Below are positions 1-55,615 of a DNA stretch of 55,615 nucleotides, in pieces. A model generated the notes under the pieces. That model saw nothing but the letters and a program-made list of their open reading frames with translations, ran no database searches and was not told the origin of the DNA. Position numbers and translations under genes: made by a program. Position 1 is the stretch's first letter; the number at the start of each line of letters is the position of its first letter. Origin of the DNA: Magnetococcales bacterium (GTDB lineage Bacteria; Pseudomonadota; Magnetococcia; Magnetococcales; Magnetaquicoccaceae); the NCBI GenBank assembly GCA_015231915.1, contig JADGAR010000023.1:1-55615 (forward strand), written 5' to 3'.

Positions 1-2959
1 TGACCACGTCCACCTCGGTCAAGAGGGAGTTGTGCGTCAGGCCGAGGATGAGCAGGGCGGTCAAAAGAAACAGCAGGCGTTCCCGGCGTTCTCCCCGCAG
101 GTGGACCGGAATGGCCAGCAGGAACAAAAGCAGGGCGGCCAGGCTTTCCGGTTGCAGGCGGGCAGGGCGTCCGTCCGCGTCGTTCCAGTTGGCCAGTTGT
201 GTGCCGAAGCCGACCGGCATGGCGGCGCGGGCGGCGCGGTTGATGGTCGTCAAGGCGGCCTGGCCGGTGATCGTGGCCCCGCTCATGCCGTCCAGCCTGT
301 CCAGGCCCAGCGGGCCATGGTGCAGATTCCGGCCCGTCAGGGAGGCCAGCCACTCTTCGATGCCCCGGATGTAGGACGGGGTCTCCCGGGATTCGACCAG
401 CCGCGCCCCGCGCAGGATGCCTTCGGCGTCCAGGGCGATCAGGAGGTTCAAAGGCCCGGCGAATCCGCGCACGTCCGGGACCACGGGCAGGGTGGCCAGG
501 GTGATGGTGGCGGGTTGGGCGTTGCCCAGTCCCAGGTAGTGGGGAAAGGGGGTTTCCCGGTAGGTGAAGCTGGCGGAGCCGCTGACCTGGCCAAGCAGGC
601 TTTCGTCGAAGGTGGTGCGGGGGCCGGGGGCGGTTTGCCGGGCGACGGCGCCCAGCAGCAGGGCGGTGAGCAGTACCAGCCAGGCGATGGCGGTCACGCT
701 GGTGTTGGCGAAAGAGGGACGCAGGCGGGTCCTGAACGCGGGGTGATGGTGGATCTGCGGCATGGGGAGGAGGGGGACGATGGCCAGCAGGGTGAGTCCT
801 GCCAGGAGCTTGCCGCTCCCGGCGAAGCCGAGCACCGGGATGAGCAGTCCGCCGGCCAGCACACCGCCGAGGGCGCCGCCCAGGTGGTCTGCGGCCTCGG
901 CCAGTCCGCCGGATTGGAGGGGCGAGGGCGTGGCCTGTGCCGCCAGGCGCACGGCCAGGGGAAAGCCGCTCCCGGCTGCCACGCCGGTCAGGGCGGCCAG
1001 GGCGAAGAACAGCCATGCGCCGGTGGCGGGGCTTGCCTGCAGCAGCGGGGTGAAGGAGACGCCGAGCAGGGCCATGGTGGTCAATGCCGCTGCCAGGCGT
1101 GGCGCGGCCCGCCCGGCGGGGGAGGGGAGGCGGGCGCCCAGCGCCAGTCCGGCCATGAAGACCCCGTTGAGCAGGGCCAGTTGGCCGAAGAGATGGCCGA
1201 AGCGGGTTTGAAAGCCGAGCAGGATCATGAGTTGCATGGCCATGGCCACCGCCCCCAGGATCCCCAGGGTGAAGCCGATGCCCAGGCGATCCCGTTGCGC
1301 CCCAGGCGGGGCGAGGGGAAACAGGGCCAGAAAGACCAGCACCGGCGCCAGATAGGGCCAGGGTCCCAGGCGGCGCGCCAGATCGAGGAACTCCCCCATG
1401 CCCGAGGCGGTGAATTTGCCCCACAGGACCATGTTCAGAAAGAACGTGACCGGGTTGAGATCGGTATTGAGGGTGACCTCCTCGTCTTCCAGGCGTTGCA
1501 GGAGTTGGGCGGTGCGGGCCTCCGGCAGCCACTGGGAGAGAAATCCGGCGGGGGGGATCTCCCCTTCCGGTTGGTTGCGTGCGTAGCGTTGCGCGAGGAT
1601 GGCCGGATCCGAGGAGACCGGGCCGTCGGCGGCGGAGGCGCAAAAGGTGTGCTGATCCCCTGGGACCACCATCACGCGCCCGAAGACCGCCTTCAGGGTG
1701 TGGAAGGTGGTGCCGCTGTAACTGCGCACCTCCCGGCCCAGGTAATTGGAGGCAGCCCCGACACGGGTGCACAGGACCCCTTGCGGGGCCATGACCTCGC
1801 GCAGCCGGGTGTAGAATTCCCTGGTGAAGTAACGGTTCGCGCGGGCGCTGAAGGGATCGCCGGCCAGGATCAGCACCAGGTCCGGTGGTTCGGTTTGCTC
1901 CATGCGGTTGACGAAGGCGCGGCCATCGGAAAAATTCAGGCTCAGGCGCGGGTCGTCGAGGGGGAAGGGGAGGTGCGGGCGGATCATGGCAAAGGCCGTT
2001 TGATCCTCTTCCACGGCCACGAGGCGCTCCACGGAGGGGTGGCGCAGGAGCGCGGTCGCCAGTCCGTCCGCGACGCCGCCGAACAGGAGGATCCGGCGCG
2101 GGGTTTCGGCCTGGGAGACGAAGAAGGCCGCCTCCATGGCCATGCGGGTGGAATTGGGAAAGCTGGCGCCGATGCGCCCGTCGGAGATGACGGAGAACTG
2201 TTGCCCGCGTGCGCCCAGGGCGGTGTGGCCGAGGCGGCTTTCCACCGAGGCCACCAGGTGCAATCCGGGGTGGACCGCCTGGAAGCGCAGGCGTTCCATT
2301 TCTTGCTGGAGGTAGGGGCCGATGGGGGTGACGCCCAGGATCAGGCCCGCGGTCAGGGTCATCGACCCGGCAAAGCGGCGACCCGGTGGGGATGCGGCCA
2401 GAATGGCCGCGCCCAGGGCAGCGGCGGTGATTCCCAGGATCGGCCATGCCTGCAGCCGTTCCACCAGGACGAAGACGAACAGCAGCGCCCCGGCGAGGGC
2501 GCCCAGGGCCTCCATGACATAGAGGGTGGTGACCCCCCCGGTGTTGGGTTGATTCTTGCAAGCCATGGGGAAGAGCATGCCCAGGATCCAGCCGGTGGGG
2601 GCGGTCAGCAACAGGGCCGCTGCCAGCAGGTAGCCCAAGGGGATGAACTCTCCGGCGGGGGTCTCCCAGAGGAGGCGGACCAGGCGGATGGCCACGATCT
2701 GCCCGGCCAGGGCCAGGGGCAGGATGGCGGCCAGGGCCGCGATGCGTTCCCCGGCGGGGCGGCGCATGCCCGTCCACGCCCCCAGGCCGATCCAGCCCAG
2801 CCAGCCGCCGTAGAAGGCCCCGATGCTGATTTCGTTGCCGTGGAACGCCACCAGGAATTCGCGCGCCAGCAACGCCTGGGCGATCTGGGAGAAACCTCCC
2901 AGGCAGAAGAAGAGCAGCGGCAGGCGGGAGAGGGGGAGGCCGTTCATGGCAAAGAGCAT
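1..2959 (-). CDS. Membrane spermidine synthase-like protein with C-terminal FMN-binding domain (3' end outside window)
   Basis: The minus strand is open from about 2968 to the left edge, giving at least 986 codons with the C-terminus missing. Seen in order: an N-terminal set of hydrophobic helices; a SpeE-like Rossmann region at about residues 240-440 (LLFGGVADGLAT, an acidic VEED, DPRL, then FTREFYTRLREVM); a second block of helices; an FMN_bind-like domain ending in DGMSGATITG at about residue 890; then hydrophobic helices running off the window. SGAT-x-T is the motif that carries covalent FMN through threonine in NqrC/RnfG/NosR-type domains. Polyamine synthase activity is doubtful, since many membrane SpeE-like proteins are uncharacterised. 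Starts at 2947, 2959 and 2968 are all in frame; 2959 has a weak GGA upstream. It is divergent from the TPR gene at 3006. Confidence 0.75.
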   Translation of the reverse strand, partial: MLFAMNGLPLSRLPLLFFCLGGFSQIAQALLAREFLVAFHGNEISIGAFYGGWLGWIGLGAWTGMRRPAGERIAALAAILPLALAGQIVAIRLVRLLWETPAGEFIPLGYLLAAALLLTAPTGWILGMLFPMACKNQPNTGGVTTLYVMEALGALAGALLFVFVLVERLQAWPILGITAAALGAAILAASPPGRRFAGSMTLTAGLILGVTPIGPYLQQEMERLRFQAVHPGLHLVASVESRLGHTALGARGQQFSVISDGRIGASFPNSTRMAMEAAFFVSQAETPRRILLFGGVADGLATALLRHPSVERLVAVEEDQTAFAMIRPHLPFPLDDPRLSLNFSDGRAFVNRMEQTEPPDLVLILAGDPFSARANRYFTREFYTRLREVMAPQGVLCTRVGAASNYLGREVRSYSGTTFHTLKAVFGRVMVVPGDQHTFCASAADGPVSSDPAILAQRYARNQPEGEIPPAGFLSQWLPEARTAQLLQRLEDEEVTLNTDLNPVTFFLNMVLWGKFTASGMGEFLDLARRLGPWPYLAPVLVFLALFPLAPPGAQRDRLGIGFTLGILGAVAMAMQLMILLGFQTRFGHLFGQLALLNGVFMAGLALGARLPSPAGRAAPRLAAALTTMALLGVSFTPLLQASPATGAWLFFALAALTGVAAGSGFPLAVRLAAQATPSPLQSGGLAEAADHLGGALGGVLAGGLLIPVLGFAGSGKLLAGLTLLAIVPLLPMPQIHHHPAFRTRLRPSFANTSVTAIAWLVLLTALLLGAVARQTAPGPRTTFDESLLGQVSGSASFTYRETPFPHYLGLGNAQPATITLATLPVVPDVRGFAGPLNLLIALDAEGILRGARLVESRETPSYIRGIEEWLASLTGRNLHHGPLGLDRLDGMSGATITGQAALTTINRAARAAMPVGFGTQLANWNDADGRPARLQPESLAALLLFLLAIPVHLRGERRERLLFLLTALLILGLTHNSLLTEVDVV

Positions 2960-3005
2960 AGCGCACATTCCGTGCGGGTGTCATCCCGCGCCAAGGAGAG
3001 GAGGC

Positions 3006-5006
3006 ATGGAGGAGATGCGGGAGTGGATCCGGCGCGGCCTGGAGCATTTGGAGGCAAACCGCCTGGAAGAGGCGGGGGCCGCCTTCGACGCGGCCCTGGC
3101 GGGGGCGCCGGACGAACCGGAACTGCTGGCCCTGGCGGCCCAGGTGGCGCATCGGCGCGGGGAGCACGGGCGGGCGGTGGCGTGGTTCGGACGGGCGCTG
3201 GCGGCCTGCCCGCAGCGGGCCGACTGGCACGCCGGCCTGGGTCAGGCGCTGCGCGCCATGGGACGGAGCGCCCCGGCCCTCGAACGGCTGCGGGAGGCGG
3301 TGCGGCTGGATCCTGCGCATCCCGACCTGCGGCTGAATCTGGGGGTCGCGTTGCAGGAGGCGGGCCGGGTGGAAGAGGCCCTGGAGCACTACCGTGCGGC
3401 CATTGCCCTGGATCCGCGACTGGCTGCGGCCCATTATGACATGGGTGGTGCCTGTCAGGCCCTGGGGCGGTTCCAGGAGGCGGAAGCGGCCTACCGGGAG
3501 ACGATCCGCCTGCTGCCCGATCACTTCCGGGCGCATTATAATCTGGGGATGGTGTTGTCCAACGATGGCCGCGACGAGGAGGGGCGCGCGGCGTTCGGGG
3601 CGGCCTGGCGCATCTCTCCCGGCTATGCCCGTGCCCGCTGGAAGATGCTGCTGGATCTGCCGGTGCTGGTGATGGAGGAGGGGCACATCGCCCCCATGCG
3701 TGCGCGCTGGCGCGACGGGGTGCGGCAACTCCTGGAGACCCCCCTGGTCACGCCGGGGGAGATCCGCGAGGCCTGGGAGGCGGCCTCGGCGGTGAGCCAT
3801 TTTTATCTCAATTATCACGACCGCAACGATATCGAGGAGCAGAAGCTTTATGGACGCCTGTTGACCAGGGTGGCCGCCGCCGCCTTTCCGGCCTGCGCGC
3901 AACCTTTGGCGCGCCGACCTGCGGGGGAAAAACTCCGGGTGGGGTTCGTGTCGTCGTTTCTGTACGGTCATTCGATCTTCAAGACCCATGCGCGCTGGAT
4001 CACCGGCCTGGATGCCCACCGCTGCGTCTTTTACACCGGGACCGTCCAGGATGTTTCTGTGCAGTTCGTTGCGGAGCGGGTGGAGTGGTTTCGGCAATTC
4101 CCCCCGTCGCTGCCTGCGTCGGAGTTGATCGAGGCGATCGTCCGGGCCAGGCTGGATGTGTTGATCTATACCGATCTGGGCATGGATCCGCGCCTGCATC
4201 CCCTCTCCGCCTTGCGTCTGGCCCCGGTGCAGTGCAATGGGGGAGGCCATCCGGTCACCTCCGGGGTGGCTGCCATCGATCTGTTTTTTTCCAGTGCCCT
4301 GATGGAGCCGGAGAACGGGCAGGAGCACTATTCCGAGCGGCTGGTGCGGCTGCCCAATCTGGCGAGCTGCTATCCCCGCCCCAAAACCGCCATGGCCCGC
4401 CTGCCGGAGGGGTGGCAGCCGGGACGGGTCAATTACGTGAATCTGCAAAGCCTGTTCAAGCTGCTGCCGCAACACGACGAGGTCTATCCCCGCATCGCCC
4501 GCGAGGTGCCGGGGAGCCGGTTTTTTTTCATAGAGGTGACCGGGTGCGTCGCGGAACGGTTCCGGGAACGCCTGCAACGGGCCTTCGCCCGCTTCGGCAT
4601 GGATGCCGGGGAGTATTGCCGGCTGCTGCCCCGCATGGGTCAGGATGCCTTTTTCGGTTTGGCGCGGGAGGCCGATGTCATCCTGGACGGCATCGCCTGG
4701 TCCGGCAACAACAGTTCGCTGGAGGCCCTGGCGTTCGATGTCCCGATCGTGACCCTGGCCGGTCGGTTTTTCCGCAGTCGTCACACCCTGGGCATTCTGC
4801 GGCGCATTGGGGTGGAGGAGACCGTGGCGCGGGATCTGGATCATTTTGTCGAGTTGGCGGTGCGACTCGGTCTGGAACGCGGGTTGCGGGACGAGATCTC
4901 CGCGCGGATCGCCAGCCGCAAGGCGTTGCTTTACGAGGACGAGTCGGTGCCCCAGGCGCTCGGGGAGTGTCTCATCAGGCTGGCGAACGGTCTGGAAATC
5001 TGCTAG
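3006..5006 (+). CDS. TPR / SPINDLY-type O-linked N-acetylglucosaminyltransferase family protein (GT41-like)
   Basis: 666 residues. The ATG at 3006 follows a strong purine-rich ribosome site (AGGAGAGGAGG) and is preferred over longer in-frame starts. Residues 1 to about 230 are TPR repeats (for example HYRAAIALDP, HYNLGMVLSNDGR). From about residue 305 the sequence matches the GT41/SPINDLY catalytic region: LRVGFVSSF, LAPVQCNGGGHPVTSG, FFSSALMEPENGQEHYSERLVRLPN, and the C-terminal IAWSGNNSSLEAL followed by VPIVTLAGRFFRSR. In the family this region transfers GlcNAc or another sugar to Ser/Thr of proteins. Bacterial members often have GHPVTSG preceded by WW or WG, whereas here it is preceded by GG. 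The acceptor is unknown; the coiled-coil protein 43 bp downstream and rfbC may be co-transcribed. Confidence 0.85.
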   Translation: MEEMREWIRRGLEHLEANRLEEAGAAFDAALAGAPDEPELLALAAQVAHRRGEHGRAVAWFGRALAACPQRADWHAGLGQALRAMGRSAPALERLREAVRLDPAHPDLRLNLGVALQEAGRVEEALEHYRAAIALDPRLAAAHYDMGGACQALGRFQEAEAAYRETIRLLPDHFRAHYNLGMVLSNDGRDEEGRAAFGAAWRISPGYARARWKMLLDLPVLVMEEGHIAPMRARWRDGVRQLLETPLVTPGEIREAWEAASAVSHFYLNYHDRNDIEEQKLYGRLLTRVAAAAFPACAQPLARRPAGEKLRVGFVSSFLYGHSIFKTHARWITGLDAHRCVFYTGTVQDVSVQFVAERVEWFRQFPPSLPASELIEAIVRARLDVLIYTDLGMDPRLHPLSALRLAPVQCNGGGHPVTSGVAAIDLFFSSALMEPENGQEHYSERLVRLPNLASCYPRPKTAMARLPEGWQPGRVNYVNLQSLFKLLPQHDEVYPRIAREVPGSRFFFIEVTGCVAERFRERLQRAFARFGMDAGEYCRLLPRMGQDAFFGLAREADVILDGIAWSGNNSSLEALAFDVPIVTLAGRFFRSRHTLGILRRIGVEETVARDLDHFVELAVRLGLERGLRDEISARIASRKALLYEDESVPQALGECLIRLANGLEIC

Positions 5007-5049
5007 GGTATGACCATTCCATCAGGAGGTCATTAACGGGAGGGGCGGC

Positions 5050-5628
5050 ATGAGCGGCCTGGCATTCGACACCTTGAAATTCAGCAAACGCCTGCGGGAG
5101 GCTGGCATGCCCGAGCTGCAGGCCGAGGCGCAGGCCGAACTGCTGGCCGAAGCCCTGGCGGATCGTCTGGCCTCCAAGGAGGATCTGGCGAGGCTGGAAA
5201 TGAACATGCGCGTGGAACTGGCAAAGGTGCACGCGGATCTGCAACGCGACATCAAGGCACTGGATCTGGAGATTGCCAATCTGCGCACGGAGATGTCCGC
5301 GATAGACGCCAATCTGCGCAAGGAGATGACCGGGATGGACGCCAATCTGCGCAAGGAGATGACCGGGATGGACGCCAATCTGCGCAAGGAGATGACCGGG
5401 ATGGACGCCAATCTGCGCAAGGATCTCTCCGCGATGGACGCCAATCTGCGCAAGGATCTCTCCGCGATGGACGCCAATCTGCGCAAGGAGATCTCCCTCA
5501 TCGAAGCCAACCTGAAACGGGAGATCGCAGCCTGCAAGGCGGATACCCTCAAATGGACCGCCGGGATGTTCGTGGCCCAGACCACGCTGATCATCGGCGC
5601 CATGTTCGCGATGCTCAAGCTGCATTAG
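5050..5628 (+). CDS. Coiled-coil protein with hendecad repeats and C-terminal membrane helix (DUF1640-like)
   Basis: 192 residues. The ATG at 5050 follows GGGAGGGGC. The N-terminal third (FDTLKFSKRLREAG, then QAEAQAELLAEAL) resembles the start of DUF1640/CCDC90-type proteins. The middle is a long helix built on an 11-residue unit, (M/I)DANLRK(E/D)(M/L/I)(T/S)x, encoded by six tandem 33-bp units. The C-terminus has one hydrophobic stretch (TAGMFVAQTTLIIGAMFAML) suited to anchoring the coil in the inner membrane. The function is not known; family members are coiled-coil membrane proteins. Perfect DNA repeats imply recent copy-number change. It lies between the GT41-like gene and rfbC on the same strand, with an 8-base gap to rfbC. 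Confidence 0.8.
   Translation: MSGLAFDTLKFSKRLREAGMPELQAEAQAELLAEALADRLASKEDLARLEMNMRVELAKVHADLQRDIKALDLEIANLRTEMSAIDANLRKEMTGMDANLRKEMTGMDANLRKEMTGMDANLRKDLSAMDANLRKDLSAMDANLRKEISLIEANLKREIAACKADTLKWTAGMFVAQTTLIIGAMFAMLKLH
5302..5499 (+). repeat. Six tandem 33-bp units inside the coiled-coil gene
   Basis: Units begin at 5302, 5335, 5368, 5401, 5434 and 5467. All share the core GACGCCAATCTGCGCAAGGA and differ mainly in the last nine bases (GAGATGACC, GATCTCTCC or GAGATCTCC). The length is a multiple of three, so gain or loss of units keeps the frame and lengthens the helix by 11 residues. Confidence 0.95.
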
Positions 5629-5635
5629 GCGCCCC

Positions 5636-6202
5636 ATGCAATTCACGCCCACAGAACTTCCGGAAGTCATTCTCGTCGAACCGCGCGTCTTTGGCGACCT
5701 GCGGGGTTTCTTCATGGAAACCTACCACCAGGACCGCTTTCATGCGGCGGGCATCACCGCGACTTTTGTCCAGGACAACCATTCCGGCTCCACGCGGGGG
5801 ACCTTGCGCGGTCTCCACTACCAGCAGCCATACGCCCAGGGCAAGCTGGTGCGGGCGGTGAGCGGATCCATTCTGGACGTGGTGGTGGACATCCGGCGCG
5901 GATCGCCCCGTTTCGGGCGCTGGACCGCCATGGAACTTTCGGCGGACAACCGTCGGCAGTTGTGGGTGCCTGCGGGTTTCGCCCACGGTTTCGTCGTGCT
6001 CTCCGACGCGGCCCAAATCGTCTACAAGGCCACCGATCTCTACCATCCGGAGGCCGAGCATGGGATCATCTGGGACGATCCCGACCTGGCCATCGACTGG
6101 GGCGGGGTGACCCGGCCCATCCTCTCCGACAAGGACCGCGCCTTTCCCCGCCTGGCCGACGCCAGGGTCCTGCCGGACTATATCCCGCAAAGCAGCTCAT
6201 AA
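5636..6202 (+). CDS. rfbC: dTDP-4-dehydrorhamnose 3,5-epimerase
   Basis: 188 residues, the usual length for RmlC/RfbC. It makes dTDP-4-keto-L-rhamnose from dTDP-4-keto-6-deoxy-glucose for surface polysaccharide. Visible family signatures are GDLRGFFMETY at 20-30, QDNHSGSTRGTLRGLHYQ with catalytic His61, the cupin strands GSILDVVVDIRRGSP and VPAGFAHGFVVL, and a conserved Tyr130 followed by YHPEAEHGI. No other rfb gene is near, so the rest of the rhamnose pathway must be elsewhere. Its last 25 bp overlap the convergent J-domain gene. Confidence 0.95.
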   Translation: MQFTPTELPEVILVEPRVFGDLRGFFMETYHQDRFHAAGITATFVQDNHSGSTRGTLRGLHYQQPYAQGKLVRAVSGSILDVVVDIRRGSPRFGRWTAMELSADNRRQLWVPAGFAHGFVVLSDAAQIVYKATDLYHPEAEHGIIWDDPDLAIDWGGVTRPILSDKDRAFPRLADARVLPDYIPQSSS

Positions 6203-6735
6203 GCCTCGGTGATGGCGCGGAAGGAGGCCGCTTCCCCGCCCCGATCCGGATGGTGGATTTTCGCCAATTCCCGGTAGCGCTGGCGAATCCCGGAGGCCGT
6301 GGCATCTCCGGCAAGCCCCAGCACGCCCAGGGCCTCCTCGCGGCCCTGGGCGCCGGAAAACCGTTTCCAGAACCACTCCAGCATCACCGCCACCTCCTCC
6401 CGTGTGGTCCCTTCCAGGCGGTCGAGATCCAGATAATACCCGCGCAGCGGATCGACCGGTTCCGGGAGTCGGGCGTCGCACCACGGCAACAGCCGGATGG
6501 AGAGGCAATGGATCGCCACATCGCCACTCCGTTGGGCGCGCAACGCCCCTTGCAGCAGATACAGGTTGTGGAACAATCGGAAATGAATGCGAAAGAGATT
6601 CAATTCGTCTGAGAGATCACAACCGGCAAACGGCACGATCCCCCGGCGTTTCAGGAGTTGCACCAGATCGTATTCCCGCACCCCGTCGGGGTGGTCGCAC
6701 AGGATTTGGTGCAGCAAACCGGGCAGGGCATCCAT
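6178..6735 (-). CDS. DnaJ-related protein with C-terminal J domain
   Basis: 185 residues. The N-terminal part (LLHQILCDHPDGVREYDLVQLL, LFRIHFRLFHNLYLLQ) matches the 'DNA-J related' N-terminal domain found in proteobacterial proteins of this size. The C-terminal 60 residues are a J domain with the HPD signature at about 162-164 (IHHPDRGGEA), so it probably stimulates the ATPase of an Hsp70. There is no zinc-finger or substrate-binding domain as in canonical DnaJ. It is convergent with rfbC and divergent from sixA. Confidence 0.9.
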   Translation of the reverse strand: MDALPGLLHQILCDHPDGVREYDLVQLLKRRGIVPFAGCDLSDELNLFRIHFRLFHNLYLLQGALRAQRSGDVAIHCLSIRLLPWCDARLPEPVDPLRGYYLDLDRLEGTTREEVAVMLEWFWKRFSGAQGREEALGVLGLAGDATASGIRQRYRELAKIHHPDRGGEAASFRAITEAYELLCGI

Positions 6736-6766
6736 GGGAGGTCACCTCGGCAAACGTGGGAAAGAC

Positions 6767-6796
6767 TTGACAGTGCAGGTGCGCGGGTTCTATCGT
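6767..6796 (+). promoter_or_regulatory. Candidate sigma70-like promoter for sixA-M20
   Basis: A perfect -35 TTGACA at 6767-6772 is followed after 18 bases by TATCGT (4 of 6 matches to the -10). The sixA start is about 50 bases downstream of the -10. The weak -10 keeps confidence low. Confidence 0.35.
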
Positions 6797-6845
6797 GACC
6801 CCCATCCCTCCCCTTCCAAACTTTTTACATTAGGCGATAAACGAC

Positions 6846-7388
6846 ATGTCACGTCAATTGATCATCATGCGTCACGCGAAATCGGCCTGGGATACGGATG
6901 CCCTTTCGGACTTCGATCGTCCCCTGGCCAAACGAGGCATGCAGGACGCTCCCCGAATGGGTCAATGGCTGTTGGATAACGACCTGATTCCGGATTTCAT
7001 CGTCTCCTCGCCGGCCCAGCGGGCCAAGGAGACCATTCTGGCGGTTTGCAAGGTGCTGGAGGTCAAGAAGAAGGCGGTGCAATGGGACGGGCGCATCTAT
7101 GGCGCGGGCACCGAGGAACTGCTGGAGGTGCTGAGCGAGGTCCCCAAGGGGACCGGAATCGTCATGATCGTCGGTCACAACCCCGGCCTGGAGATGCTCT
7201 ATTCCTATCTGGTGGAGCACAAACCGTCATCGGCGTCGGCCTTTTCCGAGGAGATGGGGGTCATCAAGACCGCCACCATCGCCCATCTGCGTTTGCCGGA
7301 CGACTGGGGCCATCTGGCGCCGGGATGTGCCACCGTGGTCCGGTTGATCTCCCCCCGCGAATTGGCCGGGGTGTCGGAGGCGGAATGA
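6846..7388 (+). CDS. sixA: SixA-type histidine phosphatase
   Basis: 180 residues. It belongs to the histidine phosphatase (phosphoglycerate mutase-like) superfamily: LIIMRHAKSAWD with the phospho-accepting His10, SDFDRPLAKRG, SSPAQRAKETI, and the second catalytic histidine in IVGHNPGLE. SixA enzymes remove phosphate from HPt histidines (ArcB in E. coli). Two HPt or hybrid kinases lie in this window, but a specific partner cannot be read from sequence. Its stop overlaps the start of the M20 peptidase by four bases (ATGA), so the two are translationally coupled. Confidence 0.9.
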   Translation: MSRQLIIMRHAKSAWDTDALSDFDRPLAKRGMQDAPRMGQWLLDNDLIPDFIVSSPAQRAKETILAVCKVLEVKKKAVQWDGRIYGAGTEELLEVLSEVPKGTGIVMIVGHNPGLEMLYSYLVEHKPSSASAFSEEMGVIKTATIAHLRLPDDWGHLAPGCATVVRLISPRELAGVSEAE

Positions 7389-8752
7389 AGGCCATCCTGG
7401 AGCACCTGAGCGCCGGTCAGGACGGGCGTCTGGCGCAACTGACCGAATTTTTGCGTTTTCCTACCATCTCCTGCGATCCCGGGCAAGGCGGGGCCATGGG
7501 GGAGTGTGCGGCGTGGCTCGCCGGGCTGCTGGCGCGCTCCGGGCTGCACGACGCGCGGGTGCATGCCACCTCCGGCCATCCCATTGTCACCGCTTCCTGG
7601 CGGGGCGCGCCCGGCAGGCCCACCTTGCTGTTGTACGGCCACTACGACGTGCAGCCGGTGGACCCGCTGGAACTTTGGCTCTCGCCGCCGTTCGAACCCG
7701 TCATCCGCAACGAGCGGATCTTTGCCCGGGGCGCCATGGACGACAAGGGACAGGTGTTGATGCATATCCATGCGGTGGCCGCCACGCTGGCGACCCTGGG
7801 GCGGCTGCCGGTGAACGTGGTCTTTCTCATCGAGGGGGAGGAGGAGATCAGCAGCCCCTGCCTGCCGGATTTTCTGCGCGCTCATGGCGAGCTGCTGCAA
7901 GCAGACCTGGCCCTGGTGTCGGACTCCTACATGTGGGACGAGGGGATTCCGGCCATCACCACCAGCCTGCGGGGCCTGGTGGCCCTGGAGGTGACGGTCA
8001 CGGGTCCCGATCGGGACCTCCATTCCGGCACCCATGGCGGCGCGGTGGCCAATCCGGTGGAGATGCTGGCCCGCATGCTGGCCACCCTCAAGGATGCGCA
8101 GGGCAGGATTCTGGTGCCCGGTTTTCTGGACGACGTGTATCAGCCCTCGGAGCGGGAACGTGCCGCCTTGCTGGCGATTCCCTTTGACCGGGAGGCCTAT
8201 TGCCGGCGCATCGGCATCGCCACCGACTGGGGCGAGGCGGATTACGGCTTGCTGGAGCGGTTGTGGTTGCGGCCCACCATCGAGATCAACGGGATGTGGG
8301 GCGGTTATTCCGGGCCGGGGGTCAAGACCGTGCTGCCGTCGCGGGCGCATGCCAAGCTTTCCATGCGGCTGGCCCCGGATCAAACCCCGGACCTGGCCGC
8401 AGACCAGGTGACGCGCCATCTGCATGCCGTCACCCCGCCGGGCGTGACCGTGGAGGTGCGTCGTCTCGCGGGTGGCGGGCTGCCCTGGCGTCTGCCGCCC
8501 GGTCTGTCCGCCCTGGACGCCGCCAAACGGGCGCTGAGCGAGTCGTTCGGCAGGGACCCCCTGCTGGTGGGCGAGGGGGCCTCCATTCCCATCGTGGGGG
8601 ATTTTCAGGCGCTGTTGGGCATTCCGTCCCTGCTGGTGGGCTTTGGCCTGCCGGACAGCGCACCCCACTCTCCCAACGAGAATTTTTATCTTCCCGGTTT
8701 TCACGTGGGCACCGACAGCCTGGTGAGGATGCTGCATTATCTGGCCGAATGA
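7385..8752 (+). CDS. M20 family dipeptidase / metallopeptidase
   Basis: 455 residues. The ATG at 7385 overlaps the sixA stop. M20 features seen: LLLYGHYDVQP with metal ligand His86 and Asp88, GAMDDKGQ with bridging Asp119, the EGEEE catalytic/metal glutamates near residue 154, the dimerisation-domain motif DLHSGTHGG, and a late GASIPIVGDF and HSPNEN with the last histidine ligand. The pattern is that of the dipeptidase (CNDP/PepV-like) subgroup that hydrolyses short peptides with two zinc ions in the cytoplasm. The exact substrate is unknown. Confidence 0.9.
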   Translation: MKAILEHLSAGQDGRLAQLTEFLRFPTISCDPGQGGAMGECAAWLAGLLARSGLHDARVHATSGHPIVTASWRGAPGRPTLLLYGHYDVQPVDPLELWLSPPFEPVIRNERIFARGAMDDKGQVLMHIHAVAATLATLGRLPVNVVFLIEGEEEISSPCLPDFLRAHGELLQADLALVSDSYMWDEGIPAITTSLRGLVALEVTVTGPDRDLHSGTHGGAVANPVEMLARMLATLKDAQGRILVPGFLDDVYQPSERERAALLAIPFDREAYCRRIGIATDWGEADYGLLERLWLRPTIEINGMWGGYSGPGVKTVLPSRAHAKLSMRLAPDQTPDLAADQVTRHLHAVTPPGVTVEVRRLAGGGLPWRLPPGLSALDAAKRALSESFGRDPLLVGEGASIPIVGDFQALLGIPSLLVGFGLPDSAPHSPNENFYLPGFHVGTDSLVRMLHYLAE

Positions 8753-8765
8753 CGGGTCGCTGGTG

Positions 8766-8798
8766 AAAAAAAAACGCCCCCCGGCGAACCGGGGGGCG
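8766..8798 (-). terminator. Rho-independent terminator of the CNNM/CorC-type gene
   Basis: On the minus strand a perfect 10-bp stem (CGCCCCCCGG / CCGGGGGGCG, 8775-8798) with a TTCG loop is followed by nine T residues (8766-8774). It lies about 15 bases after the stop at 8814. The stem could also slow the convergent M20 transcript, but the U-tract is only on the minus-strand side. Confidence 0.92.
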
Positions 8799-8813
8799 GG
8801 CAGGGAGATGGGG

Positions 8814-10226
8814 TCAGGCGTCCGGGGGGCTGTCGGCGTCGGCCAGGGACCATGTGCCCTGGTTGTTGACCGCCAGGATCTGGAACAGCACCTTGACCAC
8901 GCGCATCTCTTCGATTTCGAGGATCTGCAGGCGACCGTTGTCCAGTTTCACCACGTCGCCGACCTCCGGGATGCGGCCCAGGCGGCTGAAGACCAGACCA
9001 CCGATGGTGACGTAGCCGGTCTCGCGGGGGAACGGGAAGTTGAGGACCAGTTCCAGATCGGAGACCCGGGTCTGGCCGGAGATTTCCCACTGGCTTCCCT
9101 TGAGTTTGCGGATGTTTTCCGGTTTGGTGAGGAGTTCGTCGCCCGGATAGCGGCCCATCAGGCGGGAGATGATATCCGCCGGGGTGAGGATGCCCACCAG
9201 GGAGCCGTGTTCGTTGACCACCACGGCGAACTGGCGGCGGTTGTCGCGGAACTCCTTCCATGCCTGGTTGAGCTTGACGTTGGAGGGCAGGATGATCGGA
9301 TCGGTCCGCATGAGGGTTTGAATCGGTTGTTGCAAAAACGCTGCGAGATTGTCGCGGTTTTCCTCCAGCATGCGCACCAGCCGTTTCATGAAGATGGTGC
9401 CGATCACCTTGTCGCCATCCATGACCGGATAGGTATAGTGGCTGGTTTTGGCGAAGATCTCCAGGGCATCGCCGATGGTGGCGTTCGTCGCCAGCGCCCG
9501 GACATCGGGTTTGGGGATCATGGCGTTTTCCACGCGCTCCTCGTCCAGGTCGAGCACCCCCTGGAGCATGCGGCCCAGGTCCTGCTGGATGGAGCCGGAG
9601 CTGGCGCTGGCGTTGACCACCAGGTTGAGTTCGTCCAGGGACATGGAGGACGACTCCCCGTGGCCGCCCCCCGATCCGACGATATCCCCCTGGCCGCAGA
9701 CGGTGAGCAGCCAGTTGGAGGCCTTGTTCATCAGCCAGATCACCGGAATCCAGACGACGTACAGCCCGTTGACGATCCAGCCCACGCCGCAGCTCATGGC
9801 TTCCGCCTTGTGATAGGCCAGGACCTTGGGGGCGAGTTCGCCGCCGACGACGTGCAGGAAGGAGACGATGACGAACCCCATGATCAAGCCGGTGAGATTG
9901 CCCCAGGATGCGGCGCTTTCGGGATCCATGAGGGTGGCGAACAGGGCGGTGAAACCGGGGGCCATGAGTTCCTTGAAGGCATCCATGCCGATGTAGCCGA
10001 GGGCCATGGAGACGAGCGTGATGCCGATCTGGGTCACGGCATAGAAGCGGGTGGGTTCCTCGTGGAGCAGCTTGACGATTTGCGCGTTTTTGTCGCCCAT
10101 GTCGGCCAGCTGCTTGATGCGGCTGCGGCGCGCGGCGGTGATGGCGACCTCCGATCCCACGAAGAAGGCGTTGCCAGCCACCAACGCCAGAATTGCCACC
10201 AGCTTCCCGAATAACTCGATGTCCAT
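8814..10226 (-). CDS. CNNM/CBS/CorC_HlyC-domain membrane protein (hemolysin-like, putative metal-ion transporter)
   Basis: 470 residues. The ATG at 10226 is preceded by GGAG at good spacing; an upstream ATG at 10238 lacks this. Domains: N-terminal CNNM (DUF21) membrane domain to about residue 200, with AGNAFFVGSEVAI and VVGGELAPKVLA; a CBS pair at about 230-350 (YTYPVMDGDKVIGTIF, FAVVVNEHGSLVGILTPADII); and a C-terminal CorC_HlyC domain (GYVTIGGLVFSRLGRIPEVGD). Family members are implicated in magnesium/cobalt efflux; older names call them hemolysins. It stands alone with its own terminator. Confidence 0.92.
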   Translation of the reverse strand: MDIELFGKLVAILALVAGNAFFVGSEVAITAARRSRIKQLADMGDKNAQIVKLLHEEPTRFYAVTQIGITLVSMALGYIGMDAFKELMAPGFTALFATLMDPESAASWGNLTGLIMGFVIVSFLHVVGGELAPKVLAYHKAEAMSCGVGWIVNGLYVVWIPVIWLMNKASNWLLTVCGQGDIVGSGGGHGESSSMSLDELNLVVNASASSGSIQQDLGRMLQGVLDLDEERVENAMIPKPDVRALATNATIGDALEIFAKTSHYTYPVMDGDKVIGTIFMKRLVRMLEENRDNLAAFLQQPIQTLMRTDPIILPSNVKLNQAWKEFRDNRRQFAVVVNEHGSLVGILTPADIISRLMGRYPGDELLTKPENIRKLKGSQWEISGQTRVSDLELVLNFPFPRETGYVTIGGLVFSRLGRIPEVGDVVKLDNGRLQILEIEEMRVVKVLFQILAVNNQGTWSLADADSPPDA

Positions 10227-10490
10227 TTTCAACTCCATTAAAGGTGGAAACTTCAAGATCCTCCCGCGCGCCACACGGCGCGTCCGGAACAATGGGCGAG
10301 GGAACCGGTTGATGATTCTCCCCATTCTCATGGCGTTGGCGCCATGGATCCCCGGTCGTTTCCTGATAAAACCGGATTATCTGGCTATAGAATTCAGCAA
10401 TTTTTTTTGCTGGGCAAGGGAAAAATGGTGTGAAAATGGCATTTTTTTTCAGGGATGTTTCAGTTGACCTTTTGACGAGACGGAGGGGCC

Positions 10491-11387
10491 ATGGCAATGG
10501 AGGTCGAGGCGTCGCTGCGCAATGCGACTTTTGCGGGGGGGTGTTTCTGGTGCATGGAGCATCCGTTCGATGTGCTGGAAGGGGTATTGTCCACCACGGT
10601 GGGCTATGCCGGGGGGCGAGAGGAGCATCCCACCTACGAGGGGGTATGTGGCGGGGGGACCGGTCATGCCGAGGTGGTGCGGGTGGAGTACGATCCGGAG
10701 CGGATCGGTTATCAGGAGTTGTTGCAGGTGTTTTGGAAAAACATCGATCCCACGACGCGGGACCGGCAATTTTGTGATGTGGGCAGTCAGTATCGGACGG
10801 CCATTTTTTACGAGGACGAGGAGCAGAGGGGGCTGGCGGAGGCGTCGTTGGCGGAGTTGAACCGGGTCAAGCCGTTTGCGCAACCGGTGGTGACGGCGAT
10901 CGAGCCGTTGGACCGTTTCTGGCCGGCGGAGGAATATCACCAGGATTATTACCGGAAAAATCCATTGCGTTATGGCATGTATCGCGCGGGCAGCGGACGG
11001 GATGCCCGTCTGTCCGAGTTGTGGCAGTCGGAGCGGGAGCGGATTTTGCGTCAGGAGGGGACCGAGCCGCCGTTTTCTTCACCACTCAACCAGGAGAAGC
11101 GGGAGGGTGTGTATGTGTGTGCCGGGTGTGGTCAGGCGTTGTTCGACTCCTCGATGAAATTTGACAGCGGCACGGGTTGGCCGAGTTTTTTCGCGGTGTT
11201 GCCGGATCGTGTGGCCACCCGGCAAGATTTTCGGTTGTTGATGCCGCGCACCGAATACCATTGTGCCCGTTGTGGCGGGCATCAGGGTCATGTTTTTGCG
11301 GATGGCCCGGCCCCGACCGGTATGCGATATTGCAACAACGGTCTGGCGTTGCGTTTCATCCCGGCGGGGGGATCGGGTTCTGGATAA
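10491..11387 (+). CDS. msrAB: Bifunctional peptide-methionine (S)/(R)-sulfoxide reductase MsrA-MsrB
   Basis: 298 residues. The first 150 are MsrA, with the active site GCFWC (nucleophile Cys18), TTVGYAGG and QYRTAIFYED. Residues 165 to the end are MsrB, with zinc ligands in CAGC and CARC, SGTGWPSF, the conserved HVF, and the catalytic cysteine at about 281 in RYCNNGLAL. Together the domains repair both stereoisomers of methionine sulfoxide. There is no signal peptide, so it is cytoplasmic. The 264-bp gap separating it from the divergent CorC-type gene holds both promoters; I could not define them. Confidence 0.95.
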   Translation: MAMEVEASLRNATFAGGCFWCMEHPFDVLEGVLSTTVGYAGGREEHPTYEGVCGGGTGHAEVVRVEYDPERIGYQELLQVFWKNIDPTTRDRQFCDVGSQYRTAIFYEDEEQRGLAEASLAELNRVKPFAQPVVTAIEPLDRFWPAEEYHQDYYRKNPLRYGMYRAGSGRDARLSELWQSERERILRQEGTEPPFSSPLNQEKREGVYVCAGCGQALFDSSMKFDSGTGWPSFFAVLPDRVATRQDFRLLMPRTEYHCARCGGHQGHVFADGPAPTGMRYCNNGLALRFIPAGGSGSG

Positions 11388-11464
11388 TTCCGGCGGCAAG
11401 ACGTTTGCGGATGTGGCCGCCGGACGCGGTAGTGACCTGGCGGGTTGAAAAGCATTGTTTGATC

Positions 11465-11773
11465 TTAGGGCTGCCAATAATTGCGTCTTCCATGGCGGAT
11501 GTGCAAAATATAAACCTTCGATTCATCGATTGTGAAAAAGATACGCCATGGCGTTCCCTTCCCAACCAGAAGTTGCCGAATTTCGCAATCAAAGGCTTCA
11601 CTTTCCGGTGCGATTGCGTGAGATTCCGGCAAGATTTCCAGATCAAGGATGCCCTTGCGGACGTTATCGAACCATTTGGCTGCATAGACAGGATTCTCAA
11701 CCACAAGCCATTCATGCGCTGTCCGGATATTGTCCTCCGCGAAGGGTGTGATGACGACCTGATAATGCTTCAT
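11465..11773 (-). CDS. RelE/ParE-family toxin
   Basis: 102 residues. MKHYQVVITPFAEDNIRTAHEWL and the C-terminal VYILHIRHGRRNYW are the start and end blocks of ParE/RelE-type toxins, which act on ribosome-bound mRNA or gyrase. It overlaps the antitoxin gene by four bases, the usual antitoxin-first arrangement. The reading frame looks intact. Confidence 0.88.
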   Translation of the reverse strand: MKHYQVVITPFAEDNIRTAHEWLVVENPVYAAKWFDNVRKGILDLEILPESHAIAPESEAFDCEIRQLLVGKGTPWRIFFTIDESKVYILHIRHGRRNYWQP

Positions 11774-12048
11774 GCGGTGTCAATACCAAGTTGTTCGAAG
11801 CAGGTAGATGCCTTGATGCCTTGTCCATCACGGGCCTGATCAAGCCCTTTGCGAATGGCGGCGATGGTCCGGGCATATTCGAGTTGGTCTTGGTCCTGCT
11901 GCCATGCCTCGGCATCCATGACGACCAATGTCGGTTTGCCATTCACTGTCAGAACGGCAGGTCGTCCGGTTTCTTTAAGGTGGGAAATAAAACGCGTCGT
12001 GTCACGCTTAAACTCGGTGAGCGGTCGGATATCCTCGGTGATGTTCAT
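11770..12048 (-). CDS. Phd/YefM-family antitoxin
   Basis: 92 residues. The ATG at 12048 follows GAGGAAACC and is preferred to a longer start. MNITEDIRPLTEFKRDTTRFISHLKETGRP and AVLTVNGKPTLVVMDAEAW are the Phd/YefM fold: an N-terminal DNA-binding domain, with a C-terminal helix (ARTIAAIRKGLDQARDG) expected to wrap the toxin. It is transcribed first and probably represses the operon with the toxin. Confidence 0.9.
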   Translation of the reverse strand: MNITEDIRPLTEFKRDTTRFISHLKETGRPAVLTVNGKPTLVVMDAEAWQQDQDQLEYARTIAAIRKGLDQARDGQGIKASTCFEQLGIDTA

Positions 12049-12064
12049 GGTTTCCTCATCATGG

Positions 12065-12086
12065 TTCGCATTTTTTTTGATGCGAA
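12065..12086. promoter_or_regulatory. Inverted repeat, candidate antitoxin operator
   Basis: TTCGCAT and ATGCGAA flank an 8-base spacer and overlap the 3' end of the -10 element of the toxin-antitoxin promoter. The position fits autorepression by the Phd/YefM protein. Confidence 0.5.
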
Positions 12087-12113
12087 TATAATGCATTCTG
12101 TGGCGTCAGTAAA
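12085..12113 (-). promoter_or_regulatory. Sigma70-like promoter of the toxin-antitoxin operon
   Basis: On the minus strand TTTACT (12108-12113) is followed by a 17-base spacer and TATATT (12085-12090), about 36 bases before the antitoxin ATG. Confidence 0.6.
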
Positions 12114-12229
12114 GTGTTTTCGTTTTTAGTCAGCCCGGTTCTATGCCCCAATGCCTCTTAAACAATACAAGCACCGCAGCATGAATCGACATGCTGGCAG
12201 GCGCGACGGTGCCTGATGGGGAGTTTGAA

Positions 12230-12922
12230 TCATGGCTCAATCTGCATCCAACACCGGCAAGCCGTCCTACAAATCGGCCTTTCTGCGCGGCATTCGACCC
12301 AGGCCGTTGCTGAGCGTCTCCGAGTGGACCGATGCAAACCGGATTGCCGTTTGGGGCGTGTGGCGTATTTGGCGGCGAGCAACCAGGCGTGCAGGACGGG
12401 ATGCCGGGAGAGCAGGTCATCCGGGACCTCGCCCAGGTCGAAGACCGGGAAGCGGAAGTTCATCAGGAATGGTGCCCAACCGGTTTCGGCGTCCACCAGG
12501 GCGAGGAATTCGTTGGGGATGCGCCATTGGGTTTTGCCGTGGTAGAAGATGAATGGGATGATGGCGGGCAGGCGATGCCATTGGGGATTTTTCCTGGCCC
12601 ATTGTTTCCAGATTTCCACCTGGTAGACGAGCAACGGAAAGGCGATGCAGGGATCCGGGAAGCTTTTGTGGTCGATCAGCACATAGAGGAACGCCACCCG
12701 CCCCTGCATGGTGCGCACCCGGAACAGGCGGTCGGTCAAATGCGCGCGCAACTCTTCATCCACGAAGGACCCTTCCACCAGTTCCGGCGGGTCGAGGCTC
12801 AACGACCCGGCCAATTCCGGCGGCAGTCGTTCACGCATCAACGCCCCGGCCTTCTCCGGGTCGGAGAGGAGCAGTCGGAGGAAATGGTCATGGGGTTGAG
12901 AGATGTCGCGTATGGGGTTCAT
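12230..12922 (-). CDS. Truncated Rpn family recombination-promoting nuclease (PD-(D/E)XK, transposase_31-like)
   Basis: 230 codons. Residues 1 to about 192 are clear Rpn/YhgA-like: PHDHFLRLLLSDPEKA, LTDRLFRVRTMQGRVAFLYVLIDHKSFPD, QVEIWKQWA and IPFIFYHGKTQW. Family members are close to 300 residues. After LLAAKYATRP the sequence becomes arginine-rich and unlike the family, because there (at about 12346) the frame runs into DNA that on the other strand encodes a terminase N-terminus. The gene has therefore lost its 3' third and is probably inactive. Its ATG lies inside TATAATG, so no leader is obvious. Confidence 0.75.
   Translation of the reverse strand: MNPIRDISQPHDHFLRLLLSDPEKAGALMRERLPPELAGSLSLDPPELVEGSFVDEELRAHLTDRLFRVRTMQGRVAFLYVLIDHKSFPDPCIAFPLLVYQVEIWKQWARKNPQWHRLPAIIPFIFYHGKTQWRIPNEFLALVDAETGWAPFLMNFRFPVFDLGEVPDDLLSRHPVLHAWLLAAKYATRPKRQSGLHRSTRRRSATAWVECRAERPICRTACRCWMQIEP
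12232..12345 (+). pseudogene. Fragment of phage terminase large subunit (GpA-type) N-terminus
   Basis: With an ATG at 12232 behind GGGAG, the first 38 codons read AFLRGIRPRPLLSVSEW then TDANRI. This matches the lambda GpA-family start (RP-x-P...VEWADANY). After codon 38 the likeness ends abruptly where the antisense Rpn sequence begins. A short preceding frame ending at 12219 may be the tail of the upstream phage gene. It is a recombination scar, not a working gene. Confidence 0.55.
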
Positions 12923-13091
12923 TATACCCGAATTCTCTGGCCAAAAGCCAGCGAAAAACGATGATTTTTGCCGGTTTATTAGTTGGTTGCGGTAATCCGG
13001 GCGATCATTGGTCGCACCGGTTGTGTCTCTCGCCCCTGTTCAGACATAGGTTGCTCGCCAGATCATTTTCGCATGTCTTTGTTGTTTGTTT

Positions 13092-13120
13092 CTTGCGTTG
13101 CCTATATTCGGTCGATATAA
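13092..13120 (+). promoter_or_regulatory. Strong sigma70-like promoter of the Sel1-repeat gene
   Basis: TTGCGT at 13092-13097, a 17-base spacer, then a perfect TATAAT at 13115-13120. The predicted leader is about 80 bases and very AT-rich. Confidence 0.65.
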
Positions 13121-13206
13121 TGGATTGAAATAATCTAGTAATCCTGTTTCTTATAGATTGGTTTAAATGATTGGTATTTCTATTAAATTTATCGTGAGGA
13201 TAGTAT

Positions 13207-13869
13207 ATGTGGCAAAAAAGAACCATTGTATGGATGGTATTTGGATGTTTTTTTGTCATATTTATGCCGCAAGGACATGGAATGACAGGGCTTGAGTTTA
13301 TGGAGTTGCAGGCTCATAATCAGCATAATCTTATTGAACCGTTAATCAGGGAATATCTTGAGGCGGGATATAAAAATATACCGAATTGGGCGGAAATTTC
13401 ATATGAAATGGAAGATTTGATAAGAAAAAAAGGATATTCTGGCAATGAAGTGCGTGAGATTGCCTTCGAAGCTGCCATACGCAGGGGAATGCATAAGAAA
13501 AAGCAACAAGTCGTGGTGCAAGAGTTACAAGAACAGCGTCCGCCTCCGGATCCTAATGAATTTGATAATCAATTATTGAGAAAAATAGCTGTTGCGCCGG
13601 ATGAGGCCCAGCGATTGCGTGGCTCTGCGGAAGAGGGTGATGTGAAATCGCAAATCGTACTGGGAAAAATGTATGCGCAAGGCGTCGGAGTCGCCAAGAA
13701 TTTAGTGGATGCTTATATGTGGTTTTCGATCGCTGCCAAACAAGAAAGCTTAAGGGGAGCCGGTTATCGCGATATCATGGCCAAATATCTTACGCGGCAA
13801 CAAATCGAACGTGCCGAGACTTCCGCGAATGAATGGGTTGCCATGATGCAGAAAATACAAGGAAAATAA
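13207..13869 (+). CDS. Secreted/periplasmic Sel1-repeat protein
   Basis: 220 residues. The ATG follows GAGGATAGTAT. It has an N-terminal hydrophobic signal (TIVWMVFGCFFVIFMPQGHG). A Sel1-type repeat lies near residue 145-180 (AEEGDVKSQIVLGKMYAQG, then LVDAYMWFSIAAKQ). Such repeats usually mediate protein contacts. Base composition is far more AT-rich than the surrounding genes (many AAA/ATA/TTT codons), a sign of acquisition. It has no operon partner apart from the decayed toxin-antitoxin gene that follows. Confidence 0.85.
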   Translation: MWQKRTIVWMVFGCFFVIFMPQGHGMTGLEFMELQAHNQHNLIEPLIREYLEAGYKNIPNWAEISYEMEDLIRKKGYSGNEVREIAFEAAIRRGMHKKKQQVVVQELQEQRPPPDPNEFDNQLLRKIAVAPDEAQRLRGSAEEGDVKSQIVLGKMYAQGVGVAKNLVDAYMWFSIAAKQESLRGAGYRDIMAKYLTRQQIERAETSANEWVAMMQKIQGK

Positions 13870-13874
13870 ATCTG

Positions 13875-14233
13875 ATGGTAATTGCATTGTGCGGTGGCGA
13901 CAAATCCAGTCAGACACGGGATATCAAGCTGGCGCATCAATTGGTAAGGGAACTGGGCATCATGAACACCACTCTCTCCGATTTTGATCCAGTCACATAT
14001 CTCGATGACAAAGATGTGATCGCAGAATATATTTTTCAAGTTATTGAAGGCGGGGACACGGAAGAGATGTTGATTGCCCTCGGCCATATCGCCGAGGCGC
14101 GCGGCATGGGCAGAATTGCCCAAAGCGCTGGCCTGATTCGGGAAAGCTCGCACGAGACCCTGACCTCTGATGCACAACCTTCATGAAGGTGATCCGGGCA
14201 TTGGGCATCAAACTCCATGCCGTGCCCGTGTGA
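13875..14233 (+). pseudogene. Decayed fused toxin fragment + HigA-like addiction antidote with frameshift
   Basis: Codons from 13875 read MVIALCGGDKSSQTRDIKLA, the C-terminal signature of HigB/Gp49-like toxins (LCGGDKS-x-Q-x-RDI). With no stop, the frame continues into the antidote at 13962 (NTTLSDFDPVTYLDDKDVIAEY, then ALGHIAEARGMGRIAQSAGL), which is a helix-turn-helix antidote. The frame ends at 14186, yet the expected antidote tail KVIRALGIKLHAVPV is encoded in another frame ending at 14233. So the toxin has lost its N-terminus, the two ORFs are fused, and the antidote is frameshifted. The ORF 13962-14186 could still give a shortened antidote. Confidence 0.75.
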
Positions 14234-14236
14234 GGA

Positions 14237-15217
14237 TCATGGCCGCAAGGCAATCTTGATGACCGGTCCCGTGCTCCGGAGCGCCTCGATCCCCTGCTCC
14301 AGTGGATGGATCGCCGTCAGCAGCGGCGTCACGGACACCAGATTTCTGGCAAGCAACCGCAAGGCGGCAGGGAAGGGACCGCAACGGGAACCGGTCAAGG
14401 TGATCTCCTCCACGGTCAACGCGGCGAGATCCACAAGCTCGGGGGCAAGCAATGCACTCTTGAGCACGATCCGGCCACGGGGGCGCACCAGACGCCGGGC
14501 CAGCGCAAAACCGGACGGAGAACCGGAGCACTCCACCACCACATCCCACTCCCCCTCGGCACGGGGGGCGGTCACCACCGGAATGCCGCGCGCCTCCAAA
14601 ACCCGCCACTTCTCAGGATGACGACCGATCACCAGCAGTTCGCAACCGGTCAGGGCCACCACCTGGGCAACCAACAGGCCCAGTTTGCCATCCCCCACCA
14701 CCGCCACCCGTGCCCTGGGAGGAATATGCACCTGCTGCAACACCTCCAACGCAGCGGCCAAGGGTTCGGTGAACAGCGCCGCCTCGTCGGCAAGCCCGTC
14801 TGGCACCGGATGCAGGTTGGCGATGGGCAGCGTGAAATATTGGCAAAACACCCCGTCCCGGCCCCGGATTCCCAAAACAGTACGCTGCAAACAATGAGAA
14901 AAGTCACCGCGCAGGCAGACAAAACAGCCGTGACAGGGAATGGAAATCTCCCCGACCACCCGGCGCCCCTCCCACTCCGGGTGGCCGGGGGCCTGCACCA
15001 CCCGGCCCACGAACTCGTGACCCAATACCCCGCGAAACCCGCCGCCATACCCGTTCAGGATCGCCTTATCCGTGGCGCATACCCCCATCAAGGCAGGGGC
15101 GATCAACGCCTCCCCTGAGAGCGGACATGGCACGGGATAGGAAGAATCGACCGTCAGGCGGCCCTGGTCGAAGACCAGGGCGCGCATGCGGTTGAAGTCA
15201 GGGCTGGGTGTCGTCAT
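14237..15217 (-). CDS. Zinc-dependent medium-chain alcohol dehydrogenase
   Basis: 326 residues from 15217, or 316 from the ATG at 15187. MDR-family marks: catalytic zinc ligands in GVCATDK and GHEFVGRV, four structural-zinc cysteines in CHGCFVCLRGDFSHC, and a Rossmann VAVVGDGKLGLLVAQ for NAD(P). The substrate is unknown; threonine/sorbitol-dehydrogenase-like enzymes have this layout. It overlaps the preceding rubrerythrin-like gene by 20 bp, so it is the last gene of the NuoEFG-like operon. Confidence 0.88.
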   Translation of the reverse strand: MTTPSPDFNRMRALVFDQGRLTVDSSYPVPCPLSGEALIAPALMGVCATDKAILNGYGGGFRGVLGHEFVGRVVQAPGHPEWEGRRVVGEISIPCHGCFVCLRGDFSHCLQRTVLGIRGRDGVFCQYFTLPIANLHPVPDGLADEAALFTEPLAAALEVLQQVHIPPRARVAVVGDGKLGLLVAQVVALTGCELLVIGRHPEKWRVLEARGIPVVTAPRAEGEWDVVVECSGSPSGFALARRLVRPRGRIVLKSALLAPELVDLAALTVEEITLTGSRCGPFPAALRLLARNLVSVTPLLTAIHPLEQGIEALRSTGPVIKIALRP

Positions 15218-15647
15218 ACTCCTGTTCCAGGGCGTTGGCGTGTTTGCCCTCCTGTTCGGCCAAAAACAGCAACGCCGTGCGCAACTCCACCTCGGTCACC
15301 TGGTTCGCCAGATCCCGATAGAGCCGTTGCGCCCTCTTCTCCCGCTTGGCAGCCAACAACAACGACTCCTCGTAACCGATCAAACCCTCCGGGCGATCCT
15401 CGGCCACCAGATAATCGGCAATCTTCAGGTCCGGATCGGGAAAACGCCGCCTGCCCCCCGACGGCAACCTCCCCATGCTCATAATCGCCTCCAGACGCCG
15501 CTTGTGATCCTCCTCCTCTCGGGCGTGCGCCAACATGATCTCCCGCTGGTCGGGGGTTTTGGACCTCTCCGCCATTTCGCGATAAAAGGCCGCCTCTTCC
15601 TCCTCGTGGTGGATGGCGAATTGAATGATCTCTTCAAAGCTGTGCAT
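15198..15647 (-). CDS. Rubrerythrin-like ferritin-family diiron protein
   Basis: 149 residues. The ATG at 15647 lies behind AGGAGACGAGG. It is a four-helix diiron domain: helix 1 HHEEEEAAFYREMAERS, helix 2 AHAREEEDHKRRLE (E-x2-H type), helix 3 AAKREKRAQRLYRDLA, helix 4 LAEQEGKHANALE. No rubredoxin-like Cys4 tail is present. Family members reduce peroxide or store iron. Its place directly after a large iron-sulfur flavoenzyme suggests protection against oxygen, which is inference. Confidence 0.85.
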   Translation of the reverse strand: MHSFEEIIQFAIHHEEEEAAFYREMAERSKTPDQREIMLAHAREEEDHKRRLEAIMSMGRLPSGGRRRFPDPDLKIADYLVAEDRPEGLIGYEESLLLAAKREKRAQRLYRDLANQVTEVELRTALLFLAEQEGKHANALEQEYDDTQP

Positions 15648-15666
15648 GACCTCGTCTCCTCTTCCA

Positions 15667-18612
15667 TCAGCCCCAGGGAAGTTGCAATTCGCGCATGAAC
15701 GCGCCAAAGGCCAGCTCCCGGCTGTCGGCGGCCACTGCGGCCAGTTCCGGAACCAGCCCGGTGGCAATCACCCGCCCAACCATCGGCGTCAGCAAGGGAT
15801 TCAACTCCGGCACCTCGGCAGCCAGCTCGCGGCGCAAGGCGGCAAGGGTGGCAATCTCCGGCTCCCCGGCCAACGCCGCCAACACGGCATATCCGTTCAG
15901 CTCGCTGGCGTCAGGCAGGCCGTTTTGCAATATGGTCAACGCGCCGTCCCGGTTCAGGAAGGCACCCTCGCTTTGCAGCGGATCGCTCATGGCCAGATTG
16001 ATCTCCGCCAGTTCTTCCGGCTCGCCGGAATGGATGGCGATCACCCTGGCCTTCTGCTCCACGGCCACCGGCACATTCACCAGCACCAGACAGTCTGCCG
16101 GGGTGCCGGCCTTCCAGGGGGTCGCCCCCAGTCGGGTCAGCAGGGCGATGTTGGCCTCGCCCCGGATCTTGCCATAAGGCCTGGCGGGTTGCTGCACCGT
16201 CTCCCCACTGGTGAAATGAAAGCCGGCGTTGTACTGCCGCGCCAGCCGCGCCGCCGCATAGGTCTCCTCCACCGTGAGCCGCGCCGCCACCACCACCGCC
16301 GGCTGCCGCGCCCCGGACAGCAGGGCGCGCGCCCCGGCCATGGCATCGGCGTCGTTGTGGTTGGCCTGACGCATCCCGCGATGGGAAAAACGCCCCTCCG
16401 CGCAGATCACCGCCCCGTTGACCGGGTCGCCGTCCATGGAACTCACCTTCACCACCCGGCCTTCGGCCACATGCACCCGCAGGCCGCAACCACGGCTGCA
16501 ACGGGTGCAGGTGGTCTCCTCCGCGTCCCAGATCCAGGGTCCGGCCTCCTTGCCGGCGTTGTTCGAAAGCGTGCCGGTGGGGCACAGGTCGATGCACATG
16601 CCGCAGGCGTCGCACCCGGTCTCTTGCAAAGGATCATCGAAGTTCGGCCCCACGCGGGTGACGAAACCGCGATTGATGAAACTCAGGGCATGGATGTCCC
16701 GCACCTCGGCGCACACCCGCACGCAGGAGCCGCAGGTGATGCACTTGTCCGATTCGATGCGCACCAGGGGGTGACGGTTGTCCGGCAGATACTTGCGCTT
16801 CTTGCCCGCCAGTCGCTGCTCGGTGGCCCCGTAATGGGTCGCGTAGTTGCGCAGATCGCAGTCGAAACGCGCCGTGCAGCCGCATTCGATGCAGCGCGTC
16901 GCCTCGGCCATGGCCCGCACCTGGTCCAGACCCATGTTGATGGGCGCCCAGCCGTCCCCGGCCAACCGCTGCGCCGCCGGATGGGTGCTTTCCAGCGCAC
17001 GCTTCTTGTGGACGTAACGGGGGGCGAAATCGGCCATCTCCAGATCCTGCAACCGCCCGCGGGAGATGGCGTAGGGTTTGGTCAGTTTGACCTCGGCACC
17101 CCGCAGATAGAGATCCATGGCCAGCGCGGCCCGGCGTCCCTCACCCACGGCACGGATCAGAATGTCCGGGCCGAAGGCGCAGTCCCCGGCGGTGAACAGA
17201 CCGGGAATGCTGGTGGTCTGGGTCTTCTCGTCGTAAACGAAGGTCTGCCAGCGGGTGGTTTGCGGTTTGTCCGCCTCCCCCTCGATGCAGCTCAGATCCG
17301 GATCCTGGCCGATGGCCGCAATGATCAGATCGAAGGGCAGATCCTCTTCGCTCCCTTCCAGGGGGACCGGACGGCGGCGACCGGAGGCGTCCGGTTCGCC
17401 CAGCGTCATGGTGACCACCCGCAACCCGTTGGCCCGGCCATTGGCCACCAGCACCTCCACCGGCGCGGTCAGGAAACGGAATTCGACGCCCTCCTCGTGG
17501 GTCTCCTCCTGCTCCACCGGCAGGGCGGGCATCTCCTTCTGGCTGCGCCGGTAGACCAAAGTCACCTCCGCGCCAAGACGCCGCGCCACGCGGGCGCAGT
17601 CCATGGCCGTGTCGCCGCCGCCGATCACCGCCACCCGCTTGCCGGTCTCCACCGGTTCGTTCAGCACCACCTTGCGCAGAAAATCCACCCCGCCCATCAC
17701 CCCGGGGACATTTTCGTTGGGCACCCGCATCGGTTTGGCCTGATGGGCGCCGATGGCCAACAGAATGGCTTCAAACCCCCTGGCCTTGAGATCGCCCAGG
17801 GTGAAATCCCGACCCAGTTTCTGGTTGTAATGGACCGTCACCCCCTGGTCCAGGATGGCCTGGATCTCCCGGTCCATGATGTCCCAGGGCATGCGGAAGC
17901 GGGGAATGCCGTAGCGGGCCATGCCGCCCAGGGCGGGCAGGGCCTCGAAGATCTCCACCCCGTGGCCGGCCTGACGCAGGAAGTGGGCTGCGGACAAGCC
18001 TGCCGGACCCCCCCCGACGATCGCCACCCGCCTGCCGGTGGCGTTGCCCGGCGGCGGCACGAAGGGACCATGGGAAAGATCATACTCGGAGGAGAACCGC
18101 TTCAACGGGTTGATGGCCACCGGTTCGTCCACCAGTCCGCGCCGGCATTGGGACTCGCACGGGTGGGGACAGATGCGACCGCAGACCACCGGCAGGGGGT
18201 TGCGCTGCTTGATCAGCCGCACCGCCGCCTCGAAGTCGCCGTTGGCGATGTGGGCGATGTAGCCCTGAATGTCGATCCCCGCCGGACAGGTCGCCTCGCA
18301 GGGGGCGATGCAGTCCCCGGCGTGGTCGGAAAGCAGCAGGTCGAGGGCCATGCGCCGGCTCTTGTTGACCTCCTCGCTGTCGGTGCGGATCACCATGCCA
18401 GGGGCCACGCGGGTGGCGCAGGCCGGCAGCAACCCCCTGGCCTTTTCCACCTCCACCACGCACAAAAAGCACGAGGCGAAGGGTTTCAGGCGGTCGTCGT
18501 AACAAAAGGTCGGTATGTGAATCCCCTGGGCTTCGGCGGCCTCGCGGATGGTGGCGTCGGCGCGCACTTCCACCTCGCGGCCATTCAGGGTGATGGAGAT
18601 CTTGTCGCTCAT
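15667..18612 (-). CDS. NuoG/GltD-type flavo-iron-sulfur subunit of an NAD(P)H-linked oxidoreductase
   Basis: 981 residues. Order seen: NuoG/HoxU-like 2Fe-2S domain (FCYDDRLKPFASCFLC); a DH-x3-DC-x2-PC-x2-TC cluster site; GltD-type N-terminal cysteines (CGRICPHPCESQC); an FAD fold (VAIVGGGPAGLSAAHFL, about 195); an NAD(P)H fold (VAVIGGGDTAMDCARVARRL) and FTAGDCAFGPD; then further cluster sites (CIECGC, CITCGSCVRVC, CDACGMCIDLC, CTRCSRGCG). The last 200 residues are a remnant of a molybdopterin-oxidoreductase domain with no obvious catalytic site. With the NuoF- and NuoE-like genes it resembles the StnABC/NfnB group of electron-bifurcating transhydrogenases. The reaction is inferred. Confidence 0.88.
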   Translation of the reverse strand: MSDKISITLNGREVEVRADATIREAAEAQGIHIPTFCYDDRLKPFASCFLCVVEVEKARGLLPACATRVAPGMVIRTDSEEVNKSRRMALDLLLSDHAGDCIAPCEATCPAGIDIQGYIAHIANGDFEAAVRLIKQRNPLPVVCGRICPHPCESQCRRGLVDEPVAINPLKRFSSEYDLSHGPFVPPPGNATGRRVAIVGGGPAGLSAAHFLRQAGHGVEIFEALPALGGMARYGIPRFRMPWDIMDREIQAILDQGVTVHYNQKLGRDFTLGDLKARGFEAILLAIGAHQAKPMRVPNENVPGVMGGVDFLRKVVLNEPVETGKRVAVIGGGDTAMDCARVARRLGAEVTLVYRRSQKEMPALPVEQEETHEEGVEFRFLTAPVEVLVANGRANGLRVVTMTLGEPDASGRRRPVPLEGSEEDLPFDLIIAAIGQDPDLSCIEGEADKPQTTRWQTFVYDEKTQTTSIPGLFTAGDCAFGPDILIRAVGEGRRAALAMDLYLRGAEVKLTKPYAISRGRLQDLEMADFAPRYVHKKRALESTHPAAQRLAGDGWAPINMGLDQVRAMAEATRCIECGCTARFDCDLRNYATHYGATEQRLAGKKRKYLPDNRHPLVRIESDKCITCGSCVRVCAEVRDIHALSFINRGFVTRVGPNFDDPLQETGCDACGMCIDLCPTGTLSNNAGKEAGPWIWDAEETTCTRCSRGCGLRVHVAEGRVVKVSSMDGDPVNGAVICAEGRFSHRGMRQANHNDADAMAGARALLSGARQPAVVVAARLTVEETYAAARLARQYNAGFHFTSGETVQQPARPYGKIRGEANIALLTRLGATPWKAGTPADCLVLVNVPVAVEQKARVIAIHSGEPEELAEINLAMSDPLQSEGAFLNRDGALTILQNGLPDASELNGYAVLAALAGEPEIATLAALRRELAAEVPELNPLLTPMVGRVIATGLVPELAAVAADSRELAFGAFMRELQLPWG

Positions 18613-18628
18613 GAGCCTCTCTCCTCGA

Positions 18629-20410
18629 TCAGGCCGCGAGAATGGCGTCGGGGTTGCAAACCTCCACGCACATGCCGCAGTTGATGCAGATTTTCTGGTC
18701 GATGACCCAGCTGTCGGGCTGCTTCAGGGTGCCGGCGATGGCGTTCACCGGGCAGTAGCGTTGGCAGATCGAACAGCCGGTACACTTGTCGTTTTGGATG
18801 GTGTGGGTGATCAGCCCCTTGCACACCCCGCCGGGACACCGCTTCTCCTGGACGTGGGCGATGTATTCGTCGCGGAAGTATTTCAGGGTGGTCAGCACCG
18901 GGTTGGGGGCGGTCTGGCCCAGGCCGCACAGGGTCGCGGTCTTGATGCGCGGGGCCAGTTCCTCCAGGGTTTCGATGTCGGCCATGGTCCCCTCGCCGTC
19001 GCAGATGCGGGTGAGGATTTCCTTCATGCGCAGGGTGCCGATGCGGCAGAAGGTGCATTTGCCGCACGACTCGTTCTGGGTGAATTCCAGAAAATAGCGC
19101 GCCAGATCCACCATGCAGGACTTGGAGTCGGTCACCACCATGCCGCCGGAACCCATGATCGCGCCGGTGGCGTTGATCGCCTCGTACTCGATGGGGGTGT
19201 CGAAGAGCCGCTCCGGGATGCAGCCGCCGCTCGGTCCCCCCAGTTGCACGGCCTTGAGGGGCCTGTTGGAGGCCGAACCGCCGCCGACCCCCTCGATGAC
19301 GTGGCGGATGGTCACCCCCATGGGGACCTCCACCAGGCCGCCTCTGGCCACGGCGCCCGCCAGGGCGAACACCTTGGTCCCGGAACTGCCCGGCGTGCCG
19401 ATGGCCGCGTAGGCCGCGCCGCCGTTGTCGATGATCCAGGGGAGGTTGGCCAAAGTTTCCACGTTGTTGATGATGGTCGGCTTGCCGAACAACCCCTTGA
19501 TGGCCGGAAACGGCGGGCGGATGCGCGGCATGCCCCGCTCCCCCTCGATGGAGGCCATCAGGGCGGTCTCCTCGCCGCAGACGAAGGCGCCGGCCCCTTC
19601 CTTGATGCGCACGTCGAAATCGAAGCTGGTCCCCAGAATGCCGTGGCCCAGCAGGCCTGCCGCGCGGGCATCGGCGATGGCCTTGCCGAAGTACTCCACG
19701 GCCAGCGGGTATTCGGCGCGGATGTAGGCGTAGCCCTTGGAGGCCCCGATGGCGTAGGCGGCGATCAGCATCCCTTCCAGCACGCTGTGGGGATCCCCTT
19801 CCAGCAAGGAGCGGTCCATGAAGGCGCCGGGGTCGCCCTCGTCGCCGTTGCAGATCAGGTATTTCACCTCACCGGGCGCGTTGCGCGCGAAGCCCCATTT
19901 GGTGGCGGTGGGAAAGCCCGCGCCGCCGCGACCGCGGATTTTGGCGGTCTTGACCTCCTCGATGACCGCTTCCGGGGTCATGCCCGAACGCAGGATCTTT
20001 CCGATGGCGGCGTATCCCCCCCGTGCCCGATACTGCTCCAGGGAGGTGGGATTCAACTGGCCGACGTTGCGCAGGGCGATGCGGGTCTGCATGGCCAGAT
20101 ACTTGCCGCCCTCGGCGTTGGGGTCGTCGCTGGAGCGGATCAAAAGCGCTGCCGGCAGGTCGCCGGTCCCGCGATGGAACTGCACCACCTTGGGGAGGTT
20201 CTTTTTGGTGAGGTTGCCCCACAGGAATTTTTTTCCGGCAGGGTCGGTGATTTCCACCATCACTTCCCGGTGGCACATCCCCACGCAGCCCACGCTTTGG
20301 AACGTGGCCTCGGGGAACCGTTTTTTCAGAAGGTCCGTGATCTCCGGGGCGCCGGCTGCGATGCCGCAGGTCCCTTCACCGACGGTGATGATCCATTGTT
20401 CGGTGCTCAT
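18629..20410 (-). CDS. NuoF-like NADH/FMN subunit with N-terminal thioredoxin-like and C-terminal 2x[4Fe-4S] domains
   Basis: 593 residues. The ATG at 20410 follows GGGAGA. Residues 1-100: thioredoxin-like 2Fe-2S domain (GTCGIAAG, VGCVGMCH). Residues 130-500: NuoF core, with FMN/NADH sites IRGRGGAGFPTATKW and CNGDEGDPGAFMDR and the 4Fe-4S site ESCGKCTFC. C-terminus: two ferredoxin motifs (CTGCSICQRYCP, CINCGMCVEVCNP). This three-part layout is that of HydB/HndC/StnB-type subunits rather than respiratory NuoF, which lacks both end domains. It is 16 bp upstream of the NuoG/GltD-type gene. Confidence 0.92.
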   Translation of the reverse strand: MSTEQWIITVGEGTCGIAAGAPEITDLLKKRFPEATFQSVGCVGMCHREVMVEITDPAGKKFLWGNLTKKNLPKVVQFHRGTGDLPAALLIRSSDDPNAEGGKYLAMQTRIALRNVGQLNPTSLEQYRARGGYAAIGKILRSGMTPEAVIEEVKTAKIRGRGGAGFPTATKWGFARNAPGEVKYLICNGDEGDPGAFMDRSLLEGDPHSVLEGMLIAAYAIGASKGYAYIRAEYPLAVEYFGKAIADARAAGLLGHGILGTSFDFDVRIKEGAGAFVCGEETALMASIEGERGMPRIRPPFPAIKGLFGKPTIINNVETLANLPWIIDNGGAAYAAIGTPGSSGTKVFALAGAVARGGLVEVPMGVTIRHVIEGVGGGSASNRPLKAVQLGGPSGGCIPERLFDTPIEYEAINATGAIMGSGGMVVTDSKSCMVDLARYFLEFTQNESCGKCTFCRIGTLRMKEILTRICDGEGTMADIETLEELAPRIKTATLCGLGQTAPNPVLTTLKYFRDEYIAHVQEKRCPGGVCKGLITHTIQNDKCTGCSICQRYCPVNAIAGTLKQPDSWVIDQKICINCGMCVEVCNPDAILAA

Positions 20411-20426
20411 GAAGGCATCTCCCATG

Positions 20427-20960
20427 TCAATCCGCTGATTCCTGGAGGGCCAGGATTTCGTTGTGCTCGCGGGCGTGTTTGTGGAGGTGACGTTGGGCGT
20501 CCGCGCCCTTGAGGTTCGGGAAGGCCTGGCCGTCGATGAGCATGACCGGCGCGAGGCTGCAACAGCCGATGCAGGCCACGTTTTCCACGGTATAGGAGCC
20601 GTTGGCCGCCGTATCCAGTTCCGCATCCGTGATGCCCAAAGCGTGACGCAGCGAGGTGTTGAGGCGATCCGCGCCCTGCACGTGGCAGGCGGTGCCGTGG
20701 CACACCTTGATCATGTGGCGTCCGACCGGTTTCAGGCGAAACTGGGCGTAGAAGGTGGCCACGCCGAACAGTTGGCTGGCGTTGATGCGGGTCCGTTCGA
20801 CCACGAGGTTCATGGCCTTGCGGGGCAGGTAGCCGTATGCCGTCTGGATGGCCTGCAACAGGGGCACGGCGGCGGACGCATCGGATCCGATGGCGTCGAT
20901 CCAGCCCTGAACTCGATCCGGGTCCACAACGGCTTCCAAAGAGGTGTTGCTCACGATCAT
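20427..20960 (-). CDS. NuoE-like [2Fe-2S] subunit
   Basis: 177 residues from ATG 20960; a GTG at 20954 has better spacing from GAGGAG and is equally possible. The C-terminal thioredoxin-like domain has the four ligands in CHGTAC and CIGCC, and the N-terminal helical part (LLQAIQTAYGYLPRKAMNLV) is typical of NuoE/HoxE/HndA. It is the first gene of the operon and passes electrons to or from the FMN subunit. Sixteen bases separate it from the NuoF-like start. Confidence 0.92.
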   Translation of the reverse strand: MIVSNTSLEAVVDPDRVQGWIDAIGSDASAAVPLLQAIQTAYGYLPRKAMNLVVERTRINASQLFGVATFYAQFRLKPVGRHMIKVCHGTACHVQGADRLNTSLRHALGITDAELDTAANGSYTVENVACIGCCSLAPVMLIDGQAFPNLKGADAQRHLHKHAREHNEILALQESAD

Positions 20961-21044
20961 TCTCCTCGCTTGGGTGACGTGGGTGACTGCAAAGCGGTAA
21001 CGGTATATTATGATATACTGAAATGGCAAGGGGGTTTGTGCGGC

Positions 21045-21845
21045 TTACGGCATTCGCCATTGCGGGTTGTCCAGCGTGCCGGCGATGGTCAGGGCGAGGG
21101 GTTGCCCGCGGGCCAGGGCCTGACCCATCAACCCGCCTGGATTCGGCTTGATGGGTTGCACCCGCAGTTCTCCCTGGATCCGGCTGGTGCGGGGGTCGGA
21201 CCAGTTCATGCGCAGGGTCACCTGGCCGGTCAAGGCGATCTCGCCCTTGCCCGCGAGCCGGATCTCCATCGCGTCCTTCTCCTTGACTGCGGCGGTGAGG
21301 GTGCAAGGATCCATGCGGGCGCCAAACGCCACCACGTCCCGCAGCACCATTTCCCAGGAGCCGCCGTCCATGGCCGGGGAGGCGTCGTTGACACCGCTCA
21401 GCCAGCCGTTGCCTTCCCCCCGGCCCTGAATCTGGGCACCCATGGGGCCGAGCCACAGGCCCATCACCTGGGCAAGATCCCCGATGGTCGCCTGCCACTC
21501 CAGACGGCCCGCCCGACCGTTCCATGTCGCTTCCCCAACGGCGGCGACCGTCTCGAAGTTCAGGCGATAATCCATCCCGATCCGGCCAAGCAGCAGGGGC
21601 CAAGGTCGGGGACGCACGGCCAGCCGCTCGATGGGTTTGTCCTGGGAAAACAGCGGCGGATGGACGCGGATCTCCTCCAGCGTCACCCCGTCCCAGCCCA
21701 TGGTCAGCGCGCGCCAGCTCATCCGGTTGCCGGTGGCCTCCCGCAGCCACCCTTCCACCCTTTCCATGGGCAGCAGGATCACCAGCCCGATCAGATAGGC
21801 GATCAGCATGACCCCGAACAGGGCAAGGACCGTTTTCCTGTTCAC
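21045..21845 (-). CDS. gspN: Type II secretion system protein N
   Basis: 266 residues from a GTG that overlaps the gspM stop (GTGA). One N-terminal membrane helix (TVLALFGVMLIAYLIGLVILL) is followed by a periplasmic beta-rich domain, with MDYRLNFETVAAVGEATW and a conserved end, ALTIAGTLDNPQWRMP, as in GspN. It is an accessory inner-membrane component and the last gene of the operon. Confidence 0.85.
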   Translation of the reverse strand: MNRKTVLALFGVMLIAYLIGLVILLPMERVEGWLREATGNRMSWRALTMGWDGVTLEEIRVHPPLFSQDKPIERLAVRPRPWPLLLGRIGMDYRLNFETVAAVGEATWNGRAGRLEWQATIGDLAQVMGLWLGPMGAQIQGRGEGNGWLSGVNDASPAMDGGSWEMVLRDVVAFGARMDPCTLTAAVKEKDAMEIRLAGKGEIALTGQVTLRMNWSDPRTSRIQGELRVQPIKPNPGGLMGQALARGQPLALTIAGTLDNPQWRMP

Positions 21846-22345
21846 AGCAATCCGATCTCCAGGGCCAGAGAGATGCCGACGCCATCCTTTTCCGTCCGCT
21901 TGATCTCGCCGCGCACGATGCGCAACCGGGGCACCGCCTCCAGGCGCTGCAGAAAGCGCAGCGCGGTCTCCATGGGGATGGCCTTGAGGGTCAGATCCGC
22001 CTTTTCCCGGAATCCGCCTTCGTTTCCTTTCACCGGGATCGGCGCAATCTGTTGCATCTTGTCGGTCAGTTGAAAGGCGGCGCTCTCCTTTTCCAGCCAG
22101 GGCAGCAGCGAGGGGACCTCCTCGCCGCCCAAAGCGGCAGGACGGACGGGTTTGCCGCCGGGGGATTCCGCCCGGACGCGGGCGGCCAGGGTGGTCACTT
22201 CCCGCAGGATGGCCTCCTGTGTGCGCGCCTTTTCTTCCTGGCGTCGGACCTCCCCGTCGATCCATGCCAGGCCGTTGACCAGCAATGCGGCCAGGGCCAA
22301 TGCCAATCCCACGATCGTCAGGCGGCGTTTGAGCGTGGCATTCAT
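21842..22345 (-). CDS. gspM: Type II secretion system protein M
   Basis: 167 residues. A short cytoplasmic N-terminus and one membrane helix (LTIVGLALALAALLVNGLAWI) lead into a coiled coil and a ferredoxin-like periplasmic domain. Sequence likeness is low, but size, topology and the place between gspL and gspN support the call. Partner of GspL in the assembly platform. ATGA overlap with gspL and GTGA overlap with gspN. Confidence 0.85.
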   Translation of the reverse strand: MNATLKRRLTIVGLALALAALLVNGLAWIDGEVRRQEEKARTQEAILREVTTLAARVRAESPGGKPVRPAALGGEEVPSLLPWLEKESAAFQLTDKMQQIAPIPVKGNEGGFREKADLTLKAIPMETALRFLQRLEAVPRLRIVRGEIKRTEKDGVGISLALEIGLL

Positions 22346-23664
22346 AACAACCCCAGCCGGAAATGGACCTGCTTGCTCTCGGGCAGGATGCGCGCCTCGT
22401 CCATGCGCGTCTCCCGATCGCCGCCCGCCTGCCGCAGCGCGGCGCGCACCTGGTCCAGGTGGTTGTAGGAGGGGACCTCGCCGGTCAGTTGCACCTCGCC
22501 CGGCTCATAGCGCAGCCGCTGCCATTTCACCTGGGTTTCCGCCGGCACGGCGTTCTGGATGATGCCAATCCAGGTGGACAGGCCGGGAAAATGGCCTTCC
22601 CGCTGGCCTGCATGCCCCAGTGCCTGTTTCAACTGCGCCACCGGGTCCACCATCACCGGGATGTGGGGCAGGGCCTGCCGGAAGGCGGTTTCGGTGGCGC
22701 TCCTGGCCTGTTCGAAACGGCTTTTGGCCTGGGAGTGGCGGAGCAGTTCCTGGCCGCTCCAGGTCAGCAGCAAGGCAGCGGCCAGCAGCGCGGCGGGCCG
22801 CCAGGGACGCCACAAAGATTGCCACTCCCGTGCGCCGCCGCCGTCCTTGAAATTCAGCAGGCGCCCATGGCTCCCCTGGGCTGCGGCCAGGGCCAGCCCG
22901 GCGGAGCGCAGCCACTCCCAACCGCTCAGCCCCGCGCCGAGGGCCTCGCTGGCCGGAAATGCGCTCTGCACAAACCCCTTGGCCTGGCACCAGGGCTGCC
23001 AGAAGGCGCGGCTGGCGCCCAGGCAGACGACCTTCATGGTCCCCGAGTGGGGATTGGGCAGCCGCTGGATCAACTCCCCGGCCAGCCAATCCACCTCGTC
23101 CAACAGGCCGTTCTCCTCCGTGACTTCCGGGGCGATCAGGCGCAGGTCGTACACCCGTCCTTCCAGAAGGGTGTAGAGCGTCACCGGGGCCAGGGAGGCG
23201 TCCACCACCAGCGTCGGGATTTCGGGGGTGATCAGGTCGGCTGCCTCCAGCAGGGGCCAGGCGCCCAGTTCTGCCATCACCACCCCGAGCGGCGCGATGC
23301 CGCTGGTCGTCAGGGTGGCAAGCAAATCGTCGATGACTCTTCCCTCGCACATCGCGAACAGCACGTCGCTTTCCTGCCCGTCGGAGGCGAACTGCATGGC
23401 GAAACGGGGATCGTCGGGCCGGTGCAGCAGGGTGTCCTGGGCCTCTTGCGGCAGGAGTTCCCACAGTTGTTCCCTCTGCGTGAAGGGCAGGCGGATCTTG
23501 CGCACGGTCATCTCCAGCGCCGACAAAGCCGCCACCACGCCCCGTTCTCCGCCGTGGGGGACCTTCTGGCCGCACGCGAACGTCAGGGGGCGGCGTCCGG
23601 TCAGGCGCGTCCAGAGCCGTTGTCGCGGGGTATGCACCAATCCCCATGTGGCAGCCGGTTTCAT
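22342..23664 (-). CDS. gspL: Type II secretion system protein L
   Basis: 440 residues. The ATG at 23664 overlaps the gspK stop; an in-frame ATG at 23673 is also possible. The cytoplasmic part has the actin-like PilM-type fold (KIRLPFTQREQLWELLPQEAQDTL, VVMAELGAWPLLEAADL, PTLVVDASLAPVTLYTL). A membrane helix lies near residue 280 (PAALLAAALLLTW), followed by a periplasmic domain (WIGIIQNAVPAETQVKWQRL). GspL links the secretion ATPase GspE to the inner-membrane platform. Confidence 0.88.
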   Translation of the reverse strand: MKPAATWGLVHTPRQRLWTRLTGRRPLTFACGQKVPHGGERGVVAALSALEMTVRKIRLPFTQREQLWELLPQEAQDTLLHRPDDPRFAMQFASDGQESDVLFAMCEGRVIDDLLATLTTSGIAPLGVVMAELGAWPLLEAADLITPEIPTLVVDASLAPVTLYTLLEGRVYDLRLIAPEVTEENGLLDEVDWLAGELIQRLPNPHSGTMKVVCLGASRAFWQPWCQAKGFVQSAFPASEALGAGLSGWEWLRSAGLALAAAQGSHGRLLNFKDGGGAREWQSLWRPWRPAALLAAALLLTWSGQELLRHSQAKSRFEQARSATETAFRQALPHIPVMVDPVAQLKQALGHAGQREGHFPGLSTWIGIIQNAVPAETQVKWQRLRYEPGEVQLTGEVPSYNHLDQVRAALRQAGGDRETRMDEARILPESKQVHFRLGLL

Positions 23665-24497
23665 CCGTTCCATCTCACCTTGCGAATTGTCATGCGCGAT
23701 GCGTCGCGTACCAGCAGGGCCGTCAAAGTGCCGGTCGCACCGAATGCCCGCGAGCGGATCGTTACCGCGAAGCAGGCGCTGTTGACGCCGAGCAGTTGGC
23801 TTTCTTGCGGAGCAAGGGTCACGCCAGCCTTGCTCAGATCCGCCACCTGGGCGAACGGTTCCCGCTCCCGCATGCGGATCACCCCCTGCCACTCCCGCTC
23901 CGGGTTGAGCAGTGCGAGGGTGGCCAGGGCAGCGGTATTGAGGTTCAGCCGGCGCGAGGGGCATTCCGCCTCGGCCAGCAGATGGGCGCGCATCTTGCGG
24001 ACCGTGACCCGGTCCCAGCCCGGCACCTGCTCCAGGGCGCGCAAGGGCAGGGGGGCCTTCAGCAGGCCTTCCAGCAGATCGACCGGCACCCCCTCCCGCT
24101 GCCACAATCGGACCAGGACTCCCCGCAGCGTGTCATCGATTTGACCATCGGCCAGACGCAGACCGTTGAGGTTCCAGAACCGTTCCAGGTCCTGCGTCAC
24201 CGCTTCCGCCGCCTCGCCATCCCGGTCGGACCAGGCGATCGGCGTCGCCCATGGTTCTCCCGGGTGATCCAGGCGGGTTTGCGCGGCATCCTCGATCAGG
24301 AGGCGGGCGACTCGCGCCAGCAGGGATTCGGCGTTGCGGCGGGCGATGATCAGGTCCAGTTCCCGCTGCACCTGACGGGCATGGAACCGTTGCGCGTCCA
24401 CGCCGGCATAGACCAGCGGGATCAGCATGGCGAGGGCGGCCAGGGTCACCAGCAGGACCATCCCCCGTTCGTCGTGGCGTTCAGGCGGGATCCGCAT
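23661..24497 (-). CDS. gspK: Type II secretion system minor pseudopilin K
   Basis: 278 residues, large for a pseudopilin as expected for GspK. Prepilin-type N-terminus (ERGMVLLVTLAALAMLIPLV) without Glu at +5, a known GspK trait, followed by RRNAESLLARVARLLIEDA and a helical insert containing LNLNTAALATLALL. GspK caps the pseudopilus together with GspI and GspJ. It overlaps gspJ by 17 bp. Confidence 0.92.
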   Translation of the reverse strand: MRIPPERHDERGMVLLVTLAALAMLIPLVYAGVDAQRFHARQVQRELDLIIARRNAESLLARVARLLIEDAAQTRLDHPGEPWATPIAWSDRDGEAAEAVTQDLERFWNLNGLRLADGQIDDTLRGVLVRLWQREGVPVDLLEGLLKAPLPLRALEQVPGWDRVTVRKMRAHLLAEAECPSRRLNLNTAALATLALLNPEREWQGVIRMREREPFAQVADLSKAGVTLAPQESQLLGVNSACFAVTIRSRAFGATGTLTALLVRDASRMTIRKVRWNG

Positions 24498-25077
24498 GAC
24501 CGATCCCCCCCATGGGCAGTTGCAACACCAGCCGCCAGTCGCCGATCACCCGCCAGTCGAAGCGCCAGCGCATCCCCAACCAGGGCGGTTTGCCCCCCTC
24601 GCCGAACGGGTGCCACCCTCGGGCGGAATAGAGATCCCACTCCACCCGTGTCAATCCCTGGTCGATGCGCAAGGTCAACTCCGCCTCTTCCCGTTTGCCT
24701 CCCAGGGGCAGCACCCGCCGTTCCCAGATCACCCCGTCCCCCGACGGGGTGGGGCGCCATTGATAGAGGATCTCCACCCAGGGACCCAGACGCCACTCCG
24801 GGACCACCTCGCCGCTGGCCTTGAGGATCACCGTCTCCTTGCCTTCCACCACGATCCCGGCCACCGGCGGTTCGGTGGCCAAAAACTCCCGGTCGCGGCC
24901 CAGCACCCGGCGCAGATGGATCCACTCGTGGAGGGTCTCCGCGCGGGTTTCGATGGCCCGCGCCGTGGCCAGGCTCGCCCCGGTCACCCGGTAGACGCCG
25001 CTCAACAGCAGCGCGGAGATGGTCAGGGCGATCAGGACCTCCAGCAGGGTGAAGCCGGTCTGGGGACGCGCTACCAT
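24481..25077 (-). CDS. gspJ: Type II secretion system minor pseudopilin J
   Basis: 198 residues. Prepilin peptidase site and hydrophobic helix TGFTLLEVLIALTISALLL, then the GspJ-like region RRVLGRDREFLATEPP and RVEWDLYSARGW. A minor pseudopilin at the pilus tip. Its start overlaps the gspI stop by seven bases. Confidence 0.92.
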   Translation of the reverse strand: MVARPQTGFTLLEVLIALTISALLLSGVYRVTGASLATARAIETRAETLHEWIHLRRVLGRDREFLATEPPVAGIVVEGKETVILKASGEVVPEWRLGPWVEILYQWRPTPSGDGVIWERRVLPLGGKREEAELTLRIDQGLTRVEWDLYSARGWHPFGEGGKPPWLGMRWRFDWRVIGDWRLVLQLPMGGIGHADPA

Positions 25078-25418
25078 TGCATCCGCTCCTCGAACAGAGG
25101 CGCGGCCTCCGGTCCCACGCGGATCGTCACCTCGTGGCCGTTTTTTTCAGCCGTTTTGGCGACGTGCAGGCGCCACTCCCAGGCCCTGCCGGCCATCTCC
25201 ATGCTCCCGGAGCGGGATTCCGGCGTCGGCGATGCCCCCTCCAGCCGGAACTGCTCCATCAGGTTGCTCGACACTTGCGCTGCGGCCAGCTTTTCTTCCA
25301 GCAGGTACTGGGCGCGCGCCTGCCTTTCCAGCACCGCACCGACGCCCACCAGCAGCAGGCCCAGCAAAGCCATGGCGACCAGGACCTCCAGCAGGGTGAA
25401 GCCGGGAGCGCGGGTCAT
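25071..25418 (-). CDS. gspI: Type II secretion system minor pseudopilin I
   Basis: 115 residues. The ATG at 25418 overlaps the gspH stop (ATGA). Prepilin motif APGFTLLEVLVAMALLGLLL, then QYLLEEKLAAAQVSSNLMEQFRL, which is typical of GspI. It forms the tip complex with GspJ and GspK. Confidence 0.92.
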   Translation of the reverse strand: MTRAPGFTLLEVLVAMALLGLLLVGVGAVLERQARAQYLLEEKLAAAQVSSNLMEQFRLEGASPTPESRSGSMEMAGRAWEWRLHVAKTAEKNGHEVTIRVGPEAAPLFEERMQW

Positions 25419-25924
25419 TCCCATGCGCCCAGTCCCGCCTCCAGCCGGGGTTTGCCCCACTCCGGGCGGTAGGAGACCGTGTAACCCTCCCCTTTGGCGC
25501 GGGTGGCGAAGCGGATCAGGATCGCCCGTTCCGGGCCGAAGGGGGTGAAGCGGATGGCCGTTTCGTCCGCGCCGCCGGTCTCACCGGGGGGCGGTTGCCA
25601 GGAGAGGGAGGCCTGATCGGGATCGATGACCGTCGGTTGCAGGAGCGGGTCGTCCACCGGGACAAAGGTGTCACCCCGCAGCACCTCGCTGGCGTAGAAG
25701 CCCTGGCCGGGAATCAGGCGCAGGCGGTATTCGTCGTTGCCGGAGGCGGCCTGATCCCGCAACCAGATCAGGACATTGCGCATGCGCATGGCAGCCGCGC
25801 GCGCCGGCTCCAGCTGGTCGATGGCCAGACGGGGCATGACCAGGGCCATCAGGATGGAGATCACGAACAGCGTGACCATCACCTCCAGCAGGGTGAAGCC
25901 CGCCGGAGTCCGCGCAGGGGTCAT
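25415..25924 (-). CDS. gspH: Type II secretion system minor pseudopilin H
   Basis: 169 residues. Prepilin motif [20 protein letters not shown], then a GspH-like beta domain with [19 protein letters not shown] and [11 protein letters not shown] (the FxPxG element). It sits between gspG and gspI with four-base overlaps on both sides. Confidence 0.92.
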
Positions 25925-26370
25925 GGCTTGCGGTCCAGGTTCCAGGAGGTGATGTCGGCGCCTTTTTCGTCGCCCCCCGGCATGCCGTCGGCCCCGAAGG
26001 AGAGCAGGTCGTACTGCCCGTGCAGACCCGGGGAGAGGTAGACGTAGGGGTTGCCCCAGGGATCCACCGGCGGCTTGGGGAGATACCCCTCGGCGCGCCA
26101 GCGTTTCGGCACGGGTTCGATCTCCGGCTTGACCGTCAACGCCTTCAACCCCTGTTCCGTGGTCGGGTATTGGGTGTTGTCCAGGCGGTAGAGGTCCAGG
26201 GCCTGACCGATGGATTGGATGTCCAGGATGGCCTTGGTCTGGCGGGCCTCGTCCGGGCGGCTCATGATCTTGGGGATGATCAGGGTGGCCAGGATGCCGA
26301 GGATCACCACCACCACCATGACCTCGATCAGGGTGAAGCCTGCGGCGCGGGAGAGGGGGGAACGTTTCAT
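25921..26370 (-). CDS. gspG: Type II secretion system major pseudopilin G
   Basis: 149 residues. Prepilin motif [20 protein letters not shown], and the GspG signature [20 protein letters not shown] with [19 protein letters not shown]. The late acidic loop ([17 protein letters not shown]) is the calcium site known in GspG. It is the first gsp gene here, one base after the yidD-like stop. Confidence 0.96.
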
Positions 26371-26371
26371 C

Positions 26372-26809
26372 TTATGGGTGCTCCTGGTCGGGTGGATAAA
26401 ACCAGAAATCGTTGCCGTTCAGGGGGTCGGGGACGCGCGGCGTGCCGTCCGGCAGGAGGACCCGTTCCGGACGGTGGATTTCGGTGCGTTCGTGGATCAG
26501 GCGATCCACGGTGAGCCAGAGGCCAGGGATGGCGCCGTGGCGATGCAAGGCCTCTCGGGCGTACTGGGAACAACTCGGATGGGACGGGCAGCGGTCGCCG
26601 TCGATGGGGCTGATAAAGCGGGAATACCAGCCCAGCGGGGCGAGCAGCAGCCGGGTGACGGGAGCGGATGCCGCCGTTTCGTCTGGCGCGGGAACCGGGC
26701 GGTAGGCGAGGGGGTTGTCGTCCTGCGCGTGGGCGAGGCCGGCGCCTGCGATCCACAGACTCAACAGGAGCGCTTGCGGCATTCCGGGTGGCAAGGTGTC
26801 AAATTTCAT
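26372..26809 (-). CDS. YidD-like protein with signal peptide, upstream of gsp genes
   Basis: About 145 residues from 26809; longer starts up to 26866 exist. The core [26 protein letters not shown] is the YidD (membrane protein insertion efficiency factor) signature (PSCS-x-Y-x3-A-x3-HG). Unlike canonical YidD, which is about 85 residues, acts in the cytoplasm and sits beside rnpA/yidC, this protein carries a secretion signal ([16 protein letters not shown]) and extra sequence on both sides. It is coupled to the gsp operon with a one-base gap, so a role at the envelope is likely but unproven. Confidence 0.75.
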
Positions 26810-26972
26810 CGGCTCGCGTGCTTTTTGTGGGAGATGACCATGACACTCTAGCATTTTTATTGCCATAAGGCATGGGATGCAACAGTTCCGGTTGACGCCG
26901 CGTATCGGTTATTGCATGATGGCGGCGGTTGGATTGTGATTCGAAAATCATTGCGGAGGCGAGTGATCGACT

Positions 26973-27317
26973 ATGAACATGCGGATGGTTGGCGTGGCCG
27001 GAATGGCGGCCTGGTTGGCGCTGGGCGCGGCCTGGGCCGCGGACGCACCCCCCGGCAAGGGCGCTCCTCCCGACAAGGACGAGCAGTTCAAGGCGCACAA
27101 GGCCAGCATGGTGAAAATGCTGGAAGAACGTCTCGCCTGCATCAAGACGGCCAACTCCCCGGCGGACGTGAAGCAGTGCAACGAGGCCCACAAGGCCCGT
27201 CAACAAGGCGAGCAGCTCAAGCGGATCCAGGAACAGCGCAAGAAACTGGACGAACGGGAAAAGGTCTTGAAGGACAAACAGGGCACCACTCCGGCTCCCG
27301 CCGCGCCCAATCCTTGA
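26973..27317 (+). CDS. Small periplasmic coiled-coil protein of unknown function
   Basis: 114 residues. A signal peptide (VGVAGMAAWLALGAAWAAD) is followed by a charged helical region with two cysteines (RLACIKTANSPADVKQCNEA) that could form a disulfide, then a heptad-like helix (QLKRIQEQRKKLDEREKVL) and a proline/alanine tail. I do not recognise the family. It is divergent from the yidD-gsp operon; the 163-bp gap should hold both promoters. Confidence 0.7.
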   Translation: MNMRMVGVAGMAAWLALGAAWAADAPPGKGAPPDKDEQFKAHKASMVKMLEERLACIKTANSPADVKQCNEAHKARQQGEQLKRIQEQRKKLDEREKVLKDKQGTTPAPAAPNP

Positions 27318-27338
27318 AGAGCAGGGATCGTGCCGTCT

Positions 27339-27383
27339 CCGGCGGGGCCAGGGGATGACCTCTCCCGCGTCCCTCCCCGCCGG
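27339..27383. repeat. Inverted repeat after the periplasmic protein gene
   Basis: CCGGCGGGG (27339-27347) and CCCCGCCGG (27375-27383) form a perfect 9-bp stem with a 27-base loop, 22 bases after the stop at 27317. No U-tract follows, so it is not a standard terminator. I see nothing else in 27318-27510. Confidence 0.4.
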
Positions 27384-27510
27384 AAGGCAGGCCGTTCTTC
27401 GACTTGGTCAGTGATCGTTTCGGGATGAACAGGCACGCGAGATCAATCTGGCCGCATGTCTTGTTTGACGGCTGGCGGGGTGCCTGTGTTCCGGCTGTGT
27501 CACCGGCCAC

Positions 27511-28038
27511 TCATGGACCGGGCGGATCCTGGGGCGAGAGGTCCACGATGGTTTCGTAACTGTAGGCCAGCAGGGCCAGGGTCTCGCCGGTCAGATCCCG
27601 ATAGTGGAGCGCATAAAGCACATTTTTGGAGATCGGAAAATGATGTGCATTGCTCCGGCAATACAAAAATCCCCGAAAAATGTATAACGCGAAATAGGCA
27701 TTCAGCATGTTGGCAAGCGGCAGCGCCCCGATGCTTTTGCCAGGCTTGGCGCAATAGATCGGTCGCATTTTGGCGACCCATTTGGCCATGAACCCGGACC
27801 ATTTGTGTCGGTCTGGTTGACGATCCTCCGTGGGCATGTGCCAGGCTGCCATCCGGTTCATGTCCACAAAGGCATGTTCGATGGCTTCCGTGAATACCGG
27901 CAGACTGATCCGGATCTCTGGCACCAGCGCTGCGGGTAGCTGTGTTTTGATAAAATCTTTGTAGAAATGTTGCCAAATTTTAATGATGTGAATTTTTATT
28001 GCATCCTGCATCGCTGGAGTGAGTTTGCTGCACATCAT
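27511..28038 (-). CDS. Unrecognised protein, second gene of a two-gene unit
   Basis: 175 residues. It starts (ATG ATG) directly after the TAA of the 74-residue gene, so translation is coupled. The sequence is mostly helical, rich in aromatic residues and His/Lys (IKIHIIKIWQHFYKDFIKTQL, HKWSGFMAKWVAKMRPIY, LNAYFALYIFRGFLYC). There is no signal peptide, no clear membrane segment and no catalytic motif I can name. It is less GC-rich than the flanking genes. Lying after an orphan terminase it may be phage-derived, but nothing proves this. Confidence 0.65.
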   Translation of the reverse strand: MMCSKLTPAMQDAIKIHIIKIWQHFYKDFIKTQLPAALVPEIRISLPVFTEAIEHAFVDMNRMAAWHMPTEDRQPDRHKWSGFMAKWVAKMRPIYCAKPGKSIGALPLANMLNAYFALYIFRGFLYCRSNAHHFPISKNVLYALHYRDLTGETLALLAYSYETIVDLSPQDPPGP

Positions 28039-28263
28039 TTACAGCCTGATTTCTTTTAATTTTGTATCTGCTGCAAGCGATTGAAAACTCCGTTCGCACA
28101 TTTCCATGACTTCGATTTCCGAGTTGGAAAGTCCTTGGTCGATCAACTGCCGCATGCCGGGATTGTCGGACAATATTTGCATTTGACGCATGACGATTTG
28201 TGGGTCATCGAGCAGGAGGTCATCGTTTGCATCCGTTGGCGACACGGTATTGGTTTGTGGCAT
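28039..28263 (-). CDS. Unrecognised 74-residue acidic protein
   Basis: The ATG at 28263 follows GGAGAAAAAA. An acidic N-terminus (TDANDDLLLDDPQIV) is followed by helices (MRQMQILSDNPGMRQLIDQGLSNSEIEVMEMC). No family is recognised. It is paired with the 175-residue gene by stop/start abutment. Small acidic first gene plus larger second gene is a layout seen in toxin-antitoxin and phage modules, but the sequences give no further support. Confidence 0.6.
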   Translation of the reverse strand: MPQTNTVSPTDANDDLLLDDPQIVMRQMQILSDNPGMRQLIDQGLSNSEIEVMEMCERSFQSLAADTKLKEIRL

Positions 28264-28303
28264 TTTTTTCTCCAGAGTCGCTTGAGTTCAAGACATGGTA
28301 CCA

Positions 28304-28332
28304 ACAATACCAAAAAAATGAACTTCGTGCAA
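28304..28332 (-). promoter_or_regulatory. Possible promoter of the two-gene unit
   Basis: On the minus strand TTGCAC (28327-28332), a 17-base spacer and TATTGT (28304-28309), about 40 bases before the ATG at 28263. Both hexamers are weak matches. Confidence 0.3.
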
Positions 28333-28337
28333 AGCGT

Positions 28338-28359
28338 AAAAAAAACGTTGGCGCGCCAA
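28338..28359 (-). terminator. Possible weak terminator after the terminase gene
   Basis: A 12-base palindrome TTGGCGCGCCAA (28348-28359) is followed on the minus strand by CG and eight T residues. The stem is short (four pairs with a four-base loop), so termination strength is doubtful. Confidence 0.35.
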
Positions 28360-28390
28360 TAAATTGATTAGGTTGTTGCCCCATCGCGCG

Positions 28391-30055
28391 TCAAAAGCCG
28401 TTCCATTCCAGCCCGCCGCCTGTGCTGCCGAAGCCGATCTCCCCGCCGGAGGCCAGGCCGCTCCTGGCCTGGCCAAGGGCTTGAAACTCCCCGACCCGGC
28501 CAGACCCTTCCGTGGCGATGCGCCACAACATTTCCAGGGCATCCGGGCCGTCGTCGTGGGCGTCCGGTTCCCCCCAGTGGCGCAGTTGGTCCAGCAGGGT
28601 CTTGTGCTCGGGCCGGAAGCGGATCAAGCCGTTGGCCACGTGCGGTTGCAACCCGCCGATGCGCAGCCCCTTGTCCCGGGTCGGCTTGACACCGCGCGCC
28701 GGCACCGGGACCCCCATCCGCGCCGCGCGGTGGATCAACTCGTCCTTGAAGAACTCCTGAAACTGCACCGTCTCCACCACCCACAGCCGGCAGGAGTAGC
28801 GGGCCTGCAAGGCCACCACGTCCTCGATGATCCGATCCGGCTGCCGCCGCTGGATGTCTGCCTCCACCACGTGCAGCACCCCGCTGGCCCGGTCGAATCC
28901 CCCCACCAGGATCGCCGAGGGATCCCCCTGTCGTCCGGACTTGCCCATCGAGGGATCCACTGCCCCGAAGTAGAGCCATTCCGGGTTTTCCGCCTGCCAG
29001 AAGGTCACCTCCGCGAAGGGAGCGTTTTCGTGCATCGGCTGATTCTGCAACTCGGCGTCGAAGGCGTCGGCGCCGTCCCGCAGGCGAATTTTCATCAAGG
29101 TTTCCAGGCTCCTCACCCCAGGCCAGGAGATTTGCGCTCCGGCATGCATCGCGGTACGGTTGTTTTCATGGAAGGCGTCGGCGCTCGCCTCCCCTTCTTC
29201 TTTCAGGATGCGCTGCCACTGGTCCCACAGCGCCATATTGTCCGGCCAACGCAGGATCGCCTGAAACCGGACCGACTCCCACAAGGGGTTGGCCATGATG
29301 CGCGCCAGCACCGAGTCGTGATGCAGGATGGTCCCCACGTAGATCACGTGCAGGGAGTCATCCGGCGGTCCCAGTTTCAGCACCGCCTTTTTCAGCCAGG
29401 TTTCCAGCTTGTCGCGCTGTGCGCGGCTGCGCACGTTTTCATCGTTCTCCAGGTCGTCGCACACCACCAGGTCGGGTCGTGCCGCGCCGTGCCGCAAGCC
29501 GCGCAGCCGGGCGCCGGACCCCGCCGCCTGCAACTTGACCCCGTTGCGGGTCACCGCCACCCCTTCCTTCCACACCGCCCCGGCACCGCACGCATCGGGA
29601 AAGTCCCGTTGCAGGCGGGGATTGGCCTCCAGTTCCACCTTGACCGCCTCCAGCATGGCCGAGGCCTGATGATGGGCGTCCATCAGGATGAGGATGTAGC
29701 GGCTGCGTCCCGTCATCACCCGCCACAAAGAGAAAATCTGCGTGATCAGGGTCGATTTCGCCTCGCCGCGCGGGGCGGCCAGGGCCAGTTTGCACCCCTT
29801 CGTCCCGTCCAGACCCGGCAGCCGCTCGAACAGCCAGGTGTGCATCACGCTGTCGTGTGCGGAGACGTAGTGGGGAAAGTAGTTTTTGGCAAAGAAGCGC
29901 AAAGAGCCTGCGACCCGCTCGCGCCGCTGGCGGGTCGCCGCAGCCCCCGAGCCGAAGCCTGCGACCCGATCCTCGATCTCCCCGCGCAACTGGTCGCCCA
30001 GTCGGGTCAGATCCTCCTGAAACCGCCGTGTGGCGGGGTGTCCGCGTCCCTTCAT
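28391..30055 (-). CDS. Orphan phage terminase large subunit
   Basis: 554 residues. The ATG at 30055 follows GGAGG. ATPase part: a Walker A-like APRGEAKSTLITQIFSLW, and a Walker B VVCDDLENDENV preceded by the terminase-typical LQAAGSGARLRGLRHGAARPDL. Nuclease part: FGAVDPSMGKSGRQGDPSAI with a metal-binding aspartate, WVVETVQFQEFFKDEL, and a late DDGPDALE. This is the TerL fold with the C-terminal RNase H-like domain (terminase_6C-like). The frame is intact at full family length, but no portal, capsid, small terminase or integrase gene adjoins it. It may be a prophage relic, a domesticated gene or part of a transfer agent. Confidence 0.88.
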   Translation of the reverse strand: MKGRGHPATRRFQEDLTRLGDQLRGEIEDRVAGFGSGAAATRQRRERVAGSLRFFAKNYFPHYVSAHDSVMHTWLFERLPGLDGTKGCKLALAAPRGEAKSTLITQIFSLWRVMTGRSRYILILMDAHHQASAMLEAVKVELEANPRLQRDFPDACGAGAVWKEGVAVTRNGVKLQAAGSGARLRGLRHGAARPDLVVCDDLENDENVRSRAQRDKLETWLKKAVLKLGPPDDSLHVIYVGTILHHDSVLARIMANPLWESVRFQAILRWPDNMALWDQWQRILKEEGEASADAFHENNRTAMHAGAQISWPGVRSLETLMKIRLRDGADAFDAELQNQPMHENAPFAEVTFWQAENPEWLYFGAVDPSMGKSGRQGDPSAILVGGFDRASGVLHVVEADIQRRQPDRIIEDVVALQARYSCRLWVVETVQFQEFFKDELIHRAARMGVPVPARGVKPTRDKGLRIGGLQPHVANGLIRFRPEHKTLLDQLRHWGEPDAHDDGPDALEMLWRIATEGSGRVGEFQALGQARSGLASGGEIGFGSTGGGLEWNGF

Positions 30056-30240
30056 TGCCTGGCGACCTCCAACCGGCGATGCAAATGCGTGCTGCTGGCA
30101 CAAGGTAGCGTTTTGCCATGGGCAAGGGCCATGTGCGGCATTTCAGCCGCAGCGCCTGGAAAATTCGAGTGGGATTCGGCGTCCATTTCCGCTATGATTC
30201 GAAAGGATGGCATTTTTTCCTCTTTTCGGCATGACGAGAC

Positions 30241-33186
30241 ATGGATAATTTACGTTCCATCGAGATCCATTCGCGCGTGAAGCCTTGGTTGTTCTTTTTG
30301 CTGGGAATCGCCTTCACCGTTCTGTATTGGCACCACGAGACCAGCCGCAATGGCAATCTGGCCCAGGAGCAGTTGCTGCGGCTCTCCGCCAGCCTCCAGG
30401 AGACGGCCAAACACCGTCTGGACAATCATGCCAATCTTTCCCGCATCATGGCGGCCTGGTATGTGTTCGAGGGCAAGGTCACCGCAGCGACCTGGCAGGC
30501 CTTTGCCGGGGTCGTGGCGCCGACGGGTCACCATCTCGGCCTGCGGGAGCTGTTTTTCGTCGAGAACGGCAAGGGGTCCGAGGATGCCGCCCTGACGGTC
30601 TCGTTGCACCATGCGGTGGATCCAGCGGATGTGCTGTTCCCGCCTGGGGAGGACCTCGCGGCGGAAAAGCGGCGGCGGCAGGCGGCGCAACTGGTGCGGG
30701 ATTCCGGCATGCCGCTCTTCGCGCCTCCCGTGGTGCGCAATGGCGCGGACGGCATCCCGGAAATCAGTCTGTTGCGTCTCACGCCGGTCTATCGTGCCGG
30801 GGTTGCGCTCAACGACGCCACGGAGCGGCGGCAGGCGCTGTTGGGCTGGGTGGCGGCGGTGTATCGCGCCCGCCCGTTCTTCCAGGATCTGTTCGGGACC
30901 GCGCTGGCCCAGGTGCGTATCGAGGTGTTCGATGGACCCGCATTGCGTCCTTCCGCCCGCATTTTCGATTCCCATGCCATGATGGGAGACGAGGAACCGG
31001 ATCCGGAGTGGACTCGAACCGCACGGGGCAGCGGCGATGGCGGGGTGTGGACCTACCGGTTCACCCCGGGGAGCTTTTTCTTTCAGTACCATCCCCGCTA
31101 CGGGCCGGTGATCATTCTGATTGCCGGCGGCCTGATCAGCGCGGCGCTGGGCGTGGCGGCCTGGTCGTTGATCGTCAGCCGGGAACGCGCCTGGGACGAG
31201 GCCCTGGCCATGACCCGCGCCCATCGGGAGAGCGAGGAGCGGTTGCGGCGCACCGTTTTGTACGCGCCGATTCCCATCATGATCCACACGGCGGACGGCG
31301 CGGTCTTTCTGGTCAACCGGCGCTGGACCGAGCTGTCCGGCCTCACCCGCTCCATTCCCACCCTGACGGCCTGGGTGGAACACCTGTTGCCCCCGGAGGA
31401 GCGGGAGGCCGCTCTGGAACTGCTGGGGGCGAATTTCCCACCTGACGCCCCCTTCAAGGAGGGGGAGATCACCATTTTGCCCCCGGACGAGGAGCGTCGG
31501 GTGTGGATCGTGCGTTCGCGGCCCATGGGGGTGATGGACGATCCCCGGCATCTGATCATCACCATGGCCATGGACATCACCGAGCGCAAAAAGGCCGAGG
31601 CCACCCTACTGGAGGCCAAACTGGAGGCCGAGGACGCCAACCGGGCCAAGAGCGAATTCCTGGCCACCATGAGCCACGAGATCCGCACCCCGATGAACGT
31701 GATCGTCGGCATGGCGGAGGTCCTGGAGGAGACCGAGCTGACACCGGAGCAGCGGCAGTACGTGAGCATCTTTCGGCGCGCCGGGGACAGCCTGCTGGAC
31801 CTGATCAACGACATCCTGGATCTTTCCAAGGTGGAGGCGGGCCGCATGGAGCTGGATCACGCCCCCTTCCAGTTGAGCGAAACCTTGCAGCGCATCATGG
31901 ACATCATGAGCATGCGGGCGCGGGAAAAGGGGCTGCTGATCACCCTGGAGACCGCGCCCGATGTCCCCGATCACCTCAAGGGGGATGCGAAACGGTTGCG
32001 CCAGGTGCTCATCAACCTCATCGGCAATGCCATCAAGTTCACCCCCGCCGGGGCGATCGCCATTCGCGTGGCCCCGGATCCGGAGCGGTCGTCAGGCGGT
32101 CTGCGTTTCGAGGTCCGGGACACCGGGATCGGCATCCCCAGGGAGAAACTCACGACCGTGTTCGATGCCTTCACCCAGGCCGATGCCTCCACCACGCGGC
32201 AGTATGGGGGTACGGGTCTTGGCCTGGCCATCTCCCGGCGGCTGGTGGATCTCATGGGGGGGAGCATCTGGGTGGAGAGCGAGCTGGGCAGGGGGAGCAC
32301 GTTTTTCTTCACGGCCCGCTTCGAGGTGACGCGGTTGCCGGGCGAGGAGGGGAGGGAAGCCCCTGCGGGGGTGGATTTGAGCCGCATGCGGGTGCTGGTG
32401 GCCGACGAGCAGGCGGACAGCCGGCTGGTGCTCAGCCGCATGGTGGTCGCCCTTGGGGCCGAGGTGGAGATGGTGTCGGAGTGCGCGCGGATTCCGGCCA
32501 CGTTGCGTGCGTCGCGTCAGGCGGGGAGTCCGTGTCAGCTCATCGTGCTGGCCTGCGACGAGAAGGAGGTCGCGCTGCTGGAGCGGATCCGGCAATTGCG
32601 CCAGGAGTGCGGGCAGCCCGATCTGCCGCTGATCACGGTGACCTCCTATTATCAGGAAGGGGATCTGGCACGGGGCCGGGCCATGGGGATCGGGATGCTG
32701 CTCAAGCCGGTGAAGCGTTCGGAGTTGTGGGAGGCGATTCAGTCCACGCTGGCCCGCAACCTCAGGGTCACGCCCAGGGAGCCGCCCGAAACGGCTGTTG
32801 CCGGAGAGGGGATGTCGATCCTGGTGGTGGACGACTCGGAGGACAACATTCTGTTGGTGCGTGCCTTTTTGAAAAAGAGTCCCCACACCTTGACCTTCGC
32901 CCACAACGGCGAGGAGGCGGTCGCCAAGGTCATGTCCGGGGAGCGGTTCGATCTGGTGTTGATGGACGTGCAGATGCCGGTGATGGACGGTTACACCGCC
33001 ACGCGCCGGATCCGCGCCTGGGAGAAATCCCGCGCGCTCCCCCCCGTTCCGGTGATCGCCCTGACCGCCCACGCCTTTGCCGAGAACGAACGGCAGACCC
33101 TGGAGGCCGGTTGTTCGGAACATCTGACCAAGCCGATCACCAAGCCGCGTCTGTTGGCGGCGTTGGCCAGATACGAGAGGATCTGA
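30241..33186 (+). CDS. Membrane hybrid sensor histidine kinase with two receiver domains
   Basis: 981 residues. N-terminal membrane helix ([16 protein letters not shown]), a CHASE-like periplasmic domain to about residue 280, a second helix ([21 protein letters not shown]), a PAS domain (about 340-450), HisKA with His479 in SHEIRTPMN, and HATPase ([24 protein letters not shown]). The first receiver-like domain (about 715-835) keeps DE and KP but has alanine where the phospho-accepting Asp should be (LIVLAC). The second is complete, with Asp909 in [13 protein letters not shown]. No output regulator is adjacent. TATGAT at 30193-30198 is a possible -10. Confidence 0.93.
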
Positions 33187-33239
33187 TAACGGTTCGGCAC
33201 CCCAGATGGAAGCGTTGGTTGCGGTCAGGACGGCGGAAC

Positions 33240-34898
33240 CTATCGCTCCCGCACCAGTCGCAGCCCCAGCATGAAATTCTTCGTGTGCGGATCGCCGATG
33301 CCGCGGCTGGAGGCCAGGAGATGGCTGCGGTCGTCGGCCCAGCTGCCGCCGCGCGTGACCTTTTGCGTCTCCTTGTCCGAGCAGCGGGAGTGGACGTTCC
33401 AGCCGTCGTCGAACTTGCCGTGCTCGGAGCAGGTCCACTCCGCCACATTGCCGGTCATGTCGTGAATCCCCAGCCGGTTGGCGCTTTTCTGGCCCACGGG
33501 GCGGGGGCCGTTGCGGGCGTTGCCCTGATGCCACCCCAGGGCGTCGGGATCGCTGCCGCCGCAAAAGCCTTCGTCGCCCCCGCCGGAACGGCAGGCAAAC
33601 GTCCATTCCGCCTCGGTGGGCAGACGGAAACGGCCACGACCGCTGGCATTCAGCCGCGTCAGAAACGCCTGGACCTCCTGCCATGAAACCTGCTCCACCG
33701 GGCAGCTCTCCCCGCAGGAGGCAAAGCGGGACGGATTGCTCCCCATCACCTCCTGCCATTGCCCTTGTGTCACCTCGTACTTGCCGATCTCGAAGCTCTC
33801 CACGGTCACGCCGGGGGAGGTGCCGGCTTTCCGGCAGTTTACCGGATCGCACGCCAAAGTGATGGTCCCGCCGGGCACCCGCACGAAATCGTTCCAGGTG
33901 ACCGCAACCGTCCCCACCGGGGCCGGGGCTGCGGCTGGGGCGGGAGCCGGTCTGGCGGACAGTTCCCGGATGCGGGCGTGGGCCTCCTGGACATGGCTGC
34001 CCTTGGGGTATTTCTGCAGATAGGCCTGCATCTGGGCCGGGTCCCCGCTGGCTTGCGCCGATTGCCAGAAAAGCGTTTCCCGGTTCACCGTCGGGGCGGG
34101 CGGTTCCAGGGTCACGGTCATCTTGCCGTCTGCCGGCAGCGAGAACTGGAAGGTCCCGGAGGACTGGTCGTAGATGGTCGGGGTTTGCAGCGACCCCGAC
34201 GCCCTGGTCTTGACGAGAATGCGTTGTTTGACGTTTTCCACCACCCCCTTGGCGCTGGCGCCCGGCTCCTGGAGCGCCTGGACGAATTCGTGGGTGAACA
34301 GACCGTTGCCGCTGCCGGTCGGTTCACGGGAGCTTTGGTTCACCCCGGCAGAGTAGACCATCATGATCCCGTCGGCGCTGTTGATGGGCGGGGCCAGCCC
34401 CTGTTCCCCGCCCAGTGCGCGGCCATTGCGCCGGAACGGATTTTCCCGGCAGGCGTCGAGAATCACCAGGGAGAATTTGGCCTGGACTTCGCTGAGCTGG
34501 TCCACCAGCCGCGTCATCTCGATGCTGTTGTGGATGATGTGGTTCTCTTTTTCCGCCTGCAGTTCCACGGGGATCAGGTAGTTGTTGTTGCGCACCTGCA
34601 CCCCGTGGCCGATGTAATAAAACAGCGCGATGCTGTCCGACGAGAGCTTGCCGATGAACTCATCGATGGCGTCGTTCATCTCGGCGCGGCTGGCGTTTTT
34701 CCGGAAGATCACGCTGAAACCCTTCTCCAGGAGGGCCTGTTGCACGGCCTGGGCGTCGTTGGCGGCATTGGGAAGACGGGTGGCATGCCGGTAATCCCCG
34801 TTGCCGATGACCAGGGCCACCTGTTTCGGGTTGGCCATGGCCTCCGGCCAGGGGGTCAGGATGAGGCACAAGACAAGCAGTTGCATAAGGGTTCGCAT
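33240..34898 (-). CDS. Caspase-like (C14) protein with C-terminal FGE-sulfatase domain
   Basis: 552 residues. The ATG at 34898 follows GGGATGCGCC. A signal peptide (LMQLLVLCLILTPWPEAMA) precedes a peptidase C14 domain with catalytic His98 (YYIGHGVQ) and Cys150 (ILDACRENPF). A linker with LFWQSAQASGDPAQMQAYLQKYP and an Ala/Pro stretch leads to a formylglycine-generating-enzyme-like domain (about 380-550: FEIGKYEVTQGQW, RLPTEAEWTFACRS, GNVAEWTC, RGGSW). In bacteria such domains often serve as binding or scaffold modules rather than as the oxidase. Predicted to be exported. Divergent from a second caspase gene. Confidence 0.9.
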   Translation of the reverse strand: MRTLMQLLVLCLILTPWPEAMANPKQVALVIGNGDYRHATRLPNAANDAQAVQQALLEKGFSVIFRKNASRAEMNDAIDEFIGKLSSDSIALFYYIGHGVQVRNNNYLIPVELQAEKENHIIHNSIEMTRLVDQLSEVQAKFSLVILDACRENPFRRNGRALGGEQGLAPPINSADGIMMVYSAGVNQSSREPTGSGNGLFTHEFVQALQEPGASAKGVVENVKQRILVKTRASGSLQTPTIYDQSSGTFQFSLPADGKMTVTLEPPAPTVNRETLFWQSAQASGDPAQMQAYLQKYPKGSHVQEAHARIRELSARPAPAPAAAPAPVGTVAVTWNDFVRVPGGTITLACDPVNCRKAGTSPGVTVESFEIGKYEVTQGQWQEVMGSNPSRFASCGESCPVEQVSWQEVQAFLTRLNASGRGRFRLPTEAEWTFACRSGGGDEGFCGGSDPDALGWHQGNARNGPRPVGQKSANRLGIHDMTGNVAEWTCSEHGKFDDGWNVHSRCSDKETQKVTRGGSWADDRSHLLASSRGIGDPHTKNFMLGLRLVRER

Positions 34899-35035
34899 GG
34901 CGCATCCCGTGTCGAAAAAAAGGGTCTCATGCCCCCAGGATAGCACGCGGCGCGGGGGTGCGCCAATGAAATGCTTGCGATTCCACCAGGGAAGGAGGAG
35001 AATGATGGCAACAGCAACCATCTGGGAGGAGACCG

Positions 35036-36229
35036 ATGAAAAAGTTCGCGTTTACATGGATGGTTTTGGTGGCGGCACTGCTTGCCCTGCCGGTTTGGGC
35101 TGCGGATACCAGGGGATTCGGGCGGGCCATTCCCGCCGGGGAAAAGCGGGTGGCCCTGGTGATCGGCAACAACGAATACGCCCATGTGGAAAAGCTCAAG
35201 AACGCGGTGGCGGACGCCAAGGCGATGAAGCAGGAGCTGGCCCGCTTGGGGTTCGACGTGGTCTTCCGCCAAAACGCCGACCGCAACGCGATGAACGATG
35301 CGGTGGATGAATTCTTGGGCAAACTCTCCACCGAGGCGGTGGGGCTGGTGTTCTATGCCGGCCACGGGGTGCAGATCAAGAGCGCCAATTATTTGATTCC
35401 GGTGGATGTGCAGGCCGAAAAGGAGAGCCAGATCATCAACAATGCCCTGGATGTGGGGCGGGTGACGGAGATGATGGCCGACTCGAAGGCGAAGTTTTCG
35501 CTGGTGGTGCTGGATGCCTGCCGGGACAACCCCTTCAAGGGGAGCGCGACCCGGGGCGTCGGCAATACGCGGGGGCTGGCCCAGCCTTCCAGCAGCGCCT
35601 CCGGGGTGATGGTGGTCTATTCGGCGGGGGCCAACCAGCGTGCCCTCGACCGCCTGGACGACCGGGACCGGGATCCCAATGGCCTGTTCACGCGGGAGTT
35701 TCTCAAGGCGATCCGCGAGCCGGGGGTGACCGTGAAGTCGGCGGTGGAAAACGTGCGCCAGTCGGTCATTACCCAGGCCAAGGCCGTGGGGCATATGCAG
35801 ACGCCGGCGATTTACGACCAGTCCACCGGTTCGTTTTTCTTCACGCTCCCATCCGACCAGAAGGTGACGGTGACCGTGGAGCCGAAAAAGGCTGCCCCGC
35901 CCGCGCCCCAGGATCAGGATGCCCTGTTCTGGCAATCGGTGAAGGAGAGCGGCGATCCGGCCCAGCTGCGGCTCTATTTGCAGAAATTCCCCAGCGGGGA
36001 GTATGCCGAGCTGGCCAGGCTGGAGATCAAACGCCTGGAGGCCCCGCCGCCGCCCGTTGCGCCGGTGGTGGCCGCGCAGCCCCAGGCGCCCGCAGTGGAT
36101 GACGCCCAGGTGCAGGCCGAATTGCAGCGGGCGCGGGAGGAGAGTGCCCGTCAGGCATCCAAGGCGCAGGAGGAACGGGCATGGGACGAGGAAGTGGAGC
36201 GGCGCAGCCGCTCACGCCGGTCACGTTGA
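35036..36229 (+). CDS. Caspase-like (C14) protein with C-terminal charged coil
   Basis: 397 residues. The ATG follows GGGAGGAGACCG. A signal peptide (FAFTWMVLVAALLALPVWA) precedes a C14 domain with His110 (FYAGHGVQ) and Cys162 (VLDACRDNPF). It shares long blocks with the divergent neighbour (ALVIGN, NYLIPV, AKFSLV, PTIYDQS/PAIYDQS, LFWQS-x-SGDPAQ), so the two arose by duplication. Instead of an FGE domain the C-terminus is a Pro/Ala linker and an Arg/Glu-rich coil ending RRSRSRRSR. Probably periplasmic. Confidence 0.92.
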   Translation: MKKFAFTWMVLVAALLALPVWAADTRGFGRAIPAGEKRVALVIGNNEYAHVEKLKNAVADAKAMKQELARLGFDVVFRQNADRNAMNDAVDEFLGKLSTEAVGLVFYAGHGVQIKSANYLIPVDVQAEKESQIINNALDVGRVTEMMADSKAKFSLVVLDACRDNPFKGSATRGVGNTRGLAQPSSSASGVMVVYSAGANQRALDRLDDRDRDPNGLFTREFLKAIREPGVTVKSAVENVRQSVITQAKAVGHMQTPAIYDQSTGSFFFTLPSDQKVTVTVEPKKAAPPAPQDQDALFWQSVKESGDPAQLRLYLQKFPSGEYAELARLEIKRLEAPPPPVAPVVAAQPQAPAVDDAQVQAELQRAREESARQASKAQEERAWDEEVERRSRSRRSR

Positions 36230-36246
36230 GAACGGGAGCAAGGTGC

Positions 36247-36420
36247 ATGCATGCGAAAAAGTGGGTGGGTGGCTGGTTGGCGATCTTGGCGCTGCTGACC
36301 GGTCTGTCCGGGTGTGCCACCCCGGCGCGGGAGCAGGATGAGGAGAGCAGCCGGGCGCGCCGTTCGCCTTTCGTCTCCGGTCCGGCATCGGTGGTCCTGC
36401 CACCCGGCCATTCCCCGTGA
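36247..36420 (+). CDS. Small lipoprotein
   Basis: 57 residues. The ATG at 36247 follows GGGAGCAAGG. Lipoprotein signal: positive start (HAKKW), hydrophobic core (LAILALLTGL) and lipobox LSGC. The mature chain is short and charged, with no known domain. It follows the caspase gene after 17 bp, so it is probably co-transcribed. Confidence 0.65.
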   Translation: MHAKKWVGGWLAILALLTGLSGCATPAREQDEESSRARRSPFVSGPASVVLPPGHSP

Positions 36421-36589
36421 GCGTATGTTCGCAATATAGCACTATCGTTATGTTTTTTTGATCATCCTGACTTTGGGTGCACATCTTGCATCCGCCGTCA
36501 TGGGTCGCCGGGAATCCGACGCACCTCATGAATCGTGCATCCTGCTCGAGGGAGCGCCATTTCACGCCAGGGAATCAGGACCAGTCGCA

Positions 36590-37846
36590 GTGGATTCGCA
36601 GCGTCGCATCATCATCGCCGGCATCGCGGGTTGGCTCCTCACCTGCCCTTCGGCCTCCCACGCCTTCGAGGTGGGGCATCTGGCCGTGCTCAATGCGCCC
36701 AACGGCAAGCCGCGCGCGGAACTTCTCGTCCAGGCCGGCCAACAGGAACGGATCCTCTCCATCCGGCTGGCCAAACCGGCGGAGTACAAACGGTTCAAAA
36801 CCCCTCTGCCGGCCACCCTGAAAGGGACCGAGACCGCCACGCGGATCGCCGACCTCCAGGCCCATACCCGCATCACCTTCGCCAGACCCCTGCCCGACAA
36901 ACCCGTGCCGCTGCTGGTGGTGGTGGCGTCCGACAAGTTGGAAGAGTTCCGGCTGTTCACCATCAAACCCGGCATCACGCCGGTCATCTCCAGGAAGCTG
37001 GCCTCGATTCCGAAAAAGGAGGCCCCCGAGAAGCAGACCTCTGTGGAGGCCCTGGGCAACGACCTGCCCGTGCCCCAGGAGGTGCGCATCCGGGAGGGGG
37101 ATGGGCTGGAGTCCGTGGTTCGCGCTCTGGGTGTGCGGGGGGTGACGGCGTCGCAGGTCATGGCGGCCATTTTTCAGCACAATCCGGATCATTTCCGGAA
37201 TGGCAACATGCACGAACCGATCCCCGGAGGCGCGCTGCGCGTGCCCTCCCTGGAGGAGATCCGCGCCATCCCGGATCGGGAGGCCAGAGTGCTGAGTCAG
37301 ACCCACCTCCAGAAGCGCACTGCCGCTGCGGAGGCGACCGGGGCCAAGGGCAGGGAACCGGAAACGGTCATCTTTTCCGCCCAGCCCATGGTTGCCGGTT
37401 CGGGCCTGGAGAACGTCCTGGTGCGCATGCAGACCCAGCTGGACGAGTTGACCCAGATGGTGAAGGTCACCCAGGTGCAACAGACCCGCATGAACGAGCG
37501 ACTCACCGCCCTGGAAAACAGTCCCGCCAACAACGGGGTGCTGGTCGAACGGGTGACCGCCCTGGAAAAGGCCGTCAAGGAGACCCCGCTTTCGGGCGGC
37601 GTCGGGGGGGATGCCGCAGCACAGCGGGAAACGAGGCGCTGGCAGCCCTGGTCCCAGGCCGCCCTGGCGGTGGGGGGGGCGATGTTCGCCTTGGGCATGG
37701 TCTGGCTGGGCATGCGCTGGAACCGCCACTCCGTTCTGCCCGACCAGCGGATTCTGGACCTGATCGCCAGGGAATATCCGTGGTTGCTCAAGGAGAAGCG
37801 GCGCGACGCCGCGCCAGGGGATGCCGCCGCGCCGCCAGCGGCGTGA
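36590..37846 (+). CDS. FimV-like peptidoglycan-associated membrane protein
   Basis: 418 residues from a GTG at 36590 behind CAGGA; earlier in-frame ATGs are less likely. A signal peptide (IIIAGIAGWLLTCPSASHAF) precedes the FimV N-terminal domain (VGHLAVLNAPNGKPRAELLV) and a LysM-like FimV motif (IREGDGLESVVRALG, then QVMAAIFQHNPDHFRNGNMHE and LRVPS). A coiled coil (LVRMQTQLDELTQMVKV) and one membrane helix near residue 360 follow. The tail is short, without the TPR domain of long FimV. In the family it acts at the cell pole and on type IV pili. The gap 36421-36589 shows no other gene. Confidence 0.8.
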   Translation: MDSQRRIIIAGIAGWLLTCPSASHAFEVGHLAVLNAPNGKPRAELLVQAGQQERILSIRLAKPAEYKRFKTPLPATLKGTETATRIADLQAHTRITFARPLPDKPVPLLVVVASDKLEEFRLFTIKPGITPVISRKLASIPKKEAPEKQTSVEALGNDLPVPQEVRIREGDGLESVVRALGVRGVTASQVMAAIFQHNPDHFRNGNMHEPIPGGALRVPSLEEIRAIPDREARVLSQTHLQKRTAAAEATGAKGREPETVIFSAQPMVAGSGLENVLVRMQTQLDELTQMVKVTQVQQTRMNERLTALENSPANNGVLVERVTALEKAVKETPLSGGVGGDAAAQRETRRWQPWSQAALAVGGAMFALGMVWLGMRWNRHSVLPDQRILDLIAREYPWLLKEKRRDAAPGDAAAPPAA

Positions 37847-37852
37847 CGGGGT

Positions 37853-38986
37853 TCATGGCGCCGGGGCGGTTTCCCCCTTGTTCTGAGGTGGTCCCTTTTG
37901 TTTTTGATACTTGGCCGCCGTATTTACAATACGTTCACGGTACAAGGGAAGATCATCCACGGACTGAATGGCAATCTTTTCTTCAATTTGTCCGTCAGGC
38001 AAACACAAGAATTTTTTATCATCATTCAAATACAGTCGACATACGGGTTGGCGAATGTTGTCGTCCAGTAGAATGTTGAAGCATGAGACAGTATCGCGGA
38101 AGAAAAGTCGTTCTGTATCAATATATCCCTTCAGAATCACCTTGACAATCTCGAATCCACGCAACTCATCTTCAGTGGTTTGAATTCGATCATCAGCTTT
38201 CTGTTTTTTGGACTGCCCTTTGAGTGAAACGGGGGTGACCTGCTTTTCCTCAGGCTTTTCCTGCTTTTCTTCCTGCTTTCCGGTAACCGCTTTTAGTCGT
38301 TGATTAAATACTTCATTGATAAATTGATTGAAAGCTCTTCCAGTGATTTTAGTAAACATTTCAACCACATTCTGACCTTTTCGCCCGGAATAAATTTGTC
38401 CGACAATGAAACGAACAAAATCTTCTGAAGGCTTTTCTAATTGTTGTGCTAAATATTGTTTTATTTCTTTTGTATATTTAAGGTCTGTTGCTGCGCTTGT
38501 CAGTTGTTTGACATCAAAACGGCTCTTACCGAATTTTTTGACTTCCTGAAGCAAATCCTCGCTGAAATCCAACATGTTGAATTCCAAAAATGGCTTGGAG
38601 TCCATCTGATTGGTTTTGTCCAAATCGGAATAGAAGCGATATAATATACCGTTTGTCAGTACGCCTACCCGTGCCTCGGTTGCATTGAAGTAACGAAACA
38701 ACTGCGACATATGCTCTGCTTCCAGGTTGACACCACATGCTTTACACTCGAACAGCATAATTGGTTGACCATCCTTTATGATAGCATAATCAACCTTTTC
38801 GCCTTTCTTGGTACCTACATCGGAAGTAAATTCCGGCACCACTTCGGCAGGATCATATACATCATAACCTAATGCAATAATAAAAGGTATAACAAATGCC
38901 TGCTTAGTCGCCTCTTCACTGCCAATTTTGTCCTTCGTTTTCTTGATGCGAGATGCAATCGTTTGTACTTCTTCTTCAAAGTCCAT
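37853..38986 (-). CDS. Solitary type I restriction enzyme R N-terminal-like nuclease
   Basis: 377 residues. The ATG at 38986 follows GGAGAAATATT. The N-terminal 200 residues match HsdR_N-type PD-(D/E)XK nucleases: AFVIPFIIALGYDVYDPAEVVPEF, the metal Asp in KVDYAI and the catalytic IMLFECKA. A Lys/Gln/Glu linker leads to a C-terminal domain (FEIVKVILKGYIDTERLFFRDT, then VCRLYLND). There is no helicase domain and no hsdM or hsdS beside it. Composition is AT-rich compared with both neighbours, which points to horizontal acquisition. It may act in defence or be a remnant of a prophage cargo. Confidence 0.85.
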   Translation of the reverse strand: MDFEEEVQTIASRIKKTKDKIGSEEATKQAFVIPFIIALGYDVYDPAEVVPEFTSDVGTKKGEKVDYAIIKDGQPIMLFECKACGVNLEAEHMSQLFRYFNATEARVGVLTNGILYRFYSDLDKTNQMDSKPFLEFNMLDFSEDLLQEVKKFGKSRFDVKQLTSAATDLKYTKEIKQYLAQQLEKPSEDFVRFIVGQIYSGRKGQNVVEMFTKITGRAFNQFINEVFNQRLKAVTGKQEEKQEKPEEKQVTPVSLKGQSKKQKADDRIQTTEDELRGFEIVKVILKGYIDTERLFFRDTVSCFNILLDDNIRQPVCRLYLNDDKKFLCLPDGQIEEKIAIQSVDDLPLYRERIVNTAAKYQKQKGPPQNKGETAPAP

Positions 38987-39303
38987 AATATTTCTCCAGA
39001 ATTGTAGAATGTACAAGAAGTTGCTCGAAATTGATTACCTGTAAATTAGGATATCATGTCATCAACTAACAATTCAAGGAGGTTTTGTCTGGGTGGAGCG
39101 CGTGAAACGTTAACACATCCTAGAGTAACCGTTAAAATTTTCGAAATATTTAAAATTATCGATCTGTGTTATTAAGATTATATTATTAATAAAGTTTATC
39201 CATAATTATTTTTTTAACGATTTAAAAAAAATATAAATCATAATTGTAGAAAAAAAGCATTGAGTGTTTATATCTGTTTGAGCATTCTTCCTTTGTCTAA
39301 TAA
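38987..39303. other. AT-rich intergenic region
   Basis: This 317-bp gap between two minus-strand genes is far richer in A+T than any other part of the window, with runs of A and T and small dyads such as GATTTA...TAAATC. It must hold the promoter of the nuclease gene; TACAAT just before 38986 is a possible -10. No ORF or RNA gene is supported. Confidence 0.6.
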
Positions 39304-42300
39304 CTATGGACCGGTTTCTCCCTTGGTTTCCGGTTCCTTGACCGCCACAGGCGGCGGCGCCTTGTGACGCCACAACCCTTCCGTGGCATAACAGGACCAA
39401 CCCCAGCGAATCCAGCCCAGCATGGCGGTCGCCAGCCACAAGGACCAGCCCAGCATCAGCAGACGATAGGCGAAGATCGGCAGGGAAAGAACCCCGGCCA
39501 CAGGGAACAGCGTGCCGCCGCGATCCTGATACCACTGCATGAGCCGCGCGCTGGAGCGATTCCCCAGAATCCACATGTCGGGATAGCCCAGCAGACCGTG
39601 CCGCAGTATGGCGGCCAGGGCGGCCAGGGCGGCCAGGGTCCACATGAGGAGCATGATCTGGCGCAGATTGAAACGCCAGCGGCTGGCAGCCTGGGGCTGC
39701 TCCCGGCGCCAACCCATGAGGGGAAACCAGGCGGCCAGAATCAGTGCCGCGCCAGCCTCCACCATGCTGAGTCCCACCCCCAGCGCCATCCACTCCCACG
39801 CGCGCAGCGGCAGCCAGGAGATCCGGCCCAAAGCCACCGCCACCAGCAGAATCAGCAGCAGGCTGCCCCAGTAGAGCACCGCCGGTCCCATGGCCGGTCC
39901 CCAGGTCCACAGGATCCACCGTTCGGGGGGCAGATGGGCACGGATGACCATGTTCACCCCCTCCAGCCCCAGATCGGGCTGCGGCGTGACAAAACGGTGC
40001 TCCAGCCCGCCCGGTTGCCGCCAGACCACCTGATAACTCCGCAAGCCGGGGGTGATGGGCAGCACCAGCCGTTCTCCCTCCTGACGCAACTTCTCTTCAC
40101 GCCCCTCGATGCGCACGGAAAGCAGCACCGCCCCCGCCGGCAGCCGGATGGCATGCTGTCCGCCACGGCTGGCGCGCAGTTGCAAAGTCAGCCGAACATC
40201 CGTGGCCCGTTCGCCGGGCGTGGCCTCCAATTCGGATTTTTCCAGGGTCAAAGTCGGACCCGCTACCCCCTCGGGTCTGCCGATGCGCAAGGCAATCGTC
40301 TCGCCGGGCCAGGGACGCCACTCCGTGCGCCGTGATCCGGCCTCGTCCGCGTGGCCGGTCGCAGGAATCCCCGTGGTCACCACATGCCACATCGGCCCGG
40401 CCCGCAGATGCCAGACTTCGCTCCACGGCACCCCTGCCGCTGCCTGCAGGGTCAGTTCCTCACGGGCATCCAGGGTGGAGCGCCATTCCAGTTCGGTCTG
40501 ATCCGGCTCCAGCCGGGCCAGGACCTTCTCTCCCACCACCCGCACCCCGGCGGCGGTGACCGTCTCGCCAGGCAGCATGGGCCACTCCAGCATGACGGCG
40601 GCTCCAGGGCGGGTGACGCGGCGTACCCGGGTCACCACCTCCCACGTCAACCCCAGATCGAAAAGCCGTTCCACCTCCACGAAGGGGGGCAGGGCCACCA
40701 CGGCGGCCTCTCCCGGTTCGTCGCCGCCTTCCCCTTCCACGCTCGGCTGGTTGCGTCGCAATTGCAGGCTGGCGTCCGCCGTGCCGTTTTCGCGCAGCCC
40801 TTCCACCCGCCACGCCCGGCTTTCCGCCATGACCCGGCGCGGCGGCATGGGCAAAGGAATCTGCACCGTCTCGCGGGAGGGCAGCGGCCCCTCCAGCACC
40901 ACGGCATGGATCCCGGCGGGCAGCCCCATCCAGAGGGTCCCGCCCTGGCCATCCCCCCCGGCCCGTCGCCGCAAGGCGGGGGCGGGCCGACCGTTCAGGC
41001 TCGCCTCGCCGGGCAACCAATGCCCCCCCTGGCCGGGCAGGGGCACGGCGGTCTCCCGCAGGACATGCAGTTCCAGGTGCAGGCGCAGCCGTTCCCCGTC
41101 CGCCTCGAGCCGCAGTTTGGCCAGATCGGCGCAGAACGGCAGACATTCGGGCGGCTCCAGCAGGCGGTTCTTGAGGGTCTCCAGCGTCTCCTGGTCCGGA
41201 ATCTGTGCCGCCATCGCCGGCGTGGCGCACATCCCCAGACCGGCCAGCAGCAACACCCCGACGCGCTTGAACGACAGACCCCGGATGCCGATCCCCGCCA
41301 CCCGCCAGAGCAGCATCAGCAACAGCGCCACCCGCGCCGCGATCAGGATCCGGTTGGCACCGGGAGAGAGCAGATGCAGCCGCAACTCCTGTCCCCGTTC
41401 CACAGGTCCGCTCCAGATCATTCGCACCGCGCGCCACTCCCATTGCGGCAGGCCGGGGCCGGTCTGCGTCAGTACCGACGGGTCGAGACGGGTGAGTGCG
41501 GATTTGACCGGGGGGGCGGGCGCGTGCGGCAAAGCCATGTTGGTCGCGCGGGCAAGAGGAGCGGCTTTCCGTTTCGCCATCGGCGCAACGGCGTCCGTCT
41601 GCATCTCCATGGCCTGGGCGACAGGAGGCGCCGATGCCGGCATGGGCATCTCCGGGACCGGGGGGGAGGGCATCACCTGATGGGGCAGTTCCAGTTGCGG
41701 ATAGAGGCCCATGCGAATCTGACCGATCAGAAACGGCAGCGCCATCAGCAACAGCGCGGTCAGGGAGGCGACCCGCCACAGCCGTACCAATCCCGGCAGC
41801 CAGCGTCCCTCGCCGCTCAGGGCACGCCCCAGGGCCACCCCGGCCATCACGGCGAGCAGCAGCCAGGCCATTTCCCCCTGCTCCGGATGGACCAGGGCCA
41901 TGGCCGTCAAGGCGAGCAGGCCCCAGCCGCGTCCCCACAGGCGGGAGACCACCACGGCGGTCATCAGGACCAGGAAGATGTCCAGCAAAGTCCAGCGTCC
42001 CAGCCAGGTGTCACGGGTCGCGTCCGCGCCTGAGGCATGCAGGAGACGCCACCCCGGCGGCAGATGCACCGTGACGGAGAGCTTTTGCAGATCCATGTCC
42101 CAGCCCGTGGCCGGGACCACGCCCCCTGCCATGGGCAGCCGCCCCTCGGCGCGCAGGGTCGGCTCGCCGTGACGCAGTTCCACGCCCCGTTTTTCCGAAC
42201 CGCTCCGTCGGGTGATGAATTGATCCTCCCCATGGATCTCCACCCGTCCCAGTTCCATGGGGGGATTCATCTCCAGCCGCCAGGCGCGTGGCGCGGACCC

Positions 42301-43404
42301 TTGCAGCAGATCCTGAAAGGTCCACCCCCCCCCGTCGAAATCCAGCCACAGGTGGCGTGTCAGGTTCAGGCGATCCGGCGGCGGCTCTCCGGCGCCGCGG
42401 CGTTGTTCCTCGAAACGCATCGCATCGCCTGGCCGGACCCGATAGGCGGGATATTCCCGCCACTCCTGGGGCAGGCGGGTTTGCCGGGCGTCCACGGCCT
42501 CCACCCCAACGACGTTCACCAGTCGGACATCGTGCCGGGCGGCGAAGGCCCAAGCCTCTTCTTCCGGCCAGGGCCAGCTCCGCTCCTTGGGCAGGGCGAT
42601 GCCGGTCACCGGGCCGACATGACGCTGCCGCAAGGTCACCTCCCACACCCCGGACCGGACCTGCAGCCGCAACCGGCCATCCCCGTCCATGCGCGCGGGC
42701 AGGGGGGTCTCCACGGCCAGGGGGATCCACCCTTCCCGCAACGGCGGATCGAGCCGCACCTCCCGCCGCTTGCCCGCCACCCGCAACTCCAGCCGGGTCT
42801 CCAGGATCATCGGCACCCCGTCGCGCACCAGACGGTGGACATTCATCTCCAGGCGGTCCTCCACCCGTTTTTCCGTGTCGCGTCCGCTCAGCCACAAGCG
42901 ACCCTGGGGGTCCGGCATGGCCAGCGGGACCGGCGTGCCCTCCACGCTCAGGTTCACCAGGCCGGTTTCCGGCGGGACGGTCAGGAAGTCGGGCAGGGTG
43001 GCATAATAAAACACCCCGCTGACCTGATGTTCTCCCTCTCCCAGCCACACCCCGGGGGTCTGGTCATGGGCGAGCACTGGTGCCGCCTTGTTATCCACCT
43101 TCACTTCCTGGGGCCAGCGATCCGCCGCGCCGGGCAGGGGAACCCAGCCCGGCCTGGCCATCCGCCATTGCTGGACGAATCTGCCGAAACCCTTCTCCAG
43201 GCGCAGGGTCAAACCCGACGGCCACTGGCAGATCCGCAGGGCCGCGTCGTTGAAGGCCATGGGGCATTGCGCCTCCTCTTGCCCGTGCAGCGCCCATTCC
43301 ACCCACGGTTTGAGGGGTTCCGGCACCCGCTCCACCGGCAGGGGCGCACCCTCGACCCGCCAGGCGGTCAAGCAGATCGCCAGCAACAGGAGGAGACGCA
43401 TCAT
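39304..43404 (-). CDS. Very large uncharacterised inner-membrane protein
   Basis: 1366 residues. The ATG at 43404 follows GGATCGCCTG. Visible layout: a signal peptide (LLLLLAICLTAWRVEG); a beta-rich exported region of about 450 residues; a group of membrane helices at about 480-590; a Pro/Met/Ala linker; another helix and an internal signal-like segment (VGVLLLAGLGMCATPAMA, about 740); a second beta-rich region; and C-terminal helices from about 1200. No motif I know is present. The frame has the base composition of its neighbours, and the DUF3617 gene lies 19 bp upstream. An envelope-assembly or transport role is only a guess. Confidence 0.85.
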   Translation of the reverse strand: MMRLLLLLAICLTAWRVEGAPLPVERVPEPLKPWVEWALHGQEEAQCPMAFNDAALRICQWPSGLTLRLEKGFGRFVQQWRMARPGWVPLPGAADRWPQEVKVDNKAAPVLAHDQTPGVWLGEGEHQVSGVFYYATLPDFLTVPPETGLVNLSVEGTPVPLAMPDPQGRLWLSGRDTEKRVEDRLEMNVHRLVRDGVPMILETRLELRVAGKRREVRLDPPLREGWIPLAVETPLPARMDGDGRLRLQVRSGVWEVTLRQRHVGPVTGIALPKERSWPWPEEEAWAFAARHDVRLVNVVGVEAVDARQTRLPQEWREYPAYRVRPGDAMRFEEQRRGAGEPPPDRLNLTRHLWLDFDGGGWTFQDLLQGSAPRAWRLEMNPPMELGRVEIHGEDQFITRRSGSEKRGVELRHGEPTLRAEGRLPMAGGVVPATGWDMDLQKLSVTVHLPPGWRLLHASGADATRDTWLGRWTLLDIFLVLMTAVVVSRLWGRGWGLLALTAMALVHPEQGEMAWLLLAVMAGVALGRALSGEGRWLPGLVRLWRVASLTALLLMALPFLIGQIRMGLYPQLELPHQVMPSPPVPEMPMPASAPPVAQAMEMQTDAVAPMAKRKAAPLARATNMALPHAPAPPVKSALTRLDPSVLTQTGPGLPQWEWRAVRMIWSGPVERGQELRLHLLSPGANRILIAARVALLLMLLWRVAGIGIRGLSFKRVGVLLLAGLGMCATPAMAAQIPDQETLETLKNRLLEPPECLPFCADLAKLRLEADGERLRLHLELHVLRETAVPLPGQGGHWLPGEASLNGRPAPALRRRAGGDGQGGTLWMGLPAGIHAVVLEGPLPSRETVQIPLPMPPRRVMAESRAWRVEGLRENGTADASLQLRRNQPSVEGEGGDEPGEAAVVALPPFVEVERLFDLGLTWEVVTRVRRVTRPGAAVMLEWPMLPGETVTAAGVRVVGEKVLARLEPDQTELEWRSTLDAREELTLQAAAGVPWSEVWHLRAGPMWHVVTTGIPATGHADEAGSRRTEWRPWPGETIALRIGRPEGVAGPTLTLEKSELEATPGERATDVRLTLQLRASRGGQHAIRLPAGAVLLSVRIEGREEKLRQEGERLVLPITPGLRSYQVVWRQPGGLEHRFVTPQPDLGLEGVNMVIRAHLPPERWILWTWGPAMGPAVLYWGSLLLILLVAVALGRISWLPLRAWEWMALGVGLSMVEAGAALILAAWFPLMGWRREQPQAASRWRFNLRQIMLLMWTLAALAALAAILRHGLLGYPDMWILGNRSSARLMQWYQDRGGTLFPVAGVLSLPIFAYRLLMLGWSLWLATAMLGWIRWGWSCYATEGLWRHKAPPPVAVKEPETKGETGP

Positions 43405-43423
43405 CAGGCGATCCAGGCCTGGT

Positions 43424-43849
43424 TCACTTGCACGGGCCGACCCATTTGGCCGTGGTCTGGACATCCATGGACATGGGCGGCGCTCCCGGAGCGGCCATGG
43501 TCATTTTCATGGTGCCGGCATACCCGTCGCCGGAGAAACGGTATTCCCCCTTGCCGTTCACCTGTTCCTTGGGGCAGGAGATGGCAAAGGAGATCCGGTT
43601 GCTTTCCTGTTTGTAGTCCTTGAGCGCGCAGTCGTCGCCACCCCCGCCTTTTTTCATGATGCGTTGCGGGTCCTTCCGGTCGGCTGCGGTGACGCAGTCG
43701 CGCACCGTCTGGTCCGGCATGGGCATGCCGGGCATGACGGTCTTGATGGTGACCTCGTACATCCCCTCCTTGACATCCAACTCGGCGGCCCGAACCGTGG
43801 TGCCGGTCAACAGGGCTGCGGCGGCAATCAGCATGGCAAAACGACGCAT
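43424..43849 (-). CDS. DUF3617 domain periplasmic protein
   Basis: 141 residues. The ATG at 43849 follows GGAGATTGCCCC. Signal peptide RFAMLIAAAALLTGTTVRA. Mature part typical of DUF3617: LDVKEGMYEVTIKTVMPGMPMPDQT, a cysteine pair (RDCVTAAD, DDCALKDY), ISFAISCP and a late MSMDVQTTAKWVGPC. The function of the family is unknown. It probably shares a transcript with the giant membrane protein. Confidence 0.9.
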   Translation of the reverse strand: MRRFAMLIAAAALLTGTTVRAAELDVKEGMYEVTIKTVMPGMPMPDQTVRDCVTAADRKDPQRIMKKGGGGDDCALKDYKQESNRISFAISCPKEQVNGKGEYRFSGDGYAGTMKMTMAAPGAPPMSMDVQTTAKWVGPCK

Positions 43850-43943
43850 GGGGCAATCTCCTCGAATAGCTACAGGGAAAGGTCTTTTCACAGGTGCATT
43901 TTGCAGCCACGAGCGTTGCAAAGTCAAAGCCTCCCTTGCAACC

Positions 43944-44567
43944 CTACGGCGTGCCGACCGGTTTTCTGGCCGTGATCGTCTTGACCACATCCAGAAAGAG
44001 ATGATTGACCGACATCACATCGAAACCCGCCTTTTCGACATTGGCCACGGTATCCCGGTTCATTTCCGGGCCGATGTGCCGACACAAGGGATTGCACATG
44101 TCGAGCAGCCAGTTGAAAGGGATGCAGCGGCTGCCGGTGTGCTCGAACATGGCCAGTTCGCCGCCCGGTCGAAGCACCCGGCGCAACGATTTCAGCCCCC
44201 GCACCGGGTCCGGCACCGAGCAGAAGGTGCAGGCGGTGAAAATCTGCTCGAAATGATCGTCCGGAAAATCGAGTTCGTGGATGTCCATTTGCCGCGCCTC
44301 GATGCGGCCCGGATAGCCCGCCAGCCGGGGGCCGGCCCGTTCGAGCATGCGCGGGCTGATGTCGATGGCCACGATCTCCATGCCGGGGGGAAAACAGGCG
44401 ATGTCCAGTCCGGTGCCCAGGGCGGCGAACAGGATCCGCGCCCCCGGTCGCATGCGGGAAAACAGGGCGCGCTTGGCCGGACCCCAGCGCCTTTCCGCGC
44501 CATGGGCCAGCAGGTCGTAGAACAGGGCCGTGCCGTCCCAACGGCGTTGTGTTTTGGCATCAGCCAT
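43944..44567 (-). CDS. Class I SAM-dependent methyltransferase
   Basis: 207 residues. The ATG at 44567 follows GAGAGGAATC. SAM-binding Rossmann features: ILFAALGTGLDIACF (motif I), IVAIDISPRMLERA (acidic motif II), DIHELDFPDDHFEQIFTACTFCSVPDP and LRRVLRPGGELAMFEHT. This UbiE/Methyltransf_11-like pattern is common for small-molecule or lipid methylation. The substrate is unknown. It overlaps the preceding small membrane-protein gene by eight bases. Confidence 0.9.
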   Translation of the reverse strand: MADAKTQRRWDGTALFYDLLAHGAERRWGPAKRALFSRMRPGARILFAALGTGLDIACFPPGMEIVAIDISPRMLERAGPRLAGYPGRIEARQMDIHELDFPDDHFEQIFTACTFCSVPDPVRGLKSLRRVLRPGGELAMFEHTGSRCIPFNWLLDMCNPLCRHIGPEMNRDTVANVEKAGFDVMSVNHLFLDVVKTITARKPVGTP

Positions 44568-44931
44568 GATTCCTCTCCCCACGCAGGAAGAAATGCGCCA
44601 CCTGGGTGAACAGCCAACTCGCCACCCCGATCCCGGCGCCCCAGACCAGCAGATGCACCCAATCCCCCCGCAAGACGGGGTGCATGCTGGGGAGCATGCT
44701 GGCGAACATGCTCCCCAGCATGGTGGGCACCATGACCTCCAGTGCCCCGAAAAACAACATGAAGACCGGTGAAACCAGAAAGACCGCCACCATTCCCAGC
44801 GCCATGCCCGCCATCATCTCCACGGCCATGGGCCAGCCGACGGGCAGCAGCGACGCCACCCAGGCGGCCAGCGCGCCCGCCGCCGCATTGGAAACCAGGT
44901 CGCCGACGATGAAATAGGGACGTTTTTCCAC
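44560..44931 (-). CDS. Small multi-helix membrane protein of unknown function
   Basis: 123 residues from a GTG at 44931 that lies 16 bp after the kinase stop; an ATG at 44973 would overlap the kinase gene. Three to four hydrophobic segments are visible (GALAAWVASLLPVGW, AVEMMAGMALGMVAVFLVSPVFMLFFGAL, HLLVWGAGIGVASWLF), with a methionine-rich stretch (MVPTMLGSMFASMLPSMHP). No known family. In operon with the kinase upstream and the methyltransferase downstream. Confidence 0.7.
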   Translation of the reverse strand: MEKRPYFIVGDLVSNAAAGALAAWVASLLPVGWPMAVEMMAGMALGMVAVFLVSPVFMLFFGALEVMVPTMLGSMFASMLPSMHPVLRGDWVHLLVWGAGIGVASWLFTQVAHFFLRGERNHG

Positions 44932-44947
44932 GTGTTTTTCAGCCTTT

Positions 44948-46924
44948 CTATTGAATGGAAGCCAGCCAGCCATCCAGTTGCCGCTGGGAATCCGCCACCG
45001 CCTGCCGGAACTGTCGCATCAGCCTGGTCACCGCCTCCAGGGGGAGCAGCCGGGCCTGTTCTTCGATCTCCCGCGCCAAGGCGACCACCAGGTTCATTCC
45101 CAGATGGGTGGCACTACCCGCGAAGCGGTGCGCTGCCAGGGCCATGGCCTCCCGATCCTCGCCCTCCAGGCCCTGCTGCATGAATGTCAGCATCCGGGCG
45201 CTGGAGGCGGGAAATTGTCGGCAGATCCGCTCCACCCGCTCCCGCCCCAGGGAGTGCAGCGCACGGGTCAACACCGCCGTATCCAGCAACTGGCCAGTGT
45301 GGCTTGCCTGATTTTGCGGCCTTTCCCGATCATCGGCAAAGGTTTCTCCGGCCCGTATGCGTTTCATGACCTGACGCAGCCGCTTCAGCTCCATGGGCTT
45401 GGTCATCACGGCATTCGCCCCCGCATTCAGCACGGCGGCGAGGCGTTGGGGCGCGGCGTCGGCGGTCAGCACCAGAATCGGCGTGGTGGCGCGTTGGGGA
45501 TCCTCCATGGCGCGCACCTGTCGGATCACCTCCATGCCATCGATATCGGGCATGCGCAGATCGGTCAGGATCAGATCGAACCGCTCTTGCGCCAATGCCG
45601 CGAAGGCATCGTCGGCATACTCCACGCTCACCACCCGGTGACCGTCCAATGTCAGCATCTGCTCCAGCATGGAGCGGCTCATGGCGTCATCCTCGATCAA
45701 CAGGATGAACGTCCCGGTCTGTCCGGACGGTGTCGGCTCCCGGGGCTGCCTGGCCTCCTCTCCGGGCACGGTGGCCAACTCCAGGGTGAACCGGAAGCGG
45801 CTGCCTTCGTTGGGGTGGCTTTCCACCTGGAGCCTGCCTCCCATTCGCTCCACCAGGGTGCGGCTGAAGGCCAGTCCCAGGCCGATACCCCCCCGTGGGT
45901 CCAACCCGATGGGCGTCTCCTGGTCGAAGGGTGCGGACAGGGTGGCCAGCGCTGCGGCGGGAATCCCCACGCCCGTGTCTTCCACATGAAAGGCGATGCG
46001 CGCCATGCCGTCCCGGCTTCTCTCCAGCCGCGCGTCCAGGGAGATTTCGCCGTCTTCGGTGAAGTGGTTGGCCGTGGTGAGCAGATTCAACAACACCTGC
46101 CGCAGCCGCAACGAATCGGCCAGCACCATGCCGATGCGCTCGTCGCACGTGCAATCGATGCGGTTGCCTTTCCGGCGTGCCTCGTACTGGAAGATCGCCG
46201 TCAGCGTCGCGAGAATGCGGTCAGGGGAGCACGGTTCCGGCTGGATGCGCACTTGGTCGATCCGTGCCAGGGAGAGATCCAGCATCTGGCCGATCAACGC
46301 CAACAGGTGGTGTCCGGCGGCCTGGATCTTGTGCAGCTGTTCGGTCACCTGATCCGGCGTCATGCCTGCCGCCCGTTCTTCCAGGAGCTGGCTCAGGCCG
46401 ATGACGATGTGCAAGGGGGTGCGAATCTCGTGGCTGACATCGTCCAGAAAGGTGGCGTGGGCCTGTTTGGCCGCCTGCGCCCTGGCTTCCGCTGCCTTGC
46501 GTTCCTGGATTTCCCTGCGCAGTTGTTCGTTGAGCGCCAGCAATTCCCGCAGCTGGTCGGCAATCTGCCGTTCGAATGCCTCGCCCGTGGTGGCCAGGTG
46601 CTCGATGAGCGCCATCTGGGTGATCACCCCCAGCAATACGTCATGACGGACCACGGGCAGAATCGTCAGACCATGCTGCTTCAGCAGTTCGAAGGCATGG
46701 CGCACCGTCGCGTCCGGCTCCACAAAGGGTTTGGGGCGCATGCAGTCGATCACCAGGTTATGGTTCCGGTCGAGGATGTCGTCCGCTACCAGCAGGCCAT
46801 GGAACGCTCCGTCCCGCACCACCACCAGGAATCCATGCCGCAGCAGATCCGTCTCCACGGCCTCCACCCCGGCGAAGGCATCGACCGTCGGGCAGTCGCG
46901 GCGGATCAGCGGTTCGATGGTCAT
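44948..46924 (-). CDS. Cytoplasmic hybrid histidine kinase with CBS pair, receiver and HPt
   Basis: 658 residues with no membrane helix. N-terminal CBS pair (about 1-115: GFLVVVRDGAFHGLLVADDIL, GLTILPVVRHDVLLGVITQ), a coiled coil, HisKA with His165 in SHEIRTPLH, HATPase (NLLTTANHFTEDG, DTGVGIP, GGIGLGLAFS), a receiver (LLIEDDAMSRS, LILTDLRMPDIDG, MTKP) and a C-terminal HPt domain (ALAAHRFAGSATHLG). CBS pairs bind adenosyl ligands, so the kinase may sense nucleotide or energy state. The HPt would pass phosphate to a regulator not seen here. Six bases after the 118-residue gene. Confidence 0.93.
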   Translation of the reverse strand: MTIEPLIRRDCPTVDAFAGVEAVETDLLRHGFLVVVRDGAFHGLLVADDILDRNHNLVIDCMRPKPFVEPDATVRHAFELLKQHGLTILPVVRHDVLLGVITQMALIEHLATTGEAFERQIADQLRELLALNEQLRREIQERKAAEARAQAAKQAHATFLDDVSHEIRTPLHIVIGLSQLLEERAAGMTPDQVTEQLHKIQAAGHHLLALIGQMLDLSLARIDQVRIQPEPCSPDRILATLTAIFQYEARRKGNRIDCTCDERIGMVLADSLRLRQVLLNLLTTANHFTEDGEISLDARLERSRDGMARIAFHVEDTGVGIPAAALATLSAPFDQETPIGLDPRGGIGLGLAFSRTLVERMGGRLQVESHPNEGSRFRFTLELATVPGEEARQPREPTPSGQTGTFILLIEDDAMSRSMLEQMLTLDGHRVVSVEYADDAFAALAQERFDLILTDLRMPDIDGMEVIRQVRAMEDPQRATTPILVLTADAAPQRLAAVLNAGANAVMTKPMELKRLRQVMKRIRAGETFADDRERPQNQASHTGQLLDTAVLTRALHSLGRERVERICRQFPASSARMLTFMQQGLEGEDREAMALAAHRFAGSATHLGMNLVVALAREIEEQARLLPLEAVTRLMRQFRQAVADSQRQLDGWLASIQ

Positions 46925-46929
46925 CCGCG

Positions 46930-47286
46930 TTACTCCAGGCTGCCCTCGATGCGATCATATTGAATCTTGACATGAAACTGGATTCTGATAGTCTCGCCAT
47001 GAGAGACGAATGGAAACACTTTTTCTTTGAGAATATCGAGAATTTTTTGCAAGGGAAATCGCTTGATGAGTTGTTTACTGACGAGGATGGCTTCCACGAC
47101 TTCGTGTTCCACCTCCACCAGATCGAAGCCGTCCGGGGCCATCAGGCCCATGCATTTGCTCAGGCCGATCATCCCCACCGGACATTTCCTGGCCAAAACC
47201 AGGATGTCCCGGAAGGGGGGCAGGGAGATCGTTTCGAACTCCATGGAAACCGTGTAACCGCGACCATCCTTGTTGCCGACCGTCAT
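46930..47286 (-). CDS. Unrecognised 118-residue protein upstream of the CBS-kinase
   Basis: The ATG at 47286 has a strong GGAGGATGACAC ahead of it. Mixed alpha/beta sequence (MEFETISLPPFRDILVLARKC, FDLVEVEHEVVEAILVSKQLI, LDILKEKVFPFVSHGETIRI), no signal peptide or membrane helix. A tight gap to the kinase suggests it acts with it, perhaps as a ligand-binding or regulatory partner. That is inference; I do not recognise the family. Confidence 0.7.
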   Translation of the reverse strand: MTVGNKDGRGYTVSMEFETISLPPFRDILVLARKCPVGMIGLSKCMGLMAPDGFDLVEVEHEVVEAILVSKQLIKRFPLQKILDILKEKVFPFVSHGETIRIQFHVKIQYDRIEGSLE

Positions 47287-48172
47287 GTGTCATCCTCCTG
47301 AATATGCGTGGGTAGTGCTCGTATTGGCCCTGGCCATGCCGCCGGCCCTGGGGGCGGAGCGGTTGTCGTCGTCGCTGTTGTTCCGGCAGGCCCCGGAACG
47401 GGACACGTCTGGCCGCAGCGACAAAATGGCGCGCGCCATGGACCGGCATGCGCGGCACAAACCGATGGCGTGGCAGGCGGACCTGCACGTGGTCACGGGT
47501 CTGGCCATGCCGGAGAAGTTGCGCGTCGCGCAGGATCTCGTCAATCGCCGGATCACTTACCGGGACGACCCGGAGAACATCTGGCTCTCCCCTCAGGAAG
47601 CCTATCGCGACGGCGGGGATTGCGAGGATTATGCCCTGGCCAAACTGCTTTTGTTGCGCGAGGCGGGATTCCCGGAAAGCGAGTTGCGGATCGTCACCCT
47701 GGCCCCGGATGACCGGCATGCAGTCTATCATGTAATCCTGGTTGCCCGATGGCAAGGTCAAATGTTTGTGCTCGACTCCCCCGGTCGGACGCCCCAGGGG
47801 GGGATGGTGCGGCTCGACGGATACAAGGATGCCGGTCGGAACGTGGTCTGGTCGGCCTGGAGCGCAGGGGCCGTCAATCTGCCGGGGGGCGGTGCGGGGC
47901 AACCGGTTGCCGAGGGGCGTTTCGTGCCGTATGGACCCTTGCGCATGCCCTCGTACCGGGACTATCCGGCCAGGGAGAAGCTGCCCCGCATCGCCGCCAA
48001 CCTGCTGGTGATCCGCCCCTGGGAGCCGAAGCTCACCCCGGAGGAGATCGAGCGGTTGCGGCTCCTGCGGGAATATTTCGCCACGCCCACCCCGGAAAAC
48101 GCCGGACGGCTCACCCCCTACGAGCGCGCCAAGATGGACGAACTGATGGCCATGCGGCGCCGGGGGTATTGA
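47285..48172 (+). CDS. Transglutaminase-like cysteine peptidase (BTLCP family)
   Basis: About 295 residues. The ATG at 47285 shares CATG with the divergent start at 47286; a GTG at 47315 is an alternative. A hydrophobic export segment (WVVLVLALAMPPALG) leads to the BTLCP core: VNRRITYRDDPENIW, catalytic Cys in GGDCEDYALAKLLLL, the His in YHVILVAR and the Asp in VLDSPG. LapG is the best-known member, a periplasmic protease that frees large adhesins under c-di-GMP control. No LapD or adhesin gene is adjacent, so the substrate is unknown. Confidence 0.85.
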   Translation: MCHPPEYAWVVLVLALAMPPALGAERLSSSLLFRQAPERDTSGRSDKMARAMDRHARHKPMAWQADLHVVTGLAMPEKLRVAQDLVNRRITYRDDPENIWLSPQEAYRDGGDCEDYALAKLLLLREAGFPESELRIVTLAPDDRHAVYHVILVARWQGQMFVLDSPGRTPQGGMVRLDGYKDAGRNVVWSAWSAGAVNLPGGGAGQPVAEGRFVPYGPLRMPSYRDYPAREKLPRIAANLLVIRPWEPKLTPEEIERLRLLREYFATPTPENAGRLTPYERAKMDELMAMRRRGY

Positions 48173-48314
48173 CGAATCGCTTGTAAAATTCTATCGATTG
48201 ATGAGGCAAGGCGTATTTTGCAGGAAGAAGTGCTGCCGGTATTCGATGAACTGGGCAATGCGGCGTTGAGCGCCCGACTCCGCGCAAGTCTTGCGGCATT
48301 GGTGAAACAAACGG

Positions 48315-48343
48315 AAAACGCGGATGGCTCCCCTCCAGCCGCG
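48315..48343 (-). terminator. Candidate terminator after the glycosyltransferase operon
   Basis: On the minus strand CGCGGCTGG, a seven-base loop, then CCATCCGCG (one mismatch) is followed by TTTT. It lies 18 bases after the stop of the 42-residue gene. The remainder of 48173-48360 shows no start-bearing ORF I can support. Confidence 0.45.
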
Positions 48344-48360
48344 TCTTCGGGGGAGGGCGT

Positions 48361-48489
48361 TTACAGGTAGCGCAGCAAAGCGCGGCGTTCCTCGACGGCG
48401 AGATCTTCCTCGAAATGGCGGATCATCTCCATCAGTGTCCGGTTTTGCGCTTCCAGGGAAGCGATGAATTCCTGGGCCTGTTCGGTCAT
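48361..48489 (-). CDS. Small 42-residue acidic helical protein
   Basis: The ATG at 48489 has AAGGGG at seven bases' spacing. The product starts MTEQAQEFIASLEAQ and ends VEERRALLRYL; it is acidic and predicted helical throughout. It lies 53 bp after the stop of the giant TPR-glycosyltransferase gene on the same strand and before a candidate terminator. Support is the ribosome site and position only; no family is known. Confidence 0.5.
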   Translation of the reverse strand: MTEQAQEFIASLEAQNRTLMEMIRHFEEDLAVEERRALLRYL

Positions 48490-48542
48490 GGTCGTACCCC
48501 TTTGTCGATGTCAAAATGTGAATGTTGCATAGTGACAGGCAA

Positions 48543-51500
48543 TTATCGGACCATAAGCGACAATTCTTCCCGCATCCGCTGCGCCAGCGCGCCCCAATCC
48601 CCCGGTTGCGCCTGCCGGAACAGACGCGCCACACCCGGATACCAGGGGGAGTCCTCCCGGTCGGTCAGCCAACGCCAGTCGGGCGCCCAGGCCGGCAGCA
48701 AAATCCAGCACGCCTTGCCCAGGGAGCAGGCCAGATGGGCTACGGCGGAATCCACCGCGATCACCAGATCCAATTCCATGATCAACGCGGCGGTGGCGGC
48801 GAAATCCGTCAACGCTTGCGGCATGGCCAGCAGCGGTTGCCCTGCGGGAGGGGATGATGCCTCCTCCTCCCCGCGCCCCTTTTGCAGGCTGACGTACACC
48901 ACCCCGGAGATCTCCCACAGGGGGGCCAGGACCGCGAGACCCGGCAGGGAACGGTTGCCATCGTTGCAATGGTTGGGGTTGCCCTTCCAGGCCAGACCCA
49001 CCCGGAAGCCGGCGGGCAGCGCCGGGCCGGCCCGGCGCGCCGGCGCCTGCAGCCGCCACGCGGGAAGGTTCTCCAATGCGATTCCCAGCCGATGGGGAAG
49101 GGAGAGCAACAGGATCCAACGGTCGTGGGCCGGATACGCCTCCCCATCGGGAATCACCCGGTCGGCCAGGCCGGCGAACAGGGTGACCAGACCGGGATGG
49201 CAGACCAGGGTGACGCAACCAACCCCCTTGTGCCGCAACAAGGGTAAAAACCGGACGAACTGAATCTGATCCCCGCACCCCTGCTCCGGCAGGACCAGCA
49301 GGGATCCCCCGGCGAGATCCTCGCCCCGCCACTCCGGAAAGGCGCTCGGGGTGGCCCGGAGGGGGGGGCGCAGTTCGTACAGGGGCCACGCCTCCGGAAA
49401 ACGCCCCAGCGTCAACAGGAGTTGCCCCAGGTTCCACAAGGCATCCACGTAATCGGGACGGATGCGCAGGGCCTCCCGGAACATCTCGCCGGCCTCGGCG
49501 TACCGGCGGCGTGCCAGAAACAGGCTCCCCAGATTGTTCCAGGCGGCGACGCACCCCGGATTGCGGGCCACAAGCCCCCGGAACAGCGTCTCGGCCTCGC
49601 TGTCACGCGCGCTGTTTTTCAAAAGCACTCCCAGATTGAGGGCACAATCCTCCCGCTCCGGGGCCAGCCTGATCGCCTGGCGCAACAGGGGTTCGGCCTC
49701 CTCGTGACGGTTCATGCCGGCCAGAAAATTGCCTGCATTGTTGAGAAGATCCACATCCTCCGGGGCAAGCGCCAGGGCGCGGCGCCACAACCGTTCGGCC
49801 TCTTCCGGGCGGTTTTCCGCCTGCATCAGGGCGGCGAGATTGCACATCCCTTCCACCATCTCCGGGGCCAGGCGCAAAGCCAGGCGATAGGCCGCCTCGG
49901 CCTCGGCGCGTCGATTGGCCTCGTGCAGGTCCAGGGCGTGGTTGTAGAGATCATAGGCATGCCGGGGGGTGACCAGCCCGGCCAGTTCCCGGGCCGCAGC
50001 CTCCACCACCGGTTGCCACTCCCCGCGCTGCTCCTGGCGCAAAAGACGCACCACGCCCGGATACCAGGGGGAGTCCTCCCGGTCGTGCAGCCAGCGCCAG
50101 TCGGTGTCGTGGGCCGGCAGCAACACCCGGCAGGGGATCCCCAGGGCGCCTGCCAGATGGGCGACGGCAGAGTCCACGGTGATCACCAGATCCAGCCGGG
50201 AGGCCAGGGCCGCCGTCTCCCCGAAATCCGACAACGCCTCCGTCCATTGCAGCAAGGGTTGCGCGACCGGGGGGTGCCGTGCCTCCTCCTCGCCGTTGCC
50301 CTTCTGCAAGGAGACGAAGACCACCCCTGCCACCCGCCACAGGGGGGCCAGGGTCTCCAGGCCGGGCAGGGAGCGGTGGGCGTCGTTCTTGTGGCGCGGA
50401 TTGCCCTTCCAGACCAGCCCGACCCGGAACCCCTGCTCCGGCAGGCGCGCTTCCCAGGCCGACGCCCGCCCCGGAGGGGGAAAAAGATAGGGAATGGGGG
50501 CGGGCAAGGTCGCCAGGGTCACCCCCAGACGATGGGGCAGCGAGCCGGAAAACACCCAATAATCGTGCCGGGGAAAGGGCATGCCCTCCTCCCTGGGCAG
50601 CAGCCGATCCGCGTCCGCGAGGGTGGCCAGCACAGGCATCAACTCCGCAGCGCAGACCAGCGTGAGCCTGCCGGCGCCCGCCTTTTTGAGCGAATCAAGA
50701 AAGCGGGCCATCTGAATCTGATCCCCGCACCCCTGCTCCCCCACGACCAACAGGGATTTTGCAGCGATCTCCTCGCCCTGCCACATGGGATAACCCGGCT
50801 GGATGGGAATGGCAGCCGGGTCGGGCTTGCGCGGATGGTAACGGATCTCGTAAAGGGGCCACCCTGCCGCGTAACGGCCCTGGGCCAGCAGGAGCAGGGC
50901 GAGGTTCCAGATCACCCGGCAGGAGTCCGGGGCCAGTTGCAAAGCGCGCCGATAGGCGGCCTCGGCCTCCGGGAACCGTTTGGTCTCCTTGAGCAGGATG
51001 CCCAGATTGTACCAGGTCTCCTCGTCTTCCTCGATGGCCAGCGCCTGGCGGTAGAGGGTTTCGGCCTGTGCCGTGCGGTGATCTCCGGCCAGCAGCACCC
51101 CCAGATTGGTCATGGCGCACACATGGCGCGGGGCCAGGCGCAGGGTCATGCGAAAGGCGGCCTCGGCCTCGGCGGGCCGTTTGTCCGCCGTCAGGAGATT
51201 GGCCAGGTTGTAGTGGTTGTCCGCGCCGTTCGGCAGCAGGGCGATGGCCCGGCGATAGGCGGCCTCGGCTTCCGCGAACGCCCCGCGCTCCTTCAGGACC
51301 ACCCCCAGGTTGTTCCATGCCAGGGCATGGCCCGGATCGAGCCGCACCACCTGTTGCAAAAACGGCTCGGCCTCCTGGCGGCGGTGGCGCATGAGCAGCA
51401 GCATGGCCAGGTTGTAACAGCCGTCCCGGTAGTCCGGTCGCTGGCGCACGGCCTCGCGCAAGGCGGCTTCGGCCTCGTCGAGGCGGCGCAATTCCATGAG

Positions 51501-51743
51501 CAGGATCCCCATGTTGTTGTAACCCTCGGCAAACGCCGGGGCCACCGTCACGGCGCGTTGCCAGCAATGCAGGGCCGCTTGCGGATCGTTCAGGCCCATG
51601 TGGCAGGCCGCCGCCAGATTCAACAGCAGGGGATCCTCCCGCCCCTGCGCCAGTTCGCGTTCGGCCACAGCCAGGGCCTCGGCCAGCTGTCCCGCGCCAT
51701 AGAGTTTTGCCACCCGCGCTCCGGAGGATCGATTCACCCGCAT
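48543..51743 (-). CDS. Giant protein with two TPR-glycosyltransferase (GT9-like) units, copy 2
   Basis: 1066 residues from an ATG at 51743 that overlaps the upstream stop by 10 bp; a GTG at 51737 is also possible. Layout: TPR block (about 1-300), GT-B C-terminal-type domain (about 320-560: VGEQGCGDQIQ, FRVGLVWKGNPRHKNDAHRSLPG, DLVITVDSAVAHLAGALG), a second TPR block (about 570-770), a second GT domain (about 790-1060: LPEQGCGDQIQF, VGLAWKGNPNH, DLVIAVDSAVAHLA). The GT parts resemble ADP-heptose:LPS heptosyltransferases (GT9). Acceptor and sugar are unknown. In operon with its paralogue upstream. Confidence 0.88.
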   Translation of the reverse strand: MRVNRSSGARVAKLYGAGQLAEALAVAERELAQGREDPLLLNLAAACHMGLNDPQAALHCWQRAVTVAPAFAEGYNNMGILLMELRRLDEAEAALREAVRQRPDYRDGCYNLAMLLLMRHRRQEAEPFLQQVVRLDPGHALAWNNLGVVLKERGAFAEAEAAYRRAIALLPNGADNHYNLANLLTADKRPAEAEAAFRMTLRLAPRHVCAMTNLGVLLAGDHRTAQAETLYRQALAIEEDEETWYNLGILLKETKRFPEAEAAYRRALQLAPDSCRVIWNLALLLLAQGRYAAGWPLYEIRYHPRKPDPAAIPIQPGYPMWQGEEIAAKSLLVVGEQGCGDQIQMARFLDSLKKAGAGRLTLVCAAELMPVLATLADADRLLPREEGMPFPRHDYWVFSGSLPHRLGVTLATLPAPIPYLFPPPGRASAWEARLPEQGFRVGLVWKGNPRHKNDAHRSLPGLETLAPLWRVAGVVFVSLQKGNGEEEARHPPVAQPLLQWTEALSDFGETAALASRLDLVITVDSAVAHLAGALGIPCRVLLPAHDTDWRWLHDREDSPWYPGVVRLLRQEQRGEWQPVVEAAARELAGLVTPRHAYDLYNHALDLHEANRRAEAEAAYRLALRLAPEMVEGMCNLAALMQAENRPEEAERLWRRALALAPEDVDLLNNAGNFLAGMNRHEEAEPLLRQAIRLAPEREDCALNLGVLLKNSARDSEAETLFRGLVARNPGCVAAWNNLGSLFLARRRYAEAGEMFREALRIRPDYVDALWNLGQLLLTLGRFPEAWPLYELRPPLRATPSAFPEWRGEDLAGGSLLVLPEQGCGDQIQFVRFLPLLRHKGVGCVTLVCHPGLVTLFAGLADRVIPDGEAYPAHDRWILLLSLPHRLGIALENLPAWRLQAPARRAGPALPAGFRVGLAWKGNPNHCNDGNRSLPGLAVLAPLWEISGVVYVSLQKGRGEEEASSPPAGQPLLAMPQALTDFAATAALIMELDLVIAVDSAVAHLACSLGKACWILLPAWAPDWRWLTDREDSPWYPGVARLFRQAQPGDWGALAQRMREELSLMVR

Positions 51744-54700
51744 TTTTTCGCCAACGCCTCCGCCACCCGTGCCACCACGCTGTTCCAATCCCCCGGTTGT
51801 GGCTGGCGAAACAGCCGCACCCCGTCGGGATACCAGGGTGAATCCTCCCGCTCCCGCATCCAGATGGGATTGGCATGGCGGGCCGGCAGCATCACCCAGC
51901 ACGGTTTGCCCAGTGCCCCCGCCAGATGGGCCAGCGCGGAATCGACGGTGATCAGCAGGTCCATGCCGGTCAGGATGGCCGCCGTGTCGGCAAAATCCCG
52001 GATTTCCCCCCCCGGAAGGGCCAGGAGTCTCCCGGAGGGCAGCCCTGCCGTCCCCTCCTTGTGCAAATCGACGAACACCGCGCCTTGCACCCGCCACAGC
52101 GGTGCCAGCAACTCCGGATCGGGCAGGGAACGGTGCGCATCGAGGGGGTTTTCCGGGTTGCCTCGCCAGACCAGACCCACCCGCAACCCCACCGGCAGGC
52201 GGGAGAGCCGATCCCCCCAAATGGAGAGACGTTCCGGCGGTGCCCGCAAATAGGGGATGCCAGTCGGGGTCGTGGCGAAACGCTGCGGCAGAGAGAGCAA
52301 AAAAACCCAGTAGTCGTGATCGGGATACCTGACATCCACCTCCACGACCCGCTCCACCCCCTCCAGGCCGGAAAACAGCGCCATCAGGGGGGGCAGGCAG
52401 GCCACGGTGACCCGCGCGGCCCCCAGCCCGGACAGCAGGGGGAGATAACGGCAGAACTGAATCTGATCGCCAAACCCCTGTTCCGGCAGGACCAGCAGGG
52501 ATTTGCCCGCCAGATCCTCCCCGCGCCACTGGGGAAACGACGCCTCGATGGGGATGGTCCGCATCGACTGGCGCAAGGAGCAACCGGGATGCATGCGCGC
52601 CTCGTAGAGGGGCCATGCCTGCTCCAACCGCCCCAGGGCGAGGTTGAGCAGCGCCAGGTTCCAGCGGGTATCGGCGCAATCGGGCCGGAGACGCAGCACC
52701 TCGCGGAAGGCCGCCTCGGCCTCGACGGGCCGATCCGATTCCCGCAGCAGATTGGCCAGATTCTGCCAGCCTTCCGTGTAGTCGGGCCGCAAACCCACCG
52801 CCTGCCGATAGGCCGCTTCGGCTGCGTGCCAGCGCCGCCCCTTTTCCAACAGGACGCCCATGTTGAAATGCAATTCGGCCCGTGCCGGTTCCAGCAGCAA
52901 GGCCGCCTGGTAGCACCTTGCCGCCTCTTCGTCCAGGTCACGCCCGGTCAGGCAGACCGCCAGGTTGGTCATGGCCTCCACCAGGTCCGGCTGCATGCCC
53001 AGAGCCTTGCGGAAACACCCCTCGGCCTGCTCTGGTCTTCCCAGCCGCATCAACGCCACCCCACGCAGGTTGTGCGTCACGGCGTCCTCCACCGCCGCGA
53101 GGCACTCTGCGGCCTGATCCCAGCTTTCCCTGGCCAGCAGACTCCGTCCCAACTCGCGCCAGGCCGGCACGAACCCCGCATCCGTCGCCACGGCCAAGCG
53201 CAAGGCGTTCTCGGCCTCCCCGACCCGGCCCAGCCCCCGCAGGATCACGCCCAGGTTGTGGTGATGGCGCGCCTCTTCCGGCGCGAGTACCACCAGTCGG
53301 CGCGCCACCTCCTCGGCGGCCAGCGCACGCCCCGCCTCAAGCAGGGCCGCCTCCTGTTCGAACAGCCGCTCCAGCACCGCCTGCCGCAAAGCCGCCACGG
53401 CCTGATGCACCACGTCGCCCCACTCCCCAGGCCGGCTTTGGCGAAACAGACGCATCGTCTCCGGATACCACGGCGAATCCTCCCGGTCGCGCAGCCAGCG
53501 CCAGTCCGTGCCCCGTGCGGCCAGCAGCAACCAGCAGGGCACCCCCAACCCGCCAGCCAGATGCGCCACCGCCGAATCCACGCTGATCACCAGATCCAGA
53601 TGCGCCACGATGGCCCCGGTGTCGGCGAAATCCCGCACCGCCTCGCCCGGTCGCCACAACGGCAGTTCCGGGGGAAGCTGCGCGGCCTCTTCCTCACCGG
53701 CTCCTTTCTGCAGGGCAACGAATGTCACCTCGGGGACCCCCCACAGCGGGGCCAGCACAGACAGCCCCGGCAGGGAACGCCAGCCGTCGTGCGGGTTGTG
53801 CGGATTCCCCTTCCAGGCCAGACCCACCCGCAAGCCGTGGCCATGCCCCGGCAGGCGCTGCTCCCAGAACGTCAAACGCTCCCTGGGAACCCGCAAACAG
53901 GGCAGATCCGCCGGAATCGTCGCAAGCGTGGTCGCGCAGCGCATCGGCAGCGACATCTGGAACACCCAGAAATCGTGCCTCGGATAGCCCGTTGCCTCCA
54001 CGTCCCGGGTCGCAAGCAGACGGTCCACCCCGTCCAGCCCGGCGAACAGCGTCAGCAGGGGGGGGTCGCAAATCAGGGTGATCCATCCCGCCCCCCGCGC
54101 CTTCAACAGGGGGAGATAACGGCAAAACTGCATCTGATCCCCGTACCCCTGTTCCGGCACGACCAGCAGGGAGCGCCCCGTCAGATCCTCCCCGAGCCAC
54201 TGGGGAAAAGGCACATCCGGCGGGATGCAGCGCATGCTTTCGCGATGGCTGTTGTTGTGGTGCAGGCGGGCCTCGTGCAGCGGCCATCCCTCGGCGTACC
54301 GCCCCAGGGAGAGCAGGAGCACGGCAAGATTCCTGGCCGCGTCGGCAAAATCGACCTGCAGGCGCAACGCCTCCCGGTAGGCCGCTTCCGCTGCGTGGGT
54401 ATTTCCCTGCTCCAGCAACAAGGTGCCGAGGTTGTTGCATGCCCCGGCATGACCGGGTTGCAACGCCAGGGCGCGTCGATAGGCCGATTCGGCCTCGCCG
54501 GGTCGTGCCAGTTCCCGCAGCAGGTTGCCCAGGTTGTACCAGGTTTCGGCATGCTCCGGATGGCGCTGCGTCACCGCGCGCCAGACCGCTTCGGCCTCGC
54601 CCGGTGCGCCTCGTGCCCGCAACAGGACCCCCAGGTTGTTGCCCGCCCCAGGGTGATGGCAACCGCAATGCACGGCCTGGCGATAGGCCGCCTCGGCCTC

Positions 54701-55114
54701 GGTGTTGCGTCGGTTTTTTTGCAGGATCAACCCCAGATTGTAGTGCAGCTCGGCCAGTCCCGGCCAGCGCCCCAGCGCCTGACGGAGTACCTGTTCGGCC
54801 CGCTGGTGCTGCTCCAGGTCCATCAGGACCGCGCCCAGATTGAGCCATGCCTCGGCCTGTTCCGGATGGGCGTTGACGGCCCGCGCGGCGAACCGCTCGG
54901 CATCCACGTAACGGCCTTGCCGTCGCGACAAGGCGGTCAGTTGGCTCAACGCCTCGAAACACTCCGGCAACAGCTCCAGCACCCGGCGAAAGGCGCTTTC
55001 CGCCTCCGCGACCTGCCCGGCCCCGGCCAGGCGCACGCCCTGGGCGAACCAGGCCTCCGGGGTGTTCGCCGACTGCTTCCTGCCCGCTTTTTCATGTCGG
55101 TGAGGCGTGTGCAT
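51734..55114 (-). CDS. Giant protein with two TPR-glycosyltransferase (GT9-like) units, copy 1
   Basis: 1126 residues with the same layout as its downstream paralogue: TPRs (about 1-300), GT9-like domain (about 310-585: VPEQGYGDQMQFCRYLPLL, VGLAWKGNPHNPHDGWRSLPG, DLVISVDSAVAHLAGGLG), TPRs (about 595-830), and a second GT domain (about 845-1120: LPEQGFGDQIQFCRYLPLL, VGLVWRGNPENPLDAHRSLPD, LLITVDSALAHLAGALG). Each GT unit keeps the D-S-x-x-A-H nucleotide-sugar loop, so all may be active. No signal peptide. The start at 55114 has a poor ribosome site; see the overlapping short ORF at 55092-55145. Confidence 0.9.
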   Translation of the reverse strand: MHTPHRHEKAGRKQSANTPEAWFAQGVRLAGAGQVAEAESAFRRVLELLPECFEALSQLTALSRRQGRYVDAERFAARAVNAHPEQAEAWLNLGAVLMDLEQHQRAEQVLRQALGRWPGLAELHYNLGLILQKNRRNTEAEAAYRQAVHCGCHHPGAGNNLGVLLRARGAPGEAEAVWRAVTQRHPEHAETWYNLGNLLRELARPGEAESAYRRALALQPGHAGACNNLGTLLLEQGNTHAAEAAYREALRLQVDFADAARNLAVLLLSLGRYAEGWPLHEARLHHNNSHRESMRCIPPDVPFPQWLGEDLTGRSLLVVPEQGYGDQMQFCRYLPLLKARGAGWITLICDPPLLTLFAGLDGVDRLLATRDVEATGYPRHDFWVFQMSLPMRCATTLATIPADLPCLRVPRERLTFWEQRLPGHGHGLRVGLAWKGNPHNPHDGWRSLPGLSVLAPLWGVPEVTFVALQKGAGEEEAAQLPPELPLWRPGEAVRDFADTGAIVAHLDLVISVDSAVAHLAGGLGVPCWLLLAARGTDWRWLRDREDSPWYPETMRLFRQSRPGEWGDVVHQAVAALRQAVLERLFEQEAALLEAGRALAAEEVARRLVVLAPEEARHHHNLGVILRGLGRVGEAENALRLAVATDAGFVPAWRELGRSLLARESWDQAAECLAAVEDAVTHNLRGVALMRLGRPEQAEGCFRKALGMQPDLVEAMTNLAVCLTGRDLDEEAARCYQAALLLEPARAELHFNMGVLLEKGRRWHAAEAAYRQAVGLRPDYTEGWQNLANLLRESDRPVEAEAAFREVLRLRPDCADTRWNLALLNLALGRLEQAWPLYEARMHPGCSLRQSMRTIPIEASFPQWRGEDLAGKSLLVLPEQGFGDQIQFCRYLPLLSGLGAARVTVACLPPLMALFSGLEGVERVVEVDVRYPDHDYWVFLLSLPQRFATTPTGIPYLRAPPERLSIWGDRLSRLPVGLRVGLVWRGNPENPLDAHRSLPDPELLAPLWRVQGAVFVDLHKEGTAGLPSGRLLALPGGEIRDFADTAAILTGMDLLITVDSALAHLAGALGKPCWVMLPARHANPIWMREREDSPWYPDGVRLFRQPQPGDWNSVVARVAEALAKKCG

Positions 55115-55145
55115 CGGCTAAAGCCATCTGAAACGTATTCTGCAT
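55092..55145 (-). CDS. Possible 17-codon leader ORF overlapping the start of the TPR-glycosyltransferase gene
   Basis: The ATG at 55145 is preceded by AAGGAGTGGGAG, the best ribosome site in this gap. It encodes MQNTFQMALADAHASPT and stops at 55092-55094, 20 bases past the ATG (55114) of the large gene in another frame. It could couple translation of the large gene, or mark a frameshift at its 5' end. Confidence 0.35.
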   Translation of the reverse strand: MQNTFQMALADAHASPT

Positions 55146-55164
55146 CACTGCTCCCACTCCTTTG

Positions 55165-55615
55165 TCAGGTTTTGAAGAATCCCGCCTTTTCCTGCAAATG
55201 GGTCGATTCCGCAGCCAGGCGGGCCACGGTGTCCGCCATTTGCGACGCGAGCAAGGCGTTCTCCTGGATCACCCCGTCCAACTCGCGAATGGCCGCATTG
55301 ACCTGTGCGGTGCCCTGGTTCTGTTCGCTGGAAAAGGTCACGATCCTTTCGACCAGTTCGGAGGTGCGTTGAATGTCGGGCACCAGTTTCGTCAGGATGG
55401 TGCCTGCCTTTTCCGCCACATCCATGCTGGTTCCGGCCAGGCCGGTGATCTCACTGGCGGCCCACTGGGAGCGTTCTGCCAGCTTGCGCACCTCTGCGGC
55501 CACCACCGCGAACCCCTTGCCGTTGTCGCCTGCGCGTGCCGCCTCGATGGCCGCGTTGAGCGCCAACATGTTGGTCTGCCGCGCAATCTCGCCGATGACG
55601 GAAATCTTGCCGGCA
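55165..55615 (-). CDS. Methyl-accepting chemotaxis protein, C-terminal part (5' end outside window)
   Basis: 150 codons, with the start beyond the right edge. The signalling-hairpin sequence is clear: [20 protein letters not shown], then [15 protein letters not shown], which is the CheA/CheW contact tip. A return helix with glutamate/glutamine methylation-type positions follows ([15 protein letters not shown]) and a tail QEKAGFFKT. Sensor and membrane parts are not in the window. It stops 50 bp before the TPR-glycosyltransferase gene on the same strand. Confidence 0.95.

Follow-up and report, generated by a model that had tools for sequence, protein, structure and literature searches.

The NapH-like flavinylated systems, NosR and PceC among them, are the closest described counterparts of the protein that we analyse here. 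Most NapH-like proteins have an N-terminal extracytosolic FMN domain, and they are transmembrane electron carriers (PMC8238504); in NosR, the FMN is periplasmic and the [4Fe-4S] clusters are cytosolic (PMC7660919). Two further groups of proteins bear on the locus, these being the TM-SpeE proteins (PRK03612-like), in which hydrophobic helices are followed by a SpeE Rossmann domain, and the AmmeMemoRadiSam families (TIGR04335, TIGR04336, and TIGR04337). AMMECR1 and MEMO1 have a wide distribution that includes humans, and their radical-SAM partner is widespread too. To our knowledge, the prokaryotic AmmeMemoRadiSam system has no assigned reaction, and none was found in the literature that we searched.

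The window, meaning the whole stretch of DNA that was analysed, is the entire 55,615 bp contig C49 of a Magnetococcales draft genome (G000). Here, a minus-strand frame runs from 2968 to 2 without a stop codon, its 989 codons being the 5' part of a fusion gene that is truncated by the contig end. Just as an earlier note on this DNA had described, the one frame joins hydrophobic helices, a SpeE-like region, more helices, and an FMN_bind domain. Its start is ambiguous, and can be placed at Met1 (2968) or at Met8 (about 2947), the latter being favoured by the relatives. In order of translation, with all coordinates on the minus strand, an N-terminal membrane block of seven predicted helices (TM1-7, 2309..2923) is followed by the SpeE-like Rossmann region (1367..2308, with its Spermine_synth core at 1763-2113), a second membrane block of eight predicted helices (TM8-15, 638..1366), the Pfam FMN_bind domain (PF04205, 230..466), and the start of a NapH-like membrane part (TM16-17, 14..145), which is cut at the contig end. 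The remainder of the gene, which the earlier note had proposed to look for beyond the window edge, was located by searching with a relative's C-terminal sequence, and begins at base 1 of contig C98 (L061), where it occupies bases 1 to about 762, or about 254 codons. Given a one-base overlap, the end of the C49 translation (...LLTEVDVV) and the beginning of that from C98 (NLSLGQF...) join in frame, and the putative junction would yield a protein of about 1243 residues (989 + 254).

Divergent from the fusion gene, the window also encodes a TPR-containing protein (2823-5006) that by eye is possibly OGT-like, and a TPR-like gene (L038, 1116-3191) is likewise divergent from the fusion gene in G042. 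Further along, an open reading frame at 5050-5628 contains a 33-bp unit present in about 6.7 in-frame copies (5275-5496), and its product is a coiled-coil-like ...DANLRKEM... protein.

Based on family-wide hydropathy, with the helix limits set by hand, we predict 21 helices in the fusion protein, with seven ahead of the SpeE-like domain, eight between this and the FMN domain, and six in the NapH-like part. The mean Lys/Arg counts of the short loops are mostly 1.0 to 4.8 on one side of the membrane and 0 to 1.1 on the other, and because of this bias the N-terminus and the CxxxCP motifs are predicted to lie inside, and the SpeE-like domain, the FMN domain, and the C-terminal tail outside. We predict the periplasmic location of the SpeE-like domain with moderate confidence, since the Lys/Arg bias places the domain of intact TM-SpeE enzymes outside too. 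These ordinary TM-SpeE proteins, whose active-site motifs are intact (L132, L135, and L136; G022, G293, and G341), have seven predicted helices, and an extracytosolic SpeE domain is odd for an enzyme using a cytosolic substrate. The AlphaFold2 model (window protein plus one relative) had a mean pLDDT of 32, too low to bear on the topology. As for the folds, a combined profile built from 10 sequences retrieved solved spermidine synthases (1.2e-19) and RnfG (1.8e-11) at the two respective regions, which excludes chance for both matches.

The FMN_bind assignment, which the earlier note had made by eye from its SGATITG motif, was upheld by the Pfam model, as residues 835-913 score 29.6 bits, and 34.9 bits in the search of the protein's own genome, against a cut-off of 22. 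Within this domain, the SGAT flavinylation motif (272..283, minus strand) includes the predicted acceptor Thr899; G897, A898, and T899 are invariant in all nine fusion proteins that extend to this region, with the motif reading either SGAT or TGAT. An ApbE gene, for which the note had proposed a search, is present in the window's genome (C67:97504-98364, 276 bits), and Thr899 is a likely site of covalent flavinylation by ApbE. No ApbE was detected in G037 and G043, both of them draft genomes with the fusion gene. Moreover, the note's suggestion of a NapH/NosR-like iron-sulfur part in the unseen C-terminus proved correct. The C98 continuation encodes two CxxxCP motifs and one CxxCxxC, as in NapH/NosR, and Fer4_5 (PF12801) lies above its cut-off in three relatives, the full-length relatives combining Fer4_5, FMN_bind, and Spermine_synth. 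Among 10 proteins, the eight invariant cysteines of the NapH part are 1024 and 1028 (CxxxCP), 1118 and 1122 (CxxxCP), and 1150, 1162, 1165, and 1168. As read from the sequences, the predicted redox anatomy of the fusion protein is well supported.

The fusion protein thus resembles the NapH-like flavinylated systems in having a predicted extracytosolic FMN_bind domain with an SGAT motif, followed by a CxxxCP membrane part, as well as an ApbE encoded in the genome. What sets it apart is the TM-SpeE-TM module of about 780 residues fused ahead of these parts, and the end of the chain, where the CxxxCP motifs are succeeded by a short CxxCxxC and then by one further helix and a conserved tail, GGWRR. 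Its gene partners differ too, being AmmeMemo genes and not a known reductase. It also departs from NosR proper, as none of the loci read showed a recognisable nos gene next to the fusion, and there is only the CxxCxxC instead of a full C-terminal ferredoxin. The genome's own NosR is probably another protein, encoded on C38, which has 716 residues, FMN_bind, and a NapH-like match.

Turning to those gene partners, the end of the fusion gene is separated from a downstream second-clade radical-SAM gene (rSAM2) by 1 bp in G026, 3 bp in G018, and 30 bp in G043, and in each of these genomes the rSAM2 gene is followed by AMMECR1 or Memo-AMMECR1 genes. The partners, as rSAM, AMMECR1, and Memo proteins, pass the cut-offs of TIGR04337 (rSAM), TIGR04336, and TIGR04335, and so belong to the AmmeMemoRadiSam families, though with two differences. 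First, rSAM2 is a second, divergent type, scoring about 367-397 bits versus about 540-660 bits for full-length common rSAM, and forms a separate clade (support 0.993). In addition, most of the partner AMMECR1 proteins, which are usually fused to Memo, open with an apparent signal peptide, as judged by eye. From this gene context, we infer that the partner of the fusion is an exported AmmeMemoRadiSam system, to which it would be an additional component, outside the three. G000 itself has the fusion on C49/C98 and the rSAM2 operon on C54 (L093), the two being unlinked; in this operon, rSAM2 comes before Memo-AMMECR1, which is followed by genes for a chemoreceptor and then for a membrane protein with a Gate domain.

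This Gate-domain protein, about 430 residues long and matched to PF07670 in G000 (L093, 5614-6900), is encoded 3' of Memo-AMMECR1 in seven genomes, either directly after it or past a chemoreceptor gene (equivalents in L094-L096 and L098-L100). A sulfotransferase-like gene, identified by eye, adjoins rSAM2 in the window's genus (L093, 39-794, with equivalents in L094, L095, and L096). Selenocysteine was also considered for the rSAM2 copies, and was dropped as a candidate because the reported in-frame TGA (10 copies) is an ordinary C-terminal stop in G018 and G043. In these two, the alignment extends past the stop, and the G026 rSAM2 also ends at its stop.

Among 398 Pseudomonadota genomes, the fusion occurs in 11 and rSAM2 in 11, with both found together in 10 (Fisher 5e-18, a value that ignores kinship). 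Restricted to the 48 Magnetococcales, the co-occurrence gives 1.8e-8; stratification by family gives about 7e-5. The exceptions are both draft genomes, these being G008 (rSAM2 with no fusion detected) and G037 (fusion with no rSAM2 detected). Physical adjacency of the fusion and rSAM2 is seen in only three of the 11 genomes. Exported Memo-AMMECR1 is also present without the fusion (G021, G036, G040, G044, and G045), and is therefore not strictly dependent on it, so that the fusion and rSAM2 make up a tight pair and the link to Memo-AMMECR1 looks looser. In the Pseudomonadota genomes and plasmid records searched, all full-length copies of the fusion are in Magnetococcales; the plasmid records contained SpeE-domain matches and no full-length fusion. 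Elsewhere, FMN-NapH matches were seen in three other genomes, with no AmmeMemo genes recognised in the two neighbourhoods inspected by eye. G239 and G351 encode FMN_bind-NapH proteins of about 430 aa that have no SpeE part (L129 and L130), the neighbours in G239 being exported flavoprotein and cytochrome-like genes.

An assembly or frameshift artefact that fuses unrelated genes would fit the termination of the G000 contigs within the gene, and the break at almost the same point (C41/C63) in G001, a close relative (MAG WMHbin3, PDZX01000005.1) found by scanning genome contigs with narrow peptide patterns. Moreover, in G002:C57, one frameshift interrupts the gene between its TM-SpeE-FMN and NapH-like parts (L035, 9603-13130, minus strand), and does so in the zone where the G000 and G001 contigs end, which may reflect a pseudogene or a sequencing error; breaks at the same zone in three genomes are perhaps an assembly problem. 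However, the lacking part is present in frame at the start of C98, and five genomes from other families (G018, G026, G030, G039, and G042) encode the entire architecture in unbroken frames of 1245-1394 aa. Since these relatives carry the full arrangement in a single frame, with no frameshift between the SpeE-like part and SGATITG, where the earlier note had thought one conceivable, the fusion can be taken as real and the artefact given a negligible chance. We also find it very unlikely that the protein is a working membrane-bound polyamine aminopropyltransferase, or a polyamine transporter under redox regulation. While residues 286-402 match Spermine_synth at 45.2 bits (Pfam cut-off 22.9), and most acidic residues at alignment positions that bind the nucleoside in SpeE are retained, the NCBIfam SpeE models score far under their cut-offs (69.4 versus 260, and 47.8 versus 249.55). 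In the alignment, the position of the catalytic Asp (DxxDP), which we take to be D170 in T. maritima numbering, is occupied by another residue in all 11 fusion sequences, and in the 10 that cover both motifs, GGGDGG is degraded, with loss of its Asp, and DExxYHE is gone. The functional roles given to these named residues are those that we presume from spermidine synthases in general. The predicted periplasmic location of the domain also weighs against polyamine chemistry. Because the catalytic Asp and the substrate motifs are lost, the fusion is not a polyamine synthase, and with FMN_bind passing its cut-off and ApbE encoded, the earlier note's view of an envelope redox protein stands. Compared with TM-SpeE proteins, with which it shares the helices, the Rossmann domain, and a similar N-terminal sequence pattern, the fusion has lost the catalytic residues, bears the FMN_bind and NapH parts, and has Cys443 (FCAS; 1640..1642, minus strand), which is invariant across the fusion family and absent in the ordinary TM-SpeE proteins compared. 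Cys400 (1769..1771, minus strand) is invariant in all 11 fusion sequences, and the two cysteines, in strands taken as neighbours, could form a disulfide.

In our preferred reading, which we consider fairly probable, the fusion is a flavinylated NapH/NosR-like single-chain transmembrane electron-transfer protein that serves an exported AmmeMemoRadiSam system. Here, Fe-S clusters at the cytosolic face would pass electrons to, or take them from, a periplasmic FMN that ApbE would attach to Thr899 of the FMN_bind domain. A whole TM-SpeE-like protein (seven helices, Rossmann domain, and eight helices) would be fused ahead of this NapH/NosR-like unit, and its catalytically dead SpeE-like module would, at a guess, probably serve periplasmic docking, sensing, or ligand binding. 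The chain would work with the rSAM2 enzyme and an exported AMMECR1 protein that is in most cases fused to Memo, and most likely exchange electrons with the latter in the periplasm. Alternatively, the protein may be a NapH/NosR-like respiratory conduit for another periplasmic oxidoreductase, with the AmmeMemo link being a co-inherited anaerobic gene set and no common mechanism. This we regard as unlikely, even with some observations on its side, as many oxidoreductases make modular use of FMN-NapH proteins (PMC8238504), AMMECR1 is a general anaerobe marker (PMC13386939), and in G000 and its close relatives the fusion is not linked to the AmmeMemo genes. Yet the near 1:1 co-occurrence with one rSAM clade survives family stratification, the fusion is tightly adjacent to rSAM2 in three families, and no oxidoreductase gene was recognised beside it in the loci read, most neighbours there being assigned by eye.

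A term search in the main texts of two flavinylation surveys returned no mention of a SpeE-like fusion, and we found no literature linking SpeE-like, FMN_bind, and AmmeMemo proteins. What is new here is the co-occurrence of the fusion gene with a distinct second rSAM clade of AmmeMemoRadiSam. Since a redox-type component co-varies with one clade of this system, transmembrane electron exchange becomes a testable hypothesis. If true, AMMECR1 and Memo proteins would be partners in a periplasmic redox reaction, a prospect that we put forward tentatively.
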